The notes below the pieces were generated by a model that saw nothing but the letters and a program-made list of their open reading frames with translations, was not told the DNA's origin and searched no databases. From Acinetobacter kyonggiensis (GTDB lineage Bacteria > Pseudomonadota > Gammaproteobacteria > Pseudomonadales > Moraxellaceae): a DNA stretch of 64,000 nucleotides. The stretch lies in assembly GCF_900107285.1 (NCBI RefSeq), contig NZ_FNPK01000005.1, positions 62,001 to 126,000 on the forward strand, read 5' to 3'. This document shows positions 1 to 64,000 of the stretch, piece after piece (within the stretch, counting starts at the first letter, position 1; every line of letters begins with the position of its first letter). The position numbers and the translations under genes are program-made.

Positions 1-315
1 GTTTGGGTACATATTCAAGATGTGCTACGTGCAATTGAATTTTTAATGACCAAAGAAACTACGGCTCAGACTTTTAATGTGGTTTGCCCAGAAAAAATGA
101 CCCAAGCGCAGTTTGTGCACATTGCCGCACAGCAACTGAAACGTAAACCTTTTTTCTGTTTACCGACTTTTGTTTTGAAAGCAGTGTTGGGTGAGCAATC
201 GCAATTGGTTTTAAATGGTCAATATGTGCAACCCAAAGCATTGCAAGATGTGGGATTTGAGTTTAAATATCCCACGTTAAAACAGGCTTTGGAGGATATT
301 TTAGGGTCGAGTTAA
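1..315 (+). CDS. TIGR01777-family NAD(P)-dependent epimerase, C-terminal part
   Basis: The reading frame is open from base 1, so the gene starts before the window and only about 104 C-terminal residues are seen. The segment opens with VWVHIQDVLRAI, the conserved stretch after the cofactor domain in extended SDR epimerases of the YfcH/SulA type (TIGR01777). It ends with a PKALQDVGFEFKYPTLKQAL-like tail typical of that family. Its precise substrate is unknown in most bacteria. The stop codon overlaps the end of the convergent thiO gene by 4 bp. Family assignment is fairly firm; function is inferred only. Confidence 0.8.
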   Translation, partial: VWVHIQDVLRAIEFLMTKETTAQTFNVVCPEKMTQAQFVHIAAQQLKRKPFFCLPTFVLKAVLGEQSQLVLNGQYVQPKALQDVGFEFKYPTLKQALEDILGSS

Positions 316-1442
316 GTCGTTAAAGTATTGGCAGTCAGTCTTGTTGGACAAAAAGCCATTGGGTCGAGCAAGGTCGGTTGTTTTAGTATGAGCTGTCTTA
401 ATAGACGTGCAGATGCAGGTCCCATACATAAACCATTACGGAAATGCCCAAAGTTTGCCCATAGATTATCAAGCTCGGGCATTTTTCCAATATAGGGCAC
501 ACCTGTCGGTGAACTTGGTCTTAAGCCAGCCCATTGTTTGACGATTGGAAATGCTGCCAGTTCAGGCACCATCTCGAAGCATGCTGCTAAAATGGTCTGT
601 TTGGTTGCAGCAGTAGGCGTGGTGTCGAAACCGCAATGGGCCATGCTTGAGCCGCATACGACATGCCCATCTAAACGTGGAATTAAATACATCACGTTAT
701 TCATGCACATGGTGGGCAACCAGTTTTGTGGGGTTTTAAACAGCACCATTTGTCCTTGTACAGGCTGGACAGGAATATCTAAATCGAGTTGTTCAGACCA
801 ATGTTTAGACCAAGCGCCTGTGGTAATCACAAACTGGTCTGCGAAATAGGTTTGCTGATTTTGACTACGAATGGATTGAACTTTGCCATTTACAATATTG
901 AACTGTTCAATTGGACAGTGTTCAATAAATTCAACTTTAGGGTGCTGCTTTAAGTAGCCAATCATAGATTGTAACAATCTTGGATTACGTACATTGGCAA
1001 TCTGCGGGAAATACATGGCATGTTGAAATTGCGGATGAATGAAGGGATTCACTTGTGCCAATTGTTCTGCTTGTAAATATTCAGCGTGCTGCATCGGTTG
1101 TTGAAATTGCTGGGCGTAATTCAATCCTGTTTCAAAATCAGCTTCATCAAAAATCAGTAGACCTGTTTCATGAATTTCAAAATCAATGCCTGAAATGGGC
1201 TTTAATTTTTCATTCCAGTCTAAATACAGAGACTTTCCGTGTTGTGCCAATTGATTCACAGCATGCGGATAGCGCCACGGGTACATCGGGGAGAGAATTC
1301 CGCCACCAGCCCATGATGCGGCTTGACCTGCGTGTTGCTGATCGAAAATAATGACGGAACATCCTTGTTCCACAAGCTCTAAAGCAGACATTAAACCGCT
1401 AATACCTGCTCCAATAATGGCAATTTTCATCGCTTGCGTCAC
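312..1442 (-). CDS. thiO: FAD-dependent glycine oxidase-like protein ThiO
   Basis: This is a DAO-family flavoprotein of about 376 residues. The dinucleotide-binding motif GAGISGLMSALEL lies near residues 10-22, followed by an SWAGGGILSP stretch typical of ThiO glycine oxidases. The C-terminus has the GLRPSSPTGVPYIG signature near residue 310. ThiO oxidises glycine to iminoacetate for the thiazole ring of thiamine. The frame starts at a GTG 4 nt after AAGGA; an ATG four codons in (position 1430) is an alternative. It lies 7 nt downstream of hemB on the same strand, so co-transcription is likely. No other thi genes are visible nearby. Confidence 0.8.
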   Translation of the reverse strand: MTQAMKIAIIGAGISGLMSALELVEQGCSVIIFDQQHAGQAASWAGGGILSPMYPWRYPHAVNQLAQHGKSLYLDWNEKLKPISGIDFEIHETGLLIFDEADFETGLNYAQQFQQPMQHAEYLQAEQLAQVNPFIHPQFQHAMYFPQIANVRNPRLLQSMIGYLKQHPKVEFIEHCPIEQFNIVNGKVQSIRSQNQQTYFADQFVITTGAWSKHWSEQLDLDIPVQPVQGQMVLFKTPQNWLPTMCMNNVMYLIPRLDGHVVCGSSMAHCGFDTTPTAATKQTILAACFEMVPELAAFPIVKQWAGLRPSSPTGVPYIGKMPELDNLWANFGHFRNGLCMGPASARLLRQLILKQPTLLDPMAFCPTRLTANTLTT

Positions 1443-1448
1443 TTGTCC

Positions 1449-2504
<1,056 letters not shown>

Positions 2505-2568
2505 CTAGAATTGGCTTTTAGGGCATAAGTTAATTGCTATTTCTCAAATTAAGGTATTCGAGCAGATT

Positions 2569-3066
2569 ATGAATGATTCAGATAAAAAGTGGACAGGGAG
2601 TATTCATTTGGGTTCAAAAGTGGATATAGATGTAGTCCTCAAACAATTGTGTCATGCATTTAATAGCTCTCCTTACTTTAAACACAATGATATGTTGATG
2701 CGTGTGGTGGATGGGCAAATTGAAGCCTATATTGAAATGCAGCCTTTTATGATTGGTAATGTGGCTTTTCAAATTTTGCATGGCGGGGTCGCTGCGACGA
2801 TTCTCGATAGCATTGGCGGAATTGCGGCAATGGGCGAGTTATATAAAAAGGCGGAAGCCGATGAACTGCCAGATACCATTAAAAAGGTAACGCGTTTGGC
2901 GACTGTCGATATGCGCGTCGATTATTTGGCACCGGGTCGTGGTAAATATTTTATTGCGCGTGCTGAAACTTTACGTTTAGGTCGTAAAGGTTGCACTATG
3001 CGGATGACCTTGGTCAATGATGAAGATAAGCCGATTGCAACGGCAATCGCATCTTATGCATATTAA
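2569..3066 (+). CDS. Hotdog-fold thioesterase (PaaI/YiiD-like)
   Basis: This 165-residue protein contains HGGVAATILDSIGGIAAMG near residues 70-88, the hotdog-fold catalytic helix with the HGG motif. A later VDMRVDYLAPG strand is typical of PaaI-type acyl-CoA thioesterases. The natural acyl-CoA substrate cannot be read from sequence. It is divergent from hemB across about 100 bp and looks like a single-gene unit, ending before a perfect hairpin at 3115-3144. Confidence 0.75.
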   Translation: MNDSDKKWTGSIHLGSKVDIDVVLKQLCHAFNSSPYFKHNDMLMRVVDGQIEAYIEMQPFMIGNVAFQILHGGVAATILDSIGGIAAMGELYKKAEADELPDTIKKVTRLATVDMRVDYLAPGRGKYFIARAETLRLGRKGCTMRMTLVNDEDKPIATAIASYAY

Positions 3067-3114
3067 GTTTATTTTAAGCTTGTAAAGTTAAAATTCATAG
3101 AACTGAAAAATTTA

Positions 3115-3144
3115 TTTGGCATTGAATGACAATTCAATGCCAAA
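3115..3144. terminator. Perfect 13-bp hairpin after the thioesterase gene
   Basis: TTTGGCATTGAAT is followed by a 4-nt loop and its exact reverse complement ATTCAATGCCAAA. There is no clean T-run immediately after, so it may be a weak terminator or an RNA-stabilising hairpin. Confidence 0.5.
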
Positions 3145-3350
3145 ATCATTTTAAAGACTGATCAGTTACATTTTTATTCTCGCATCATGATTTTTTGTTA
3201 TTAAAATGCGCCATCAATATTAAATAAAAAATGACTTTCTCATCGACACCATCGCATCACATGGATGGTCTTTATAGCTGTTGGTTTTATCTCGATCAAA
3301 ACAACACCTATGATATGTGGTGACCAAGTCTGTTGGATGTAGGAATAATC

Positions 3351-4496
3351 ATGACAGATGCTCAAAACACCTTGCCAGAACCAGATGAACAAATTTCGGA
3401 TGCTGCTCTAAAAGCAAAACGAAAGAAAGCTTTAAGCATGGTCGCATTGATACTCATTATTGCTGCTGTTGCATATGCGGTATGGACTTTGTTTTTTAAT
3501 CACTCCGTCAGTACCGAAAATGCTTATGTCGGTGCAGAAACCGCATCCATTACCTCTATGGTCAACGGACAGGTTTTAGATGTGATGGTCAGTGACACCC
3601 AACAAGTCAAAAAAGGCGATCTGTTGGTGCGTGTGAATGAACGTGATGCTGAAATTGCGCTGGCACAAGCACAGGCCGAATTGATGAAAGCACAGCGTCA
3701 ATACAAACAAACGCAGGCCAATAGCAGTGCTTTAAATTCTCAGGTTTTTGTCAGCGATGACGGCATTCATAGTGCAGAAGCACAGGTGGCTAAAGCACAA
3801 GCAGAGCTGAATAAAGCGCAAAATGACTTAGCACGCCGTAGTCAACTTAGTGCCTCTGGGGCAATTTCCAAAGAAGAACTGAGTACTGCCCAGAGTGCTG
3901 TAAATAATGCACAAGCAGGTTTGGATTTGGCGAAAGCAGGCTTGGCACAAGCGCAATCGGGTCAAAAAGCGGCACAAAGCACCTTGGCTGCCAATGAAGC
4001 CTTGATCCGTGGTAGTAATGAAACTTCTGCTCCCGATGTATTGATTGCACAAGCACACTTAAAACAAGCCATCCTTGATTTAGAACGTACCAAAATTCAA
4101 GCGCCGTTTGATGGGGTGATTGCCCGTCGTAATATTCAAGTTGGACAACGTGTCGCACCGGGTACAGTGTTAATGATGTTGGTGCCTATTTCGAAATTGT
4201 ATGTCGATGCTAACTTTAAAGAAAGCCAATTGGCCAAAGTTAAAGCAGGGCAGAAAGCGGTACTGACCTCTGACTTGTATGGTGATGAGGTTGAGTTTCA
4301 TGGCACGGTTGTTGGATTTTCAGGTGGAACGGGTTCAGCATTTGCTTTAATCCCTGCACAAAATGCCACAGGTAACTGGATTAAAGTGGTGCAGCGTTTA
4401 CCTGTGCGAATTGCGCTTGACCCGAAAGAATTAGCTGAGCATCCTTTGCGTGTGGGCTTATCTATGGAAGCGAAAATTAACCTCGCTTCGAAGTAG
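3351..4496 (+). CDS. EmrA/HlyD-type membrane fusion protein
   Basis: The periplasmic adaptor of a tripartite efflux pump. A single N-terminal membrane segment (ALSMVALILIIAAVAYAVW, about residues 31-49) precedes a barrel-sandwich/biotinyl-like half (VNGQVLDVMVSDTQQVKKGD). An alanine- and glutamine-rich coiled-coil hairpin follows (about 95-235), then the second lipoyl half (FDGVIARRNIQVGQRVAPGT). The chosen ATG has AGGAA 9 nt upstream; an in-frame TTG at 3333 is less likely. It lies 6 nt before the DHA2 transporter gene and surely forms one unit with it. Acinetobacter EmrA-like proteins act in drug and osmotic-stress efflux; the substrate here is unknown. Confidence 0.88.
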   Translation: MTDAQNTLPEPDEQISDAALKAKRKKALSMVALILIIAAVAYAVWTLFFNHSVSTENAYVGAETASITSMVNGQVLDVMVSDTQQVKKGDLLVRVNERDAEIALAQAQAELMKAQRQYKQTQANSSALNSQVFVSDDGIHSAEAQVAKAQAELNKAQNDLARRSQLSASGAISKEELSTAQSAVNNAQAGLDLAKAGLAQAQSGQKAAQSTLAANEALIRGSNETSAPDVLIAQAHLKQAILDLERTKIQAPFDGVIARRNIQVGQRVAPGTVLMMLVPISKLYVDANFKESQLAKVKAGQKAVLTSDLYGDEVEFHGTVVGFSGGTGSAFALIPAQNATGNWIKVVQRLPVRIALDPKELAEHPLRVGLSMEAKINLASK

Positions 4497-4502
4497 TGGC
4501 TT

Positions 4503-6032
4503 ATGAATAATAACTACGTACCATTTGGCGACCTTAAAGGAGGGCGCCTCATCCTTGCGGCTTTTGTGTTGGCATTGGCTAACTTTATGGTCGTATTGGA
4601 TATGACCATTGCCAATGTTTCTGTGCCGCATATTACTGGCAGTTTGGCCGTTTCAAGTTCACAAGGCACATGGGTGATTACCTCCTATGCCGTTGCCGAA
4701 GCGATTTGTGTTCCACTGACTGGATGGTTGGCGGGGCGTTTTGGTGCAGTCAGGCTATTTATCATCAGTTTGATTGGCTTTACTGTTTTTTCGGTTTTAT
4801 GTGGCTTATCGACCAGTTTAGAAATGCTGGTGATGTGTCGTATTGGACAAGGGCTATTTGGTGGGCCAATTATGCCACTTAGCCAGACCTTGCTGATGCG
4901 TATTTTCCCTCCAGAAAAACAATCCCAAGCCATGGGCATGTGGGCGATGACCACCGTCGTAGGGCCGATTCTTGGCCCTATTTTAGGCGGTTCAATCAGT
5001 GATAATTTATCTTGGCACTGGATTTTCTTTATCAATATTCCAGTCGGGATTTTCTGTGCTGTTGCAGCATTACGTTTATTAAAACCTGCTGAAACAGCTA
5101 TTTCGAAAATTAGAATAGATAGTATTGGCTTATTTTTACTGATTATCTGGATTGGTGCATTGCAGTTGATGCTGGATCTAGGGCATGAAAATGATTGGTT
5201 TAATAGTACTTTTATTTGTGCTTTAGCGGTGATTACTGTCGTTGGACTGATTGTTTTTATTATTTGGGAACTGACCGAGCGGCACCCTGTAGTGAATATT
5301 CAGATCTTTCGCTATCGTAGTTTTACCATTTCAGTGTTGTCACTGGCCTTTGCGTTTGGGGCATTCTTTGCCAGTATTGTACTGATACCGCAATGGGTAC
5401 AAATTAACTTGGGCTATACTGCAACATGGGCAGGTTACCTCACTGCCACCATGGGCTTTGGTAGCTTGATGATGTCACCCATTGTGGCGAAAATGTCCAC
5501 CAAATATGATCAACGTGCTTTAGCCTGTTTTGGTTTGATGTTATTGGGGATTGTGACTCTCATGCGGTCATTCTGGACCACTGATGCGGACTTTATGACA
5601 TTGGCGTTGCCGCAAATTTTACAGGGTTTTGCCGTCCCATTTTTCTTTATTCCATTGTCAAATATGGCATTGGCTTCAGTTAAGCCACATGAAATGGCAT
5701 CTGCCGCAGGACTGATGAATTTTTTAAGAACCATGGCGGGGGCAATTGGCGCATCCATTGCGGTGACCATGTGGGATGATCAAGCAAAAGTTGCACGCAG
5801 TGAAATGGTGAGCAATTTACATCCTGAAAGTACACAAAGTACTTTGATACAAAGTGGAATGAGTCCAGATGGCGCTTTGGGTTACATTTCGAGTTTGGTT
5901 GATAAAGAGGCCTTAACCTTGTCAGCAAACCATGTGTTTTTAATCTTATCGATGGTTTTTGTTTTTGCAGGATTAATCATTTGGCTGTGTCCTAAACCTA
6001 AAGTCGGTGGTGCTAGTCAACCTATGCATTAA
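4503..6032 (+). CDS. DHA2-family MFS drug transporter (EmrB-like)
   Basis: This 509-residue inner-membrane protein has the length and 14-helix hydrophobic pattern of EmrB/QacA (DHA2) antiporters. The N-terminal helix reads FMVVLDMTIANVSVPHI. The loop motif LAGRFGAVRLF follows helix 2, and motif C VVGPILGPILGG lies near residue 155. The partner adaptor is the gene just upstream. No outer-membrane TolC is encoded here, so a shared one would be used. Confidence 0.88.
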   Translation: MNNNYVPFGDLKGGRLILAAFVLALANFMVVLDMTIANVSVPHITGSLAVSSSQGTWVITSYAVAEAICVPLTGWLAGRFGAVRLFIISLIGFTVFSVLCGLSTSLEMLVMCRIGQGLFGGPIMPLSQTLLMRIFPPEKQSQAMGMWAMTTVVGPILGPILGGSISDNLSWHWIFFINIPVGIFCAVAALRLLKPAETAISKIRIDSIGLFLLIIWIGALQLMLDLGHENDWFNSTFICALAVITVVGLIVFIIWELTERHPVVNIQIFRYRSFTISVLSLAFAFGAFFASIVLIPQWVQINLGYTATWAGYLTATMGFGSLMMSPIVAKMSTKYDQRALACFGLMLLGIVTLMRSFWTTDADFMTLALPQILQGFAVPFFFIPLSNMALASVKPHEMASAAGLMNFLRTMAGAIGASIAVTMWDDQAKVARSEMVSNLHPESTQSTLIQSGMSPDGALGYISSLVDKEALTLSANHVFLILSMVFVFAGLIIWLCPKPKVGGASQPMH

Positions 6033-6046
6033 TCTGCCGTGTTTAT

Positions 6047-6083
6047 AAAACTGTCTCTGCGTCTGAGATGCAGAGACAGTTTT
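6047..6083. terminator. Bidirectional terminator between the efflux pair and glpK
   Basis: Perfect 14-bp arms AAAACTGTCTCTGC / GCAGAGACAGTTTT surround a 9-nt loop. A-run and T-run flanks serve both convergent genes. Confidence 0.85.
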
Positions 6084-6085
6084 GA

Positions 6086-7570
6086 TTAGATGTCCGATTT
6101 TGACCGTTTTAATGCAGTTTGCCATTGATTCAAATGAAATTGGCGCTGATCAATACCCATATTGGGTTCAAAGGCCCGATCCAGTTGCCAAGATTCTGAA
6201 ATTTCAGACATATTGGAAAAAATTCCAGATTTTAAACCTGCCATAGCCGCAGCACCCCATGCGGTCGATTCCAGCATTTTGGGGCGAAGTACCGGAACAT
6301 TCAGAATGTCGGCTTGGAATTGCATCAACATATCATTTTGACTGGCACCACCGTCGACACGCAATTCTTTCAAAGGATGTGCAATATCAGATTGCATAGC
6401 GGTTAAGACATCGGAAACTTGAAAAGCAATGGATTCCAAGGCTGCTCGTGCTATATGGGCTTTATTGGTGCCACGCGACATACCACAAAGCAAAGCACGT
6501 GCATCGCTATCCCAGTGCGGTGCACCCAGACCTGTAAAGGCTGGAACCAAGACCACACCATCGGTATCTTTGACTTGGCAAGCTAGCTTTTCGACTTCAT
6601 TACTATGCTGAATAATGCCTAAACCATCGCGTAACCATTGCACAATAGCACCTGCCATAAACACACTGCCTTCAAGGGCATAGGTGGTTTGATTTTGGCA
6701 TTTCCAAGCCAGTGTGCTGAGTAATTTATTCTGACTAAATTGAACCTCATGCCCTGTGTTAAACAGCATGAAACAACCCGTACCATAGGTATTTTTCGCT
6801 GTACCAATTTCAAAGCAAGATTGACCAAATAAAGCCGATTGTTGATCCCCTAAAATACCCGTAATCGGAATATTGGCACCCAGTAGACCTGTTGCTGTAT
6901 CTGCGACATAAGTGTCGGATGAAATAATTTTAGGTAAAACAGAATGGGGGATATTAAAGAGTTCAAGTAATTCCTCATCCCACTGTTGGGTCTGTAGATT
7001 CATCAGCATGGTGCGTGAAGCATTACTGGCTTCAATGACGTGTTCCGCACCTTGAGTCAGATTCCACATTAACCAGCTATCAACCGTGCCAAAAGCGACA
7101 TGCCCTTGTTCAGCAAGTTCACGCAAACCTGCTACATTTTCCAGTAGCCAAACCAATTTCCCTGCACTGAAATAGGGGTCGATGCGTAAACCTGTTTTAT
7201 GGTGAATTTTATTGTGTAAATTTTGCAGTGTGAGTTGGTTACACCACTCCGTTGCACGACGGTCTTGCCAAATAATCGCAGGGGATAAAGGTTTACTATT
7301 TCGTTTATCCCAAACGATGGTGGTTTCCCGCTGGTTGGTCAGTCCAATCGCTTTAATGTCTTTGGCCAGAATGCGAGCCGATGCTAGAGCCTGTTGCACC
7401 ACTGCAATTTGTGTTGTCCAGATTTCTTGAGCATCTTGTTCCACCCAGCCCGAATGTGGTGTTTTGATGTGGGTTTCACGTTGGGCTGTTGCCTGAACTT
7501 TTCCATGTTCATTGAAAATAATCGCACGACTAGATGTCGTCCCCTGATCGAGTGCAAGTAAGTAACTCAT
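6086..7570 (-). CDS. glpK: Glycerol kinase
   Basis: This 494-residue FGGY-family kinase phosphorylates glycerol to sn-glycerol 3-phosphate. The N-terminal LALDQGTTSSRAIIF phosphate-binding loop, the AIGLTNQRETTIVWD stretch and the GILGDQQSALFGQ motif are all characteristic. The GLGAPHWDSDAR and LRVDGGASQND motifs lie in the C-terminal half. No glpF or glpD is adjacent. The gene converges on the EmrB-like gene and shares its terminator. Confidence 0.95.
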   Translation of the reverse strand: MSYLLALDQGTTSSRAIIFNEHGKVQATAQRETHIKTPHSGWVEQDAQEIWTTQIAVVQQALASARILAKDIKAIGLTNQRETTIVWDKRNSKPLSPAIIWQDRRATEWCNQLTLQNLHNKIHHKTGLRIDPYFSAGKLVWLLENVAGLRELAEQGHVAFGTVDSWLMWNLTQGAEHVIEASNASRTMLMNLQTQQWDEELLELFNIPHSVLPKIISSDTYVADTATGLLGANIPITGILGDQQSALFGQSCFEIGTAKNTYGTGCFMLFNTGHEVQFSQNKLLSTLAWKCQNQTTYALEGSVFMAGAIVQWLRDGLGIIQHSNEVEKLACQVKDTDGVVLVPAFTGLGAPHWDSDARALLCGMSRGTNKAHIARAALESIAFQVSDVLTAMQSDIAHPLKELRVDGGASQNDMLMQFQADILNVPVLRPKMLESTAWGAAAMAGLKSGIFSNMSEISESWQLDRAFEPNMGIDQRQFHLNQWQTALKRSKSDI

Positions 7571-7682
7571 AATTTTTTCTATTATTAGACTTGAAAAGTA
7601 AAATATTAGCTCAATTATGTAATTAAACGCATCTAGTTATGTAAAAGTTTAGAAATTACATCGTAATTTTTGACATTTATGC

Positions 7683-7688
7683 TATGAT
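7683..7688 (+). promoter_or_regulatory. Possible -10 element of ssrA
   Basis: TATGAT lies 13 nt before the mature 5' end of tmRNA. A TTGACA at 7670-7675 is too close to serve as its -35. The call is tentative; mature tmRNA 5' ends are made by RNase P, so transcription must begin somewhat upstream of 7702. Confidence 0.35.
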
Positions 7689-7701
7689 TACGCTGTACTT
7701 T

Positions 7702-8060
7702 GGGGGTGTTTCTGGCTTCGACGCTGGTGATGAAACTCATAGATGCATGCCGAGAGCGCATTTTCTCTCGTAAATCAAATTTGCATTTTTTAGTCGCAAA
7801 CGACGAATCATACGCTCTAGCTGCCTAAGGGCAGCTTGTCCGCCTCTCCGAATACTTGTGGTTAGAGAGTCCGACTGAAGCGCACGCACACAAGTCCGTA
7901 TAAAACCAAGCCTTGGGGTTTTGTACTAAATTAAGAGGATCGCGATTTGTACCCTGTTCGTCGGGTCACAAAGAGTTAAAACAATAGACGATATCTAAGC
8001 ATGTAGTATTCTCGAGCGTAGTGCTGGCGGACGCGGGTTCAACTCCCGCCACCTCCACCA
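7702..8060 (+). ncRNA. ssrA: Transfer-messenger RNA (tmRNA)
   Basis: The tRNA-like domain is complete. The 5' GGGGGUG pairs with 3' CACCUCC before ACCA, with one G-U pair. The T-arm reads GCGGGTTCAACTCCCGC and the end is an encoded CCA. The internal reading frame at 7796-7828 encodes ANDESYALAA and a TAA stop; this is the degradation tag added to proteins on stalled ribosomes. The tag ends in the hydrophobic ALAA recognised by ClpXP-type proteases. The 3' end is a classic integration site, and a tyrosine recombinase gene starts 180 bp downstream. Confidence 0.95.
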
Positions 8061-8103
8061 AATACCTTCCCGAACATGGCAAAATATGCCAAGTTTTGGA
8101 ACT

Positions 8104-8139
8104 AAAAGGCTTAATTCTAAAGGGGTTAAGCCTTTTTTT
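8104..8139 (+). terminator. Rho-independent terminator of ssrA
   Basis: AAAAGGCTTAA, an 11-nt loop, then TTAAGCCTTTTTTT. It sits 44 nt after the tmRNA CCA end. Confidence 0.85.
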
Positions 8140-8183
8140 ATGCCTAATCATAACCAAACATAAAAGCATATAGTGTTGCTTTC

Positions 8184-8233
8184 CATGTATCCCCACATGT
8201 ATCCTTTGATAAATATTGAACTCAAGGGATACA
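8184..8233 (+). promoter_or_regulatory. Repeated TGTATCC motifs upstream of the integrase
   Basis: CATGTATCC occurs at 8184-8192 and again at 8196-8204, 12 bp apart. The inverse GGATACA lies at 8227-8233, just before the integrase ATG at 8241. The spacing and position suit recombinase arm sites or an operator for self-regulation; which one cannot be told from sequence. Confidence 0.4.
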
Positions 8234-8240
8234 CGGTTAA

Positions 8241-9470
8241 ATGAAAAGATCAGAAATAAAACGCCGTCCTTTGTCTGATACTGTAATTGCCAATCTTGAA
8301 GCAGAACTAAAAGAATATCGTGAGCTTGACGGCAATGGTCTGTATATCAGAGTAAAACCCGATGGTAATAAGTCATGGCAACTTCGATATAAAAAGCCTA
8401 ATGGTAAATGGTCGTGGTTGGGCTTAGGTGGTTATCCTGAAATCAGTGGTCAATTAGCACGTAAGAAAGGCAAAGAACTTTTGGATGATGTATCCAGAGG
8501 TGAAAATCCAATCATTACTAAGCAAGAAAGAAAACTCCAAGAGCTTGAGCAAAATAACGCGACCTTTGAAATATTGGCTCGTGAATGGTTGGATACGAAA
8601 GTAAATACTTGGGTAACCGATACGATGACCCGAAATAAAGGTGCATTAGAAAAGCATATATTCCCTATTTTTGGTAAACGCTTATACACCACGATTAAAC
8701 CAATTGAATGGATGAACTTGTTAAAAGGTATACAGCAGTCACAGGGTATATATGAACAGGTGAACCGTGTCCGTGCGATGTGTCGTGATATTTATGATTT
8801 TGCTAAGGTGACAGGTCGTATTGATTACAATCCTTTAGAGGGTATTCAGAAATACCTTGAGCAAGGTAAAAAAACCAATATGGCACATGTGGATGAAAAG
8901 GAATTACCAACATTAATCCGAGCAATTAATAATTACCCCACTATGGACGTAAGAATGGGATTACAGCTTTTAGCTATGCTGTTTTGTCGCCCTAGTGAGC
9001 TAAGAGGGGCTAAATGGGATGAGTTCGATTTAGAACAAGGCTTGTGGAATATCCCTGAAGAACGAATGAAAAAACGCCGCGAGCATGTTGTACCTTTGCC
9101 TAAGCAAGCTATTGCCATACTTACTGAATTAAAAACTTATGAAACCAATTCAGAGTATTTATTCCCCAGTAGATCGGACAAGAGCAAACCAAAATCAGAT
9201 ACAGTTTTTATCATGGCTTTACGGCGCATGGGCTTTGAGGGTAGGCAGACACCACATGGTTTTAGACATATTGCCAGTACCTTGTTAAATAATCGTGGTT
9301 TTGATGAACGTCATATTGAGGCTGCTTTAGCTCATGTTAAGAATGGCGTAGCAGGGGTATATAATAAGGCCCAATACCTACAGGACAGGGCGAATATGAT
9401 GCAGTGGTATGCAGATCATTTAGAAGAAATAGCAGATCAGAGCATTATTCAATTTAAAAAAGTTAAATAA
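8241..9470 (+). CDS. P4-type tyrosine recombinase (integrase) of the ssrA island
   Basis: This 409-residue protein has an N-terminal DUF4102-like arm-binding domain (DGNGLYIRVKPDGNKSWQLRY), a core-binding domain, and a catalytic domain. The catalytic residues are visible: the Arg of FCRPSELRGAKWDEF, the His and Arg of TPHGFRH, the His of ALAHVKNGVAGVYN and a Tyr in that last stretch. The gene points away from ssrA and sits 180 bp from its 3' end, the usual place for an integrase that targets tmRNA. The last 326 bp are repeated almost exactly at 11720-12044. Confidence 0.92.
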   Translation: MKRSEIKRRPLSDTVIANLEAELKEYRELDGNGLYIRVKPDGNKSWQLRYKKPNGKWSWLGLGGYPEISGQLARKKGKELLDDVSRGENPIITKQERKLQELEQNNATFEILAREWLDTKVNTWVTDTMTRNKGALEKHIFPIFGKRLYTTIKPIEWMNLLKGIQQSQGIYEQVNRVRAMCRDIYDFAKVTGRIDYNPLEGIQKYLEQGKKTNMAHVDEKELPTLIRAINNYPTMDVRMGLQLLAMLFCRPSELRGAKWDEFDLEQGLWNIPEERMKKRREHVVPLPKQAIAILTELKTYETNSEYLFPSRSDKSKPKSDTVFIMALRRMGFEGRQTPHGFRHIASTLLNNRGFDERHIEAALAHVKNGVAGVYNKAQYLQDRANMMQWYADHLEEIADQSIIQFKKVK

Positions 9471-9484
9471 TATCGAGATAAAAA

Positions 9485-10387
9485 ATGCAAATGAAAAGAG
9501 GCGTAAGAGAATATTCACATGAGGAATTTTTGGAAATTTTAAATAGTCGTGAATATAAGAATGATCATCAAAAAGTTACTCATGAATTAGCCTGTCATTT
9601 GGAAATTTTTGAAGCTCAATTTTCAGGAACACATTTTCGTCATGCTTATTCGCTAATTAATACAGTACTTGTGGATTTCTTTGTAAGTAAACAGAATCTA
9701 TATGATTATGAAAATATCGAATATCTTCACGAGGATTTATGTGAATGGAGAAACAGTGAGTTTGAAAAGATTTTGAAGGAGGAAAATGTTGACCTTGAAA
9801 AGTTTAAATTTCATTTTTTTAAATATTCAGATTTCTGTTATGAGTTATTTAGTTATAAACAGATAGATGGAATATATTTTTTAGAGTTACCTGATGAAAA
9901 AATAATTAAACTTGAAGAAGCTGATTTTTTCGCATTATGTATTTTTACTTACCACAGACTACACCCTACATCACATAAAGATCATGGCTATTGGTATTTG
10001 AGTGAGGAGGATGCTTATGATAAATGGTTATCTATAGAAAAATTACAAAAATTAATGCCCGTGACATTTCATTATGACAAAGTTTTAAATACTGAATATT
10101 GGTTTTCTATTATTAATGAATTATTTATCTATTTTCAAAATGCATTGATAAGAAGCGGACATAAAATTGCTCTAAGTAAGGAAAAATCACGTTTAGCTAA
10201 AATAAAGGCGGAAAGGTATAAGCAGGAAACAGCTAAAAATTTTAAAAATATCGAGGAATTATGGGATAGTGGTAACTGGGAAAAAGCAACAAAATGTGCA
10301 CAAGATATTTTTGATTTAGATGGGGTCGCACTACCCTACAATACTGTTTATAGATATATTCTTGAGTACAAAAAATCTAAAAAATGA
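9485..10387 (+). CDS. Uncharacterised cargo protein of element 1
   Basis: This 300-residue protein is acidic, aromatic-rich and has no signal peptide or obvious membrane segment. I do not recognise the family. It starts 14 nt after the integrase stop. The N-terminal half is rich in helical Glu/Lys stretches. Residues 235-260 (LSKEKSRLAKIKAERYKQET) look like a charged helix or short coiled coil. Codon use is much more AT-rich than the surrounding core genes. Its slot between integrase and AlpA-like regulator is where small integrative elements often carry variable cargo, including phage defence genes; that role is inference from position only. Confidence 0.75.
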   Translation: MQMKRGVREYSHEEFLEILNSREYKNDHQKVTHELACHLEIFEAQFSGTHFRHAYSLINTVLVDFFVSKQNLYDYENIEYLHEDLCEWRNSEFEKILKEENVDLEKFKFHFFKYSDFCYELFSYKQIDGIYFLELPDEKIIKLEEADFFALCIFTYHRLHPTSHKDHGYWYLSEEDAYDKWLSIEKLQKLMPVTFHYDKVLNTEYWFSIINELFIYFQNALIRSGHKIALSKEKSRLAKIKAERYKQETAKNFKNIEELWDSGNWEKATKCAQDIFDLDGVALPYNTVYRYILEYKKSKK

Positions 10388-10391
10388 ATTT

Positions 10392-10421
10392 TGCTAGCAC
10401 TTATTGATATCTGCTAGCACT
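10392..10421 (+). promoter_or_regulatory. Direct repeat TGCTAGCACT, two copies 20 bp apart
   Basis: TGCTAGCACT occurs at 10392-10401 and 10412-10421. Each contains the palindrome GCTAGC, and the spacing is two helical turns, upstream of the AlpA-like gene. This is the pattern of a regulator operator. Confidence 0.45.
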
Positions 10422-10483
10422 CAAGTTTCAATTAATTTTATACAAAACATAATACATCTAAGGCTTAAACATATAGGTGTATT

Positions 10484-10700
10484 TATGACAATTTATCCAG
10501 TACGTATCCAATTTAAAACAGCTTGCCAAATTCTTGATGTAAGTCGTGAAACTTTAAATCAGTTAATCAAGTTAGACCCTACATTTCCTCAAAAAATTAA
10601 GATGGGAACTGCTAAACAGTCACCTGTGTATTTTGATTATGCCGAGCTTGCAGAGTGGCATAACAGCCAAAAGCAAGGCCTTGCAGCAATGGAGGCTTAA
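10484..10700 (+). CDS. AlpA-like helix-turn-helix regulator, element 1
   Basis: This 71-residue protein has an excisionase/AlpA-type layout: FKTACQILDVSRETLNQLIK is a helix-turn-helix, followed by FPQKIKMG and a YFDYAELAEWHNSQ wing. AlpA-like proteins activate excisionase or integrase genes of P4-type elements. I chose the ATG at 10484 because the homologue at 13215 starts at the same point; a longer frame to 10404 exists. It shares about half its residues with the copy at 13215-13430, evidence of a duplicated module. Confidence 0.75.
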
Positions 10701-10702
10701 TC

Positions 10703-11413
10703 ATGAATCAATTAGTGAATCTTTCTGCTGCTTCAATGTCTAGCATGCATATCTCCGAGTTAGTTCAATCTCGCCATGACAAAGTAAAACAATCTATTGA
10801 AAGACTTGTAGAGCGCGGTGTAATTATTCAACCCCCAATGGGGGATGAACAATCTATTGACACTATGGGGAGATCCAGAAGTACGCAAGTTTATGTATTT
10901 TCAGGTGAGCAAGGTAAGCGCGATAGCATTATTGTCGTAGCACAATTATGCCCTGAATTCACAGCGCGACTGGTCGACCGCTGGCAAGAGCTGGAAAAAC
11001 AGGTTAAGTATACTAATCTTGACCTACACGATCCTTATGCCCTACGCCGTGCCTTATTGGACTATACCGAGCAAGTCATTCATCTTGAAACACAAAATTA
11101 CTCTCTTGAATGTACGATCGACACCATTACTCAAACACCTTCAGGTGTGAAATTTCAGCAAGCCTGCAAAATTCTGAATATCAAGCGTCAAGTTTTAGCT
11201 GATTGGTTGCGTTCTCATGGTTGGGATCGAAGATTGCAAAAAGCTCGTGCATCAACTCACTACAGCCAAGAACGAGGTTATTGTGAAACCAAATATGAAG
11301 AAGTGACGAGAGTCAAAACGAATGGTGAGTTAGGAAGCTACAGCAAGATTGAATTCTTTATTCTACCTAAGGGCATGCAAGTACTGGCCAAATATTTTGG
11401 CAAGGTAGGGTAG
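10703..11413 (+). CDS. Rha-type phage regulator with antirepressor-like C-terminal domain
   Basis: A 236-residue protein. The N-terminal half (MSSMHISELVQSRHDKVKQS, then WQELEKQ near residue 95) fits the Rha-family phage regulatory domain. The C-terminal half (GVKFQQACKILNIKRQVLAD to the end) resembles the ANT/KilAC DNA-binding domain of antirepressors. It begins 3 nt after the AlpA-like stop with AGGCTTAATCATGAA, the same junction seen before the Bro-N gene of element 2. Such proteins interfere with phage repression; the target here is unknown. Confidence 0.7.
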   Translation: MNQLVNLSAASMSSMHISELVQSRHDKVKQSIERLVERGVIIQPPMGDEQSIDTMGRSRSTQVYVFSGEQGKRDSIIVVAQLCPEFTARLVDRWQELEKQVKYTNLDLHDPYALRRALLDYTEQVIHLETQNYSLECTIDTITQTPSGVKFQQACKILNIKRQVLADWLRSHGWDRRLQKARASTHYSQERGYCETKYEEVTRVKTNGELGSYSKIEFFILPKGMQVLAKYFGKVG

Positions 11414-11415
11414 CT

Positions 11416-11718
11416 ATGAAAGGGTTAATCACTTCTCAATACAATGGCCAAGAACTCAGTTTTAGTGAACAAGGCTGGTTTAATGCCACTCAAGCAGCAA
11501 GTCGTTTTAATAAAAAGCCTAATGACTGGCTACGTTTACCTGATACGCAGCGCTATGTTGATGCTCTGATAAAAAGAGAAGATCAAAAAAGTGATACGAG
11601 ATTATCCCGCATCACTGATTTTGTAAAAACCCAGAAAGGCAATTCAAAGTTATTTACATAAGGCACTTGGCTGCATCCAAAATTAGCCGTGCGCTTTGCC
11701 CAGTGGCTAGATTATGAA
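11416..11718 (+). pseudogene. KilA-N domain gene, truncated by a nonsense codon and a deletion junction
   Basis: The frame begins MKGLITSQYNGQELSFSEQG and FNATQAASRFNKKPNDWL, a KilA-N DNA-binding domain. It is stopped by TAA at 11659-11661. After the stop the same frame continues GTWLHPKLAVRFAQWLDYE, the expected rest of the KilA-N fold, so a CAA-to-TAA nonsense change is likely. At about 11715-11720 the sequence switches, within a TATGAA microhomology, into a copy of the integrase 3' end. The gene is therefore broken twice. Confidence 0.75.
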
Positions 11719-11719
11719 G

Positions 11720-12044
11720 CTAATTCTGAGTATCTATTCCCCAGTAGATCGGACAAGAGGAAACCAAAATCGGATACAGTTTTTATCATGGTTTTACGGC
11801 GCATGGGATTTGAGGGTAGGCAGACACCACATGGTTTTAGACATATTGCCAGTACCTTGTTAAATAATTGTGGTTTTGATGAACGTCATATTGAGGCTGC
11901 TTTAGCTCATGTTAAGGACGGCGTAGCAGGGGTATATAATAAGGCCCAATACCTACAGGACAGGGCGAATATGATGCAGTGGTATGCAGATCATTTAGAA
12001 GAAATAGCAGATCAGAGCATTATTCAATTTAAAAAGGTTAAGTG
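11720..12044 (+). pseudogene. Integrase 3' fragment (second recombinase remnant)
   Basis: About 325 bp encode the C-terminal catalytic part of a tyrosine recombinase, from NSEYLFPSRSD to the stop. It is nearly identical to 9145-9470 apart from scattered substitutions (for example NNRGF becomes NNCGF and HVKNG becomes HVKDG). The fragment keeps the HGFRH and AALAH motifs and the Tyr but lacks the first catalytic Arg and all DNA-binding domains. It marks the start of a second, related element whose left end was deleted. Confidence 0.85.
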
Positions 12045-12194
12045 ACATTCCTTGTCGCACTAATGCCAAGATATACACAAATATAATTAAATATCGTTTA
12101 TATTCAGTTTGCTAAGTCTAGGCTGATCCCCGAAAGTCGAATATCCAATTTGATTGGCTTAGCTATTTCTTGGGGATGCTGTGGGAGGCAAAAT

Positions 12195-13085
12195 TTGAGA
12201 ACAATAATTAGATCAAGCGATTTATTACCGCCATTATTTAGTATTGATAAATATAAAGATATGGATAGGCTTTCTGCAAATACATGGTTTCATTTATTGG
12301 AAGCTCGTTATTTAATTCAGCGTGAAATACTTGAGGGCAGAGGCTTAGAGTTTTGGATTGGAGAAGATGTATTAAATACTGATGAAGAACAGGAAGCCAT
12401 ATCACTACTGTTTGAGTATTTTTTTAAAAATCCTTTAAATCCAAACTTATTAATAAATTATAAAAAGCAAAATGGTGAAACTATTTGCATTCAAATAACC
12501 GACACTGAAAGCGATGGTTTCAAGAAAAATCATTTGCCAGTATCTGAATTTTACGCAAAAGACTTTGATTTACTACATTCAATGGTAAGTAGTTATGATG
12601 GAAAATTTACTGATAATGATGATAGATCGATTTTAGAAGTAGTTGAGCCTTTATTTTCAAAAGAATACATCTTTGTTGACTATCCTATCACAATAAACCC
12701 CTACTATCCTGACCATGTACTTATTGATGAATTCAAAAAAATGCTGACCAAAATTAGAAGTAAAAGGTCTAAAGATAATTCAAAATATAAGTCAATTTCG
12801 TATAAAGATTTAATCAATTGGGCATCTTACAAGTTACTTCCTTACTTAGATTTAAAGTTGCTAGAAATTTATGAGGGTATAAAAATAACCAATCCAGTAA
12901 TTTGTTCTGTCCTTTATCCAAAGGGCGAGTACGGCGAAGATAATCTGCGTAAAAGTGTAGAGCCATTGAGGCAAAAATTATTAACTCAGATAGGTTTTGA
13001 TAGTGCTGATGGAATAACCGAAGTCAGTATCTTTGATGGCTTATGCTATTTAGCATTTCATGAAAAGGCTCAAACGGAAAAATAA
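12195..13085 (+). CDS. Uncharacterised cargo protein of element 2 (possibly DUF6387-like)
   Basis: This roughly 296-residue protein starts at a TTG preceded by GGGAGG 6 nt upstream; an earlier TTG at 12150 has no ribosome site. The opening (LLPPLFSIDKYKDMDRL) and the overall size recall DUF6387-type proteins next to phage integrases; this match is from memory and weak. No membrane segment or catalytic motif is evident. It lies between the integrase fragment and an AlpA-like gene, the same slot as the unrelated gene at 9485, so it is probably exchangeable cargo. AT-rich codon use suggests foreign origin. Confidence 0.7.
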   Translation: MRTIIRSSDLLPPLFSIDKYKDMDRLSANTWFHLLEARYLIQREILEGRGLEFWIGEDVLNTDEEQEAISLLFEYFFKNPLNPNLLINYKKQNGETICIQITDTESDGFKKNHLPVSEFYAKDFDLLHSMVSSYDGKFTDNDDRSILEVVEPLFSKEYIFVDYPITINPYYPDHVLIDEFKKMLTKIRSKRSKDNSKYKSISYKDLINWASYKLLPYLDLKLLEIYEGIKITNPVICSVLYPKGEYGEDNLRKSVEPLRQKLLTQIGFDSADGITEVSIFDGLCYLAFHEKAQTEK

Positions 13086-13182
13086 AGCCTTTAAAATTTC
13101 CGTAAAAAAATAATATTAATAAATTACGGATTATTTTTCCTAAGCCTCATTCCTTTAAAGCTATATAAGACAAAAACATACT

Positions 13183-13214
13183 AAGCCCATATTCTTTCAT
13201 GTATGGGCTTTTTT
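13183..13214 (+). terminator. Terminator ending the element-2 cargo gene
   Basis: AAGCCCAT, a 12-nt loop, ATGGGCTT and a T-run. It ends exactly one base before the AlpA-like ATG at 13215, so that gene may use a promoter overlapping the hairpin or depend on read-through. Confidence 0.75.
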
Positions 13215-13430
13215 ATGTCGATCAAACCAATCCGCGTTCAATTCAAAACAGCTTGTGAGCTACTGGATATAAGCCGTGAAGCACTGCGCCATAAAGTACG
13301 TACCGATGCCTCTTTTCCACGCCCGATCAAAGAAGGTGATACCAAACAAGCACCAGTCTATTTCGACTATGCTGAGCTTGTAGACTGGCATAACAGCCAA
13401 AAGCAAAGCCTCGCAGTATTAGAGGCTTAA
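13215..13430 (+). CDS. AlpA-like helix-turn-helix regulator, element 2
   Basis: A 71-residue paralogue of the protein at 10484, aligned end to end: FKTACELLDISREALRHKV is the helix-turn-helix and YFDYAELVDWHNSQKQSLA the tail. I chose this start because an upstream in-frame ATG at 13203 lies inside the terminator stem. It is followed 3 nt later by a Bro-N gene, where the first element has a Rha gene instead. Confidence 0.75.
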   Translation: MSIKPIRVQFKTACELLDISREALRHKVRTDASFPRPIKEGDTKQAPVYFDYAELVDWHNSQKQSLAVLEA

Positions 13431-13432
13431 TC

Positions 13433-13984
13433 ATGAACCATCAAACCCAAGTATTGGCCCGCCTTAAAAGAGGCGCAGGTATGAATCCATTTACTTTTAA
13501 TTTCAATGAACACGGCGTTCGTGTTGTCTTTGATGGGAACAACGAGCCTTTATTTTGTCTTACTGATGTATGTCGTATTTTATCTGTAGACCGCACATCA
13601 CGCCTATTACGTGACTTAGATGCAAAGGGTATGGCAGATTGCCACATCCCTACAAATGGCGGTACTCAGAAAGTAAAATTTATAAATGAACCGAATTTAT
13701 ACCGCATCATTTTCCGATCCAATAAACCCGCAGCTATTAACTTCCAAAACTGGGTATTTGCCGAGGTACTGCCAACCATTCGCAAAACAGGTTCATATTC
13801 AGCAAGACAGACCGCATACGAAGAATTAAACCGTCTATGTATGCAAGAAAAAGAATCCAAAGATAAGGGTTCATTTCACAGTCATGGTATGCACCGCCGT
13901 AAACGTGAAAAGCACTTGAATGCTGTACGTATTGAAACGTGCAAAACCAATCTAGAGCTTACTTTTGAGGGGGTTATACAATGA
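13433..13984 (+). CDS. Bro-N family phage antirepressor-like protein
   Basis: This 183-residue protein carries a Bro-N domain at about residues 20-120: VRVVFDGNNEPLFCLTDVCRIL, then GGTQKVKFINEPNLYRIIFRS and FQNWVFAEVLPTIRKTGSY. All are hallmark stretches of that family. The C-terminal part is short and basic, with no recognised second domain. An internal ATG at 13482 could also be the start. It overlaps the next gene by an ATGA junction, indicating translational coupling. Confidence 0.8.
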   Translation: MNHQTQVLARLKRGAGMNPFTFNFNEHGVRVVFDGNNEPLFCLTDVCRILSVDRTSRLLRDLDAKGMADCHIPTNGGTQKVKFINEPNLYRIIFRSNKPAAINFQNWVFAEVLPTIRKTGSYSARQTAYEELNRLCMQEKESKDKGSFHSHGMHRRKREKHLNAVRIETCKTNLELTFEGVIQ

Positions 13985-14349
13985 ATAATCATACACCCCC
14001 TGAGTTTTTCAAAGCCTTTGACCACTATAAAGCCATGTTGGCCCAGTACGGTGAAGACCACCCCATCACAGAACGGGCATTCATTCTCACCATGCACTAC
14101 ACGCCTGATCATATCAAAGCGGAAATGGATGCTAAAGCCAAAGAATTGAATCTACTGCCACCAGTAAGCGGATACACCGATGATGGCGAAGCTATGTATA
14201 GCTTAGATGACATTGCTAAACATTTCGGTATCAGTATTGACGATGCTGAACAGCATTTATTGCAGATGATGGATAACCGCCAAAAGGTCGGGCTGTCCAA
14301 TGACGGTATTTTGATGAACTCAAATATCCATATCAACCGTGTGCAATGA
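13981..14349 (+). CDS. Small phage-element protein with HTH-like C-terminal segment
   Basis: A 122-residue protein I do not recognise. YSLDDIAKHFGISIDDAEQH at about residues 72-91 has the spacing of a helix-turn-helix. The N-terminal part is helical and acidic. It is coupled to the Bro-N gene by a 4-bp overlap and precedes a Rha-type gene by 10 nt, so it belongs to the element-2 operon. A DNA-binding role is inferred from the HTH pattern only. Confidence 0.6.
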   Translation: MNNHTPPEFFKAFDHYKAMLAQYGEDHPITERAFILTMHYTPDHIKAEMDAKAKELNLLPPVSGYTDDGEAMYSLDDIAKHFGISIDDAEQHLLQMMDNRQKVGLSNDGILMNSNIHINRVQ

Positions 14350-14359
14350 GGGCTAGACC

Positions 14360-15052
14360 ATGAATCAATTAACAGTACCAGCATTAACCATGTCTACTCG
14401 TGATATTGCAGAGCTGACAGGCAAAGATCATAAGCATATTTTACGTGATTGTTTAACCATGTTTGAAGAACTTGGCTTAGACCCTATGGGGTATGCCCAG
14501 AACTGGACACACCCCCAAAACGGTCAAACTTATATTGAGTATTTACTCCCTAAAGACTTGGTAGAAACGCTTATCACCGGGTACAGCATTAAATTACGCT
14601 ATCAGGTCATTCAACGACTGCATGAGCTTGAAAACATACTTAAACCTAAGCTGATGTTGCCCGAAGATTTACCAAGCGCATTACGTGCCTTGGCAGACAC
14701 CCACGAACAGCTCCAGCAGGCACAATTTGAACGCGAAATTGCTGTTAAGACTAAAGCACATATCAGTGATAAAAAGACCGCTACGGCAATGGCAACAGCC
14801 AGTAACGCCGTACAGGAAAACTCGCGTTTAAAAGATCAAATCGGGCAAAGCAAACGCAATGCTACCGTCTTAGCTGTCGAACGATTAACAGGGAAAAGTT
14901 ATACATGGCCACCCTTAAATAAATGGTGTAAATCTCACGGCGTAAAACCATCAAAAGTGCATGATGATCGTTACGGCAAAGTAAATACCTACCCAGCTCA
15001 GGCATGGACAGACGTTTATAGAGTGGACTTATCCGAATTATTTGGAAGGTGA
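14360..15052 (+). CDS. Rha-type phage regulator, element 2
   Basis: A 230-residue protein. Residues 1-95 fit a Rha-family domain (MSTRDIAELTGKDHKHILRD, then YLLPKDLVETLITGYSIKLR and RYQVIQRLHELE). A Gln/Ala-rich helix follows at about 110-160. The C-terminal part (VLAVERLTGKSYTWPPLNKW) resembles a DNA-binding tail. It corresponds by position and N-terminal sequence (MNQL...) to the Rha gene at 10703, although the C-terminal domains differ. This is the last clear gene of the mobile region. Confidence 0.7.
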   Translation: MNQLTVPALTMSTRDIAELTGKDHKHILRDCLTMFEELGLDPMGYAQNWTHPQNGQTYIEYLLPKDLVETLITGYSIKLRYQVIQRLHELENILKPKLMLPEDLPSALRALADTHEQLQQAQFEREIAVKTKAHISDKKTATAMATASNAVQENSRLKDQIGQSKRNATVLAVERLTGKSYTWPPLNKWCKSHGVKPSKVHDDRYGKVNTYPAQAWTDVYRVDLSELFGR

Positions 15053-15562
15053 GCGCTATGAAAAACCTCTCTATAAACCTTTTAAAATTGTTCTCAGTTC
15101 GGGCAATAACTGTTTTTCTTGTTGCAAGCTGCACAAAACCATCTTATGCTAAGCGCGTTCACCCTCATGGTGAATTAGCTTTGGTCGGCTACGAATATCT
15201 AGTGCATATACCGCACTTTCAAGCGGTTTTTTTGTGCATGCTCTCCGCATCTTTGCGTTTTATGGTGATGATGTACTTTAATGATGCTTACATCGATCAT
15301 GGCATCTTCAAGGTCAATATTCGTATTTATTATCGTAAAATAGTTTCAAATCCTCCCGCTTTGGCCCAAGCTCTATCTCTTTCAAAATAGCATGCTTTGT
15401 TTCAAAGCGGGAGGTATTGCATCATGGGCTATCTGTACGGCAATCGATAAGGCAGCTTCGAATATCGCGATGATATAAGATTCATTCATGATTTTTATTT
15501 TTTAACAGTTTAGTACAGTCCGCTTTAAATCTTCAAAAAGTATAACGATTCAGTTTGCTGTG
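15053..15562. other. Right edge of the mobile region; hairpins, no firm gene
   Basis: An open frame at 15049-15390 (+) overlaps the previous stop and begins MKNLSINLLKLFSVRAITVF. It contains a terminator-like hairpin (ACCGC-ACTTTCAA-GCGGT then seven T) at about 15209-15231, so I do not call it as a gene. A perfect 12-bp inverted repeat, CCTCCCGCTTTG at 15352-15363 and CAAAGCGGGAGG at 15403-15414, follows. No copy of the ssrA 3' end was found here that would define the right attachment site. Confidence 0.5.
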
Positions 15563-16444
15563 TTAAAAAGCCCAGATAAATTTTAAAAGGCCAGTATGTC
15601 CTTCAGGGCGGTTTTCAATATTGGTTTCTTTTAAATATTTTGCTTCAATAGACCAATTTTGATCCTGATATTGAATAGCAGGACCAACTGCAAGGACTTG
15701 TCCTTTTTGACCAATATCATCATCGTTGACACGATCTGACTTAACTTGTTTAAAAGCATAACCTTCTATTGCCAATTTGACATGATCATTCAGTTTATAG
15801 CCCAAACTGTAGTCGCCAGCAAAATATTCCCCAGATTTATAATGCGTGTCATCATTTTCATCGTTAAAGCTATATGAAATTTTAGTCGAAATATCCAAGC
15901 CCATAGGAGGAGCATAGGTATAGGCAATAATTGGCCGAACTGTATTGTAGTTTTTCCCAGTATTGGCAACAACAGGCTGAAATGCTGTCGGTGCATCATA
16001 CTTTCCTGTAGCTAGCACTGTTTCGATTGCTCCAATCCAATGGTGATGACCGCTATGCCAGCCTAACATTGAACCTAGAATTAAATCGCCTAATGCCGCA
16101 TTATGATTAGACATACCATTAATTTTTAAGCGTAAATCAACCAAAGGCTGTGCAGCATAAAAACCAAGTTGACCACCTACATAGTTTTGTTTTGTCATCC
16201 AAACTAAGCGGGGAATAAAGGCATTTACATCAAGATGAAAGCTGTCTGGTCCATGGTCAAATTTTCCTGCATGATAATTTTGATAATAGTTGAGCAAATA
16301 TAATCCCGGTGGTGGCAAAGCACCGGCCATCATGCCTTCAGCACCTAAAGCAAATGAGTCGGCACCATTTTCTGTGGCAAAAGTAGAATTTGCTGCAAAA
16401 GCGAGCAAAAGTGAAAATGAAATTTTTTGGATGGGTTTTTTCAT
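15563..16444 (-). CDS. Outer-membrane MetA-pathway phenol-degradation protein (MphX-like by position)
   Basis: This 293-residue protein has a clear signal peptide (KKPIQKISFSLLLAFAANSTFA) and then alternating beta strands ending in an aromatic residue (LLKFIWAF), as in outer-membrane barrels. The repeated D-x-N-A and LGDL..GS patterns match the Phenol_MetA_deg (COG4313) family, thought to be channels for aromatic uptake. It follows catA on the same strand. A 293-residue protein named MphX is described at the end of the phenol operon of A. calcoaceticus PHEA-2 as a negative modulator; this gene may be its counterpart, but that rests on memory of size and position. Confidence 0.75.
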   Translation of the reverse strand: MKKPIQKISFSLLLAFAANSTFATENGADSFALGAEGMMAGALPPPGLYLLNYYQNYHAGKFDHGPDSFHLDVNAFIPRLVWMTKQNYVGGQLGFYAAQPLVDLRLKINGMSNHNAALGDLILGSMLGWHSGHHHWIGAIETVLATGKYDAPTAFQPVVANTGKNYNTVRPIIAYTYAPPMGLDISTKISYSFNDENDDTHYKSGEYFAGDYSLGYKLNDHVKLAIEGYAFKQVKSDRVNDDDIGQKGQVLAVGPAIQYQDQNWSIEAKYLKETNIENRPEGHTGLLKFIWAF

Positions 16445-16498
16445 AGAAAATCCTTTTCGATGATTTTTAAATTTTTTGCAAAGCGCAATTTGATTGGT

Positions 16499-16527
16499 AT
16501 GCCACTTAAAACAATTTAAATGGCATT
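16499..16527 (-). terminator. Imperfect hairpin between catA and the outer-membrane protein gene
   Basis: ATGCCA and TGGCAT arms continue into TTAAA/TTTAA around a short loop. No T-run follows in the sense direction, so it may be a processing or attenuation stem rather than a full terminator. Confidence 0.35.
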
Positions 16528-16536
16528 GATACCGTT

Positions 16537-17457
16537 TTAGGCGTTTACATGGCGACGGTCTACTTCAGTAGAAGGTGAAAATTCAGTATCTTTTACAAGT
16601 TCAACATTAAACTGAATGTGTTTGAATGCTTTGTCTAAACCACGATGTGCAATTTCAGCTTCATTAGTTACATCTTTAGCAGTTGCCACTAAACCTTCAC
16701 GTGTTGCAAATGCGAAGTCATCCCAAAGATACTGATCGCCTTCGATGTTAAATTGCGTGGTTAATTTGCGGTAGCCCGGTGCAGATACGAAGTAATGCAC
16801 ATGAGAAGGACGGTTACCGTGACGACCTAACTTATTTAGGACAAATTGAGTTGTACCTTGTGGCGGACAACCATAGCCAACAGGCATTGTAGTTTGAGCA
16901 ACATATTGCCCTGTAGTATCTGTTAATACAGTACGGCGTAAGTTGAAGTTGGATTGTGACTTATCAAAGAATGAATAGTTGCCTAAACTGTTGGCATGCC
17001 AAATTTCAACTTTAGCATTTTTAATGATATTGCCTTGGGTATCAGTCACAGTCCCTTCAATGAACAAAGTCGGAACTTTATCTGATTCAGTACCATCATC
17101 CATACGGGTAAAACCGACTGATTCGGGTGCACCTGTGACATATAACGGACCTTCGATGGTACGTGGTGTACCGCCAGTGATGCCTGCTTTTGCATCTGCT
17201 TCGTCTGCGCGAAGGTCAAGGTAGTGCTCAAGTCCCAAGCCCGCAGCCAAAAGACCAAGTTCATTGGCTTGACCTGCGTCGGTAAAGTACTCAAGACCTT
17301 TCCACAATTCTGTTTGAGAGATATTAAGATCTTCAATCGCCTGAAATAAATCACGAGTTAATCGCACTACAATTTGTTGAATGCGTAAATCGACATCACC
17401 TTGTGCTGTATCAACATTGATTTTTTTGACTAATTTTTCGATTTCTTGAGTATTCAT
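16537..17457 (-). CDS. catA: Catechol 1,2-dioxygenase
   Basis: Intradiol dioxygenase that opens catechol to cis,cis-muconate. The N-terminal helical dimer domain (about 1-100, with FTDAGQANELGLLAAGLG) is followed by the catalytic domain. PLYVTGAP, VEIWHANSLGNYS, GYGCPPQGTTQFVLNKLGRH and RPSHVHYFVSAPGYRKL supply the Tyr, Tyr, His and His iron ligands. The chosen start (MNTQEIEKLV) has AAGGA just upstream; a longer frame reaches 17556 without a ribosome site. It lies downstream of mopP after two inverted repeats, so it may be partly uncoupled from the mop operon. No other cat genes occur in the window. Confidence 0.95.
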   Translation of the reverse strand: MNTQEIEKLVKKINVDTAQGDVDLRIQQIVVRLTRDLFQAIEDLNISQTELWKGLEYFTDAGQANELGLLAAGLGLEHYLDLRADEADAKAGITGGTPRTIEGPLYVTGAPESVGFTRMDDGTESDKVPTLFIEGTVTDTQGNIIKNAKVEIWHANSLGNYSFFDKSQSNFNLRRTVLTDTTGQYVAQTTMPVGYGCPPQGTTQFVLNKLGRHGNRPSHVHYFVSAPGYRKLTTQFNIEGDQYLWDDFAFATREGLVATAKDVTNEAEIAHRGLDKAFKHIQFNVELVKDTEFSPSTEVDRRHVNA

Positions 17458-17489
17458 CATGATCTTCCTTGGATTAATGAAAATAGAAT

Positions 17490-17567
17490 CGAATGATCTG
17501 GAACGGACATGAAACAGATCATTCGAAAAGGGTGGAACTATCACAATGTTTTTCAATGTGATAGTTC
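17490..17567. promoter_or_regulatory. Two consecutive perfect inverted repeats between mopP and catA
   Basis: IR1 has arms CGAATGATCTG (17490-17500) and CAGATCATTCG (17515-17525). IR2 has arms GAACTATCACA (17535-17545) and TGTGATAGTTC (17557-17567), with an A/T run on its far side. They fill the gap between the mopP stop and the catA ribosome site and could be operators, attenuators or RNA-processing stems. Confidence 0.6.
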
Positions 17568-17591
17568 AAATTTTTTATTTAAAAGAACATT

Positions 17592-18653
17592 CTAAATATG
17601 CCGAAATAAAGCAGAGCGAGATTCGTTAGAAGCACCATCAGCCGCACTCAGGAAGCGTTCAGTATGAATATCTTTTTCAAAGAGGCGGCTTTGCATCAGC
17701 GTTGAAATGGCTGCATCAATCATCGGTGGAGGACCACATAAATAAGCTTTATGACCACTGCATTTATTTTCAAAATAATCTGCCACGGCTTCATGCACAA
17801 AGCCTGTAAATCCTGTCCATTGATCTTCTGCTTTTGGTGCATTCAATGCAGGAATATAGCGGAAGTTGGGATAGTCTTTGACTAAGGTTTCAAACACTTC
17901 GCGATTATAGAGTTCAGAAACATCACGTGCGCCTTGGAAAAGATAGATGGTACGTGTATCACCTTGTTCCAAAAGATCTAAAATCATCGATTGTGGGCTA
18001 GATAGACCAGAACCGCCTGCAATAAAGATGGCATCTTTTTCATCCGATTTACGTACAAAGAACTGTCCATATGGCCCAGAGACTGCCAGTTTATCGCCCG
18101 CTTGAAGGGTTTCGTGTACATAGGTGGTGGCGGCACCGCCTTGTACTTGGCGAATATGCAATTCAATAATGCCTTCTTCACTCGGCGGATTGGCAATCGA
18201 AAATGCACGAGTACCTTCAATATTTGGCAATTGAATATTGATGTATTGTCCAGCCTGAAACTCCATTGGGCGATCAATCTGTAAACGGACACCTTTAATG
18301 GTTGGCGATAGTTGTGTGATCTCTAAAACTTTGGCTTGGTAGTCTTGGACTAAATAGCCAAGAAAATCTTCGTCCTCATCGACATCAGCTTCAATCACCA
18401 TGTCAGATTCAGGTTTACAGCAGCAGGCAAGCACTTTATTTTCTTCGCGTTCAATATCCATTAGTGCAAAGGGTGAAGCATCACCGACATCATAAAAACC
18501 GTCCGTCACTTGAACTTTACAGGTTCCACATGTGCCATGACCACAGGCGAAGGGTAGCCAAACACCTTGACGTAAAGCAGCGTCTAAAATAGTTTGATCT
18601 TCTTCAACTTCAATGGTCATGCCGACAGGTTCAATCGTTACTTGATAACTCAT
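17592..18653 (-). CDS. mopP: Phenol hydroxylase reductase component MopP
   Basis: A 353-residue FAD/[2Fe-2S] reductase that passes electrons from NADH to the hydroxylase. An N-terminal plant-type ferredoxin domain carries Cys37, Cys42, Cys45 and a Cys in ACCCKP near 77-79. The FAD domain has TRAFSIANPPSE (RxxS type) and the NAD domain GPYGQFF and AGGSGLSSPQSMI. It matches the DmpP/MopP length. It is the sixth gene of mopKLMNOP, 12 nt after mopO. Confidence 0.95.
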   Translation of the reverse strand: MSYQVTIEPVGMTIEVEEDQTILDAALRQGVWLPFACGHGTCGTCKVQVTDGFYDVGDASPFALMDIEREENKVLACCCKPESDMVIEADVDEDEDFLGYLVQDYQAKVLEITQLSPTIKGVRLQIDRPMEFQAGQYINIQLPNIEGTRAFSIANPPSEEGIIELHIRQVQGGAATTYVHETLQAGDKLAVSGPYGQFFVRKSDEKDAIFIAGGSGLSSPQSMILDLLEQGDTRTIYLFQGARDVSELYNREVFETLVKDYPNFRYIPALNAPKAEDQWTGFTGFVHEAVADYFENKCSGHKAYLCGPPPMIDAAISTLMQSRLFEKDIHTERFLSAADGASNESRSALFRHI

Positions 18654-18665
18654 GATACTTCTCCC

Positions 18666-19031
18666 TTATACATGTGTGCCGTTGTAGCCATTTAAACCGG
18701 GCGTGACAAAGCGCAGTAGCGATTTATGATCAAAATCTAAATCCGCCAATGTCTTAGAAAAATCCACGTCTGTTAATAATTGACGATTTAAGGTGAATTG
18801 TACGGTTGACCAATCAATATGTTCAAAGTCAGGGTGCTGATTAAAACCAGTCTGAATTTGCTGATCAATCAAGTCTTGTAAGCTTTGTTGTGGCGAGACC
18901 ACAAAAGCATGAGCGGCACAAAATAAAGTGTGATGATCCCATCCCACATAGAGCAACATGTTGTCGCCGTAATTTTTTTGTGCGTCACGTGCATCAAATT
19001 CATAATGTTGTTGAATGGCTTGTACTGGCAT
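18666..19031 (-). CDS. mopO: Phenol hydroxylase subunit MopO
   Basis: A 121-residue small (gamma-type) subunit of multicomponent phenol hydroxylase, DmpO family. MPVQAIQQHYEFDARDAQKN at the start and the LLRFVTPGLNGYNGTHV ending are characteristic. It stabilises the alpha-beta hydroxylase rather than binding metal. It lies between mopN (79 nt upstream) and mopP (12 nt downstream). Confidence 0.9.
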   Translation of the reverse strand: MPVQAIQQHYEFDARDAQKNYGDNMLLYVGWDHHTLFCAAHAFVVSPQQSLQDLIDQQIQTGFNQHPDFEHIDWSTVQFTLNRQLLTDVDFSKTLADLDFDHKSLLRFVTPGLNGYNGTHV

Positions 19032-19109
19032 GAGAAAACTCCTAAATTCCTTGAGTGTGAAGCCATCTCGAAATTTTTATCTATGAGATGACTTCTGATC
19101 CTTTTTTGC

Positions 19110-20648
19110 TTACGCAACGTGACCTTTCCATTTTCTCCAACGCTCTTGGTCTGGAGAACCTTCAATATCAAGATTGTCTGCACCAACGTTAAAGTTGTAA
19201 TAGTCACGTAAAATACTTTCTAAATCGGGACCGCCACAGTTGCCTTGCAAGATTTGATTGACTGGCAACCAAGCTTGAATATATTTTTCAGGTTCACGTT
19301 CAAAAATGTCATGACAGCCATCTGAACAAGTATGGTAACGCTCGCCTTTATATATACTGTCGCGGTAGCTGAACATGGTTGGGTCGCCATCCATTTCGGT
19401 AAAGGTCATTGGAATCTGACAGATTTGGCACAGTTGCGGTAAGCCATTGCTATAGAAGCGTTTACCTTCGGCTTCCAATTTACGTGCGAGTTCCCATTTA
19501 GGACGGTAGTATTTATCAAAAGTATCTGGGTATTTTTCAGATAACCAATCCATTTCTTCGTCGGTTGGAATCCACGTATGGAAACCAGCAGCATGACCAA
19601 AGTTATAGAAAATCCACCATGCTTGATGTGAGATATGCTCTTTTTCTTTCACAATCACGTCGGAATATTTCGGCATACGAATACCGTAACGGCTGAGGTC
19701 TTTGAATAAAGCACCGCCAGCTTCTTCGAAATACGTTTCCCAAGCTTCTTTCCATGACATGACTTTGTTTGGCAGCATGTAGTCCATCATCATGCCGACA
19801 ATAGAAAGTAGGCGAGTACCGCGCCAGAACCATTTATCAATCCATTCCTGAACAATAGGAACGTTATCTTCATGCTGTTCAAGTAAGAATTTTACGATTT
19901 CTAAACCTAAGGTCATGTGACGTGCTTCATCCGACTGTGCACTAAAGCCAAAGGTCACGGTTGCCATATCACCGTTATAGGCTGCACCTGACATGAATGG
20001 GACGAACAATAAGTTGGTGAGGACATATTCGAAAGAAAAACTAATGGCCAATAGGAATTCGAATGGCCCTGCTGAACGTGCATCTTCAAAGAATGATTTT
20101 GGTACAGACAAATACCAAACACGGTCATGCATGTGTGCCCAATCTTGGAAGCCATCAAAGAACTTGTTGTAGTGGCTCATGGCATGAATTTGCGTTTGTA
20201 CATGACGCAGTTCATCAATCGATTGCATTTGCGAGGCAATACGTGCACCGATCCCGCTAAATTGGCGGCCTACATGTGCATAACCTTGATAGGCTTGATA
20301 TTCCAGTGGCGTCACTGCGGTTAAGAAAAGTTTAATGGCATTGAGATAGCGTTCATTACTGACATTCATCTGACCATTGTTTTGAGAAAATGCATCAAAA
20401 ATGGCATACAGCTTTTTCTCTTTTTCTGCCTGATATTTCCAGTAAGAATCCATGGTTAAACGGAATGGGTCTTCCCATTTTGACCAGTCTGTAATTTTAA
20501 TACCTTCAAACTCTTCGTAAGGAAAAGCTTCTTTACGATCTGCATAGGAAAAATCCCAATCCAAATCACGGGTTAGCATACGGTAACGATCTTTTGCATT
20601 CAGTTTTTTGGTTGCAGTTTTTGTCGCATTTTTTGCTTGGCTATTCAT
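19110..20648 (-). CDS. mopN: Phenol hydroxylase large catalytic subunit MopN
   Basis: A diiron oxygenase subunit of about 512 residues that hydroxylates phenol to catechol. Two carboxylate/histidine motifs for the diiron site are visible: DELRHVQ near residue 140 and SDEARHM near residue 235, with the EYQAYQG glutamate before the first. The late CQICQIPMTF and HTCSDGCHDIF stretches resemble the YHS-type zinc region of DmpN. The chosen ATG (MNSQAKNATK) has AGGA 9 nt upstream; a 6-codon longer frame has none. Confidence 0.95.
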   Translation of the reverse strand: MNSQAKNATKTATKKLNAKDRYRMLTRDLDWDFSYADRKEAFPYEEFEGIKITDWSKWEDPFRLTMDSYWKYQAEKEKKLYAIFDAFSQNNGQMNVSNERYLNAIKLFLTAVTPLEYQAYQGYAHVGRQFSGIGARIASQMQSIDELRHVQTQIHAMSHYNKFFDGFQDWAHMHDRVWYLSVPKSFFEDARSAGPFEFLLAISFSFEYVLTNLLFVPFMSGAAYNGDMATVTFGFSAQSDEARHMTLGLEIVKFLLEQHEDNVPIVQEWIDKWFWRGTRLLSIVGMMMDYMLPNKVMSWKEAWETYFEEAGGALFKDLSRYGIRMPKYSDVIVKEKEHISHQAWWIFYNFGHAAGFHTWIPTDEEMDWLSEKYPDTFDKYYRPKWELARKLEAEGKRFYSNGLPQLCQICQIPMTFTEMDGDPTMFSYRDSIYKGERYHTCSDGCHDIFEREPEKYIQAWLPVNQILQGNCGGPDLESILRDYYNFNVGADNLDIEGSPDQERWRKWKGHVA

Positions 20649-20712
20649 CTTGATCATCCTTTTCAATCTGTTGAAGCAGTCGGCTTCTTGTATTTATTTC
20701 TTCCGTGTGGGC

Positions 20713-20982
20713 TTAATTCCACTGCAAAGTGAAAGTGTCATCATCTTCATCAACGTTGCCACCCAAAGTGATCATGTTGAGTTGCAGTTCTTGAATATCC
20801 CAATCTTGTCCTAGTTTTTCAGAGACAGTTTCAGCACGAACCACTAATTTTCCGAGGTTTTCCACACGAATCATGGCAGGAAGATATTGAATCGTCGCTT
20901 CTGGGTTATCTTGCTCAATCGCTTCAATGATGTAGCGTGAGGTATCGTTATCTTGTAATGCCAAATAAACTTTAGAACTCAT
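20713..20982 (-). CDS. mopM: Phenol hydroxylase effector (regulatory) protein MopM
   Basis: An 89-residue cofactorless coupling protein, DmpM/MmoB family, that binds the hydroxylase and tunes dioxygen activation. NDTSRYIIEAIEQDNPEATI and AETVSEKLGQDWDIQELQLN match the family. It sits 12 nt after mopL and 64 nt before mopN. Confidence 0.92.
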   Translation of the reverse strand: MSSKVYLALQDNDTSRYIIEAIEQDNPEATIQYLPAMIRVENLGKLVVRAETVSEKLGQDWDIQELQLNMITLGGNVDEDDDTFTLQWN

Positions 20983-20994
20983 ATCTACGCTTCC

Positions 20995-21999
20995 TTATGC
21001 CACTGATTCTAATTTAAGGGTTAAACCTGCTTTTTTACTGCGTTCTGCAATGACAGCTAGGCCATTGTCGATAGATGCATGTCCAAGAGCGGTTTTGGCC
21101 CATGCACTAAAGGCTTCTGTGACTTGCGGTAAAAGTATGTCTATCAAACCTTGAATTAATGTTTTATTTTCTTCCGATTCAGCAACAGCTGCTTTTAAAA
21201 CAGGGTCTGACCATTTACGTAAATCAGTTAAACAGTCCTTCATAAATTCGGTCAGCATCGCCACATCACGCGCACCGTATTCAACCAGCCATTGATCTAG
21301 TTCGCCGTAAACTAGTTCCTGCATTAAGCTGTCGATGAGTAGGTTTTGCAGGATATAAAGTTTGAACCAATCCTGTTCAGTCAAGCTTTGTTCGCACAGC
21401 TTGCGAAGTGGTTGCCAAGCTACGTCATTCATCCATGACTCTTTTGCTTGTTCTAAGGATTCACCGGTATTGCCATCAATGAGTAAACCAATACGGGAGA
21501 GATATTGCGCCATGCCCAAACGATCCATGGCCGCAAAAACACAGGCTTGGGTAATGACCGTGCCATAGCCGTAAGCACTGCCTGACATCATGTGTAGATT
21601 GGCGGTTTGCTCCACATAGCGAAATGGCAATAAGCAGTGAATGATTTTTTGCTTAACTTTATCGCTGAGATTTTCAACCAAATGGCGTTTTTCAAAGAAT
21701 GAGTAATTGCTTTCAGCGCTATCTTGTAAACGTGCACGATGCTGTACATAAGGGCCATAATAAAATTGACGCGGATCCTTGAACGCATACCAGTCTTGCA
21801 TTTGCAACGCTGTATGGGTGTGATCATTTAAAGTTTTGTCTAGTTTCCACAATGGACGGTAATGAAAATTGGTTGTACCTTGTACATCAAAACTGACTTC
21901 TTGATAACGAGTCGCTGGCTTTTTACCAAAACGGCGTTCGATATAGGCATAGGTTTGACGAATAGGTTCTAGATTGGATGTTTTAATTTCTAAAGTCAT
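20995..21999 (-). CDS. mopL: Phenol hydroxylase beta subunit MopL
   Basis: A 334-residue DmpL-type beta subunit, homologous to the alpha fold but without the metal ligands. RQTYAYIERRFGKKPATRYQ at the N-terminus and PLWKLDKTLNDHTHT are characteristic. It pairs with MopN and MopO in the (alpha-beta-gamma)2 hydroxylase. A GTG one codon earlier, with AAGGAAAT in front of it, is an alternative start. Confidence 0.93.
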   Translation of the reverse strand: MTLEIKTSNLEPIRQTYAYIERRFGKKPATRYQEVSFDVQGTTNFHYRPLWKLDKTLNDHTHTALQMQDWYAFKDPRQFYYGPYVQHRARLQDSAESNYSFFEKRHLVENLSDKVKQKIIHCLLPFRYVEQTANLHMMSGSAYGYGTVITQACVFAAMDRLGMAQYLSRIGLLIDGNTGESLEQAKESWMNDVAWQPLRKLCEQSLTEQDWFKLYILQNLLIDSLMQELVYGELDQWLVEYGARDVAMLTEFMKDCLTDLRKWSDPVLKAAVAESEENKTLIQGLIDILLPQVTEAFSAWAKTALGHASIDNGLAVIAERSKKAGLTLKLESVA

Positions 22000-22017
22000 C
22001 ACGATTTCCTTATGGGC

Positions 22018-22308
22018 TTAAGATTGATCTTCTTGATCTAAATGTTCACGAACTTGGCTTAGGACCGTTGGTTCAACGCCATAACGCCATTTATCTTCTT
22101 GTGCGTCATTCCATGCTTGCTGCACCTCAGTCATTTCGATGACATGATTAATTTCGCAAAAATGTTGAAAGGCTTGCTGGGGGAGAATGAGTTCGACAAA
22201 AAGTGTTGGGTCGTGGATTGCGAAGTCAAATTCAACAAACTTGGCATGACGGTTGCCTGTTACACGAATGTATTTGGTGAGTTGGTCATGTTGTCGTGCT
22301 TGAGTCAT
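22018..22308 (-). CDS. mopK: Phenol hydroxylase assembly protein MopK
   Basis: A 96-residue DmpK-type protein, first gene of mopKLMNOP. DmpK-like proteins are needed for phenol oxidation in vivo and are thought to help assemble the iron centre of the hydroxylase. FDFAIHDPTLFVELILPQQA-like and WRYGVEPTVLSQVREHL stretches are recognisable. I chose the ATG at 22308 because the upstream ATG overlaps the AAAGGA ribosome site. Confidence 0.9.
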   Translation of the reverse strand: MTQARQHDQLTKYIRVTGNRHAKFVEFDFAIHDPTLFVELILPQQAFQHFCEINHVIEMTEVQQAWNDAQEDKWRYGVEPTVLSQVREHLDQEDQS

Positions 22309-22379
22309 TGGAATCATCCTTTTATCTCTACACTGAAATCATTTCAGTGATGCAACCTTGCATTTATTGATAGAGATAT

Positions 22380-22396
22380 ATCAAAACCTATGCCAA
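22380..22396 (-). promoter_or_regulatory. Sigma-54 promoter of mopKLMNOP
   Basis: Read on the minus strand, TTGGCATAGGTTTTGAT has the -24 GG and a -12 TTTGAT element 10 bp later, close to the TTGGCAC-N5-TTGCA consensus but with GA in place of GC. It lies about 70 bp before mopK, in agreement with control by a sigma-54 activator (MopR). Confidence 0.7.
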
Positions 22397-22500
22397 CTTT
22401 TATTAATTGTTATTAATCAAATTCTTATATTTTTTATTTGTTTTTTCGGGGTTATTTGAGTGATAAAAACTCATGGAATGATGAACATAAAAATATCTGA

Positions 22501-22562
22501 TTTCATCAAATCGTGAATGATTAGGCGGGGAATTTGAAAATACTTTTTCCAGATCAAGTGAT
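22501..22562. promoter_or_regulatory. Candidate MopR upstream activating region
   Basis: TTTCATCAAATCGTGAATGA (22501-22520, ends TCAT/ATGA) and ATCAAGTGAT (22553-22562) are imperfect palindromes sharing the ATCAA core of DmpR/XylR sites. They lie 105-180 bp upstream of the -24 element, the expected distance for an enhancer. The intergenic stretch otherwise shows nothing. Confidence 0.45.
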
Positions 22563-22702
22563 TTATATCTATATGATTTTATAGTTTTAATTTAAAAATA
22601 CCTTAGAGGTATAAAGTTATGATAATAAGGTAGTAAAGCTTTTTAGTCGGAATTTAGTAAGATAGGGGGGATCGACCTATAGCCAAGGATGGATATTCAG
22701 TC

Positions 22703-24385
22703 ATGCCTCAAGCCAAAGATGCGAAGTTTTATACTCAAATTTTGGAAAAGAATAAAGATATTCAAGATTTGCTGGATAAAATTCAGTTTGATAGTCAGCA
22801 TGGAAAAATTTGGTTTGAAGAAAACCGTATGCTATTGCTGCATACCAGCATCATGGGTTTTTTAAGAAAAGATTTATATAACATGCTGGGCTGGGAAAGG
22901 ACTAAGCGTTTTTTTATCCGTTTGGGTTATCAGGCTGGCGTGCGAGATGCAGAAGTTACTTCTAAATTACGCCCGAATTTAAATGAAGCTGAAGCCTTTA
23001 TGGCTGGACCACAAATGCATGGTATTCGAGGGATGGTGCAAGTTGAGGTGAATGAACTTCAATTAAGTCACGATGAGCATCAATTTTACGCAGATTTTAA
23101 TTGGCGCAATTCTTTTGAGGCGGAAGTTCATTTAAGTGAGTTCGGGGCTTCTGATGAGTCCGCGTGTTGGATGTTATTGGGCTATGCCTGCGGTTATAGC
23201 AGTTTAGTCATGGGGCAAACCATTATTTATCAAGAAACCCATTGTGTGGCAAAAGGTGATGACTGTTGTCGAATTGTTGGTAAGCCCCTAAAAGAATGGG
23301 AAAATGCTGATGAACTGATTCAATTTATGTCACCTGATCCTGTCTCGGATGAACTGATTGCCTTACAGGCGGAACTCAATGAGTTAAAGAAAAATATCTA
23401 TACCGATGTAGAAGCAGACTACACCATGTTTAATTCTATTGGTGAATCAGTTGCATATCGTAAAGTCTGTGATCTTTTGACAAAAGCTGCTGGCAGTAAG
23501 GTTGCTGTCTTGTTGCAAGGTGAAACTGGAGTGGGTAAAGAAGCTTTTGCGCGCGGGATTCATGAAGGCAGTTCCCGCAAAGGCCAGCCTTTTGTTGCTG
23601 TAAACTGTGCCTGTATTCCGCCAGATTTAATTGAAGCAGAACTTTTTGGTGTCGAAAAAGGTGCATTTACAGGTGCAATGCAAACCCGAAGTGGAAAATT
23701 TGAACGTGCTCATCAAGGAACTATTTTTTTAGATGAAGTGATTGAGCTTTCTCCACGTGCACAAGCTGCCTTGTTACGCATGCTGCAAGAAGGAGAGTAT
23801 GAGCGGGTTGGAGATCATCAAACTCGAAAGGTTGATGTACGTTTGGTTGCAGCAACCAATGAAGATTTAGAACAAGCTGTGAAAGAGGGAAAATTCCGTG
23901 CCGATTTATATTATCGTTTAAACATTTTCCCTGTCATTATTCCGCCATTGCGCGAACGTCGTGATGATATTCCATTATTGATTACGCACTTCTTATCGCG
24001 TTTTGAAAATATGTATGGAAAGACATTAAAAGGTTTAAGTGATAAAGCCAAAAACTTTGTCATGACTTATGAATGGCCCGGCAATATTCGGGAACTTGAA
24101 AACTTATTAGAGCGGGCAACCTTACTGACGGATCATCAGCAGGAAATTAAACTTAATCATTTGTTTCCGCAAATCAAACAAGATGTTGAACCAAGATCTG
24201 AAAAAATGGACTTAGATGTCGTGATACAAGATGGCTTTTGTCTAGAAGATCATGAAAGGCAGTTGATTTTTATTGCAATGCAAAAAGCCAACAATAATGT
24301 TTCGGAAGCCGCCCGTATCTTAGGCATTAGCCGAGCAGCTTTAGATTATCGCTTAAAAAAACAGACTATTAATGTGAAGAAATAG
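22703..24385 (+). CDS. mopR: Phenol-sensing sigma-54 activator MopR
   Basis: A 560-residue NtrC-type activator. The V4R sensor domain (1-210) keeps the published MopR numbering: His106 and Trp134 for phenol, Tyr176, and the zinc ligands Cys155, Glu178, Cys181 and Cys189. The AAA+ domain has Walker A GETGVGKE, the sigma-54 loop GAFTGA and Walker B GTIFLDE. The C-terminus holds a Fis-type helix-turn-helix (NNVSEAARILGISRAALDYR). It is divergent from mopK. Binding phenol relieves repression by the sensor domain and drives the sigma-54 promoter. Confidence 0.97.
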   Translation: MPQAKDAKFYTQILEKNKDIQDLLDKIQFDSQHGKIWFEENRMLLLHTSIMGFLRKDLYNMLGWERTKRFFIRLGYQAGVRDAEVTSKLRPNLNEAEAFMAGPQMHGIRGMVQVEVNELQLSHDEHQFYADFNWRNSFEAEVHLSEFGASDESACWMLLGYACGYSSLVMGQTIIYQETHCVAKGDDCCRIVGKPLKEWENADELIQFMSPDPVSDELIALQAELNELKKNIYTDVEADYTMFNSIGESVAYRKVCDLLTKAAGSKVAVLLQGETGVGKEAFARGIHEGSSRKGQPFVAVNCACIPPDLIEAELFGVEKGAFTGAMQTRSGKFERAHQGTIFLDEVIELSPRAQAALLRMLQEGEYERVGDHQTRKVDVRLVAATNEDLEQAVKEGKFRADLYYRLNIFPVIIPPLRERRDDIPLLITHFLSRFENMYGKTLKGLSDKAKNFVMTYEWPGNIRELENLLERATLLTDHQQEIKLNHLFPQIKQDVEPRSEKMDLDVVIQDGFCLEDHERQLIFIAMQKANNNVSEAARILGISRAALDYRLKKQTINVKK

Positions 24386-24617
24386 TAGATTTCAATTAAG
24401 CACAGATTGATTGTTATGACTGGTTTTTAAGAGGCATACTCTGCAAGATTGCTTGATACAGCTTAAAGCTTTACTAAGACAAATTCAGCAATCAAGTTGA
24501 TGAAGTCTTTAGTCTTACCATAAGCAATCTATTGATCAAGGGCTTCATAATAAAATAAGTGATTTGTAATGGTAAACATATGGTGAATAACCTATTTTTA
24601 TAATTGTAAAGAGGCTT
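24386..24617. other. AT-rich non-coding stretch after mopR
   Basis: No credible frame, RNA or terminator was found. Short repeated pieces (CAATCTATTGATCAAG, TTGCTTGATAC) suggest further decayed mobile DNA, but no transposase could be read here. Confidence 0.3.
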
Positions 24618-24820
24618 AGGAAGTTAAACAGGGTTATTTCCATCAATCATGACGTATTCCATATCAAGATGATCATTGACTAATACTAAAATTGTCTCGA
24701 ATACTGCAGCTTACATCCAGTTTCGATATCTTTTAAAGACAGTATTTCATTTGCTGAATCCAAGTGATAAGTCTAGCCATGGGCTACCCATAATACAGTT
24801 TCAGGGAGTAATCTATTATT
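24618..24820 (-). pseudogene. IS5-family (IS427-group) transposase relic
   Basis: On the minus strand one frame reads GSPWLDLSLGFSK, stop, NTVFKRYRNWM, stop, AAVFETILVLVNDHLDMEYV and MIDG. This matches the N-terminal part of IS427-type transposases, with Trp codons turned to TGA. An upstream piece LPETVLWVA lies in another frame. No terminal repeats remain. Confidence 0.7.
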
Positions 24821-25193
24821 TTTACAACTATGACTACAATCTGTAATTTTATCTAAGTAGTGGAGTGCCATTTTTATTTATTAGGCATCTGTAAGTATAT
24901 CTGTATCCATCTTGCGATTATAAAAGTTGGATAGTAATTTACTTAACTCTCAACAGACCTTGGGTTTTTAAGGGTAATTGTTCGTACCTTTGATTTTTAT
25001 AAGGCATTGAAAATTATATTTTATTTTTATGGGTTGTTTTGTCACCATCTCCATCAGCAAAGTTGAGAACTTAAATTTTTTAGTGAAATAAAATTAACTG
25101 AAATTTAAATAGTATTAAAAATCTTTAATAATTTACGGTAAAAAATCAATAGGCACGACACAACCTGTTCACTTACCTACATAAATTTGCTTT

Positions 25194-25365
25194 ACTGCAC
25201 TTTTTTAGCCATAGATAGCCTGTTTTTCTGTCCACAATCGAAACTAAAGGTTGCTGATGATTCTTGCCGACGATGGTATCTATTTCCAGATCGCCAAAAC
25301 GTGACCGCTGATGAATGATTTGAGGTCTTTCATGGATACTTCTTCGATATAATTACAAGCCTTAA
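25194..25365 (-). pseudogene. IS30-family transposase relic
   Basis: On the minus strand a frame reads RSIHERPQIIHQRSRFGDLE, then IDTIVGKNHQQPLVSIVDRK and TGYLWLKKCSKANL, the DDE-domain start of IS30 transposases with its first catalytic Asp. The frame is cut upstream by a stop and downstream by loss of homology. Only about 170 bp of a gene near 1 kb remain. Confidence 0.8.
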
Positions 25366-25518
25366 CTCATAGTTGTATTGTAGAGTGTGAAATTTTTCCT
25401 AAACTCTACTTTTTTTTAATAAAATAGTCTTGATAGGTAGTTAATATGGATTTCCTATAAAAATTAAGTTAGAAATAAATCTAAAATGTAAAAAAAGTTA
25501 AGGAAGGTAGCGCTCTAA

Positions 25519-28098
25519 ATGAAGGATAATTTTAATAGTTATGACACTTACCATATCTTTAATCTTATTGGGCAGCATAGCGAACTTAAAATAATTTTAA
25601 ATACGATTTCCAAATGGCTTGAATCGCATATTCCAGATGCCTTAGTCACCATTATGGTTTACTCAGAACAGGATCAGACTTTAAAACTTATTAGTGGCAA
25701 TCAACACTTTTCTAAGCAGTATTGCAAAGCTATTGATAATTTAAAAATTGGTCCACATCAGGGTTCCTGTGGCACGGCTGCATTTCTGCACAAGCTAGTG
25801 ATTAGTCCTAACTTAATGGAAGATCCCAATTGGGAAGCTTACCGAGCACTAATTCAGACAGAGAAGCTTTCTAGCTGTTGGTCTACACCGATTATTAGTG
25901 CAAAAGGTATTTTATACGGAACTTTTGGAACCTACTATCGCATTAAAAGAGAACCTACTGAACAAAATATTAATCTTTTATTGCAAGCCGCGGCCTTAGT
26001 TGCTTTAGCTATTGAACTTGATAATGAACGCCAGCAAAAATTAGCAATCAATGAAAAATACAGCTCTTTTTATACTCATCATCCTGATGTAATTTTTGAA
26101 TTTGATACAGAAGGCTATGTAATAAATACTAATATTGCTTGTCATGAAATTACAGGTTTTTCTGAAGAACAAATTCAAGGCAAACATTATGAGGCATTTA
26201 TACCTGATGAATATCATGATCTAGTGGATGCAGCATTTGAAGAAACGCTACAAGGTAGTGCTAAACACTATGAAACTCCTGCTTACCATGCTTCTGGTGG
26301 AATCTTGTGGCTTGACATGACTAATTTACCGATTATTCAAAACCAAAAAGTTACTGGTGTATTTGTAATCGCACGTGACATTACCCTACGCCGCAAAAAT
26401 AAGGAAACTTTACGCCTCTTAAAACGTGGAGTAGATGCGAGTCCGAATGGTATATTTATTACTGATGCATCTGAAAAAATGTTAATTGTCTATGTTAACC
26501 CAGCTTTTCTCAAGCTAACCGGTTATACAGAACAAGAAGTCATGGGGCGAGACTGTTCTTTTTTACAAGGTGCAGATACAGATTTTGATCAGATTACATT
26601 ACTCAAACAAGCAGTAGAAGAACAAAAAGAGGTTTTTGTTACTGTAAAAAATTATTGTAAAGATGGAAGCTGGTTCTGGAGTCGCTTAATGCTGGGACCT
26701 GTTTTTGATCAATATAATAATTGCACTCATTTCCTAGGGATTCAGGAAGATATTACCCAGCAACGTATTCATGAAGAATATTTGGAATATCTACATAAGC
26801 ATGATCATTTAACTGGCTTACCCAATCAAATAATTTTTGAAAATTTTTTAGAAGATGCTTTTGAAAAACAACAGCGCAATCCACAACCTTTAGTCTTGTT
26901 TTACATAGACCTTGATGACTTTAGATCAATGAATGACAGTTTAGGCTATGTAATTGGTGATAAAATTATCAAGAACGTTGGAAGCCGTCTTCAAGAATTT
27001 TTAAACCCAGATGATTTTCTCAGCCGCTATGCCGAAGATGAGTTTGTAGTATTGATGGCAGATCCACATGACCCAAAGAAAGTAATCGCAACCGCTGAAA
27101 AGATTCTTGATCTTATTTCACAAATTTTTCAAATCGAGGGTCACACTATACATTTGAGTGCCAGTATTGGCATCGTAACAAATAACAATTCCATACAGCA
27201 CTCTTCAGAACTTTTGTATCAGTCTGTTCTAGCTATGCAGGAGGCCAAAAGACAGGGTCGCAATACTTGGAGCTGGTATGAAGAAAGTAATAACAAGGTT
27301 GTCCAAAAAAGAGACTATGCTAATCTTCGCCTTGAACTTATGGAAGCAGTGAAAGAGAAACAGTTCAATCTATTTTATCAACCGCTGATTCAGCCATTAA
27401 CTGGAAAGGTTAAGGGGGTGGAAGCCCTTATTCGCTGGTATCATCCACAGCGGGGCTATATTTTCCCCGATGTTTTTATCCCTTTAGCAGAAAGAACAGG
27501 ACAAATTGTAGTCATTGGTCAATGGGTATTAGAAAAAGCATGTACAGATATTTCTGAATGGAATAGAAAACATAATAGCAATCTTACCGTTTCGGTTAAT
27601 ATCTCTCCTTTACAGTTTTGCAGAACGGGCTTTCTAGAAGGGCTTAAATATGTACTTGAAGTCAGTGATTTACCTGCTAAATTACTCAAAATTGAAATTA
27701 CGGAAGGAGTAATTATTAATGGAACCGATAGAGCAATAAAAATTTTGGAATCGGTACGCGCTTTAGGTGTACAAGTCGCAATAGACGATTTTGGAACCGG
27801 TTATTCGAGTCTCAGCTACTTACGCCGTTTACCTATTAATCAAATCAAATTAGACCGTAGTTTTATTGAAAACCTTACTATAAATGATCAAGATGCAGCT
27901 ATTGTTCAGTCGATTATCCATCTGGCACATCAGCTTAATTTAGAAGTGGTCGCAGAAGGCGTCGAAACATTAGATCAAGCTAGTTTACTCTATCAACAAA
28001 ATTGTGATCTTCTTCAAGGTTATTTTTATGCGCGACCGGCACCTATAACTGACTTAAAACTGATATATATGTCACTAGATAGTTATTTAATAAGATAA
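25519..28098 (+). CDS. GAF-PAS-PAS(LOV-like)-GGDEF-EAL cyclic-di-GMP signalling protein
   Basis: A soluble 859-residue sensor enzyme. A GAF domain (about 20-170) is followed by PAS1 (180-290) and PAS2 (300-415). PAS2 contains GRDCSFLQG with Cys346 at the place of the photoactive LOV cysteine, plus NY at 378-379 and Gln409. The GGDEF domain is degenerate (AEDEF, 505-509), so cyclase activity is doubtful. The EAL domain keeps EAL (635-637) and the SVNISPLQF, IEITEGV, DDFGTGYSSL, KLDRSFI, AEGVET and LLQGYF motifs. It is therefore probably a phosphodiesterase controlled by light, redox or a ligand. AAGGAAGG precedes the ATG. Neighbours give no further clue. Confidence 0.9.
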   Translation: MKDNFNSYDTYHIFNLIGQHSELKIILNTISKWLESHIPDALVTIMVYSEQDQTLKLISGNQHFSKQYCKAIDNLKIGPHQGSCGTAAFLHKLVISPNLMEDPNWEAYRALIQTEKLSSCWSTPIISAKGILYGTFGTYYRIKREPTEQNINLLLQAAALVALAIELDNERQQKLAINEKYSSFYTHHPDVIFEFDTEGYVINTNIACHEITGFSEEQIQGKHYEAFIPDEYHDLVDAAFEETLQGSAKHYETPAYHASGGILWLDMTNLPIIQNQKVTGVFVIARDITLRRKNKETLRLLKRGVDASPNGIFITDASEKMLIVYVNPAFLKLTGYTEQEVMGRDCSFLQGADTDFDQITLLKQAVEEQKEVFVTVKNYCKDGSWFWSRLMLGPVFDQYNNCTHFLGIQEDITQQRIHEEYLEYLHKHDHLTGLPNQIIFENFLEDAFEKQQRNPQPLVLFYIDLDDFRSMNDSLGYVIGDKIIKNVGSRLQEFLNPDDFLSRYAEDEFVVLMADPHDPKKVIATAEKILDLISQIFQIEGHTIHLSASIGIVTNNNSIQHSSELLYQSVLAMQEAKRQGRNTWSWYEESNNKVVQKRDYANLRLELMEAVKEKQFNLFYQPLIQPLTGKVKGVEALIRWYHPQRGYIFPDVFIPLAERTGQIVVIGQWVLEKACTDISEWNRKHNSNLTVSVNISPLQFCRTGFLEGLKYVLEVSDLPAKLLKIEITEGVIINGTDRAIKILESVRALGVQVAIDDFGTGYSSLSYLRRLPINQIKLDRSFIENLTINDQDAAIVQSIIHLAHQLNLEVVAEGVETLDQASLLYQQNCDLLQGYFYARPAPITDLKLIYMSLDSYLIR

Positions 28099-28423
28099 AA
28101 TTTAAACAATAGTCTAATTTGAAATTTATATTGTTTAGCAATTAATAGATTTAATTGCTAAATAAGCAGAATCTTGCTTAAGGGGTGCTATTTTTTTAAG
28201 CATAAAAACTGTTTTAGAGTCAAAAATATTCTAATTTGATAAAAATAGTCAGAGAAATTAATGATTTTAAATGGTGTTGCTTATTCGCTATTATGGTTAA
28301 ATAGTTAATATAAAAATTAAGAGTATTATTGTTCTAAAAGTGGATGTTTCTACTTGAGCTTTAATATCCATACTTCGCATAATGTGTGTTATGTATAATT
28401 GAAAATACTAATGAAATTTTAAT
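28099..28423. other. Intergenic, one hairpin only
   Basis: TTTAGCAATT and AATTGCTAAA (about 28133-28161) form a stem downstream of the EAL gene, without a T-run. I see nothing else in this AT-rich gap between convergent genes. Confidence 0.3.
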
Positions 28424-29041
28424 CTACTTAAAGTCAATTTCTTCATACATATGTGACATACGCTCCTGTTTTGTTTGTAAATAGTCTTTATTAAAAATAT
28501 TTAAACCTACTGTTATAGAGACACGATCAACTACATTAATACCTAAATGTTTCAATGAATTAACTTTAAGAGGGTTATTAGTAATTAGCCTTACTTCTTT
28601 AACTTTTAAATAATCAAGCATAATAATACACATATCATAGTGACGAGCATCTGCTGGTAAATTTAAAAGCAAATTTGCATCAACAGTATCATGTCCTTGA
28701 TCTTGGAGTGCATATGCACGAATCTTATTAGTCAAACCTATACCACGACCTTCTTGACGTAAGTATAAAATCACTCCTTGACCTTCATCACTAATCATTT
28801 TCATTGCGGAATGTAATTGTGGACCACAATCACATTTTAATGAACTAAAGGCATCGCCAGTTAAGCACTCAGAATGTATTCTGACTAATATTGGTTTCAT
28901 TAGAATAGTATCTAGTCCTTTAGAAAGGGCAACATGTTCTTCACCAGTACTTAAATCTTGAAATGCTATGATTTCAAAATCGCCAAAAGCTGTCGGTAAT
29001 TTAGATTTAGCCACGAATTCTATAGTCACTGATTCATCCAT
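28424..29041 (-). CDS. ribA: GTP cyclohydrolase II (RibA-type)
   Basis: A 205-residue enzyme opening the GTP ring for riboflavin synthesis. [17 protein letters not shown] supplies the three zinc cysteines (Cys59, Cys70, Cys72). [11 protein letters not shown] and the late LITNNPLKV stretch are also characteristic. It stands alone, with no other rib gene, and its codon use is AT-rich, so it is likely an accessory copy. Note the monofunctional form without the RibB domain. A role in local flavin supply is speculative. Confidence 0.92.
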
Positions 29042-29500
29042 TTATATTTTAGAAAACATTAAAGTTAAAAACTTATCATTAATCGTTAAAAATATACAAC
29101 AATTAAAGGTATTATCTTTAAATTAATAAATTTTTTAAATAAATACTTACTACATTAAATGTAGTAAGTATTGCCGTAATTAATTCAGCTAAGATTGATT
29201 TAACAATCTATTTGATATATCAAATTTCATTTATAATAATAGTTATTTAATAGTGAATTTTTTGTGAAAATATATGAATAAAACAAAAATAATTAATGAT
29301 TTCACTAATCAATTTGAATCCTGCTTAAGTGAATACTTCACTAACTTGAATCATTGGCTTATTTGGGTGACAAAGCTGATAGACGCATAAAGAAGCATAG
29401 ATCCTCGCTAAAGAGTCAGTAAGAGTGCAAGCTTTACAGCTTTACCAGATTATATTTCTTCTAAAGAAGTTCAATAAGGTTTCTATTGAAATATGAAAAT
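29042..29500. other. AT-rich intergenic stretch
   Basis: No reliable frame, tRNA or terminator was found. The composition matches the neighbouring accessory DNA. Confidence 0.3.
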
Positions 29501-29671
29501 TTATACTAAATAGAGATGAACACGATTTCCGAAATTTTCAATTGAGAAGGCTGCATTCTCAAATGCTTTTTGTTTTGTTTCAAAAATCGCCAATAGGTTG
29601 CCGAATTTTTGAAAAAACCCATCAATCATGCATAAGAAGTATGTATGAGCCATATATGGCGCTAGGAACAT
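29501..29671 (-). CDS. Possible 56-residue phage-remnant ORF
   Basis: On the minus strand a frame reads MFLAPYMAHTYFLCMIDGFF to the ending GNRVHLYLV. It recalls short hypothetical proteins at the ends of Acinetobacter prophage genes, but this is from memory and unproven. No good ribosome site is seen. It may be a fossil rather than an expressed gene. Confidence 0.3.
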   Translation of the reverse strand: MFLAPYMAHTYFLCMIDGFFQKFGNLLAIFETKQKAFENAAFSIENFGNRVHLYLV

Positions 29672-29757
29672 GGTAGCTGAGCATAGCTGTGTAGTGACAC
29701 CCTAATGGTTTTTAGCCCCCTTTTTCAAGTCAATTTTTTATCTGAGATTCAGATTAT

Positions 29758-30645
29758 CTAAGAAGTTGTTTTGGCATCACACTGTAACCAATTAACAATA
29801 TTCATAACCTCACTGTTAGCACTATTTTTTCTTACTACCGCATAAAAGTTATAGTCGCAATATATAAAGCCAAAAGGAGCTATGACCCTTCCATTCAATA
29901 TTTCTTTTTCTACTAAAATTTGAGGTGCTATTGCAATACCTAATCCGGAAACAGCTGCCTCTATCATTAAATTTAGACTATCAAAATAACGTTCACTTGA
30001 TTTATGCGCAGAATGAAGCCTTGATCTATCCAACCATATATTCCATGCATTTTTATTTGAATTGGTATGAAGTAGTGGATAATTCAAAACATCATTTATT
30101 GTGTCTAGATTATATGTTTTACGATTACAAATAGGTCCCATGTTATCAGGAAATAAAATGTATTTATCTAGAGATTCTGGAAGCGTTTGATCTAGATTCA
30201 AACTATTGATAAAAATATCAATTTTTTCTTTTTCTAGTAACTTTAAATCATTGCATGTCATTAATTTAACATGGATATTCGGATAGATTATTTCGAGTTT
30301 TTCTAATCGTGGAATGAGCCAATTCGCCATAAAACTATGAGATGCTCCAATAATAATTTCAACTTCAGAAGCTTTATTTTTTAACTCAAAAACACATTTT
30401 TCTAGATCGTTAAAAAAGTGAGTACAAAGGCAGAATAATTCTTCTGCATCTCTTGTTAAAGAGGTAGTTGAGGAATGTCGAATAAACAATTTTTTATCAA
30501 GCCATTCTTCCAACTGTTTTATTTGATGGCTAACAGCACTATGGGTTACGCATAGTTCTTCTGCAGCTAAGCTGAAACTTCTATTTCTAGCCACCGCTTC
30601 AAATGCTTTCAAAGCATTTAATGGGGGTAACTTTCTACCTTTCAT
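29758..30645 (-). CDS. LysR-family regulator, TrpI-like
   Basis: A 295-residue LysR protein. The N-terminus LPPLNALKAFEAVARNRSFS, then AAEELCVTHSAVSHQIKQLE, is a winged helix-turn-helix of the GcvA/TrpI subgroup. The effector domain follows (about 95-295). It is divergent from trpBA across about 100 bp, the same arrangement as trpI-trpBA in Pseudomonas, where indoleglycerol phosphate is the inducer. Regulation of the adjacent trpBA is therefore a good inference. Codon use is AT-rich. Confidence 0.85.
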   Translation of the reverse strand: MKGRKLPPLNALKAFEAVARNRSFSLAAEELCVTHSAVSHQIKQLEEWLDKKLFIRHSSTTSLTRDAEELFCLCTHFFNDLEKCVFELKNKASEVEIIIGASHSFMANWLIPRLEKLEIIYPNIHVKLMTCNDLKLLEKEKIDIFINSLNLDQTLPESLDKYILFPDNMGPICNRKTYNLDTINDVLNYPLLHTNSNKNAWNIWLDRSRLHSAHKSSERYFDSLNLMIEAAVSGLGIAIAPQILVEKEILNGRVIAPFGFIYCDYNFYAVVRKNSANSEVMNIVNWLQCDAKTTS

Positions 30646-30747
30646 GGTGTGAATTTTTCTAACATCATGATCTAAAAATATATCAATTATATAAAAAATG
30701 GAAATCTTTTAAGATGAAGAAAATTTTGATTCTTCAAGTGATATAAA

Positions 30748-31959
30748 ATGACAACACTGTATACAGGTAATGGTCCTGATAAATCAGGGTTTTTTGGTGA
30801 ATTTGGCGGATGCTACATGCCAGAAAGTCTTATGCCTGCGCTTCAAGACCTAGAGCGAGAATTTAATATTATTCGGAATAAAGCCGAGTTTTGGACTGAA
30901 TACCGACAAATTTTAACAGATTTTGTGGGTCGACCTAGCCCTCTGTTTTATGCAAAAAATCTCACAATGTATGCGGGGGGAGCCAAAATATATCTTAAAA
31001 GAGAAGATTTGAACCATACAGGTGCCCATAAGATTAATAATTGTGTTGGACAAATCTTGTTGGCTAAATTAATGGGTAAAACCAGAATTATTGCGGAAAC
31101 AGGTGCTGGACAACATGGTGTTGCAACAGCAACAGTATGTGCTCTCTTTAAGCTTAAATGCACCATTTACATGGGTGAAACGGATGTTCATCGTCAGCAA
31201 ATGAATGTTGATCGAATGAAATTACTAGGAGCTGAAGTTAAAAGCGTTAAGAAAGGTCGTGGAACCCTAAAAGATGCTATGAATGAGGCATTACGTGACT
31301 GGATCAGTAATGTAGATACGACCTATTATCTATTAGGAACGGGTGCAGGTCCTCATCCCTATCCGACCATAGTGAGAGAGTTCCAGAAAATTATTGGCAT
31401 AGAAGCTAAAAATCAAATACTGTTGAAAGAAAATAAACTACCTGATGCTTTAGTTGCCTGTGTGGGTGGTGGATCCAACGCATTGGGTTTAATGCACCCA
31501 TTTTTACAAGATACGAATATCAAAATGTTTGGGGTTGAAGCTGGTGGAAAAGGAACAAACAGCGGTGAGCACGCTGCATCTATTTCAAAAGGTAGAGTTG
31601 GCGTCCTACATGGTAATTTGACTTACTTATTACAAGATTCAGATGGACAGATTCTAGACGGACATTCTATATCGGCAGGATTAGATTATCCTGGGGTTGG
31701 TCCTGAGCATGGCATCCTGTTTGAAACAGGGCGCGTTACTTATGTTGCTGTAAATGATGAGGATGCAGTCAATGCATTTCAGATTTTAAGTCAACAGGAG
31801 GGAATTATACCTGCACTGGAAAGTGCTCATGCTATCGCATATGCAATTAAATTGGCCAAAGAAATGCGGCCTGAACAGACCATTATTGTCAATTTAAGTG
31901 GGAGAGGTGACAAAGATTTAAATACAGTCAAAAAATATCTCTCAGGAGTAACAGAATGA
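30748..31959 (+). CDS. trpB: Tryptophan synthase beta chain (accessory copy)
   Basis: A 403-residue PLP enzyme joining indole and serine to tryptophan. [19 protein letters not shown] opens the protein. [11 protein letters not shown] carries the PLP lysine, [14 protein letters not shown] the Glu of the active site, and [10 protein letters not shown] the phosphate cup. It overlaps trpA by an ATGA junction. trpF is absent here, unlike the usual Acinetobacter trpFB locus, which together with AT-rich composition suggests an extra acquired copy; this is inference, as the rest of the genome is unseen. Confidence 0.95.
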
Positions 31960-32741
31960 ACCGTTTAGACCAAAAATTAAAGGAATTAAAACAGGAAAAG
32001 CGAAGCGGTCTCGTGTGTTATTTTACTGCTGGAGATCCTGACTTCTCAGAAAGCTGTAATTTATTTAGTCAATTAGGCCAAGCTGGAGCAGATATTATTG
32101 AAATTGGCATTCCATTTTCTGATCCTGTTGCTGATGGGGAAATCATTCAGGCCGCTCATATCCGAGCTTTAAGTGCTGGCCAAACTGTGAGTAAAACTAT
32201 CGAACTGGTCAAAAAAATAAGGTTAAATGATAATAAAACACCTATTGTATTCATGACCTATTTAAATCCAATTATGCAATACGATTTCGAAAAACTTGTA
32301 TTTGAAACAGAAAACCTTATTGATGGCATCCTTATTTTAGATGTGCCACATGAATATCAAGATAATTTTAAATTGATATTAAATGCAAAAAATATGCACT
32401 TAATTGCTATGACAGCTCCAACGACTCCACTTGATAGATTAGAAAAAATATCAGAGAGTGCTACAGGTTTTTTATATCATGTTGCAGAAAATGGCCTAAC
32501 CGGAGGAAATTTAAATCTGCCCAATCTTGAAAAAAAGATTGCTGAAATAAAACCAATCTTTAATATCCCTATTGCAATTGGCTTTGGGATCAAAAATGAA
32601 AGCCATGTTAAAACCTTAGCAAATAAAGTAGATATGGTTGTTATCGGCTCAGCACTGGTTGAAACTTTTTTTAAGCAAGGTGTGGATGCGACAATAGAAA
32701 AGATCAAAAAATTTGCAAAAGTACTTAGAGGTAACGAATAG
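31956..32741 (+). CDS. trpA: Tryptophan synthase alpha chain (accessory copy)
   Basis: A 261-residue TIM barrel cleaving indoleglycerol phosphate. [24 protein letters not shown] (catalytic Glu), FMTYLNPI and a [11 protein letters not shown] phosphate loop are present. It is translationally coupled to trpB. A terminator follows about 50 nt after the stop. Confidence 0.95.
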
Positions 32742-32793
32742 TTTTTGTACTTATTCAAGATATTTTTTTTATTAGTATGACTAACTAATATAT

Positions 32794-32819
32794 AAAAACC
32801 GCTCATTAGGCGGTTTTTT
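32794..32819 (+). terminator. Terminator of trpBA
   Basis: ACCGC, 7-nt loop, GCGGT then six T, flanked upstream by an A-run. Confidence 0.85.
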
Positions 32820-33285
32820 CTTGGATTTAGTGGTAAACAATAAGGTTAAATTGAGAAGGTTACATAAGCTCTTTGCATATGGGAAACAACCATCATTCCC
32901 GAAATTAAAAACGCCAATATTATTATTACAAAGCTATACAATCGCATTCAGTACTTGTCAAACTTACTAAGTCAACAGATTAACCTTATTTTGTTACAAT
33001 TACAATGAAAAGAAAAACCATTGAAATAACTAAATTTTTTAATAAATCTGACGTTTTTATAAGAAAAATAAATATATATATAAGAAAACTTGATTAATTT
33101 TGTTTTTAGTGTATAGTTAACTTAACTAGAAAAAAGTCTTGTTTCGGTAAATCTTCTTTAAGTATCGCAGTTTTAGTCATAATCCTTCGTTTTTTCAGAT
33201 TTTAAGTCTCATTCTTTATTATTTTCAAAGTTATAATCAGTCAATAATTTGACTAAAAATTATTAAAAAATCAGTAGGATATATT
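32820..33285 (+). other. Gene-free stretch with the cold-shock gene leader
   Basis: No credible gene was read. The last 150-200 bp are very AT-rich and probably form the long untranslated leader usual for csp mRNAs. AGGAT lies 7 nt before the csp ATG. Confidence 0.45.
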
Positions 33286-33501
33286 ATGTCAAACTCAAAT
33301 GTTGTTAAAGGTACTGTAAAGTGGTTCAACGAAACTAAAGGTTTTGGTTTTATTCAACAAGAATCAGGTCCAGATGTTTTTGCTCATTTTAGCGAAATCG
33401 CTAGTTCAGGTTTTAAAACCTTACTTGAAGGCCAAATGGTTGAATTCAGTGTAGCTCAAGGTCAAAAAGGACCAAATGCTGTAAATATTGTTGCTATCTA
33501 A
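33286..33501 (+). CDS. Cold-shock domain protein (CspA-like)
   Basis: A 71-residue single OB-fold RNA chaperone. [19 protein letters not shown] contains RNP1 (KGFGFI) and VFAHF is RNP2. The length matches the CspA family. A long AT-rich leader suggests temperature-responsive mRNA folding, as in other csp genes. It has its own terminator. Confidence 0.93.
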
Positions 33502-33520
33502 GTAATAATAAGCAGTAATA

Positions 33521-33546
33521 AAAAAGCACTAATCAGTGCTTTTTTT
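33521..33546 (+). terminator. Terminator of the cold-shock gene
   Basis: AAAAAGCACT, loop AATC within the stem turn, AGTGCTTTTTTT. Confidence 0.85.
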
Positions 33547-33612
33547 ATAATCCAAAATTTAATTTTAAAGTTGTTTTCCAGATCGGAAGAGTCTCTAAAA
33601 ATAGGATATAAG

Positions 33613-33840
33613 TTGTTAAAAATAAATGATTTAATTGCAAAATCTAAAAATGGTACTGAAATTATAGTATCCTTAATTCCCCTAAATAAAATGCAAAATA
33701 CACGTCAAGGTTTAAAAAAAATTGAAGTAGGAAAAAGAGTTCTTCTTCAGTCAGGCATTGTGGTTGATTTAAATTTAGATGGTCGTACATTTTATACTTC
33801 TTTACACCAACTGTTTAAGTTAAAGCATAAAATTATTTAA
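33613..33840 (+). CDS. Small hypothetical protein
   Basis: A basic protein of about 75 residues (MLKINDLIAKSKNGTEIIVS...), family not recognised. I chose the TTG at 33613 because AGGA lies 7 nt upstream; a longer frame reaches 33571 without a ribosome site. The internal GRTFYTSLHQL segment is conserved-looking but unplaced. It could be a small DNA- or RNA-binding protein given its charge, but nothing proves this. Confidence 0.4.
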   Translation: MLKINDLIAKSKNGTEIIVSLIPLNKMQNTRQGLKKIEVGKRVLLQSGIVVDLNLDGRTFYTSLHQLFKLKHKII

Positions 33841-33911
33841 ATAATAATTATATATATCAACTATTTAAATTTATATATTTTCTCTACTACAATATTATTA
33901 AAGGTATATTA

Positions 33912-34109
33912 ATGCTTAAACAAAGTATCAGTGTGAAAGATCAATTTGGCGTTAAACACGCTATTCAAGCAACAGTTGATAAGCATTTTGCTAATACGCA
34001 ATCTTCTTCTAATGTAAAACATATCACCATTGATGGTGAAGATATTCGGCCAAGTTTCGAAATGTTTTTTCAAAGTACCTTAAGCGGGAAAATTTTCAAA
34101 ATTATATAG
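33912..34109 (+). CDS. Small hypothetical protein
   Basis: A 65-residue protein (MLKQSISVKDQFGVKHAIQA...) with AAAGG 6 nt before the ATG and a strong terminator shortly downstream. Together these make a real short transcript plausible. The family is not recognised; no signal peptide or membrane helix is visible. Confidence 0.5.
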   Translation: MLKQSISVKDQFGVKHAIQATVDKHFANTQSSSNVKHITIDGEDIRPSFEMFFQSTLSGKIFKII

Positions 34110-34175
34110 ATAACCCGAATTCTATTTAATTTAATATATCTTAATACAGATTTTTAGAACTAAATTTTATAAAAA

Positions 34176-34204
34176 ATTCCCGACATTCTGTTGGGGATTT
34201 TTTA
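34176..34204 (+). terminator. Terminator after the 65-residue gene
   Basis: ATTCCCGACA, loop TTC, TGTTGGGGAT, then a seven-T run; a 10-bp stem with two G-T pairs. Confidence 0.8.
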
Positions 34205-34223
34205 TTGCTTATTTTTTAATTAT

Positions 34224-34484
34224 ATGTCGTATTTTTATACATGCTCAGCAAAGAGCATAAAATATTTTTTAAAGGAAATTAATAGGCCGAGTAAGATAGC
34301 GATGATGCAATACAATAAAAAAGTTAACACTAACTTTAATTTAGATGATCAGTTTTATGCGTATTACCGTGATATTGCTTGGCATGTAAAAAATAAACAA
34401 ATTGATACTCTACTTATGGTGAATGTGTTCCTGACAGGGGGTGATTCAAGCATTTTCTCAAACCAATCGTATTTTGAATGGTAA
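34224..34484 (+). CDS. Small hypothetical protein, uncertain start
   Basis: The frame opens upstream at 34191 inside the previous terminator, so the start is more likely 34224 or 34302 (MMQYNKKVNTNF...). The C-terminal part, FYAYYRDIAWHVKNKQIDTL, looks protein-like. Family unknown, no clear ribosome site. Confidence 0.35.
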   Translation: MSYFYTCSAKSIKYFLKEINRPSKIAMMQYNKKVNTNFNLDDQFYAYYRDIAWHVKNKQIDTLLMVNVFLTGGDSSIFSNQSYFEW

Positions 34485-34652
34485 TTATGCTTTTTTAGGT
34501 CAACAACTTGACCATCTAAATCACCACTGATACAAATATTTAATTTAGTTACTCAGTAATAATGAACTGATCTACTGTAGCGCCAAATGTATAACTTCTG
34601 ATTAATTGCCAAGTTTTTACTATCAGAATCTAGCTATCTAAAATATAGATAT

Positions 34653-34687
34653 AAAAAAACCCTAATAAGCATGAAGCAAATTAGGGT
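34653..34687 (-). terminator. Terminator of the tRNA-fMet gene
   Basis: Read on the minus strand: CCCTAAT, a 14-nt loop, ATTAGGG and a seven-T run, 22 nt after the tRNA CCA. Confidence 0.85.
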
Positions 34688-34709
34688 ATAAACTTTAAAT
34701 CTTTCTCGT

Positions 34710-34786
<77 letters not shown>

Positions 34787-34894
34787 TCAACGAAGTGACG
34801 TTATACGTGTTATTAAGACTTAATACAATCTTTATTTTAAATAAACATTTAAGTCTCCAAAAATCCACTAAATAGCGAGATAATTCAACTAAAT

Positions 34895-35182
34895 CTATCG
34901 AATTTCTGACTCAGTTATAAATAGAGGGTGAGAGGACTTATATAAAACCAACTTCTTTTTTTCATTTTCCAAATAGGATTTAGGCTCTTCTATCCAAGTG
35001 ACTTTATCACTAGCAAAATCTGAATTTTTCAAAGCCCAATTAGAAACTAAACCATACATAAAAGTATTATCAGCAAAAATTAATTTTGACTTATTGCTAG
35101 TATGACTTATAAACACTTTATGCGTTGGTAAAGATCCAAATATACTAATGTGGGTATATAGATATTTATAAGTATCGTTCAT
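34895..35182 (-). CDS. Small hypothetical protein
   Basis: About 95 residues from MNDTYKYLYTH; a GTG start at 35209 would add nine. No ribosome site is convincing. ISHTSNKSKLIFADNTFMYG and the charged tail look protein-like, but I recognise no family. It could be a non-coding frame in AT-rich DNA. Confidence 0.35.
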   Translation of the reverse strand: MNDTYKYLYTHISIFGSLPTHKVFISHTSNKSKLIFADNTFMYGLVSNWALKNSDFASDKVTWIEEPKSYLENEKKKLVLYKSSHPLFITESEIR

Positions 35183-35479
35183 ATTAGGAGTATTCGAGTA
35201 ACGGATCACTATACCAACAATAGCTCATACTAATTAAATTAAAAATTAATAAAATAAGTCCAGTTAGATGACTAACCTTTCAAGTCAATTTCTTATCCAC
35301 GATTCAAGTTATTTAGAGATAAAAAATCACAAATTCTTCATCTTGCATCTTTTAAAATTGAAAGATAAACAATATTTTTTAAAGATTAGAAAAGATAGCT
35401 TATACGATATAGACCGTTGGTTATTTTTTCATCTTCATGATTTTGATATTTATATTTTCAACAAAATAAGGGCGATGCT

Positions 35480-35743
35480 GTGGATAATACTATCGAATAT
35501 ATGGGTGCAGATCTATCACGAATTATTGAAATGGCATGGGAGGATAGAACACCTTTTGAAGCTATAAAGCGTGAGTTTGGACTGAATGAATCTGCTGTGA
35601 TTCGGTTAATGCGGCAAAATTTAAAGTTGGGTAGTTTTAAGTTGTGGCGTGAACGTGTAGCAGGGCGTAAAACCAAGCATTTGCAGTTACGTTCGTCAGA
35701 AGTAATCCGTGGTTATTGTACACGCCAGTATAAGCATCATTAA
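35480..35743 (+). CDS. TIGR03643-family protein
   Basis: An 87-residue protein starting at GTG, with AAGGGCGA upstream. IIEMAWEDRTPFEAIKREFG, then LNESAVIRLMRQNLKLGSFK and LWRERVAGRKTKH are hallmarks of TIGR03643, a small helix-turn-helix-like family. In many proteobacteria it is found beside a photolyase-related gene and DUF2256. Both occur just downstream here on the opposite strand, supporting the call. Its function is unknown. Confidence 0.8.
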   Translation: MDNTIEYMGADLSRIIEMAWEDRTPFEAIKREFGLNESAVIRLMRQNLKLGSFKLWRERVAGRKTKHLQLRSSEVIRGYCTRQYKHH

Positions 35744-35929
35744 CTATAAAATGTGGCAGGATGGTTGAGTCTTTTATTCCGCCATCCTACTTGAACTTGT
35801 TGAAGTCTTAGGGATTTAGGTTTTTAAAATTAGTCCTTTTATCTACAAGGAATATTTAATTTAAAGTTGATCAAAACCTGCCATGAAATATGAGTTATTC
35901 GACTGAAATAAAGATGTTTTATTTCCATT

Positions 35930-36079
35930 TTATTGGGCTGATTTTCTGAGCGGCGACTGGCGTTTGCATCTTTCAGAGCAGTATTTGACCTCATTCCAGC
36001 AGCGTTGCCATTTCTTTCGCCACGTAAAGGGACGCAGACAGTAGGCACAGGTTTTTTCTGGTAGATGCTGTTTTTTCAT
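35930..36079 (-). CDS. DUF2256 zinc-ribbon-like small protein
   Basis: A 49-residue protein, [20 protein letters not shown] followed by [18 protein letters not shown]. Two CxxC-like pairs (TCAYC and YCSERC) and the RPFTWRKKW core are diagnostic of DUF2256. This family accompanies photolyase/cryptochrome genes. It ends with SPLRKSAQ and lies 5 nt before the photolyase remnant on the plus strand, that is just downstream in transcription. Its frame is intact while its neighbour has decayed. Confidence 0.85.
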
Positions 36080-36083
36080 CAAC

Positions 36084-37491
36084 TTATAATTCATTTAGTC
36101 GGCTGAGTAAGTCTTCAGCATGCGCTACGATTTGCTCTTTATTTTGCATTTTATCCAAGCTTTGATAAGTCATTCGCATACGCATATTGGAACGAAAAAA
36201 CTTTTCATTCTTGATCATAAAATACCAGTACAGACTGTTGAATGGACAACTGTCTGGTTCGGTTTTCGTTTTAATATTGTAATAGCAGTGTTTGCAGTAA
36301 TCAGACATTTTATTGATGTAATTTTCTGAAGCCGCGTGAGGCTTACTCGCGAGTAAGCCTCTATCTGCATGCATCACCATACCTAAGGTATTCGGCAATT
36401 CGATCCATTCATAGGCATCGGCATACATCGCAAGATACCATTCACTGATTTGTTGAGGCTGAACCCCACTTAACAAGGCAAAATTACCCGTAACCATCAG
36501 TCGATGAATATGGTGTGCATATGTATGTTCAAGGTATTTCTAAAACACTCTGTCATACAGGCCATTTGGGTACGACCCGTCCAGTAGTACTGTGGTAAAG
36601 GAGTTACGTGTTGGAGTATATTTCTGTTTGCATATTCTGGCATGTTCACCCAGTAGATACCCCGAACATATTCCCGCCAGCCGAGAATTTGCCTGATAAA
36701 CCTTCTACTGAATTTAATGGAGCATGACCTGTATAATAAGCTGCTTCAGCAGCATCACAGACTTCTTTCGCCATTAGTAAGCCACAATTTAAATAAGGAG
36801 AAAGCACACTGTGGAACAAATAATCTACACCATAAATCATCGCATCCTGATAATCTCCAAAATTAGGTAGACTATTTTTAATGAAATGATTCAGGGCAAG
36901 CAAGGCATTGCTGTGGGTTGTTGCCTAGTGAAAATGCTTAAGATGCCCCGTATGTTGTGGAAATTCTCGTCTGACCAACTCAATCTGATCCTTTTCAAAT
37001 TGTAGTGAAGCAGGCAGGGGAGGATTGCCTGACTATGTTTTACGGTTTGCACTGTCATAGTTCCATTACCCACCAATCGGTTGCTGCCCCTGCATTAAAT
37101 ATTGGGTTTGTTTGTGCATCTCACGATAAAAATATTCCATCCGCAGGGTTTTATATTTACCAGCCCATTGCCTGAGTTGCATTGAACTGCAAAAGAAACG
37201 GTCGTTATCCAAACAGTGCACTGGCAGTTGGAGTTGTGTACTCCAGTTGCTCTCAATTTCATGTTGTAGTCTATATTCCCCACATTGGGTAATGATCAGC
37301 GCTGTGGCAGATAGTAGCTGATCAAAATGAATTAGTTTCTTAATTTCGCTGTTACGGTTGAAATCATGGTATCGCACCCTCCAGTCCTGTGCTTTTCGTT
37401 CTTTGGAAAAGTGACGCATTGCACTAAAAATCAGGGCGATTTTTTGAGGATGATGCGCCACATATGTACTTTCTTCGAGTACTTCTGCCAT
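36084..37491 (-). pseudogene. Photolyase/cryptochrome-related protein (COG3046), decayed
   Basis: Fragments in order: MAEVLEESTYVAHHPQKIAL and LRMEYFYREMHKQTQYLM; then WNYDSANRKT between two in-frame stops (TAA about 37073, TAG about 37043); ALNHFIKNSLPNFGDYQDAM with LFHSVLSPYLNCGLL; then a frameshift near 36690 where the expected GWREYVRG motif moves frame; and finally HRLMVTGNFALLSGVQPQ to the end. These match the roughly 510-residue deoxyribodipyrimidine photolyase-related family. About 25-30 N-terminal residues are missing because an IS5-family remnant abuts the first ATG. It is non-functional as read. Confidence 0.85.
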
Positions 37492-37493
37492 CC

Positions 37494-38481
37494 AAATTTA
37501 AGACACAACTCGGGTATATGGTCTGCCTAATTCGGTAAATTTATTCAGTACGGCTATACGAGCATGTACCTCATTTACCTGACTTGAAAAATGTCTGGCT
37601 GACAATTTATCGGCTAATAATTTGATACAGTGCATCTTGGTTTCGACCAAACTTTGACGATGGTAACTTGATCATTTTTTCCATATTGTCCTGCCCAAAT
37701 GCTTAACTGTTCGAAGCAACTCATTTCGCTCAAGCGAGCTGGCCTTTGTATCTTTCCAAGGTTTGGAATTTTTTCTAGGTGAAATCACTGCATGTGCTTG
37801 CCGATCCACAATTACCACAGCATTGTTTCGTATCATAAGCACCATCTGTATAAACAGAATCGATTTCTTCATCTTTGGGAATTTGATCAAGTAAATCCCT
37901 GAGTACTTGTGAATCACTGAAACTGTTCGTTGTTAACTGTACAGCCCGTATTTGTAGGGTTTTAGCATATACCGATATGCAGTTTACGCCATTGATGACG
38001 ATATTCAGACTGATGTTTCTTAAGTTTCCATTCACCTTCACCTAAAAACTTCAATCCAGTAGAGTCTACGAGTAGATGGAGCCCATCTGTGCTTTGTTGG
38101 TAGCTAATCGCAATATCGATATGTTGTTGTCTTCTACAAATCGTAGTGTAGTCTGGTGCTGTCCAGTCCAATCCACAAAGACGAATGAGACTTTGAACAA
38201 ATCCTGTGGTCATTCGTAAAGTCAAACGGAATAAGGCTTTTATCATTAAACAGTACTGAATAGCTGTATCTGAGTAGGTTTGATTTCGTCCTTGTTTATG
38301 TGTTGATTGTGCATACCACTGAGTATTGGAATCAAACCAAATGTTAATATTTCCACGATTGATTAAAGCTTGGTTGTAAGAAGACCAATTGGTCGTACGA
38401 TAGATTTTAGGTGCAGGCTTATTCATCTGAGCATTATATTGCTGAATAAGCCTTTAACGACAGGTTTGTGCAACAAAGCCC
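37494..38481 (-). mobile_element. Degenerate IS5-family element, copy 1
   Basis: The transposase frame (minus, 37498-38426) begins MNKPAPKIYRTTNWSSYNQA and keeps LHLLVDSTGLKFLGEGEWKL, the first catalytic Asp region. It is then broken by frameshifts and stops into pieces (SVYTDGAYDTKQC, TKASSLERNELLRTVKHLGR). The right terminal repeat CAGGTTTGTGCAACAAAGCC ends at 38481. The left end with its terminal repeat is missing: homology to copy 2 starts at about 37494, fused directly to the photolyase remnant, implying an adjacent deletion. Related copy at 54412-55425. Confidence 0.85.
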
Positions 38482-38521
38482 TTTGTTTAAGTATGCAATT
38501 TAAAGTTTTTTGAAGCAACAT

Positions 38522-38533
38522 GATATCTATAAA
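38522..38533 (-). promoter_or_regulatory. Partial copy of the shared TATAGATATC motif
   Basis: Read on the minus strand, TTTATAGATATC matches 12 bases of the motif at 55467. It lies 93 bp before the outer-membrane channel gene. Confidence 0.4.
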
Positions 38534-38625
38534 TTTGATAACTGCTTTCATTGTTTTTTGGTGACTTCATTGCGCTCATTTCAATAGTTTAGGTATTGGA
38601 ATAAATAGCCCTAATGGAGTAGGCA

Positions 38626-39600
38626 ATGTTAAAACAACAAGCTAAGCACGTTTATGCTTTCAGTCTGTTATCTTTATGTATTTCACAAACGGTTATGGCT
38701 TTAGAGCCAGGGGCAGCACCACAAGCGCCAGCAGGTAATACCATGGGTATTCCTTTAAGTGTTTCGTTACCGGCAGGTTTATATTATACCAGCTCAACTA
38801 AACACTTAAATGGGCAACTCAAGGATGATAATGGCGATAACATGGGGTTGAAATTGAATGCACCTGCATCGACATCAATTTTTATTTATACGCCTGGATT
38901 CCAAGTATTAGGCGGCGATTATCGTGCTTGGTTGGCAATTCCATTTATCATGGCAGAAGAAGAGATTAGCAATCCAATGCTTGGAGATGTGGGGACACAT
39001 TCGAATAATAATATTGCCAATATTGATGTACATTTTGCAGATATTTCATGGACATTAAGTCCTGGACAATTTGTCAGTGCAGGTTTGGGGGCGATTACCA
39101 CAACAGGTTCGTGGAATTTAGGGGGAACTAATACCAGTGGTGAATATTGGTCACTTAACCCTCGTGTTGGTTATAGTTTAATGAATCAGAATTGGAACAT
39201 TTCATTAGAATCACATTATTTTTATAATTTTGAAAATGATGAGACGAAATATGACTCTGGGGATGAATTCTTTTTTGATGCTACAGTGCTGAAAAAAGTT
39301 GATTTTATTTACCCAGGCTTGCAGGTGGGTCCAATTGGCTACGTACGTGAGCAAGTCACCAGTGATGAAAATAATGGTACGGCTTATTATGGTACAACCA
39401 ATGGTAAAGCACGACAAATGGGGCTGGGTGTTCAAGTATTGAAAGACTTCGGTCGCGGTTTATTTGTTGGGTTGAGTTGGTCTAAAGATCTTGAAACTCA
39501 AAATGCCGTTAGTAATGATGGGCGCTTTGCCTTAAATATTTCTGTACCCGTTTTTATGAAAAATAAACCAAAACCAGCAAATTTGCCTGCTAAATTTTAA
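38626..39600 (+). CDS. Outer-membrane channel of the MetA-pathway family (COG4313)
   Basis: A 324-residue protein with a signal peptide (FSLLSLCISQTVMA, cleavage near residue 25) and many amphipathic beta strands. The middle part reads FADISWTLSPGQFVSAGLGA and YSLNPRVGYSLMNQNW-like repeats, and the C-terminus ends in Phe. The family is linked with uptake of aromatic compounds. It is only distantly similar to the protein at 15563. It is the first gene after the IS remnant and is followed by an attenuator-like terminator before the SDR gene. Confidence 0.78.
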   Translation: MLKQQAKHVYAFSLLSLCISQTVMALEPGAAPQAPAGNTMGIPLSVSLPAGLYYTSSTKHLNGQLKDDNGDNMGLKLNAPASTSIFIYTPGFQVLGGDYRAWLAIPFIMAEEEISNPMLGDVGTHSNNNIANIDVHFADISWTLSPGQFVSAGLGAITTTGSWNLGGTNTSGEYWSLNPRVGYSLMNQNWNISLESHYFYNFENDETKYDSGDEFFFDATVLKKVDFIYPGLQVGPIGYVREQVTSDENNGTAYYGTTNGKARQMGLGVQVLKDFGRGLFVGLSWSKDLETQNAVSNDGRFALNISVPVFMKNKPKPANLPAKF

Positions 39601-39620
39601 AATTGAATTTAAAGGATTTA

Positions 39621-39647
39621 AAGAGCTGATTTGAAGCAGCTCTTTTA
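39621..39647 (+). terminator. Terminator/attenuator between channel and SDR genes
   Basis: AAGAGCTG, 8-nt loop, CAGCTCTTTT. It ends 15 nt before the SDR start, so partial read-through is likely. Confidence 0.65.
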
Positions 39648-39661
39648 TTAAAGGAAAAAGC

Positions 39662-40462
39662 ATGTTGTTACAGGATCATATCGTTTTGGTGACGGGAGCA
39701 GGCTCTGGTCTCGGTTTGGGTATTGCACAATATTGTAAAAAACAAGGTGCTAAAGTTATTGTGACAGATGTTGCAACAGAAAAACTTAATGAGATAGCTC
39801 AAAAATTCGATCAGAACGATTTGATTTTACGTTGTGATGTGACTAAAGCGACTGATCTTGTTCAGTGTAAGAAAGAAATTTTAAATAAATATCATAGGCT
39901 TGACGCTGTGATAGGGGCACAAGGCATTTTTGATGGCAACTTGCCTATAGCAAGTATGGAGCTTCAACATTTAGATCAATTATTTGATGAATTATTTAAC
40001 GTCAATGTAAAAGGCTATTTACTGACTGCCCATGTTTTTGCAGATGTATTAAAGGAAAATCATGGTGCAATGGTATTTACGACTTCTACAGCTGCCTATG
40101 CTGCAGATGGCGGCGGTGCAGTGTATACAGCCACCAAGGGTGCAATCCGAAGCTTGATTCAGCAGCTTGCATTTGAGTTTTCGCCTGAAATACGCGTGAA
40201 TGGTGTGGCACCCGCCGCTATTGGAAATAGCCAGCTCAAAGGCCCGAAAGCCCTGAATCTAGAACATCAAAAACAATCCGATATTCCGAAAGACGCTTTT
40301 TTAAATTTATTCCAGTCTATTAGTTTGCTGCAGGAATTGCCTGATGCAGAAGACTATGGTGCACTGTATGCATTTTTAGCTTCGAAGCAAAATAAGGTCA
40401 TGACCGGGCAGACTATTGTGGCAGATCAAGGCTTGTTGAACCGAGCTGTACTTACTCACTAA
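39662..40462 (+). CDS. Short-chain dehydrogenase, cis-dihydrodiol dehydrogenase-like
   Basis: A 266-residue classical SDR: cofactor motif TGAGSGLGLGIAQ (10-22), Asp after the second strand (VIVTDVATEK) favouring NAD, NNAG-equivalent GAQGIFDG, catalytic Ser in TTSTAAYAADGGGAVYTATKGA with Tyr and Lys in YTATK. The GAQGIFDGNLP stretch resembles dihydrodiol dehydrogenases such as HcaB/BphB, which rearomatise the product of a Rieske dioxygenase. A Rieske system lies 21 kb away in the same cluster, so this role is plausible but unproven. Confidence 0.8.
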   Translation: MLLQDHIVLVTGAGSGLGLGIAQYCKKQGAKVIVTDVATEKLNEIAQKFDQNDLILRCDVTKATDLVQCKKEILNKYHRLDAVIGAQGIFDGNLPIASMELQHLDQLFDELFNVNVKGYLLTAHVFADVLKENHGAMVFTTSTAAYAADGGGAVYTATKGAIRSLIQQLAFEFSPEIRVNGVAPAAIGNSQLKGPKALNLEHQKQSDIPKDAFLNLFQSISLLQELPDAEDYGALYAFLASKQNKVMTGQTIVADQGLLNRAVLTH

Positions 40463-40537
40463 CACGCAAAACAACAATATTCTAGGATCTTGCAAATAGG
40501 TTCATGGATCGGTGCTGCCAAAAAAAGGATATACCAC

Positions 40538-41752
40538 ATGACACAAGCTATGACTGCACAAAAATATAGCCTGAGTTGGATTTTACTTTTGGCGCTATTA
40601 ACAGCAATTGCGCCGCTATCCACAGACATGTATTTGCCAGCTTTACCGGATATGGCAAAAGAATTTTCAGTTTCAACACTCTTTGTATCAAGTTCATTGC
40701 CAGCTTACTTTTTTGGGCTTGCCATTGGACAGCTAATTTATGGCCCGATTAGTGACCGCATAGGTCGGAAAATACCGCTGATTTTTGGTCTTAGCTTGCA
40801 TATTGCCGCCAGTATATTGTGCATATATGCAGATGATTTGCAGACATTACTGATTGTTCGTGTACTGCAAGCTTTAGGAAGTTGTGTTGGCTTGGTATTA
40901 GCCCGAGCTGCAATTCGTGATGTGCTGGATACCAACTCTGCTGCTAAGGCATTTGCCAGTATGATGATTGTGATGGGTGTTGCGCCTGTGATCGCGCCGA
41001 CCTTAGGTGCTTGGCTGCTACTGTTTTTCCATTGGCATGCTATTTTTATTGCTCTAACACTATTGGGCGTAATTAGTCTGGTCTGGGTCATTTTCGGTTT
41101 CAAAGAAACCTTAGCAGTAGATCGGCGTTTAAAGCTCTCCTTCAAGCATGTATTTCAGTTGTATATAAAAATTTATCAGGATCCAAGCTACCGTTTTCCC
41201 ATGCTCGCTGGCTGTTTCAGTTTTGGTGTATTGTTCTGCTATATCAATGCAGCATCTACAGTGTTAATGGACAGCTATCATTTGAATGAACAGCAATTTG
41301 CTTATGCTTTTGGCTTGAATGCAGTCGGGACTATGTTTTTGTCAGCCATGAATCATAAGCTGGAACATAAATATTCTGTGCTGCAACGATTGGGTATGGG
41401 CGGGATGGTGCAAATTTTTGGCGTGTTGTTACTGTTTATTGCTGCATTACTGCCACAAGCGGGTCTGCCATTGGTATTAGCCGGTTTGTTTTTAGCTGTT
41501 GCAGGCATTGGTCTGACTGCACCGAACTCAACAGCTCTGGCAATGTCACAGCAAGGTAGACAGGCCGGTTCGGCTAGCGCCTTGATGGGTGGGCTGCAAT
41601 TTTTCTTTGGCTTGCTCAGCGGAATATTGCTGAATTTCCTGCCTGGGTCAGCGCTCCTGAATTTGAGCATAGCCATGCTGATTTTTGTATTTTGTACCAA
41701 TGTTTCCATTCGCGCGGCGAAGCGATTTTTTAATATGCAGCCTGCTGCATAA
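40538..41752 (+). CDS. MFS transporter, DHA1 (Bcr/CflA-like)
   Basis: A 12-helix protein of about 404 residues. LLTAIAPLSTDMYLPALPDM is the typical first helix of Bcr/CflA drug transporters. The loop motif ISDRIGRKIPL lies after helix 2 and GVAPVIAPTLGAWLL near helix 5. I chose the ATG at 40538 with AAGGA upstream rather than the TTG at 40490. Within the cluster it may export toxic aromatic intermediates. Confidence 0.82.
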   Translation: MTQAMTAQKYSLSWILLLALLTAIAPLSTDMYLPALPDMAKEFSVSTLFVSSSLPAYFFGLAIGQLIYGPISDRIGRKIPLIFGLSLHIAASILCIYADDLQTLLIVRVLQALGSCVGLVLARAAIRDVLDTNSAAKAFASMMIVMGVAPVIAPTLGAWLLLFFHWHAIFIALTLLGVISLVWVIFGFKETLAVDRRLKLSFKHVFQLYIKIYQDPSYRFPMLAGCFSFGVLFCYINAASTVLMDSYHLNEQQFAYAFGLNAVGTMFLSAMNHKLEHKYSVLQRLGMGGMVQIFGVLLLFIAALLPQAGLPLVLAGLFLAVAGIGLTAPNSTALAMSQQGRQAGSASALMGGLQFFFGLLSGILLNFLPGSALLNLSIAMLIFVFCTNVSIRAAKRFFNMQPAA

Positions 41753-41771
41753 ACCACAGTTTCCTTGGTTT

Positions 41772-41797
41772 GCCGCCTTTTAAAGGCGGCTTTTTTT
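41772..41797 (+). terminator. Terminator after the Bcr-like gene
   Basis: GCCGCCTTT, loop TAA within a near-perfect stem, AAGGCGGC then seven T. Confidence 0.9.
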
Positions 41798-41919
41798 CAC
41801 CCATGTTATCTATTTTAAATATATCTAATATCCAGCTTGACCCATCATTATAGATACAGGGTTAGGCTATGCTGAACCGAGAAATGGATGTTTGCACTGC
41901 ATACAATAAGGATAGAAAG

Positions 41920-43260
41920 ATGCACATACAAACTTTTTTGGATCAGCAAAAATGGTCAGGTTTTCAAAGCCTGATTTTTGCCATGATGTTTTTTGTGGCT
42001 TTTTTTGACGGCATGGATACCGCAGTCATGGGCTATATTGCACCAGATTTAATTCGTGAATGGCACATCAGCAAGGCCGATATTATCCCGCTTCTCAGCG
42101 CTGCACTCATTGGCGCTGCCATCGGTGCAATCATTCTAGGTCCATTGGCAGATAAGTTTGGACGCAAAACATTATTACTGGTGTCTGTGTTTATTTTTTC
42201 TGTCGGCTGCATTCTATCCAGTTTTGCAGAAAATCTGATCCAGCTAGAAATACTGCGCTTTATTACCGGCTTAGGTTTAGGCGCGGCTTTGCCCAACGCC
42301 GTAACACTGCTCTCAGAATATTGTCCTGTACATAAACGGGCATTTATCGTCAACACCATGTATTGCGGTTTTCCAATTGGTGCAGCACTCGGTGGTTTTG
42401 CGGCTGCTTATATTATTCCGCACTTTGGCTGGGAAAGCATGTTGCTGATCAGCGGGATAATACCTTTTATTTTGATGATATTTATGCTGATACTTTTGCC
42501 AGAATCAGTGCGCTATCTATTGCTAAAAAAAGGAAAAGAACAGCACATTCAACAGATCTTAGGCAAAATAAATTCATCGGCAAACCAACATCATTTTCAG
42601 CTGGAACACAGCAGTTGCAGTACTTCCATATTCAAAGCCATGAAAACCGTATTTTCAGCTAAATATGTCGTGGGCACGCTGAGTTTATGGACCTGCTTTT
42701 TTTCAGGTTTGATGATTTTCTACGGCATTATCAACTGGATGCCGCTGCTGTTTAAAGAAGCGGGTATGCCTGCTCATTTAGGCCCGATTGTAGCGGGCCT
42801 GTTCGCATTGGGCGGTGTAGGGGCTATGCTGAATGGCTGGTTGATGGACCGCTTTAACGGCAATTATGTGATTGCCGTATGCACTTTTTTTACAGCGATA
42901 TGTATCGCGATGATTGGCCCAGCAGTACATTGGTCTTTAACTGGGTTTATTGTACTGATGATCAGTGCTGGAACGCTTCAAAATACCGCCCAGTCTTCTT
43001 TGCCTGTTTTGGCAGCAAAGTTCTATCCGACTGAAGCCAGAACCACGGGTGTGTCATGGATGTGCGGTATTGGCCGTTTTGGCGCAGTTGCCGGCACCAT
43101 GTGCATGGGCTATATGGCGAATAACAACATGACTTGGACGCAAATTTTTATGCTATTGGCCATACCTGCAGTGATTATGACCTTTTGTATGCTGATTAAA
43201 AATATCGCTGAAAATGTAGCGGAAGACAAAGATACTTCTGCAGATTTTGAAAAAGAATAA
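41920..43260 (+). CDS. Aromatic acid/H+ symporter (AAHS-type MFS)
   Basis: A 446-residue transporter. FFDGMDTAVMGYIAPDLI carries the DGxD motif of helix 1 needed by PcaK/MhpT-type aromatic acid importers. LADKFGRKTLLL is the helix 2-3 loop and WMCGIGRFGAV lies in helix 11. I chose the ATG with AAGGAT upstream; an earlier ATG at 41869 lacks one. It suggests the cluster's substrate or an intermediate is an aromatic carboxylate. Confidence 0.85.
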   Translation: MHIQTFLDQQKWSGFQSLIFAMMFFVAFFDGMDTAVMGYIAPDLIREWHISKADIIPLLSAALIGAAIGAIILGPLADKFGRKTLLLVSVFIFSVGCILSSFAENLIQLEILRFITGLGLGAALPNAVTLLSEYCPVHKRAFIVNTMYCGFPIGAALGGFAAAYIIPHFGWESMLLISGIIPFILMIFMLILLPESVRYLLLKKGKEQHIQQILGKINSSANQHHFQLEHSSCSTSIFKAMKTVFSAKYVVGTLSLWTCFFSGLMIFYGIINWMPLLFKEAGMPAHLGPIVAGLFALGGVGAMLNGWLMDRFNGNYVIAVCTFFTAICIAMIGPAVHWSLTGFIVLMISAGTLQNTAQSSLPVLAAKFYPTEARTTGVSWMCGIGRFGAVAGTMCMGYMANNNMTWTQIFMLLAIPAVIMTFCMLIKNIAENVAEDKDTSADFEKE

Positions 43261-43371
43261 TGCTTTTAAGGTCATTAGGTTTGACTGGCTGAACGAAAGG
43301 ATCATTCAGCTATCTATTTATGAAAAACAGCGCAGGCAGCGCTAAACAGGAACACACTCAAGGAATTGAAT

Positions 43372-44496
43372 ATGAAAATATTGGTTTTAGGCGGCGGTAT
43401 TGGCGGTATGGCGGCAGCCATTAAACTCAAGCAGTCCAACCATGACATCGAACTGGTTGAAAAGTCAGAAGACTGGAAAGCTTTAGGCACAGGTTTAACA
43501 CTTTCTGTGCTGACCTTGCGTGCGCTCTGTGATTTAGGGGTGCAAGATGAAATTGCGGCGCAAGGTTTTGTACATGATGGCGTTGATATTTATGATCAAA
43601 ATGGCAATTTTATCCGCACCGTGTTATCCAAGCGTGTAATTGCCGATGATTTCCCATCTGAGGGAGCAATTCTGCGTCCTGTACTGCATGACATTTTATC
43701 TTCTAAGGTTCGTTCCCTCGATATTCCTGTTTTTCTTGGAGACAGTGTTGCGAGCCTGCAAAGCACTTTAGAACACGGCAGTTTTGTGCAATTTGAAAGT
43801 GGCCGGACTGCGCATTATGATTTGGTGATTGGGGCAGATGGGGTCTTTTCTAAACTGCGTCAATTGCTTATGCCAGAACAAGCTGCACCTGAGTATACAG
43901 GACAAGCCTGCTGGCGTTTGCAGTTTGACCGTCCAGAGGATATTGTCCGTGGACGTATGTTCCAGTCTGAAAAAATAAAAGTGGGCTTTAACCCTTGCAG
44001 CCCAACGCAAATGTATATGTACATGATGGAGTGTGTACCCAAAGACCAAGTATGGCGTGAACCTGAAGTATTGCCGAAAATGGCGAAAGAATTGCTGCAC
44101 GAGTTCGAAGCTGTGCTGAAACCTTATATTGATTCAATTGATGAAAATACTCCGATTATTTACCGTCCTTTAGAGCGTGTGATGGTGAACAGTAACTGGC
44201 ATCGTGGTTCAACGATTCTCATTGGCGATGCTGTACATGCCACAACACCGCACTTAGGTTCAGGTGCGGGATTGGCTGTTGAAGATGCCATTGTCTTGGC
44301 AAAACTATTAGATGAATATGGGGATGATTTAGAAACTGTATTTGAGCAATTCATGCAAAAACGCTTGGCACGTGCGCAGTTTGTGGTTGAAACATCCGGT
44401 GAAATTGGTCGTATGGAAATTGAAGGTGGTTCGATGCTCGAACGAAGTATGTTGTTGGCGAAGGGCTTTGAGCAGGTGACCAGCGCATATTTATAA
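43372..44496 (+). CDS. FAD-dependent aromatic monooxygenase (NicC-like size)
   Basis: A 374-residue single-component flavoprotein hydroxylase. The FAD motif GGGIGGMAAAIKL (7-19) is followed by the DG motif VIGADGVFSKLR near 155 and GDAVHATTPHLGSGAGLAVEDA near 290. Length and layout resemble salicylate- or 6-hydroxynicotinate-type monooxygenases. A related enzyme lies at 46654-47796. Probable role: NAD(P)H-dependent hydroxylation of a phenolic or carboxylated ring. Confidence 0.85.
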   Translation: MKILVLGGGIGGMAAAIKLKQSNHDIELVEKSEDWKALGTGLTLSVLTLRALCDLGVQDEIAAQGFVHDGVDIYDQNGNFIRTVLSKRVIADDFPSEGAILRPVLHDILSSKVRSLDIPVFLGDSVASLQSTLEHGSFVQFESGRTAHYDLVIGADGVFSKLRQLLMPEQAAPEYTGQACWRLQFDRPEDIVRGRMFQSEKIKVGFNPCSPTQMYMYMMECVPKDQVWREPEVLPKMAKELLHEFEAVLKPYIDSIDENTPIIYRPLERVMVNSNWHRGSTILIGDAVHATTPHLGSGAGLAVEDAIVLAKLLDEYGDDLETVFEQFMQKRLARAQFVVETSGEIGRMEIEGGSMLERSMLLAKGFEQVTSAYL

Positions 44497-44517
44497 AAAT
44501 ATTTAATGATCAAGCAT

Positions 44518-44546
44518 AAAAAAGCCTGGATCAAACAGGCTTTTTT
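44518..44546. terminator. Bidirectional terminator
   Basis: AAAAAAGCCTG, 7-nt loop, CAGGCTTTTTT between convergent genes. Confidence 0.9.
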
Positions 44547-44558
44547 ATGCGCTATAAA

Positions 44559-44999
44559 TTAATTGCTATTACGAATTCTGATCCATGACAATTTACGGCT
44601 GGCTTTTTCTGCATCGGAAGGGCTGCGCAGAATCAGGGTATTGCCATTGCGGCTGACTTTGCCATTAATGTTATAGCGCTGCTGAGCAGCAGGATCAAAT
44701 ACTTGCCCAGAGATAAATTTATAAGGATCATTTGGGTCTGGTTTTAAATCAAATAATAAGTGAAAGCCTTTTAGTGAGCTTAAATTTTGTGTCTGCAGAT
44801 TGGGTGCATTAAATGCTTCGATAATATGTCCATTGTATAAAGAATTACTATTTTTGCTGATTTTAACTTTCACCAAAGTGAAGCCGCTTTTGTCATCAAT
44901 AACTTTCCAGTTTCCCGTTAAATCTAAAGCGGGTTTGGCATATAGTGCAGCAGAACAGAGCATAATACATCCTGCGCTGAATATCCCTTTCAGTTCCAT
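44559..44999 (-). CDS. DUF2147-family secreted protein
   Basis: A 146-residue protein with a signal peptide (GIFSAGCIMLCSAALYA), then LDLTGNWKVIDDKSGF and YKFISGQVFDP, both typical of DUF2147 periplasmic proteins. GKVSRNGNTLILR follows near the C-terminus. Function is unknown; members are common in aromatic- and lipid-degrading proteobacteria. It stands as a single-gene unit with its terminator shared with the convergent monooxygenase gene. Confidence 0.8.
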   Translation of the reverse strand: MELKGIFSAGCIMLCSAALYAKPALDLTGNWKVIDDKSGFTLVKVKISKNSNSLYNGHIIEAFNAPNLQTQNLSSLKGFHLLFDLKPDPNDPYKFISGQVFDPAAQQRYNINGKVSRNGNTLILRSPSDAEKASRKLSWIRIRNSN

Positions 45000-45000
45000 G

Positions 45001-45250
45001 GTTGTTCCTTAAGCTTAAAATGAAGTATTTGGTTCATTAACCAATAACTAAATTTAAAAATATTTTAAAAAATAGTGGTTTAGTATAATGAAGCGCATTG
45101 AATATAAAATATACAGATAGGTAGGGCAAGTACCAAAAGCTTAAAATTTTTTATTGAAAAAGATATCAGTTATCAAATATTTAGATAGTGAGATTTATCT
45201 TCTGCTTTTAGAGAAAGACCAGAATATTCTAGCTTTTTTAAGCTGAAAAT
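45001..45250. other. AT-rich gap between DUF2147 and MFS genes
   Basis: Nothing is recognised apart from the terminator listed next. GATAG-containing AT-rich segments (for example TTTAGATAGTGAGATT near 45179) faintly resemble the cluster motif, too weak to call. Confidence 0.25.
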
Positions 45251-45281
45251 AAAAAAGTCAGGCTGATGGAAAACCTGACTA
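45251..45281 (-). terminator. Terminator of the MFS gene
   Basis: On the minus strand: AGTCAGG, 11-nt loop, CCTGACT then six T. Confidence 0.85.
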
Positions 45282-45329
45282 AACTGAAAAAACAACGATT
45301 AAAATTTTAATCAATGTACAGGATTTTCC

Positions 45330-46532
45330 TCAGGCAACAGGCTGAGTTTCATTGTTTTTAATTTTAGCTATTACAGGAATATTAGTTTGACCTGCAAGCA
45401 CAGCTTTTCGAGTCTGGCTAAAAAGGTAAACTTGCACTGCAACCACAATACAGCATGCATAGCCAATGGCTTCAAAGCTGATGAATTTCACAATCGTACC
45501 GCTGATAAATGGTGCTACTGCTGCGCCAACCATCAGCATTGCCGGTGTTCCTGCAACAGCCCGACCTGTTGGATCTAAACGCGCCAGTAAACCAAAGGCA
45601 AAGGTATGCACAAATAAAATGGTAAATGCCATCATCGGCCCTGCAAAAGCAAACACTGAATATTGATGGGTGTGTGTGGTCATAACTGCAAAAATGCCTT
45701 GGAAGATAGGACCGAAGGCAATAATGGCGGTAATGCTGACCCGTTTTTCCAGCAGTGCTGCCAATGGCGCTGGGAAAATGGTGACGATTCCATAAATTAT
45801 GAGGGCCATGGTGACCATGTCACGGCTGAAACCGCGTTCAAGGCCAATGCGCTCATAAAAGCTTAAAGTCATGGCTTGGGTCATTGCCAATAATGCAACA
45901 CCAATCATGCAGAACCAAACAGGTTTACCTAACGGTGGTAAATTTTTGATTTGCTCATAATTGTCAAAATCCACTGCACGGGTCGGTTTAGGAAAAAACA
46001 ACAGGCAGGCCAGTGTGGCGAGCAGCATGACACCAGCCATCACATAGAACATGCTGTGACCGCCAAATTGCTGAATAATTCCTGGTGTACCACCTAAGAA
46101 AATTACACCAAAAATACCAATTGCAAGCCCTGCAATACCAAAAGTGCGGTGCGGATTATTGCCATGGCCCATGGTGCCGTGTGTGACGCTTAATGCACTG
46201 CCAGCAGCGATACCGCCTAGAAAATGCAGGACAGCTAAAATAGGAAAACTGACAGTGCTTGCAGAAAGTACAAAAGCTGCTGCGGCGAATGCAAAGCCAA
46301 GGACTGCAGTAAATTTAACATGAATACGGTTAAATCTTGGTGCAAAGAATATACTGGCACCAGCTGCACCGATCAAGAATAAAGTGGCTAAACCACCTGC
46401 CTGCTGCGGGTCAAAATGATAGTGCGCGATCAGTGTACCGACCCATACAGGTAGGGCGACTAAATCAACCATACCGGCACAATGTGCCATCATTAGTGCA
46501 AACATCCCACGCTTGCTTTCAATACGAACCAT
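45330..46532 (-). CDS. MFS transporter of unknown substrate
   Basis: A 400-residue protein with 12 hydrophobic segments and no classical drug-resistance signature. MMAHCAGMVDLVALPVWVGT is helix 1 and GGIAAGSALSVTHGTMGHGN lies near helix 4. It is close behind the five-gene minus-strand operon but separated from it by a strong terminator. Probably an importer or exporter for the same pathway; the substrate is unknown. Confidence 0.75.
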   Translation of the reverse strand: MVRIESKRGMFALMMAHCAGMVDLVALPVWVGTLIAHYHFDPQQAGGLATLFLIGAAGASIFFAPRFNRIHVKFTAVLGFAFAAAAFVLSASTVSFPILAVLHFLGGIAAGSALSVTHGTMGHGNNPHRTFGIAGLAIGIFGVIFLGGTPGIIQQFGGHSMFYVMAGVMLLATLACLLFFPKPTRAVDFDNYEQIKNLPPLGKPVWFCMIGVALLAMTQAMTLSFYERIGLERGFSRDMVTMALIIYGIVTIFPAPLAALLEKRVSITAIIAFGPIFQGIFAVMTTHTHQYSVFAFAGPMMAFTILFVHTFAFGLLARLDPTGRAVAGTPAMLMVGAAVAPFISGTIVKFISFEAIGYACCIVVAVQVYLFSQTRKAVLAGQTNIPVIAKIKNNETQPVA

Positions 46533-46620
46533 AATGCTGCTCCTTTAGCATGTAAATAATTGTGAGCTCTTCACTGAGCTTGTTGCTTAGACAACTGTCT
46601 ATCCTTTATTGTTTTAAAAA

Positions 46621-46650
46621 GAAGCCCCGAACAAATTTGTTCGGGGCTTT
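46621..46650 (-). terminator. Terminator of the minus-strand catabolic operon
   Basis: A fully palindromic stem GAAGCCCCGAACAA / TTGTTCGGGGCTT followed, on the minus strand, by TTTTT. Confidence 0.85.
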
Positions 46651-46653
46651 GGA

Positions 46654-47796
46654 TCAAATGGCTTCTTTCAGAATCTCTAATGCTTTGCTGACAATGGCAG
46701 TTTGCTGTTCAATAGGAGCACGCTGTTGCTCTAAACGACCAATTTGCATGGAGCTTTGTGTGACCAAACGGCAGCGTTGTTCTCGTCTCTGCATAAACTC
46801 AGCAAAAGCGGCATCGACATTGGCTTGTTTCTCAAAAATTTCCGCTAAAACCAGCGCATCTTCAATGCCCATGCCTGCACCAGATGCCAATTGTGGTGTG
46901 GTTGGATGGGCAGAATCACCAATTAGCAAAACTTTGCCCACATACCACGGTCCAGGAAGGTCAAAACATTCCAGCGGACGGAAATTGATGTTTGGGTTAT
47001 CTGTTTCAGTTAAAGATTCACGGATTTCGGCCAAAATACCGTCATAGCCTTCAAGTAATTGCTTTAAATTTTTATAGTTGTCTTCTGGCTCTTGCCAGCG
47101 CTGCGGGCAGCGTTCGAGTAAGAACATATACATATGCTCTTTAGACACAGGGGTAAAACCCACTTTGACTGGTCCACCAAGGAAGTAGGTACGACGCTCG
47201 ACTGAAGCAGGGCGTTTTAAAAATAAACGCCAGCAGCTTTGACCGGTATATTCAGCTTTGGGTGCATCAGGGAACAATAACTGACGGGTTTTAGACAAAA
47301 CCCCATCTGAACCGAGGACAAAATCATAACGGCCCTGTGTACCATCACTAAAAGTCACGGTTACGCCAGTATCATCTTGATCAAACACCTCAGCAGTCAG
47401 CCCCAAACGCATTTGAATACCCGCATCTTTGACATATTTGTGCATAATTGAGTGCATGGTTGGACGCATGATGCCACCACTGCCTGCTGTGTCTGAGCCT
47501 TCAAGCATCGGTGTAGGTAAAATACGTAGCGGATTGCCTTGTGGGTCACAGACCTGAATACCATCGCCAACATATGCCTGTTCAGTGACTTCATCATAGA
47601 CGCCAAGTTGTTTGAGCGCACGTAAAGTTGGGCCAGTAATGGTTAAGCCCGCACCAAGTGCGCCCCAGTTTGGATTGATATCAATAAGATCAATGTCGAT
47701 CCCAATCCGAGACAGGGTAATGGCAGATGCCATACCTGCTGTTCCTGCACCTATAATCAGGGCTTTTTTGCCGGCAGCGGCAGATTTTTGAGTCAT
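46654..47796 (-). CDS. FAD-dependent aromatic monooxygenase, second paralogue
   Basis: A 380-residue flavoprotein hydroxylase: FAD motif GAGTAGMASAITL (17-29), DG motif VLGSDGVLSKTR near 160, GDSAHPTTPQLASGAGMGIEDA near 290. It is clearly related to the enzyme at 43372 (both have TGQ[AS]CWR and GxGLT segments) but diverged, so the two likely act on different intermediates. It is the last gene of the minus-strand operon with the extradiol dioxygenase and the hydrolases. Confidence 0.85.
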   Translation of the reverse strand: MTQKSAAAGKKALIIGAGTAGMASAITLSRIGIDIDLIDINPNWGALGAGLTITGPTLRALKQLGVYDEVTEQAYVGDGIQVCDPQGNPLRILPTPMLEGSDTAGSGGIMRPTMHSIMHKYVKDAGIQMRLGLTAEVFDQDDTGVTVTFSDGTQGRYDFVLGSDGVLSKTRQLLFPDAPKAEYTGQSCWRLFLKRPASVERRTYFLGGPVKVGFTPVSKEHMYMFLLERCPQRWQEPEDNYKNLKQLLEGYDGILAEIRESLTETDNPNINFRPLECFDLPGPWYVGKVLLIGDSAHPTTPQLASGAGMGIEDALVLAEIFEKQANVDAAFAEFMQRREQRCRLVTQSSMQIGRLEQQRAPIEQQTAIVSKALEILKEAI

Positions 47797-47815
47797 CTGA
47801 GTCTTCCTTGATTCA

Positions 47816-48649
47816 TTATGCTTTTAAAAAGTTAGAAACTAACTGAGTAAAACTTTTTGCATGTTCAATTTGGGTCCAGTGACCACACTGGCTGAAAATA
47901 TGTAACTGGCTGCTTTCAATCCAGTTCAACATGGTGAGTGAAGTCGATAGTGGAATCACTTTGTCATCACGGCCATGTACCATGAGGGTTGGCTGTTTAA
48001 TCTGACGAATGGCCTGTTCAGAATGAGACATCGCTTCGACCCATTGCTGGCGCGGAGCAGGGAACATACGTTCATAAGCAGCGCGGGTATCTTCCTTGGT
48101 GCTGGCGATATAGCGCATTTGCACCAGATCATCACCGACCAAATTTTGGTTATAAGCGAAGATTTTCATAATCGCTTGCATGTTTTCAAACGACGGGGTG
48201 TAGCCCCATACGGCATCAAGCCCAGCGGTGAGTTCAAACGGAACACCGACACTGCCCATCAAAATCAGTTTATTTACACGTTCAGGATGGTAAATGGCCA
48301 AAGCTAAAGCCATTGATCCGCCAAAGGAATTGCCAATCACATTGACTTTTTCTAGTCCTAGTGTGTCGAGAAAATCTACCATCTGTTTCAGCCACGTATC
48401 GCGGTTGAAGGCGATCTCTTCAGGGAAGGTGCTGTAACCAAAGCCGGCAAAATCCGGTGCCAATAGACGGTAATCATTTTGCAGCGCTTGAATGGTCAGG
48501 CGCCAATTTGCCCATGCACTGACACCGGGTCCTGAACCATGAAGAAGTAAAATAGCTTCACCTTGCCCGATATCGTGATAATTGGTTTGAATGGCACCAC
48601 ACTGAATGCTTTTACCAATTTCAGGATTTGTCATCGTATTCATATTCAT
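47816..48649 (-). CDS. Meta-cleavage product hydrolase (alpha/beta fold, DmpD/XylF type)
   Basis: A 277-residue protein. LLLHGSGPGVSAWANWRLTI is the diagnostic oxyanion region of C-C bond hydrolases. The nucleophile is the Ser of VIGNSFGGSM, the acid the Asp of HGRDDKVIP and the base the His of CGHWTQIEHA. Such enzymes hydrolyse the yellow dienoate made by extradiol ring cleavage. It lies in one operon with an extradiol dioxygenase, which supports the role. Confidence 0.87.
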   Translation of the reverse strand: MNMNTMTNPEIGKSIQCGAIQTNYHDIGQGEAILLLHGSGPGVSAWANWRLTIQALQNDYRLLAPDFAGFGYSTFPEEIAFNRDTWLKQMVDFLDTLGLEKVNVIGNSFGGSMALALAIYHPERVNKLILMGSVGVPFELTAGLDAVWGYTPSFENMQAIMKIFAYNQNLVGDDLVQMRYIASTKEDTRAAYERMFPAPRQQWVEAMSHSEQAIRQIKQPTLMVHGRDDKVIPLSTSLTMLNWIESSQLHIFSQCGHWTQIEHAKSFTQLVSNFLKA

Positions 48650-48746
48650 TCCTTGAAAATTTAATTTTTTTCATTCATCTCTGTGGTTTCTCCTTATGGG
48701 GGAAATACAAAGAGGGTATAAATAAAAATGAAAAAAACTATAAAAA

Positions 48747-49175
48747 TTAACCGCGTTTCCACAGCAATAAAGCTGTACGGGCTTCAGAGGTATTTTCTTC
48801 TAGGCGAGCCGTTAGGCTAAGTTGACCCTGCTCATCAAATTGAAAGCTGCGTTTTTGCTGTCCGCCAATCCAGTTCGGAAAGAGACTTAAATCTACAAAA
48901 TGCGTCACCGTGTCATTCTCGATGCTGTAGCGTCCGGCATAGGACATCATGCTGTTATATGCGCCTGCTTTTTCTGCATCAGAGGCATTCCATTGTCCGC
49001 CGGTGGTGAAATTTGCGCGGTTCGGACGGCAAATCATGCAGCTCATAAAACCATCTGCGGTATATTGAATAATACCTTGCGGCGCGTCGCCCATCGGCAG
49101 CACTTGACGCCCGTCATCATAGTTTTGGGCAAAAGTCACCAGTTCCCAGCGACCAGTTAAATCAACATTCGACAT
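48747..49175 (-). CDS. Lipocalin-like domain protein
   Basis: A 142-residue protein with the Lipocalin_5 pattern: DLTGRWELVTFAQNYDDGR, then GIIQYTADGFMSCMICRPNR, YAGRYSIENDTVTHFVDLSL and a RTALLLWKRG ending. No signal peptide. These small barrels occur in catabolic and polyketide clusters and may bind or isomerise hydrophobic intermediates; no catalytic role is established here. Confidence 0.75.
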   Translation of the reverse strand: MSNVDLTGRWELVTFAQNYDDGRQVLPMGDAPQGIIQYTADGFMSCMICRPNRANFTTGGQWNASDAEKAGAYNSMMSYAGRYSIENDTVTHFVDLSLFPNWIGGQQKRSFQFDEQGQLSLTARLEENTSEARTALLLWKRG

Positions 49176-49213
49176 TTTTTCTTCCTTAAATTTTCAATCA
49201 TTCAATGTATTTT

Positions 49214-50116
49214 CTATGCGTTCTTTACCAATAAGAATTCAGTCACAACTTGGTTGTGAATGTCGGCACTTTCAAATTGCGCCCAATGCCCTGTATCTTC
49301 GGCACAATAAAATTGTCCCTGCTGGACTTGGTCAGCAATGTGCTGACCTAAAGCCGGCGGGGTACGGTTGGCATCCCCCCAATACACCAAGGTTGGTGCC
49401 TGTATTAGTTTGGCTAAAGCATCAGTCACGGTATGTTTTTGGATAGTTTGACCAGATAAATATTCGGTAATAAACAGTTTTTGTACTTCAGCTAAAGCAG
49501 GTTGACGGTACAAAGATTGGCGCACCTGAATCGCTTCATCGGTCAGATGTTCAGGCTTGGCTAAAATACGCGTCATGCGGGTGCGTATATTGTCATAGCT
49601 TGGGTTGTTCAGGACTTCAATTGAGCTTGATAAATTGGCTGCCCAATGTGGTTCGACGTAGTCAGGAATTGCACCTTCATTCGGGCGATAACCCATAGTC
49701 GTAGTGAGCACCAAGCGATCGACTTTTTCAGGGTGTTGAATCGCCAGTTGCATGGCCACCCAGCCACCCATAGATTGACCTTCAAAATGCGCACGCGGAA
49801 TATTCAGCTGTTGCATCACATCTAGAATTTGGTCCATCAAAACAGGAATTACTTCATGATCAAAACCGGTGGTCTGTGAACGGCCATGCCAAATAAAATC
49901 CAGTGCGATGACATGAAAATGTTCTGCCAGTGCTGGAATATTACGAGCATAATTTTCTAAATGACCGCCAGTGCCATGCAGTAAAAAAAGGGCAGGATTG
50001 CTTGGATTACCGGCTTCTAAAATACGGCTTGTATATTTTCCTTCAATCACGCGAACATCTGAATGGATCAGATGTACCCAGTAATGTTCCGCTTGTGTTT
50101 GAATCGTGGCATTCAT
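49214..50116 (-). CDS. Alpha/beta hydrolase, second meta-cleavage-type hydrolase
   Basis: About 300 residues from MNATIQTQAEHYW, whose ATG has AAGGAC 8 nt upstream; the open frame extends to 50200 over the neighbour's end. Oxyanion region LLHGTGGHLENYARN, nucleophile Ser in FEGQSMGGWVAM, Asp in VYWGDANRTPP and His in DTGHWAQFESAD are all present. It differs from the hydrolase at 47816, so the operon carries two C-C or ester hydrolases. Confidence 0.82.
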   Translation of the reverse strand: MNATIQTQAEHYWVHLIHSDVRVIEGKYTSRILEAGNPSNPALFLLHGTGGHLENYARNIPALAEHFHVIALDFIWHGRSQTTGFDHEVIPVLMDQILDVMQQLNIPRAHFEGQSMGGWVAMQLAIQHPEKVDRLVLTTTMGYRPNEGAIPDYVEPHWAANLSSSIEVLNNPSYDNIRTRMTRILAKPEHLTDEAIQVRQSLYRQPALAEVQKLFITEYLSGQTIQKHTVTDALAKLIQAPTLVYWGDANRTPPALGQHIADQVQQGQFYCAEDTGHWAQFESADIHNQVVTEFLLVKNA

Positions 50117-50144
50117 ATTTTCGTCCTTTCTCAAAAATGCAGCC

Positions 50145-51122
50145 TTAGTCTTCGAGGGCTTGTGCTTTACTTTGTGAGATCGGCCCGCGTAGGGTGCCAT
50201 CCGATTTTTCTAAGCCAAAAGTCCATTCAGTAAAGATATGCGCTTCTGCTGCAAAATCGGTGGATTCCCAATCTTCAGTGACAATGTCTTCGTCAGCAGC
50301 ATATTCCCAAGCACCACCAAATGGGCTAAGGAAATACCAGAAACATGCGGAAGATACGCGGTGACGCCCAGGGCCGGCAAAAGTCGTCCAGCCTTGGCTG
50401 TCGATATGCTGACCACCAAAAATGACTTCATGAATGTCACGGACTTTAAATGCGAGATGGTTGAAACGTGTGCCTGGTGCTTTACCGTTCATAAAGAACA
50501 GATGATGGTGGTTGCCTTCAGCTGAACAACGAATAAAAACACCGCGGTCGGCATAACGATCTGACACTAAAAAGCCAAGGCGTTCTAAATAGAACTTTAC
50601 AGCCTCACCAGCATGATCAACCCCAATGGCAAGATGACTGATTTCATAAGGCTGTGCTTTTTTATAACGTGGTGCACGGCTATTGACGCGTTTTGGCTGG
50701 CTTGGTGAGTTAAATTGTGTATCGGGAAATGGCACATAGCTGCGCTGTGCAATACGGAAGGCAATGCGGATGCCTAAGTCATCCTGACTATGTACGGTGC
50801 CATCGGCATCAATTATCACTTCACGGTCGCGACCTAGCTCCGTAGCAATCGCATCAAGGCTGGCTTGGTCTTCAACACCCCAAACCATTTCACACATCCC
50901 ACTTGGACTGCCAATGGGTGTGCAGGCAGGATTTGATGGGTCTGCTTGAAAGATTTCCACTTGTGAATTGTCGATGGTCACAAAAAGGTGGCTATTATCG
51001 TGATCACTTTCGATTTGTATTAAGCCCCAATCATCTGCAAAGCGTAGGGCATCTTCTAATTTTTCAACACCAAAGCGTATACGGTCCAAGCCTTTTATTT
51101 TAAAATTTTTTGCTGCAGTCAT
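50145..51122 (-). CDS. Extradiol ring-cleavage dioxygenase (VOC type I), first copy
   Basis: A 325-residue two-domain VOC protein. The iron triad is intact: His163 (ISHLAIGV), His222 (FNHLAFKV) and Glu273 (AWEYAAD), in the C-terminal domain as in BphC/XylE-type enzymes. Only the N-terminal domain has lost ligands, as is normal. It starts the minus-strand operon and should cleave a catechol-like ring next to the hydroxyls. It is about equally long as, but clearly distinct from, the copy at 59326. Confidence 0.88.
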   Translation of the reverse strand: MTAAKNFKIKGLDRIRFGVEKLEDALRFADDWGLIQIESDHDNSHLFVTIDNSQVEIFQADPSNPACTPIGSPSGMCEMVWGVEDQASLDAIATELGRDREVIIDADGTVHSQDDLGIRIAFRIAQRSYVPFPDTQFNSPSQPKRVNSRAPRYKKAQPYEISHLAIGVDHAGEAVKFYLERLGFLVSDRYADRGVFIRCSAEGNHHHLFFMNGKAPGTRFNHLAFKVRDIHEVIFGGQHIDSQGWTTFAGPGRHRVSSACFWYFLSPFGGAWEYAADEDIVTEDWESTDFAAEAHIFTEWTFGLEKSDGTLRGPISQSKAQALED

Positions 51123-51224
51123 CTCATACTCCGTTGGTCATGACCAAAGTTTTACTTTTCCTTGGCACTTACTCTACGAAGCATTGGCATGTGAAAATAG
51201 CATCTAAGCCATAAAGCAGTTATG

Positions 51225-51258
51225 CATTTTTTAGATATCTGATTTAGGATTTCAATGC
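51225..51258. promoter_or_regulatory. Shared 34-bp regulatory motif, copy A
   Basis: CATTTTTTAGATATCTGATT and the next 14 bases align without gaps to 55467-55500 at 28 of 34 positions. The core AGATATCT is palindromic. It lies between divergent operons, 65 bp before the gene at 51323 and 103 bp before the gene at 51122. Confidence 0.7.
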
Positions 51259-51322
51259 TTGGATGGATTGCTCATTTTTGTTTAATTAGCTGAAAACAAG
51301 ATATGAGTGGAGTTCAACTGAC

Positions 51323-52102
51323 ATGAGGTCATTCCCGTTATTTCATCATCAAGTCCAAGGTAAAGCAGATGCCCCTTGGGTGACCTTTATCCCTGGCATT
51401 GGCAATGATGCAAGCTTTTGGGCAGTGCATGCCGAAATACTGGCAGCAGATTATCAAGTGCTGACTTTTGACCCGTGGGGGCATAATCTCAGTCCCTTAC
51501 CGCCAGAGCCATGTTCCTATCAAGCGATTGTCGATGGGGTAATTGCGCTATGGGATCATCTCGGAATAGAAAAAAGCAGTGTGGTGGGCTTAGGTTTTGG
51601 TGGCTCAGTGTCTTTATCTTTGGGAGTGACGCATCCCCAGCGAATTGAAAAAATTGTGGCCTGCTGCTGCCGACCACGCCAACCCGATGACCGTCATGAT
51701 TTTTGGCGTGATCGCTGTACCAAAGCACAGGCCAATGGCTTGAATAAACTCGGTGATATTACGGTTGACCGCTGGCTGTCTGACGACTTCCGCCAGTCGC
51801 ATCCCGAAGTGGATCAGCAATTACGTTCCATGATTAAACGTACTACCGTCGAAGGCTATTGCGCTTATGTGAATGCCTTTATTGAAATGGATTTTTCCAA
51901 GCAATTGGGACAACTTAAAGCACCAGTATTATTGCTCGCCGCTGAACATGATCATGGGGGTGGGCCAGTAGAAGATATGCAAGCCATGGCAGGGCAATTA
52001 CCGAATGCACAGCTCAATATCATTCAAGGCAGTGGTCATATCTGCAATTTTGAAGCGCCTGATCAAGTCGCGACTCAGCTCAAGAATTTTTTTAAATCTT
52101 AA
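51323..52102 (+). CDS. Alpha/beta hydrolase-fold protein lacking the nucleophile serine
   Basis: A 259-residue protein resembling PcaD-type enol-lactonases. The nucleophile elbow reads VVGLGFGGSV, with Gly91 (GGT at 51593-51595) where Ser is expected. The late GSGHICNFEAPD histidine and the AAEHDHGGG acidic region remain. Either it is inactive, has an alternative mechanism, or binds rather than cleaves. It is the first gene of a plus-strand unit with the ferredoxin reductase and the LysR gene. Confidence 0.8.
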   Translation: MRSFPLFHHQVQGKADAPWVTFIPGIGNDASFWAVHAEILAADYQVLTFDPWGHNLSPLPPEPCSYQAIVDGVIALWDHLGIEKSSVVGLGFGGSVSLSLGVTHPQRIEKIVACCCRPRQPDDRHDFWRDRCTKAQANGLNKLGDITVDRWLSDDFRQSHPEVDQQLRSMIKRTTVEGYCAYVNAFIEMDFSKQLGQLKAPVLLLAAEHDHGGGPVEDMQAMAGQLPNAQLNIIQGSGHICNFEAPDQVATQLKNFFKS

Positions 52103-52127
52103 ATGATTTTCATGGAGTGAAATCACT

Positions 52128-53372
52128 ATGCATAAAAATAAAAAAGTCGTCATTATTGGCGGTGGACATGCCGGCTGTGCCTGCGCTAAAGCCCTACGCC
52201 ACGAACAGTTTAATGGTGAAATCGTGCTGATCAGCAATGAGTCTGAACTGCCGTATCACCGTCCGCCATTGTCGAAAAGCTTTATTAAAGATGCAGATGA
52301 GTTGGATTTGTCCAAATTGTGCCTGCAACCTGAAAACTTTTATGAAAAATACCAGATTGATTTGCGCTTAAATACGGCGGTCAGTGAAATTGATCCCGAT
52401 GAAAATGTGGTCAAGCTTTATCATGGCGATCTGATTGAATATGACTATTTAGTCTTGGCAACTGGTACGCGTCCGCGTCAGTTGCCTTTACCTGGTACAG
52501 AACTGCAAGGCGTGATGAGTCTGCGGACTTTACAAGATGCACGTCAGCTGCGTATAGCGCTGAATAGCACTAAAAATGTGGTGATTATTGGCGGCGGTTT
52601 TATTGGTTTGGAGTTGGCTTCGACCGCACGCAGTTTGGGTAAAAATGTCAACGTACTTGAACATATGCCACGCGTTTTGGGTCGTTCCGTATCGCCATTG
52701 GTGTCAGATTATATTGCCGAGATTCACCGTAAAAATGGCATTCAAATTGAAACAGGTGCATTTATTAATGAATTTGTCGGAGAAAATAGCAAAGTCACAG
52801 GTGTTCGCTGTGCTAATGGTGTGATTCCAGCCGAGTTGGTATTGGTTGGTGTTGGTGCGATTCCAAATACTGAGCTTGCAGAACAGGCCGGTATTCAATG
52901 TGATAATGGCATCAGCGTCAACCGTACCATGCAAACCAATATTGCCAATATTTTTGCGATTGGAGACTGTGCCAATCATGAAAACCATTTTGCAGGGGAT
53001 AGACGCATTCGTTTAGAGTCAGTACAGAATGCCAATGATCAGGCCATTACTGTAGCGAAATTTGTCATAGGACAGCCTGAAGACTATAAAAATGTACCTT
53101 GGTTTTGGACAGATCAGGGCGATATCCGCCTGCAAATGGCTGGTTTATCCTTTGATACCAGTGATTATGTGATTCGTGGAGACATGAAAAGTGGACGTTT
53201 TTCGGTATTCCATTATGCTAAAGATAAACTTGTTGCCATTGATTCTGTTAATCAACCTGTAGATCATATGATGGCGCGTAAACTACTTGAAGCAGGTATT
53301 ACGCCTAGTAAGCATCAAGTTGCCGATATTCATACCAATTTAAAGAGTCTTTTGATCCTAAGTTCAGTCTAA
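52128..53372 (+). CDS. FAD-dependent ferredoxin reductase (BphA4/HcaD type)
   Basis: A 414-residue reductase: FAD motif GGGHAGCACAKAL (10-22), LPYHRPPLSKSFI, ATGTRPRQLPLPG, NAD motif IIGGGFIGLELAST (about 150-163) and the FAIGDCANHEN stretch. It should carry electrons from NADH to the [3Fe-4S] ferredoxin at 62312 and on to the Rieske oxygenase. It sits 25 nt after the hydrolase-like gene. Confidence 0.88.
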   Translation: MHKNKKVVIIGGGHAGCACAKALRHEQFNGEIVLISNESELPYHRPPLSKSFIKDADELDLSKLCLQPENFYEKYQIDLRLNTAVSEIDPDENVVKLYHGDLIEYDYLVLATGTRPRQLPLPGTELQGVMSLRTLQDARQLRIALNSTKNVVIIGGGFIGLELASTARSLGKNVNVLEHMPRVLGRSVSPLVSDYIAEIHRKNGIQIETGAFINEFVGENSKVTGVRCANGVIPAELVLVGVGAIPNTELAEQAGIQCDNGISVNRTMQTNIANIFAIGDCANHENHFAGDRRIRLESVQNANDQAITVAKFVIGQPEDYKNVPWFWTDQGDIRLQMAGLSFDTSDYVIRGDMKSGRFSVFHYAKDKLVAIDSVNQPVDHMMARKLLEAGITPSKHQVADIHTNLKSLLILSSV

Positions 53373-53379
53373 ATAGCCA

Positions 53380-53404
53380 AACCAATCAGGGGATTTGATT
53401 GGTT
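53380..53404 (+). terminator. Hairpin between reductase and LysR genes
   Basis: AACCAATCA and TGATTGGTT with a 7-nt loop; no long T-run, so perhaps an attenuator. Confidence 0.4.
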
Positions 53405-53435
53405 CTACATATGTAAGATCAATAGGGAAATATGC

Positions 53436-54353
53436 ATGCAATCGATTTTGGATTCTAAATGGCTGGTTTTTATTAAAGTTGCAGAACTGGGCAGCTTGTC
53501 CAAAGCCGCGCATGCCTTTAATGTGCCACAGTCTATGATTAGCAGGCATATTGCCCAGCTTGAAGAACAATGTGGAACACGTCTATTTAAACGCACAGGA
53601 CGCGGTGTGGTTTTGACAGAACTGGGTTATGAGTTATTGCCCCGAATTATTAACCTTGCGATCGAATGCGGTACCATTGAAGATGACATCCGTACCTATG
53701 GTGGTGAGCCGATTGGTGAAGTACGTGTGGGTTTATTACCTGCGTTAGTACGCCAGCTTTCAGGTGCACTTTATAGTTATGTCAAAAAGAATTATCCTCG
53801 TATTGATTTGCATTTAAGTGAAGGCGCAAATGTTCACTTAGAAGAAATGATTGAAGAAGGGCGCATCGACATGGCGCTGTTGCTTCGTGAAGGGGAAGTA
53901 ATTAAATCTGAAGAAGCGGTGATTGCAGAGTTTGGATTAATGCTGGTGGGTGAAGCCAATGACCCTTTGGTTGAACAACCAACCATTAAGCTGAGAGATT
54001 TGCAAGATTTGCCTTTAATTGTGCCGAGTCGTCCGCATCCTTTACGTGCGCGTTTAGATCAGTTGGCACGGCAGATGGATTATAAGTTTGACTGTGTAGT
54101 GGAAGCAGACTCGAACCGTTTACAGCATGAAATTGTCGCTGCGGGCGGTGGTTATGCAATTTCTTCTGGTTTATTTGGTTTGGAAAATCAGCAGCGATTG
54201 GCGGCGAGTTTGATTGTTGAGCCTGAGCTTTCGCGCAGTGTGGTGCTGTCGCATACCATTCGTCGTCCAAATACGCGGGCGTCAAGAGTGATTCAGCAGT
54301 GGCTTGAGAAGCAAGCACCGATGATTTTAAAAGGGATGATTGTGAATCGATAG
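53436..54353 (+). CDS. LysR-family regulator of the catabolic cluster
   Basis: A 305-residue LysR protein: FIKVAELGSLSKAAHAFNVP and SMISRHIAQLEEQCGTRLFK form the helix-turn-helix; the effector domain (about 92-300) has LLREGEVIKSEEAVIAEFGL. It lies downstream of the reductase in the same direction, amid divergent catabolic operons, and is the only regulator gene in region 38.6-64 kb. It is the best candidate to bind the shared AGATATCT motif. Confidence 0.88.
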   Translation: MQSILDSKWLVFIKVAELGSLSKAAHAFNVPQSMISRHIAQLEEQCGTRLFKRTGRGVVLTELGYELLPRIINLAIECGTIEDDIRTYGGEPIGEVRVGLLPALVRQLSGALYSYVKKNYPRIDLHLSEGANVHLEEMIEEGRIDMALLLREGEVIKSEEAVIAEFGLMLVGEANDPLVEQPTIKLRDLQDLPLIVPSRPHPLRARLDQLARQMDYKFDCVVEADSNRLQHEIVAAGGGYAISSGLFGLENQQRLAASLIVEPELSRSVVLSHTIRRPNTRASRVIQQWLEKQAPMILKGMIVNR

Positions 54354-54411
54354 GGTTTATATATTGTTATGCTCGATAAGTATATGTTTTGATAATAAGA
54401 ATACCTTAAAA

Positions 54412-55425
54412 GGGCTTTGTTGTATAAACATCTAGAAGTGAAGTTTTTCCTAGCCCATTTAAATTTAAAATACAACTTGGGTATGTGGTCTGCTTAATTC
54501 GGGGAATCTATTGAGTACGGCTATACGAGCATGAATCTCGTTCACTTGACTTGAAAAACTTCGTGAGCTCAGTTTATCGCTCAATAATTTAATATAATGC
54601 ATCTTGGTTTCGACCAAATTTCTTTGATGATAACCCGACCAGTTTTTCCATATTGTTCTTCCTAAACATTTTATTGTTTTAAGCAATTCATTTCGTTCAA
54701 TAGAACTTACTCTTGAATCTTTTCATGGTTTCGCATTCCTTCTAGGTGGGGTGACCACATGGGCTTGCCGATCTGCAATCACCTGACGGCATTGCTTTGT
54801 ATCATAAGCTCTATCCGTATAGACTGAATCAATTTGTTCATTTTGTGGAATCGGATCAAGTAAATCACCGATTACTTGTGAATCACTGACATTATTCGTA
54901 GTTAGCTGAACTGCCCGTATTTGCAATGTTTCAGCGTCTATACCAATATGCAGTTTCCGCCATTGTCGATGGTATTCAGGCTTCTTCTTCTTTTGCTTCC
55001 GTTCACCTTCACCTAAGAATTTCAATCCTGTGCTGTCCACGAGCAGATGCAAACCTCTGCTGCTTTTTTGATAATGGATCGAAATATTAATGTACTTTTG
55101 TCTTCTGCTGAGAGTGAAATAATCCAGTGCAGTCCAATCCACATAATTCAATGAGGCTTTGCATAAAACCTGTAACCATATGTAAAGAAAGATGAAATTA
55201 ATTATTAAATAACATTGGGTAGCTGCATCAGAATAAGTTTGATTTCGACCTTATTTGCTATTGAATCTTAGAATCAAACCAAATGGTGATATTCCCACGA
55301 TTGATGAGGACTCGATTGTAAGATGGCCAGTTTGTTGTGCGGTAAATTTTAAGTGTGAGCTTATTCATTGGGAAATTATAGTGCTGAATAAGATGTTGAA
55401 GTTAGGTTAAGGGGCTTCACAAAGT
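54412..55425 (-). mobile_element. Degenerate IS5-family element, copy 2
   Basis: Starts GGGCTTTGTTG (54412-54422) and ends with a corroded CACAAAGTCC near 55425. The transposase (minus, about 54465-55366) keeps GLHLLVDSTGLKFLGEGERK, SVYTDRAYDTKQCRQV and IYRTTNW, but has stops and frameshifts throughout. It is the same family and orientation as 37494-38481, and unlike that copy it retains the left end. Both copies are inactive. Confidence 0.85.
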
Positions 55426-55466
55426 CCTTCAGGTCCCAACTATTTCTATATCACATCAAATTCATC

Positions 55467-55500
55467 CATTTTATAGATATCTGCTTTACGGTTTACATGC
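55467..55500 (+). promoter_or_regulatory. Shared 34-bp regulatory motif, copy B
   Basis: CATTTTATAGATATCTGCTT plus 14 bases, 28 of 34 identical to copy A at 51225-51258. It ends 59 bp before the GTG start at 55560. Confidence 0.7.
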
Positions 55501-55559
55501 TAGCTCCGCATATCACACATCAGTACATTAGAAAAAAATGACTGAAACGGAGTTCAGCA

Positions 55560-56561
55560 GTGAACCACACACACCTTCCAACTTTATTTATTAATGATGA
55601 TCATGTGGCAGAACTAGCAACATGGTCAAGCGCAATCGAAGCGCTCAGTCATGCCTATAGCCAGCCGATTTCCAATGCAATGGTGCCACCACGCACAATG
55701 GCACGCGGTGATGGCTTTTGGTTACGTAGCCTATGTGCAGTATCGCCATCGAAAGAATATATGGGCTGCAAACTCATCGCGGCTAGCCCAAAAAACAAAA
55801 AAGCCAGTTACCTCATTTCATTGTTCGATCAAGACACCATGCGCTTAGCGGCTTTGATTGATGGCAACCGCATTACTGACATTCGTACTGCAGCAAGCTC
55901 AGCCGTTGCCGTCAATGCGTTGGCAGGTACAGAAAAATTTGATATCGCAATTCTAGGTTCAAGTGCACTTGCACGTAGCCATTTGCATGCGCTGAATGCC
56001 ACAGGTCGTATTGCTAAAGTTCGCGTATTTAGCCCTACCGAAGTCAACCGTGAAAAGTTCGCTCAGGAATTCCATGCGCAATATGGTTTAGACATCCAGG
56101 CTGTAGCCACGGCAGAAGAAGCGGTGAAAGGCAGCAATGTGGTGATATGTGCATCGCGCAGCCGTGATGGCGGGCCAGTCTTTGACGCAGCATGGCTAGA
56201 GCCAGGTATGACTGTGGTATCTGTCAGCTCAACATTGCCAGAACAACGCGAACTGGATGTAGACACCATGAAAGCTGCAAGTCTAATCGTGGCAGATATG
56301 CCAGAAGAAGTGATTCATGAAACAGGGGATTCGCTTGTAGCAATAGAGCAAGGTTGTGATGTGGCAGCGAAAACCGTATCACTGTCTGATGTGATGTCAG
56401 GTCAAGTCAAAGTACGCAACACCCCTGAAGACATCGTGATTTACAAATCTGTCGGTTCAGCACTGCAAGACATTGTCACTGCAGAAATGCTGCTACGTAA
56501 TGCGAAAGCTGCCGATAAATATCAAGAGATGAATGACAGCATTGTCACCATCGACCGTTAA
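55560..56561 (+). CDS. Ornithine cyclodeaminase/mu-crystallin-family protein
   Basis: A 333-residue protein from a GTG preceded by GGAG 8 nt upstream. GNRITDIRTAASSAVAVNAL and the Rossmann motif IAILGSSALARSHLHAL (the usual GxGxQA variant is GSSALA) are family marks. CASRSRDGGPVFDAAWLEPG follows. Relatives reduce cyclic imines or ketimines, or deaminate amino acids. In this cluster it could process a nitrogen-containing intermediate; that is inference. It is the first gene of an eight-gene plus-strand run. Confidence 0.8.
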   Translation: MNHTHLPTLFINDDHVAELATWSSAIEALSHAYSQPISNAMVPPRTMARGDGFWLRSLCAVSPSKEYMGCKLIAASPKNKKASYLISLFDQDTMRLAALIDGNRITDIRTAASSAVAVNALAGTEKFDIAILGSSALARSHLHALNATGRIAKVRVFSPTEVNREKFAQEFHAQYGLDIQAVATAEEAVKGSNVVICASRSRDGGPVFDAAWLEPGMTVVSVSSTLPEQRELDVDTMKAASLIVADMPEEVIHETGDSLVAIEQGCDVAAKTVSLSDVMSGQVKVRNTPEDIVIYKSVGSALQDIVTAEMLLRNAKAADKYQEMNDSIVTIDR

Positions 56562-56644
56562 TCAGCACGAAAAACACATTTTTAAACAAATATTTAAAGA
56601 CATAGCAATTTAAGAAAACATCCATACAGGAAAGGAGAATTTTA

Positions 56645-57664
56645 ATGGCTCAATATAAACGCAGTGAAGCACGTGTATGGGCAAAGCAACATTTAAAAGG
56701 ATGTTCATCTGTAACCATTCCAAGTTATAGCCAGGATTTAAGCCGTTTAAATGAAAAAGGGATTCGTCACGACATTCAAAAAGTCATTGATCTGGGTTAC
56801 ACCTATACTTTGCTGTGTACAGAAGTTGCGATTACGCCAGAAGAAAATGCCCAATTCACAGCTTGGGCAAAAGATCAGGCTGGCGACAAATTGGGCTTAT
56901 TTTTCCATGCAGGCTTTGGAACATTGGAAGAAAATATTCGTGCAGTAAAACTCGCAGAAAAAGCCGGTGCAGATATCGTGTTGTTGTCTTACCCATCAAA
57001 TTTCTGGCCGACTTCAGAACAAGATATTTATGACTACACCAAAGCTTTCTGTGATGCGACAGATTTAGGGGTGATGTTGTTTGCTATTCCACTTTGGGGC
57101 TTTGAACGTGTCCATCCACAAGGGATGTCACCAGAACTGATTCAACGCTTAATTGATGATTGTCCGAACGTCGTATCTTTAAAAGCAGAACAGGGCTTCC
57201 CGCACATTGCCGGTTTAGTCGATAGCTTTGAACGTTTTAATGATCAAATCGTGGTGACTTGTCCTATTGAAAGTGACGTGATTCCACTGCTTCGTTACAT
57301 GGATATGCAATTCTCAGGAACCAGCTATACGCAGTGGATGGGTGATCATTTTGTAAAAACCTTTAATCTAGCAAAAGAAGGCAATTTTGACGAAGCGATG
57401 AATCTGTACTGGCAAGCACAGCCTGCACGTGGTGCAGTGGGTGCGGCAACAGGCGCGTATATGCCGGGCTCTAACTATATTAACCGTGCACATTGGAAAT
57501 ATATGGACTGGTTGGCAGGCTTTAATGGCGGCCCATTACGTGCACCGATTGCCCGTATTCCAGACCGTCAAATGAAAGTGCTGCGCCAAGGTTTGATGGC
57601 ATCAGGTTTGCCATGCACCAATGATCAAGACAGCGAATTCCTGGTTGGTCGTTTTCCAGAGTAA
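56645..57664 (+). CDS. DapA-family aldolase/hydratase-aldolase-like protein
   Basis: A 339-residue class I aldolase of the dihydrodipicolinate synthase superfamily. ADIVLLSYPSNFWPTSE, VVSLKAEQGFPHI (Schiff-base Lys candidate) and WKYMDWLAGFNGGPLRAP are typical. It is longer than DapA (about 292 residues) and nearer the size of NahE-type hydratase-aldolases that cut ring-opened bicyclic aromatics to an aldehyde plus pyruvate. An aldehyde dehydrogenase follows 11 nt later, which fits. AGGAAAGGAG precedes the ATG. Confidence 0.75.
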   Translation: MAQYKRSEARVWAKQHLKGCSSVTIPSYSQDLSRLNEKGIRHDIQKVIDLGYTYTLLCTEVAITPEENAQFTAWAKDQAGDKLGLFFHAGFGTLEENIRAVKLAEKAGADIVLLSYPSNFWPTSEQDIYDYTKAFCDATDLGVMLFAIPLWGFERVHPQGMSPELIQRLIDDCPNVVSLKAEQGFPHIAGLVDSFERFNDQIVVTCPIESDVIPLLRYMDMQFSGTSYTQWMGDHFVKTFNLAKEGNFDEAMNLYWQAQPARGAVGAATGAYMPGSNYINRAHWKYMDWLAGFNGGPLRAPIARIPDRQMKVLRQGLMASGLPCTNDQDSEFLVGRFPE

Positions 57665-57674
57665 GGAGTAAATC

Positions 57675-59168
57675 ATGAATAGCTTTGCAGCATTAAACCC
57701 AGCAGATTTGCTAAAAGATCCAAGCCTTTGGAAAACCGGTGCATTTATTAATGGTCAGTGGCTACAAGAAACGGCTCACGGTACTTACAGTTTAAATAAC
57801 CCGGCAACAGGTGCAGAGTTGGTGAAACTGCCACGCTGTAAGGAAGAAGAAACCAATTTTGCGATTGAAAGTGCACAAAAGGCATTTGAAAAATGGCGTA
57901 AAACCACTGCAAAACAACGTTCGGAAATTATCCATCGTTGGTATCAGCTGGTTTTAGAAAATAAAGAAGACTTAGCAACGATTATCACTCTAGAAGAAGG
58001 CAAGCCTTTAAGTGAGGCACGTGGTGAAATTGATTATGCCAATTCATTCTTGCAGTGGTTTGCCGAAGAAGCAAAACGTATTCGTGGTGATGTTTTGCCT
58101 GCTCCGAAAGATACGCAGCGCATTGTGGTGTTAAAACAGCCGATTGGGGTCTGTGCAGCAATTACCCCTTGGAATTTCCCTGCAGCGATGATTACCCGTA
58201 AAGCAGGGCCGGCATTGGCTGCTGGTTGTACCATGGTGGTGAAGCCTGCAAGCCAAACCCCAATGACTGCTTTGGCATTGGCAGAACTTGCCCGCCGTGC
58301 TGGTGTGCCAGAGGGGGTATTTAGCGTATTGACTGGCAATGATACGCGCATTATTGGCGGGATTCTGACCTCGCATCCATTGGTGCGTAAGATTACTTTT
58401 ACCGGTTCGACTGAAGTCGGTCGTACTTTGCTAGAACAGTCGGCATCGACCATCAAAAAATGTTCGATGGAACTCGGTGGTAATGCACCATCCATTGTGT
58501 TTGATGATGCAGACCTGAACTTGGCGGTAGATGGGGTAATTGCCTCTAAATTCCGTAACACGGGTCAGGCCTGTATTTCAGCTAACCGTATTTATGTCCA
58601 CGATGCTATTTATGATGAATTTGCAGAGAAACTGTCAGCTAAGGTCAAAGCTTTAAAAGTCGGTAATGGCTTGGAAGAGGGTGTGGTACAAGGCCCGCTG
58701 ATTGATGCTAATGCCGTGAAGAAGGTCGAATCACACATCAGTAATGCATTAGAACATGGTGCATCTGTGGTCTGCGGTGGTCGTCGCAGTGAGTTGGGCG
58801 GATTCTTCTTTGAACCGACTGTTTTGAAAAACGTGACCAAAGACATGCTGATCGCACATGATGAAACCTTTGGCCCCGTGGCACCTTTAATTCGCTTCAG
58901 TTCTGAGCAAGAAGTCATTGCCCAAGCCAATGATTCTGAATTTGGTTTGGCGGCATATCTTTATAGTCAAAACTCTGCACGAGTATGGCGTACATCGGAA
59001 GCTTTGGAAGCGGGCATGATCGGCATCAATACAGGACTCATTTCCAATGAAGTTGCGCCATTTGGTGGTGTGAAACAGAGTGGTTTAGGCCGTGAAGGTT
59101 CACATTATGGCATCGATGAATTCTTGGAAATGAAATACATGTGTTGGGATGGATTGTACACAGACTAA
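57675..59168 (+). CDS. NAD(P)-dependent aldehyde dehydrogenase (SSADH-like)
   Basis: A 497-residue ALDH. AITPWNFPAAMITRKAGPAL, the Glu of SMELGGNAPSIVFDD and the Cys of FRNTGQACISANRIYV are present, and the C-terminal EVAPFGGVKQSGLGREGSHY is like GabD. The preceding aldolase suggests it oxidises the aldehyde released there. Substrate unknown. Confidence 0.88.
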   Translation: MNSFAALNPADLLKDPSLWKTGAFINGQWLQETAHGTYSLNNPATGAELVKLPRCKEEETNFAIESAQKAFEKWRKTTAKQRSEIIHRWYQLVLENKEDLATIITLEEGKPLSEARGEIDYANSFLQWFAEEAKRIRGDVLPAPKDTQRIVVLKQPIGVCAAITPWNFPAAMITRKAGPALAAGCTMVVKPASQTPMTALALAELARRAGVPEGVFSVLTGNDTRIIGGILTSHPLVRKITFTGSTEVGRTLLEQSASTIKKCSMELGGNAPSIVFDDADLNLAVDGVIASKFRNTGQACISANRIYVHDAIYDEFAEKLSAKVKALKVGNGLEEGVVQGPLIDANAVKKVESHISNALEHGASVVCGGRRSELGGFFFEPTVLKNVTKDMLIAHDETFGPVAPLIRFSSEQEVIAQANDSEFGLAAYLYSQNSARVWRTSEALEAGMIGINTGLISNEVAPFGGVKQSGLGREGSHYGIDEFLEMKYMCWDGLYTD

Positions 59169-59325
59169 GTCAATCGTCAATTGGTCTTAGATCTAATATA
59201 GCGCTGAAGTGTATTTGTAGAGAATACATTTCAGCCCTATCGCCGGTGCATGAAGCACTTCAAAAAGTATTAAAAAACGAAAAATCACAGGGGTATTCCG
59301 AGGATTGGAATACAGGAGTAACAGA

Positions 59326-60270
59326 ATGAATATTATCGGTATTGATCATTTGGTCTATGGCGCAAATGATTTAAATGCAGCGGTTCAATTTATGCAGGAC
59401 TTTGGTTTAACTGAGGTCCCTCATCAGGCATTTGGGCGTTATTTTGAAACGCTGGATGCGACAGGCATTTTAGTGGCTGAAGCTGAACATCTAGCGCTCC
59501 CTGCAAAATTAGCTTCGATCAGCCAACTGCGTAAAATGGTTTATGGCGTTGCTGATCAGGCGACACTCGATGATATTCAGGCTGAATTGAGTCAAGACCG
59601 TGAAGTCAAAATCTTAGCCAATGGCGCACTTGAAACGGTGGATGATGTTGGAATAACCATTGGTTTTCAAATCACTAAACGTCGTGAATTGAATCTACCT
59701 GTAGAAAAGATTAATGCACCTGGTGCACCGCATCAACGGGGTTATAATCAGTTGGGTGTAGATCATTCCATTCAAATCCAACCACGCACATTAGGTCATA
59801 CCGCTGTTTTTGTGCCAGATGCAGCCAAAGCTGAAAACTTTTATGTCAATCGTTTAGGTTTCCGTGTCAGCGACCGTTTAGGTGGTGGACCATTCCTGCG
59901 CGCAGGCGGCAGCACAGATCATCACACCTTGTTCCTGATTCAAGCACCTGAACATATTAAGGGTGTCGAACATATTTCATTCCATCTTTCAGGCCCAAGT
60001 GAACTGATGCTAGCAGGTCAGCGCTTTGAAAAAGCTGGACATGAAAGCTTCTGGGGCCCGGGTCGTCATGGCTTAGGTTCAAACTGGTTCTGGTATTTCG
60101 ATGGTCCACTGGGTTGCCGTTTTGAATACGATGCCGATATGGATCAGCTGGATGCAAGTTGGATTCCTCGTGAGCTGCCATTGCATGAAGACAATGCACA
60201 AGCCTACTTACTCGAATTCCGCAAACAAAATTGGGCACCATTTAACGGCCCAGCCAAAAAAGCAGGTTAA
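59326..60270 (+). CDS. Extradiol ring-cleavage dioxygenase (VOC type I), second copy
   Basis: A 314-residue two-domain enzyme. Iron ligands: His158 (LGHTAVFV), His216 (VEHISFHL), Glu267 (RFEYDAD). NWFWYFDGPLG is typical. I chose the ATG at 59326 with AGGAGT 6 nt upstream; the open frame extends 7 codons further. With its own aldolase and dehydrogenase it may open a different ring or a later intermediate than the copy at 50145. Confidence 0.87.
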   Translation: MNIIGIDHLVYGANDLNAAVQFMQDFGLTEVPHQAFGRYFETLDATGILVAEAEHLALPAKLASISQLRKMVYGVADQATLDDIQAELSQDREVKILANGALETVDDVGITIGFQITKRRELNLPVEKINAPGAPHQRGYNQLGVDHSIQIQPRTLGHTAVFVPDAAKAENFYVNRLGFRVSDRLGGGPFLRAGGSTDHHTLFLIQAPEHIKGVEHISFHLSGPSELMLAGQRFEKAGHESFWGPGRHGLGSNWFWYFDGPLGCRFEYDADMDQLDASWIPRELPLHEDNAQAYLLEFRKQNWAPFNGPAKKAG

Positions 60271-60363
60271 TGATTTTAGCTTGAGCTTTTAAACCGAACT
60301 GCCCAGCAACGCTCAGGATGAGCGCCAGCCAGGCATAGAGAACAACAATCAGGGAGATGTCGC

Positions 60364-61770
60364 ATGTTTAAGTATATTCAAGTGACTGCGGGAAGTGATG
60401 AAGACTATATAGATCATTTATGTGATCGCGTAGAGGAAAGTTTAAATAACGGTGTTTTACCGATTGACGTGTTCAATGACGATGCGGTGTTCCGCGCAGA
60501 AATGGAACGTATTTATACGCGTAACTGGATTTTCATTGCCCATGAAACTGAAATCCCGAATTTAGGCGACTACGTACTGCGCCGTTTGGGTTTGGATAAA
60601 GTCATTGTGACGCGTGACAGTGAAAATAAAATCAATGTCTTACTGAATCACTGCCGTCACCGTGGTACTGAGGTCTGTCATAATGACCGTGGTAATGCGA
60701 CCAGTTTTAAATGCCCGTACCATGGTTGGGTGTATAAAAACAACGGTGACTGGATGGGCGCACCGCATATGAAAGATGCCTATGGCGGTAAGCTCGATGC
60801 GAAGGAATGGGGATTACTTCGCGCAGCCAAAGTTGAAAGCTTATATGGTTTTATCTTTGCTTCTTTAAATGAAGATGTGCCTGATCTACGTGAATATCTT
60901 GGTGACACGGTGTGGGCTTTGGATGCTATTTTTGGTCTTCATCCGGATGGCGTTAAATTACTCAAAGAACCCGAGCGTTTCCAAGTCAAAGCCGACTGGA
61001 AAAGTGGTGCAGAAAACTTCTGTGGCGATGCCTATCACGTCAGTACTGCGCACATGTCTGCAGCAAGTTCAGGTTTTATTCCAAGTGTTAACCAAGTCAG
61101 TACCCATGCTTCGGGCTATGACTTTGGTAATGGTAACAGTTTTATTGGACATAACTTATCCAATATGGTGGGCATTCCATTGCCGAACTGGGGTTATCCA
61201 CCAGAGCTACAGGCGCAGTTTGATTTGTCGAATTTAGATGAAACGCAAATCAAAATGATTAAGGAAATTCCACCGACCATCGGTACGATTTTCCCGAACT
61301 TCAGTTATATGCGTTTGCCGCATCCTTCTGCACCAGGTGAAATGCCGATTCCATTTACCAATATCCGTATGTGGCAACCGATTGCACCGGGAGTGATGGA
61401 GCTGTGGAACTACGAGTTTGAATTTAGCTTTGTCCCTGATCAATATGCTGAAAAAGCCTATGCAGCAGGTCAATATGCCTTTGGTTCAGGCGGGATCTTT
61501 GAAGCGGATGATACTGCGGTCTGGGAAGGAATTGCCAAAGGCGGACAAAGCCCGTGGTTGCGTAAAGCCAAAGTGAATCTGCACTATAGCCAAAAACAAA
61601 CCGGTAAAGATCCGGCATGGCAAGGTCCGGGTGAATTCCATCCATCCATTTACGGTGAATACTGTCAAATCGGGTTCTGGCGCCGCTGGTTAAAAGAAAT
61701 GCGTGAAGGCAAACAAGCAAAAGTGACATGCTTGGCTGATGAAAATGCACAGCAAAAGGGAGTGGCCTAA
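60364..61770 (+). CDS. Rieske ring-hydroxylating oxygenase, alpha subunit
   Basis: A 468-residue catalytic subunit. The Rieske [2Fe-2S] ligands are Cys97, His99, Cys117 and His120 (C-x-H-x17-C-x2-H). The mononuclear iron ligands His225 and His230 lie in GDAYHVSTAHMSA, with the bridging Asp222. The C-terminal hydrophobic and acidic stretches fit the substrate domain. Beta subunit and ferredoxin follow directly. Reaction: dihydroxylation or demethylation of an aromatic ring; substrate unknown. Confidence 0.93.
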   Translation: MFKYIQVTAGSDEDYIDHLCDRVEESLNNGVLPIDVFNDDAVFRAEMERIYTRNWIFIAHETEIPNLGDYVLRRLGLDKVIVTRDSENKINVLLNHCRHRGTEVCHNDRGNATSFKCPYHGWVYKNNGDWMGAPHMKDAYGGKLDAKEWGLLRAAKVESLYGFIFASLNEDVPDLREYLGDTVWALDAIFGLHPDGVKLLKEPERFQVKADWKSGAENFCGDAYHVSTAHMSAASSGFIPSVNQVSTHASGYDFGNGNSFIGHNLSNMVGIPLPNWGYPPELQAQFDLSNLDETQIKMIKEIPPTIGTIFPNFSYMRLPHPSAPGEMPIPFTNIRMWQPIAPGVMELWNYEFEFSFVPDQYAEKAYAAGQYAFGSGGIFEADDTAVWEGIAKGGQSPWLRKAKVNLHYSQKQTGKDPAWQGPGEFHPSIYGEYCQIGFWRRWLKEMREGKQAKVTCLADENAQQKGVA

Positions 61771-62268
61771 ATGGAATATTTAACACGCGAAACCGTACAT
61801 AATTTTTTAGCACAAGAAGCATTATTACTGGATGAACGTCGTTTTGATGAGTGGTTTGCACTGCTAGATGATGACATCACTTATGAAGTTCCACTACGTA
61901 TCAGTTCACAAAATTTTCAAGATGAATTTCCAGGTGCTGCGTATCGGATACTCGATAAAAAAGCCCATATTAAAGTGCGTATTGACCGTATGGCTTCAGG
62001 TCAAGCATGGGCAGAAGTACCACCATCACGTACCTTGCGAGTGATTGGTAGTGTCATGATTGAACCGACTGAGCAAGCCGATGTCGTGAGTGTGCATAGT
62101 GCAATCATTATGTACCGTCAACGTGGCCATGATGAGCAAGGCGATATTATTCCATACCGTCGCTTGGACACTTTAAAAATTACCGAGCAGGGGGCGCGTT
62201 TATTAAAACGTAAAGCGATTTTAACTGAAGCCGTATTACGTACGCCAAACTTGGGCGTGTTTCTGTAA
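61771..62268 (+). CDS. Rieske ring-hydroxylating oxygenase, beta subunit
   Basis: A 165-residue SnoaL/NTF2-fold small subunit. YLTRETVHNFLAQEALLLDE, then RRFDEWFALLDDDITYEVPL, is diagnostic, and it ends LLKRKAILTEAVLRTPNLGV. It begins one base after the alpha stop, so the pair is translated together into an alpha3beta3 hexamer. It has no cofactor of its own. Confidence 0.92.
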   Translation: MEYLTRETVHNFLAQEALLLDERRFDEWFALLDDDITYEVPLRISSQNFQDEFPGAAYRILDKKAHIKVRIDRMASGQAWAEVPPSRTLRVIGSVMIEPTEQADVVSVHSAIIMYRQRGHDEQGDIIPYRRLDTLKITEQGARLLKRKAILTEAVLRTPNLGVFL

Positions 62269-62311
62269 ATCAGAAACCGTCCTTCGGACTTGAAATTAAA
62301 GGATGAATCTC

Positions 62312-62530
62312 ATGAGCAATCAAAAAATCGAAATTATTTTAGACGCGCATCAATGTCAAGGTTATGGCATGTGCCTGATGTCGGAAGATATTTTTGAAAT
62401 TCCACAAGGTAGCCAAGTGGCCAATTTAAAAATGCACTTTGTGGACATTGACCGTGAAGATGAAGTGAAAGAACTGGCAGGCTCTTGCCCAGCGCAAGCC
62501 ATTAGTTTCCGTATCTTAGAATCGGCATAA
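62312..62530 (+). CDS. [3Fe-4S]-type ferredoxin
   Basis: A 72-residue acidic ferredoxin with only three cluster cysteines: CQGYGMC (C-x5-C) near residues 15-21, and Cys in AGSCPAQAISF. This is the pattern of [3Fe-4S] ferredoxins that serve P450s and some Rieske oxygenases in actinobacteria, not a Rieske or plant-type partner. I chose the ATG at 62312 since AAAGG is 9 nt upstream; an ATG at 62303 sits too near. It should connect the reductase at 52128 to the oxygenase. Confidence 0.85.
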   Translation: MSNQKIEIILDAHQCQGYGMCLMSEDIFEIPQGSQVANLKMHFVDIDREDEVKELAGSCPAQAISFRILESA

Positions 62531-62541
62531 GGAACTGGGTT

Positions 62542-63078
62542 ATGGTGGCTGTACAGAATATGCTGAGTAAGCGTTTCGACCAAATTTGTTTTGTGGTGGA
62601 AGACTTACAACAAGCGATGGATTTTTTCAGTAAAACCAATGGCGTTGAAGTTTGGAATGTTGCTGAAGGTTTATCGCAAACCCAGAAAGAAAAAGAGTAT
62701 TACGGTCAGCCTGGAGATTTTCAATTTAGCTGTGCTTATGGCTTTGCCGGTGAAACCCTGATTGAGCTGGCTCGTCATGATGGTGGGAAAAGTGTCTATA
62801 AAGACTGGTTGGATGAAAAAGGCAAAGGGCCACATCATATTGGTTTTCGCCAAAAAGATGCGGCTGAATATACGCAGGCAGAACAGCATTACCTAGATTT
62901 AGGTATTCAAAAAGCCATGGCCGGTTTTTTTGAAGGACCGTTTGGCAACTGCCGTTGGGCATATTTTGATACTCGCGAGCAAATTGGCTGCTTTACCGAA
63001 CTTTATTATGTCGATGGGGAGTTAGATCAGCGTATGGCAGAACTCAGAAGTGGTAAAAACGTCAGTATCACTGACTAA
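62542..63078 (+). CDS. VOC-family protein (methylmalonyl-CoA epimerase-like)
   Basis: A 178-residue single VOC unit, DQICFVVEDLQQAMDFFSK at the start. GPHHIGFRQKD and FTELYYVDG supply possible His and Glu metal ligands. AAGGA precedes the ATG. It is too short for a two-domain extradiol dioxygenase and may be an isomerase or epimerase, for example for a ring-opened intermediate. It lies 11 nt after the ferredoxin gene. Confidence 0.75.
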   Translation: MVAVQNMLSKRFDQICFVVEDLQQAMDFFSKTNGVEVWNVAEGLSQTQKEKEYYGQPGDFQFSCAYGFAGETLIELARHDGGKSVYKDWLDEKGKGPHHIGFRQKDAAEYTQAEQHYLDLGIQKAMAGFFEGPFGNCRWAYFDTREQIGCFTELYYVDGELDQRMAELRSGKNVSITD

Positions 63079-63155
63079 TGCGATCTCTTCAGCCTGTTGC
63101 ATCATGACAGGCTGAGACCCAATTCAAATAGATTCAAGGATGGGCTGTATCTGCC

Positions 63156-63182
63156 TAGGCGGGTTTTTGCCTAATTTTTTTA
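63156..63182 (+). terminator. Weak terminator before the hydratase gene
   Basis: TAGGC, 8-nt loop, GCCTA then a T-run. An upstream stem AGCCTG/CAGGCT (63091-63113) lacks a T-run. Confidence 0.55.
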
Positions 63183-63212
63183 CAATCGACCAAATTCAAT
63201 AGGGGGCAATAC

Positions 63213-63998
63213 ATGCAGACCAGACTTGAAAACATTGCACAGGCATTATTTGAAGCGGAGAACATCTGTTCAGCCATTGCGCCAATTTGTACACAGCTGG
63301 CAAATGATGCCAGTGTAGATGATGCCTATGCCATACAGGAAATGAATACACAGCGCGCTCTGCAAAATGGCCGCCGTTTAGTAGGTCGTAAAATTGGATT
63401 GACGTCATTAGTAGTGCAAAAACAGTTGGGGGTTGATTCGCCTGATTTTGGCATGCTGTTTGCCGACATGGCCTATGGTGATGGAGCCGCTATTCCTGTA
63501 GGGCTTTTAATTCAGCCGAAAGTTGAAGCAGAAATTGCCTTGGTGTTGAAAGGCGATTTAACCCAAGAAAAACATAGTTATGCGGACATTATCAGCGCTA
63601 CAGATTATGCCTTGGCAGCGATTGAAGTGGTGGATAGCCGAATTGAAAATTGGAAAATATCGTTGTTGGATACTGTCGCTGACAATGCCTCAAGTGCCGC
63701 TTTTGTATTGGGTCAAAACAAAGTACAGCTTACAGATATAGATTTAGTGAATTGCCTGATGCAAATGACCTGCTCCGGCGAAGTGGTGTCACAAGGCGTT
63801 GGTAAGGCCTGTCTGGACAATCCGCTCAATGCTGCGGTGTGGCTCGCAGATGAAATGGTACGTCGGGGCCGTCCGTTAAAAGCCGGCGACATTGTACTGA
63901 CTGGTGCACTAGGCCCTATGGTTGCGGTACAGGCTGGTGCAGCTTATCAGGTGGAAATTGAAGGTTTGGGTTCAGTTACAGCAGCTTTCAGTGCTTGA
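63213..63998 (+). CDS. 2-keto-4-pentenoate hydratase (MhpD/DmpE-like)
   Basis: A 261-residue fumarylacetoacetase-superfamily hydratase. RRLVGRKIGLTSLVVQKQLG, then PKVEAEIALVLKGDL with acidic metal ligands, AAIEVVDSRIENWKIS, and GDIVLTGALGPMVAV are typical of the meta-pathway enzyme that hydrates 2-oxopent-4-enoate to 4-hydroxy-2-oxovalerate. AGGGGG lies 7 nt before the ATG. An aldolase and acyl-CoA-forming dehydrogenase would be expected just beyond the window. Confidence 0.87.
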   Translation: MQTRLENIAQALFEAENICSAIAPICTQLANDASVDDAYAIQEMNTQRALQNGRRLVGRKIGLTSLVVQKQLGVDSPDFGMLFADMAYGDGAAIPVGLLIQPKVEAEIALVLKGDLTQEKHSYADIISATDYALAAIEVVDSRIENWKISLLDTVADNASSAAFVLGQNKVQLTDIDLVNCLMQMTCSGEVVSQGVGKACLDNPLNAAVWLADEMVRRGRPLKAGDIVLTGALGPMVAVQAGAAYQVEIEGLGSVTAAFSA

Positions 63999-64000
63999 GC

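What the first reader, a model, noticed from the sequence alone, without database searches (positions are those of the whole stretch)
8241..15052. Two tandem minimal integrative elements at ssrA with swapped cargo
Module order is repeated: integrase (or its 3' end), an unrelated cargo gene, an AlpA-like regulator, then antirepressor-type genes. AlpA-like proteins are paralogous end to end and the junction AGGCTTAATCATGAA recurs. Cargo genes at 9485 and 12195 are unrelated to each other. No replication, packaging or capsid gene is present. This fits a family of tiny satellites carrying exchangeable cargo, possibly phage defence.
Basis: partly seen in the sequence, partly recalled or inferred. 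Interest (0 to 1): 0.62.

Follow-up and report, generated by a model that had tools for sequence, protein, structure and literature searches.

The report
Two broken satellites, one swappable switch
Next to the tmRNA gene of an Acinetobacter chromosome lie the left halves of two phage satellites, and the gene that looks like swapped cargo is more likely an exchangeable control gene that travels together with its own DNA binding sites.

Summary
In detail: integrase, variable gene, AlpA and antirepressor genes occur twice after ssrA. The reading mostly does not. The copies are not minimal. All 18 bounded relatives tabled run on through a large protein (13 of a DUF927/DUF3987 cluster) and a right-end bay to an attR. 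In the window one deletion fuses element 1 to element 2's integrase and another cuts element 2 at 15191; the genome holds no DUF927 or DUF3987 gene. Known defence genes sit in the right-end bay of relatives, lost here; 1 of 32 slot proteins has a borderline PADLOC hit. The slot swap is real: 243 of 276 element pairs with alike integrases have unrelated slot genes. But the gene moves with neighbouring DNA: two satellites 98% alike differ in one block (RNA leader, slot gene, repeats) ending 48 bp before alpA. Slot-alpA spacers carry phased operator-like repeats that partly match the protein's C-terminal module. Best reading: an exchangeable alpA regulator. Binding and control are untested.

The parts
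7702..8060 (+). ssrA (tmRNA); its last ~16 bases (8045-8060) are the left attachment region
   Evidence: ARAGORN and Rfam. 28 of 40 regions hold the attR motif TTCAATTGACGCCA at 12 or more of 14 matches; in 12 of the 28 it is followed at once by a CCACCA tail as at the ssrA end, in the others the tail is shorter or diverged
8241..9470 (+). element 1 integrase (tyrosine recombinase), intact ORF of 409 aa
   Evidence: Pfam Phage_integrase 1.7e-25; 65 of 175 genus genomes, the own one included, have a relative at E<=1e-100
9485..10387 (+). element 1 slot gene, 300 aa, no Pfam/PHROG/PADLOC/NCBIfam family at E 0.01; starts 14 nt after int; C-terminal module shared with other slot proteins
   Evidence: C-terminal matches only (from residue 224) in 3 other genus genomes, each directly 3' of an integrase
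10392..10421 (.). operator-like direct repeat: TGCTAGCACT at 10392-10401 and 10412-10421, 20 bp apart, each with palindromic TGCTAGCA
   Evidence: direct p=0.002, inverted p=0.010 against 400 dinucleotide shuffles; positions
10485..10700 (+). element 1 AlpA-like regulator
   Evidence: Pfam PF05930 1.3e-4
10703..11413 (+). element 1 Rha/ANT antirepressor-type protein
   Evidence: phrog_63 6e-36, PF03374 1.2e-9
11416..11711 (+). element 1 KilA-N gene, broken: in-frame stop at 11659-11661 and 3' part lost at the deletion junction
   Evidence: PF04383 6e-8; comparison with a longer relative in L062
11712..12045 (+). 3' end of element 2 integrase, fused to the KilA-N fragment; short match TTATGAA at the junction (inferred microhomology deletion)
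   Evidence: 96% to 9137-9436; Phage_integrase 1e-11; junction printed
12110..12189 (+). int-alpA RNA (Rfam RF02996) leader in front of element 2 slot gene
   Evidence: Rfam 30.4 bits, E 0.003, below gathering 35.8; local model R1 97.5 bits but this copy was in the training set; 8 of 14 pairs with double changes in 16 sequences
12195..13085 (+). element 2 slot gene, DUF6387 (PF19924), TTG start
   Evidence: E 2.8e-30, 106 bits against cut-off 28.9
13099..13130 (.). inverted repeat TCCGTAA...TTACGGA between slot gene and alpA (weak)
   Evidence: sequence, positions; a like repeat in G033 (L143); not significant alone (p=0.159)
13203..13430 (+). element 2 AlpA-like regulator, 97% identical to that of relative L045
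13433..13984 (+). Bro-N antirepressor-type gene
   Evidence: PF02498 8e-21
13981..14349 (+). phrog_18446 protein
   Evidence: 3e-10
14360..15052 (+). Rha-type regulator, 90% identical to L045
   Evidence: phrog_4936 2.6e-62
15049..15191 (+). last stretch of element 2; similarity to L045 (84%) stops at 15191, before the C4 RNA and the DUF927 protein of that relative

Best explanation
The region is the remains of two phage satellites of one family (integrase, slot cassette, AlpA, antirepressor-type regulators, large replication-type protein, right-end bay, attR) that integrated one behind the other at ssrA. One deletion removed the right part of element 1 and the left part of element 2; a second removed the right part of element 2. 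The gene between int and alpA is not passive cargo. It is the protein part of an exchangeable regulatory cassette: a modular protein with a variable front and one of several C-terminal modules, plus the phased repeat array in front of alpA that this module binds, often preceded by the int-alpA RNA. Replacing the cassette changes how alpA, the excision/induction switch, is controlled. Shown: truncation, cassette exchange, repeats, and a partial match of C-terminal module with repeat type. Inferred: DNA binding by the slot protein, control of alpA, and its sign. I lean to an activator: in six module A elements the last repeat core ends 29-31 bp before a -10-like box whose -35 match is little better than in shuffles, and PICMI work found the gene in the same place needed for excision.
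For: Relatives and attR. Truncation: 62, 63; no DUF3987 or DUF927 in the own genome: 51, 52. Cassette exchange: 243 of 276 pairs unrelated; L047 and L048 98.6%/97.7% identical on both sides of one unalignable block (L047 2831-3595) holding RNA, slot gene and repeats, with AlpA 100% and Int 99% identical; L042/L075 and L047/L070 share slot gene and repeats with integrases 49% identical. Repeats: 16 of 29 slot-alpA spacers p<0.05 against 1 of 29 in each coding control; direct repeats 11 of 29, six of those eleven at 20-21 bp spacing; hold-out of 11 elements with other integrase lineages: direct 3, inverted 6, slot coding control 1 and 0. Module-repeat match: same C-module in different families z 2.07 (n 19) against -0.02 (n 175), permutation p 0.0016; CTAGC in 8 of 10 module-A-like against 2 of 31 others. 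Distance to a CATA[CA]T box: 124, 125, 127. PICMI iolg needed for excision: PMC10803314 (passages).
Against: My first repeat metric gave a much weaker result (5 of 29, Fisher 5e-3); the stronger one was chosen after seeing it. The window's element 2 spacer is not significant alone (p=0.159). L153 and L155 resemble cargo 1 at the C-terminus but have TGTACAT repeats, not CTAGC. In the cross-element score modules A and B show no shared repeats; C and D carry the result. The four c23 spacers are barely alike (z -1.2 to 3.6 over 6 pairs). Sharing of C-terminus and neighbouring repeats could be physical linkage. The -10-like box was found in 16 of 30 spacers only. No slot protein matched a DNA-binding family and both structure models are poor. 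Nine elements have int directly followed by alpA with no slot gene. 4 of 11 Acinetobacter DUF6387 genes lie outside int/ssrA context. PICMI authors place iolg in the excision complex instead.
Confidence: 0.55

Rival explanations
1. The slot protein is a repressor of alpA (immunity-type cassette): it keeps the satellite silent, gives superinfection immunity within its own type and is inactivated by the helper. Swapping it makes satellites heteroimmune.
For: Same cassette evidence. [quoted passage not shown]
Against: Loss of the gene in the same place in PICMI115 blocks excision instead of releasing it (PMC10803314). Where the box was found, the repeats lie upstream of it, not over it.
Confidence: 0.2
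2. The slot protein is a replication initiator that binds iterons; the cassette is an origin/incompatibility unit.
For: Phased repeats at 20-21 bp; several copies in L052 and, by eye, in AT-rich spacers of the c23 family; RNA leader in front of the gene.
Against: In module A elements with the box the repeats keep a near-constant distance to it just before alpA; many relatives carry a large DUF927/DUF3987-cluster protein elsewhere.
Confidence: 0.12
3. The slot protein is an excision cofactor of the integrase, as its PICMI authors suggest for IOLG; the repeats belong to something else.
For: Genetics in PICMI115 (PMC10803314); position behind int for all three cargo 1 relatives.
Against: Nearly the same integrase (99% identical) goes with unrelated slot proteins in L047 and L048, and the same slot family goes with integrases 49% identical.
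Confidence: 0.1
4. The slot is an exchangeable cargo position, including anti-phage defence genes of still unknown type.
For: The slot proteins are diverse and nearly all lack known families.
Against: Defence genes are found in the right-end bay, not here; slot proteins share C-terminal modules across families and are swapped with repeat arrays.
Confidence: 0.08

Closest known systems
PICMI satellites of Vibrionaceae (PMC10803314; passages read)
   Same: Order int, variable gene (iolg/icg, 13 families), alpA, primase of DUF3987 type; six of seven divergent PICMI have alpA in 2-3 copies, which the authors put down to multiple integration, gene loss and recombination
   Different: PICMI115 sits by fis; here the site is ssrA. 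Relatives here are larger (about 6-17 kb in 18 tabled) and several carry right-end defence genes, C4 and int-alpA RNAs; both window copies lack a primase
Gram-negative PICIs (PMC6092414; passages read)
   Same: Integrase, AlpA, replication module and similar size in intact relatives
   Different: The ssrA site is also used by short elements with a filamentous-phage-type replication gene, so it may not be exclusive; phage induction untested; window copies incomplete
P4-like satellites (PMC8628076, PMC9122126; starts of abstracts seen in search listings only)
   Same: AlpA-like protein; C4-class antisense RNA in relatives, which I recall from P4 and P1
   Different: P4 packaging genes were not searched for; C4 RNA not in the window at gathering score
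int-alpA RNA, Rfam RF02996
   Same: Found between int and alpA, as the family name says; several relatives pass the gathering score
   Different: Here seen as the front part of an exchanged cassette, ahead of a slot gene; window copy below gathering score
DUF6387, PF19924
   Same: Cargo 2 is a clear member
   Different: Pfam gives no function; here in the int-alpA slot

Membership tests
Gram-negative PICI | integrase and AlpA regulator together | tested here: met
Gram-negative PICI | replication module | tested here: not met
   none among the window genes and no DUF3987 or DUF927 in the own genome; such genes present in intact relatives
Gram-negative PICI | attachment site never used by prophages | tested here: inconclusive
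   six elements of 4-5 kb at ssrA carry a G2P-type phage replication protein; whether they are whole prophages was not tested
Gram-negative PICI | no structural or lysis genes | tested here: met
   for the window genes only
Gram-negative PICI | induction and packaging by a helper phage | not testable with these tools
   needs phage and strain
PICMI | int, alpA and prim co-located | tested here: not met
   prim missing in the window; a DUF3987 protein is present in relative L040
PICMI | fis integration site (optional in one passage, mandatory in the Methods passage of PMC10803314) | tested here: not met
   site is ssrA
P4-like | P4 capsid/packaging genes (names recalled: sid, delta, psu) | not tested
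   not searched for
int-alpA RNA RF02996 | score at or above gathering threshold | tested here: inconclusive
   window 30.4 bits against 35.8, E 0.003; relatives up to 46.4
DUF6387 | PF19924 score above cut-off | tested here: met
   106.2 bits against 28.9
anti-phage defence gene | match to a known defence family | tested here: not met
   cargo 1 none; cargo 2 E 0.007 to PDC-S57 over 29 residues only

The most novel reading that the evidence does not exclude
The gene between int and alpA in Gram-negative satellites is an exchangeable switch protein, with a variable sensor-like front and a swappable DNA-binding module that comes with its own operator array at the alpA promoter. Satellites change which helper or immunity group they obey by replacing this one cassette. 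This would be the missing upstream regulator of AlpA.
Probability: 0.4. Interest if true: 0.78.

Novelty: new variant of a known kind. Interest (0 to 1): 0.6.

Why it matters
How helper phages switch on AlpA in Gram-negative satellites is open in the papers seen: PMC6092414 calls a global repressor unclear, and PMC10803314 asks how the helper activates the early regulon (passages). A cassette of one gene plus its putative binding sites, swapped between otherwise near-identical satellites, gives a ready-made pair (L047/L048) to test this directly. It also gives a genetic context to the int-alpA RNA and warns that variable genes beside integrases should not be counted as defence cargo.

Tried and rejected
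Rejected: (1) elements bounded inside the window: no second ssrA end or attR motif there. (2) Known phage defence in the slot: PADLOC. (3) Repeats as slot-gene terminators only: direct repeats are significant too. (4) Repeats as AlpA sites: elements with near-identical AlpA have different repeats. (5) The C4 RNA as the leader: the leader is RF02996, not C4; C4 lies further right in relatives.

Led nowhere: single-sequence models of cargo 1 and 2 (pLDDT 41.9 and 38.0), so no fold search was run; PDB searches (best for module A was a homeodomain at E 0.045, not significant); plasmids, phages and viral contigs for cargo 1 and 2. Co-resident elements with different slots are too few to test heteroimmunity.

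Rows dropped: L037, L051, L057 and L074 (no slot-AlpA pair found) and the G2P-type elements L066-L069, L071, L072 from the slot tables (L066 was still in the 32 proteins). L073 has both ends but was left out of the 18. L039, L061 and L073 were left out of the repeat test (one search shows a 399-nt spacer in L039 and a 14-nt one in L061; L073 is not). Of 37 hold-out loci I used 11 (slot ORF found with a gap of 60-300 bp to alpA and a spacer of at least 24 nt; L168 was too short; L188 and L189 are L153 and L155 again). L170 in the hold-out, one of its six inverted-repeat positives, has an integrase-like slot ORF and is doubtful. For L154, in the CTAGC count, 150 nt after the stop were taken because no alpA was found; without it the count is 7 of 9. 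The script picked a wrong core copy for L165 and L166; one search measured them again.
Full report
What is there. After ssrA (7702-8060) come an intact tyrosine integrase (8241-9470), an unfamilied ORF (9485-10387), an AlpA-like protein, a Rha/ANT antirepressor, a broken KilA-N gene, the 3' end of a second integrase (11712-12045), a DUF6387 gene (12195-13085), a second AlpA and three more genes, two of them antirepressor-type, to 15052. The two integrase ends are 96% identical at the DNA level and the AlpA proteins 62% identical over 71 residues.

The site and the family. In 175 held genomes of the genus (Acinetobacter by the named relatives), 65 have an integrase relative at E 1e-100 or better, the own genome included. 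I read 40 regions, two of them from the own genome. 28 of 40 contain a copy of TTCAATTGACGCCA on the integrase strand with at least 12 of 14 matches; in 12 of the 28 it runs straight into a CCACCA tail as at the ssrA end. In L067 and L071 the sequence beyond is that of the native ssrA flank in genomes read without the element there. In three (L039, L045, L051) a copy lies just upstream of an integrase, as expected for elements in tandem. I take it as the right attachment site. For the 18 satellites tabled with both ends, int to attR spans about 6.1-17.1 kb, and all 18 carry a large protein after the regulators: 13 belong to one cluster whose two tested members are DUF3987 and DUF927 proteins; 5 carry an unrelated protein of 384-404 aa with no Pfam match over cut-off. 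So the family is a satellite family, not a set of minimal elements.

Why the window copies look minimal. Element 1 runs into a KilA-N gene that has an in-frame stop and is then joined to the integrase of element 2 at a short common TTATGAA; I infer one deletion. Element 2 is 84-92% identical to relative L045 in three blocks and the match ends at 15191, 67 bp short of the place of that relative's C4 antisense RNA and well before its DUF927 protein. The own genome has no DUF3987 or DUF927 match. Both copies are therefore remnants, probably unable to replicate by themselves.

Where the defence genes are. Of 32 slot proteins (30 from relatives and the two in the window) one has a PADLOC match, at E 0.007. 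No family covers more than two of the 32 in Pfam, PHROGs or NCBIfam at E 0.01, and one of the 32 (L066) is a phage-type replication protein. The 54 proteins of 100 aa or more between the large protein and attR match 265 PADLOC families at 1e-5 (the call does not say how many of the 54). Among ten of the 54 scanned singly, seven match at 1e-10: Dsr1, type I restriction, OloB, type III methyltransferase twice, Drt8 and PDC-S20; three (L041, L045, L048) do not. The defence bay of these satellites is the right end, which both window copies have lost.

The slot really is exchanged. 276 pairs of elements have integrases at least 74% identical; in 243 the slot proteins show no similarity at E 1e-3, in 11 partial, in 22 full-length. 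The proteins are mosaics: different fronts share C-terminal modules. Cargo 1 itself has no full-length relative found in the other 174 genus genomes; three genomes share only the part from residue 224, each time in a gene directly 3' of a distant integrase (29-35% identity), and in two of the three an alpA follows. DUF6387 occurs in 11 of 175 genus genomes, the own one included: 5 directly after an integrase, 2 directly after ssrA, 4 elsewhere; 7 of 11 lie before alpA. In the class, 5 further genomes of 369 have it, 3 of them beside a weak integrase match.

What is exchanged is more than a gene. L047 and L048 are 98.6% identical up to 2830 and 97.7% identical from 3596 on (L047 coordinates); the block between does not align, and it holds the RNA leader, the slot gene and the spacer, ending 48 bp before alpA. 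Their AlpA proteins are 100% and their integrases 99% identical. In the other direction, L042/L075 and L047/L070 share slot family and spacer although their integrases are 49% identical.

The spacer. From slot stop to 45 nt before alpA, I tested 29 elements. A first measure (best 12-nt window) gave 5 of 29 at p<0.05, Fisher 5e-3, with controls at 1 and 0 of 29. A scored-segment measure, chosen after that, gave 16 of 29, Fisher 5e-16, against 1 of 29 in slot coding and 1 of 29 in alpA coding controls. Split up, direct repeats reach p<0.05 in 11 of 29 and inverted in 15 of 29; the four coding controls gave 0, 1, 3 and 0 of 29. Six of the eleven significant direct repeats are 20 or 21 bp apart, two helical turns; several units are palindromic. 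In the window, element 1 has TGCTAGCACT twice, 20 bp apart (p=0.002); element 2 has only a weak inverted repeat (p=0.159). In 11 held-out elements from other integrase lineages direct repeats reached p<0.05 in 3 and inverted in 6 (one of these, L170, is doubtful), against 1 and 0 in slot coding.

Match of protein and repeat. Elements of different slot families with the same C-terminal module share more in their spacers (mean z 2.07, n 19) than elements with different modules (-0.02, n 175; permutation over families p 0.0016), driven by modules C and D; the A and B pairs lie near zero. Within slot families the mean z is 10 (n 17), but the four c23 spacers are hardly alike. For module A the core CTAGC occurs in 8 of 10 A-like elements against 2 of 31 others. 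The motif was noticed on five of the ten; the two clear hold-outs, L165 and L166, have it (three copies 20 bp apart in L166), L153 and L155 do not, and L154 was counted on a looser region. L158, a hold-out with module B, has the module B motif. In module A elements the last core ends 31, 30, 31, 29, 30 and 30 bp before a CATA[CA]T box (L052, L047, L070, window element 1, L165, L166); L038 has no such box. The box was found in 16 of 30 spacers, and its best -35 match averages 3.06 of 6 against 2.66 in shuffles. A weak -35 with bound sites just upstream suggests activation, but the promoter itself is inferred.

The RNA. Element 2 has the Rfam int-alpA RNA before its slot gene (30.4 bits, below the gathering score of 35.8). 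Five of nine relatives' loci pass that score, and L158 does. A local model from 16 sequences has double changes at 8 of 14 pairs and finds 25 copies in 54 sources at E 0.5, 9 of them outside the training set. Of 30 int-slot junctions read, 18 have the RNA (one, L070, only at 22 bits; in L046 it precedes a second ORF); the 12 without it all start their slot gene within 66 nt of the integrase stop.

How it works, in my view. A helper phage signal reaches the slot protein; through its C-terminal module it acts on the phased sites and turns on alpA, which brings excision and the downstream operon. PICMI work (PMC10803314, passages) found int, iolg and alpA all needed for excision, alpA alone sufficient to induce it, and alpA in an early helper-induced regulon. 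That is what an alpA activator at the iolg place would give, though the authors place IOLG in the excision complex. No binding, transcription or phage test has been done. Searches for a published Gram-negative satellite repressor, for the slot gene or for these Acinetobacter ssrA satellites (and passages of PMC11773190) returned nothing on this cassette in what I saw; that covers only the held open-licence library.

Noticed in passing
own contig C56 129765 (about window position 67765, outside the window): An attR-like motif followed by a decayed left end of another satellite (first 33 integrase residues) lies 60 kb right of ssrA. Together with the tRNA-Arg and gene match to G018 (L063) this suggests that window 8-64 kb, catabolic genes that I take for ben/cat included, lies inside a roughly 70-kb interval between ssrA and tRNA-Arg that is 7 kb in G018.
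   Followed up: partly
G064, G110, G122, G013, G103: Integrase copies of this family lie about 33-124 kb downstream of ssrA, suggesting long accretion arrays at this site.
   Followed up: partly
L066-L069, L071, L072: Short elements (about 4-5 kb) with a filamentous-phage-type replication gene (G2P family, six of six) use the same ssrA site with a related integrase.
   Followed up: partly
L042, L045, L047, L050, L062, L158, L159, L165, L166: C4 antisense RNA (RF01695) above gathering score. In the first five it lies between the regulator genes and the large DUF927/DUF3987-cluster protein, so these satellites seem to carry C4-type RNA control as well.
   Followed up: partly
L177-L179, L181, L182, L184-L187: Nine elements of a related integrase lineage have int followed by alpA within 113-198 bp, with no slot ORF of 100 aa.
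   Followed up: no
L143, L149 (G033, G056): DUF6387 gene directly after ssrA with alpA and a Bro-N match behind it and no integrase between.
   Followed up: no
window 13183-13210: Terminator-like hairpin ending at the alpA start of element 2; terminator-like hairpins before alpA in 10 of 23 elements against 3 of 230 shuffles.
   Followed up: partly
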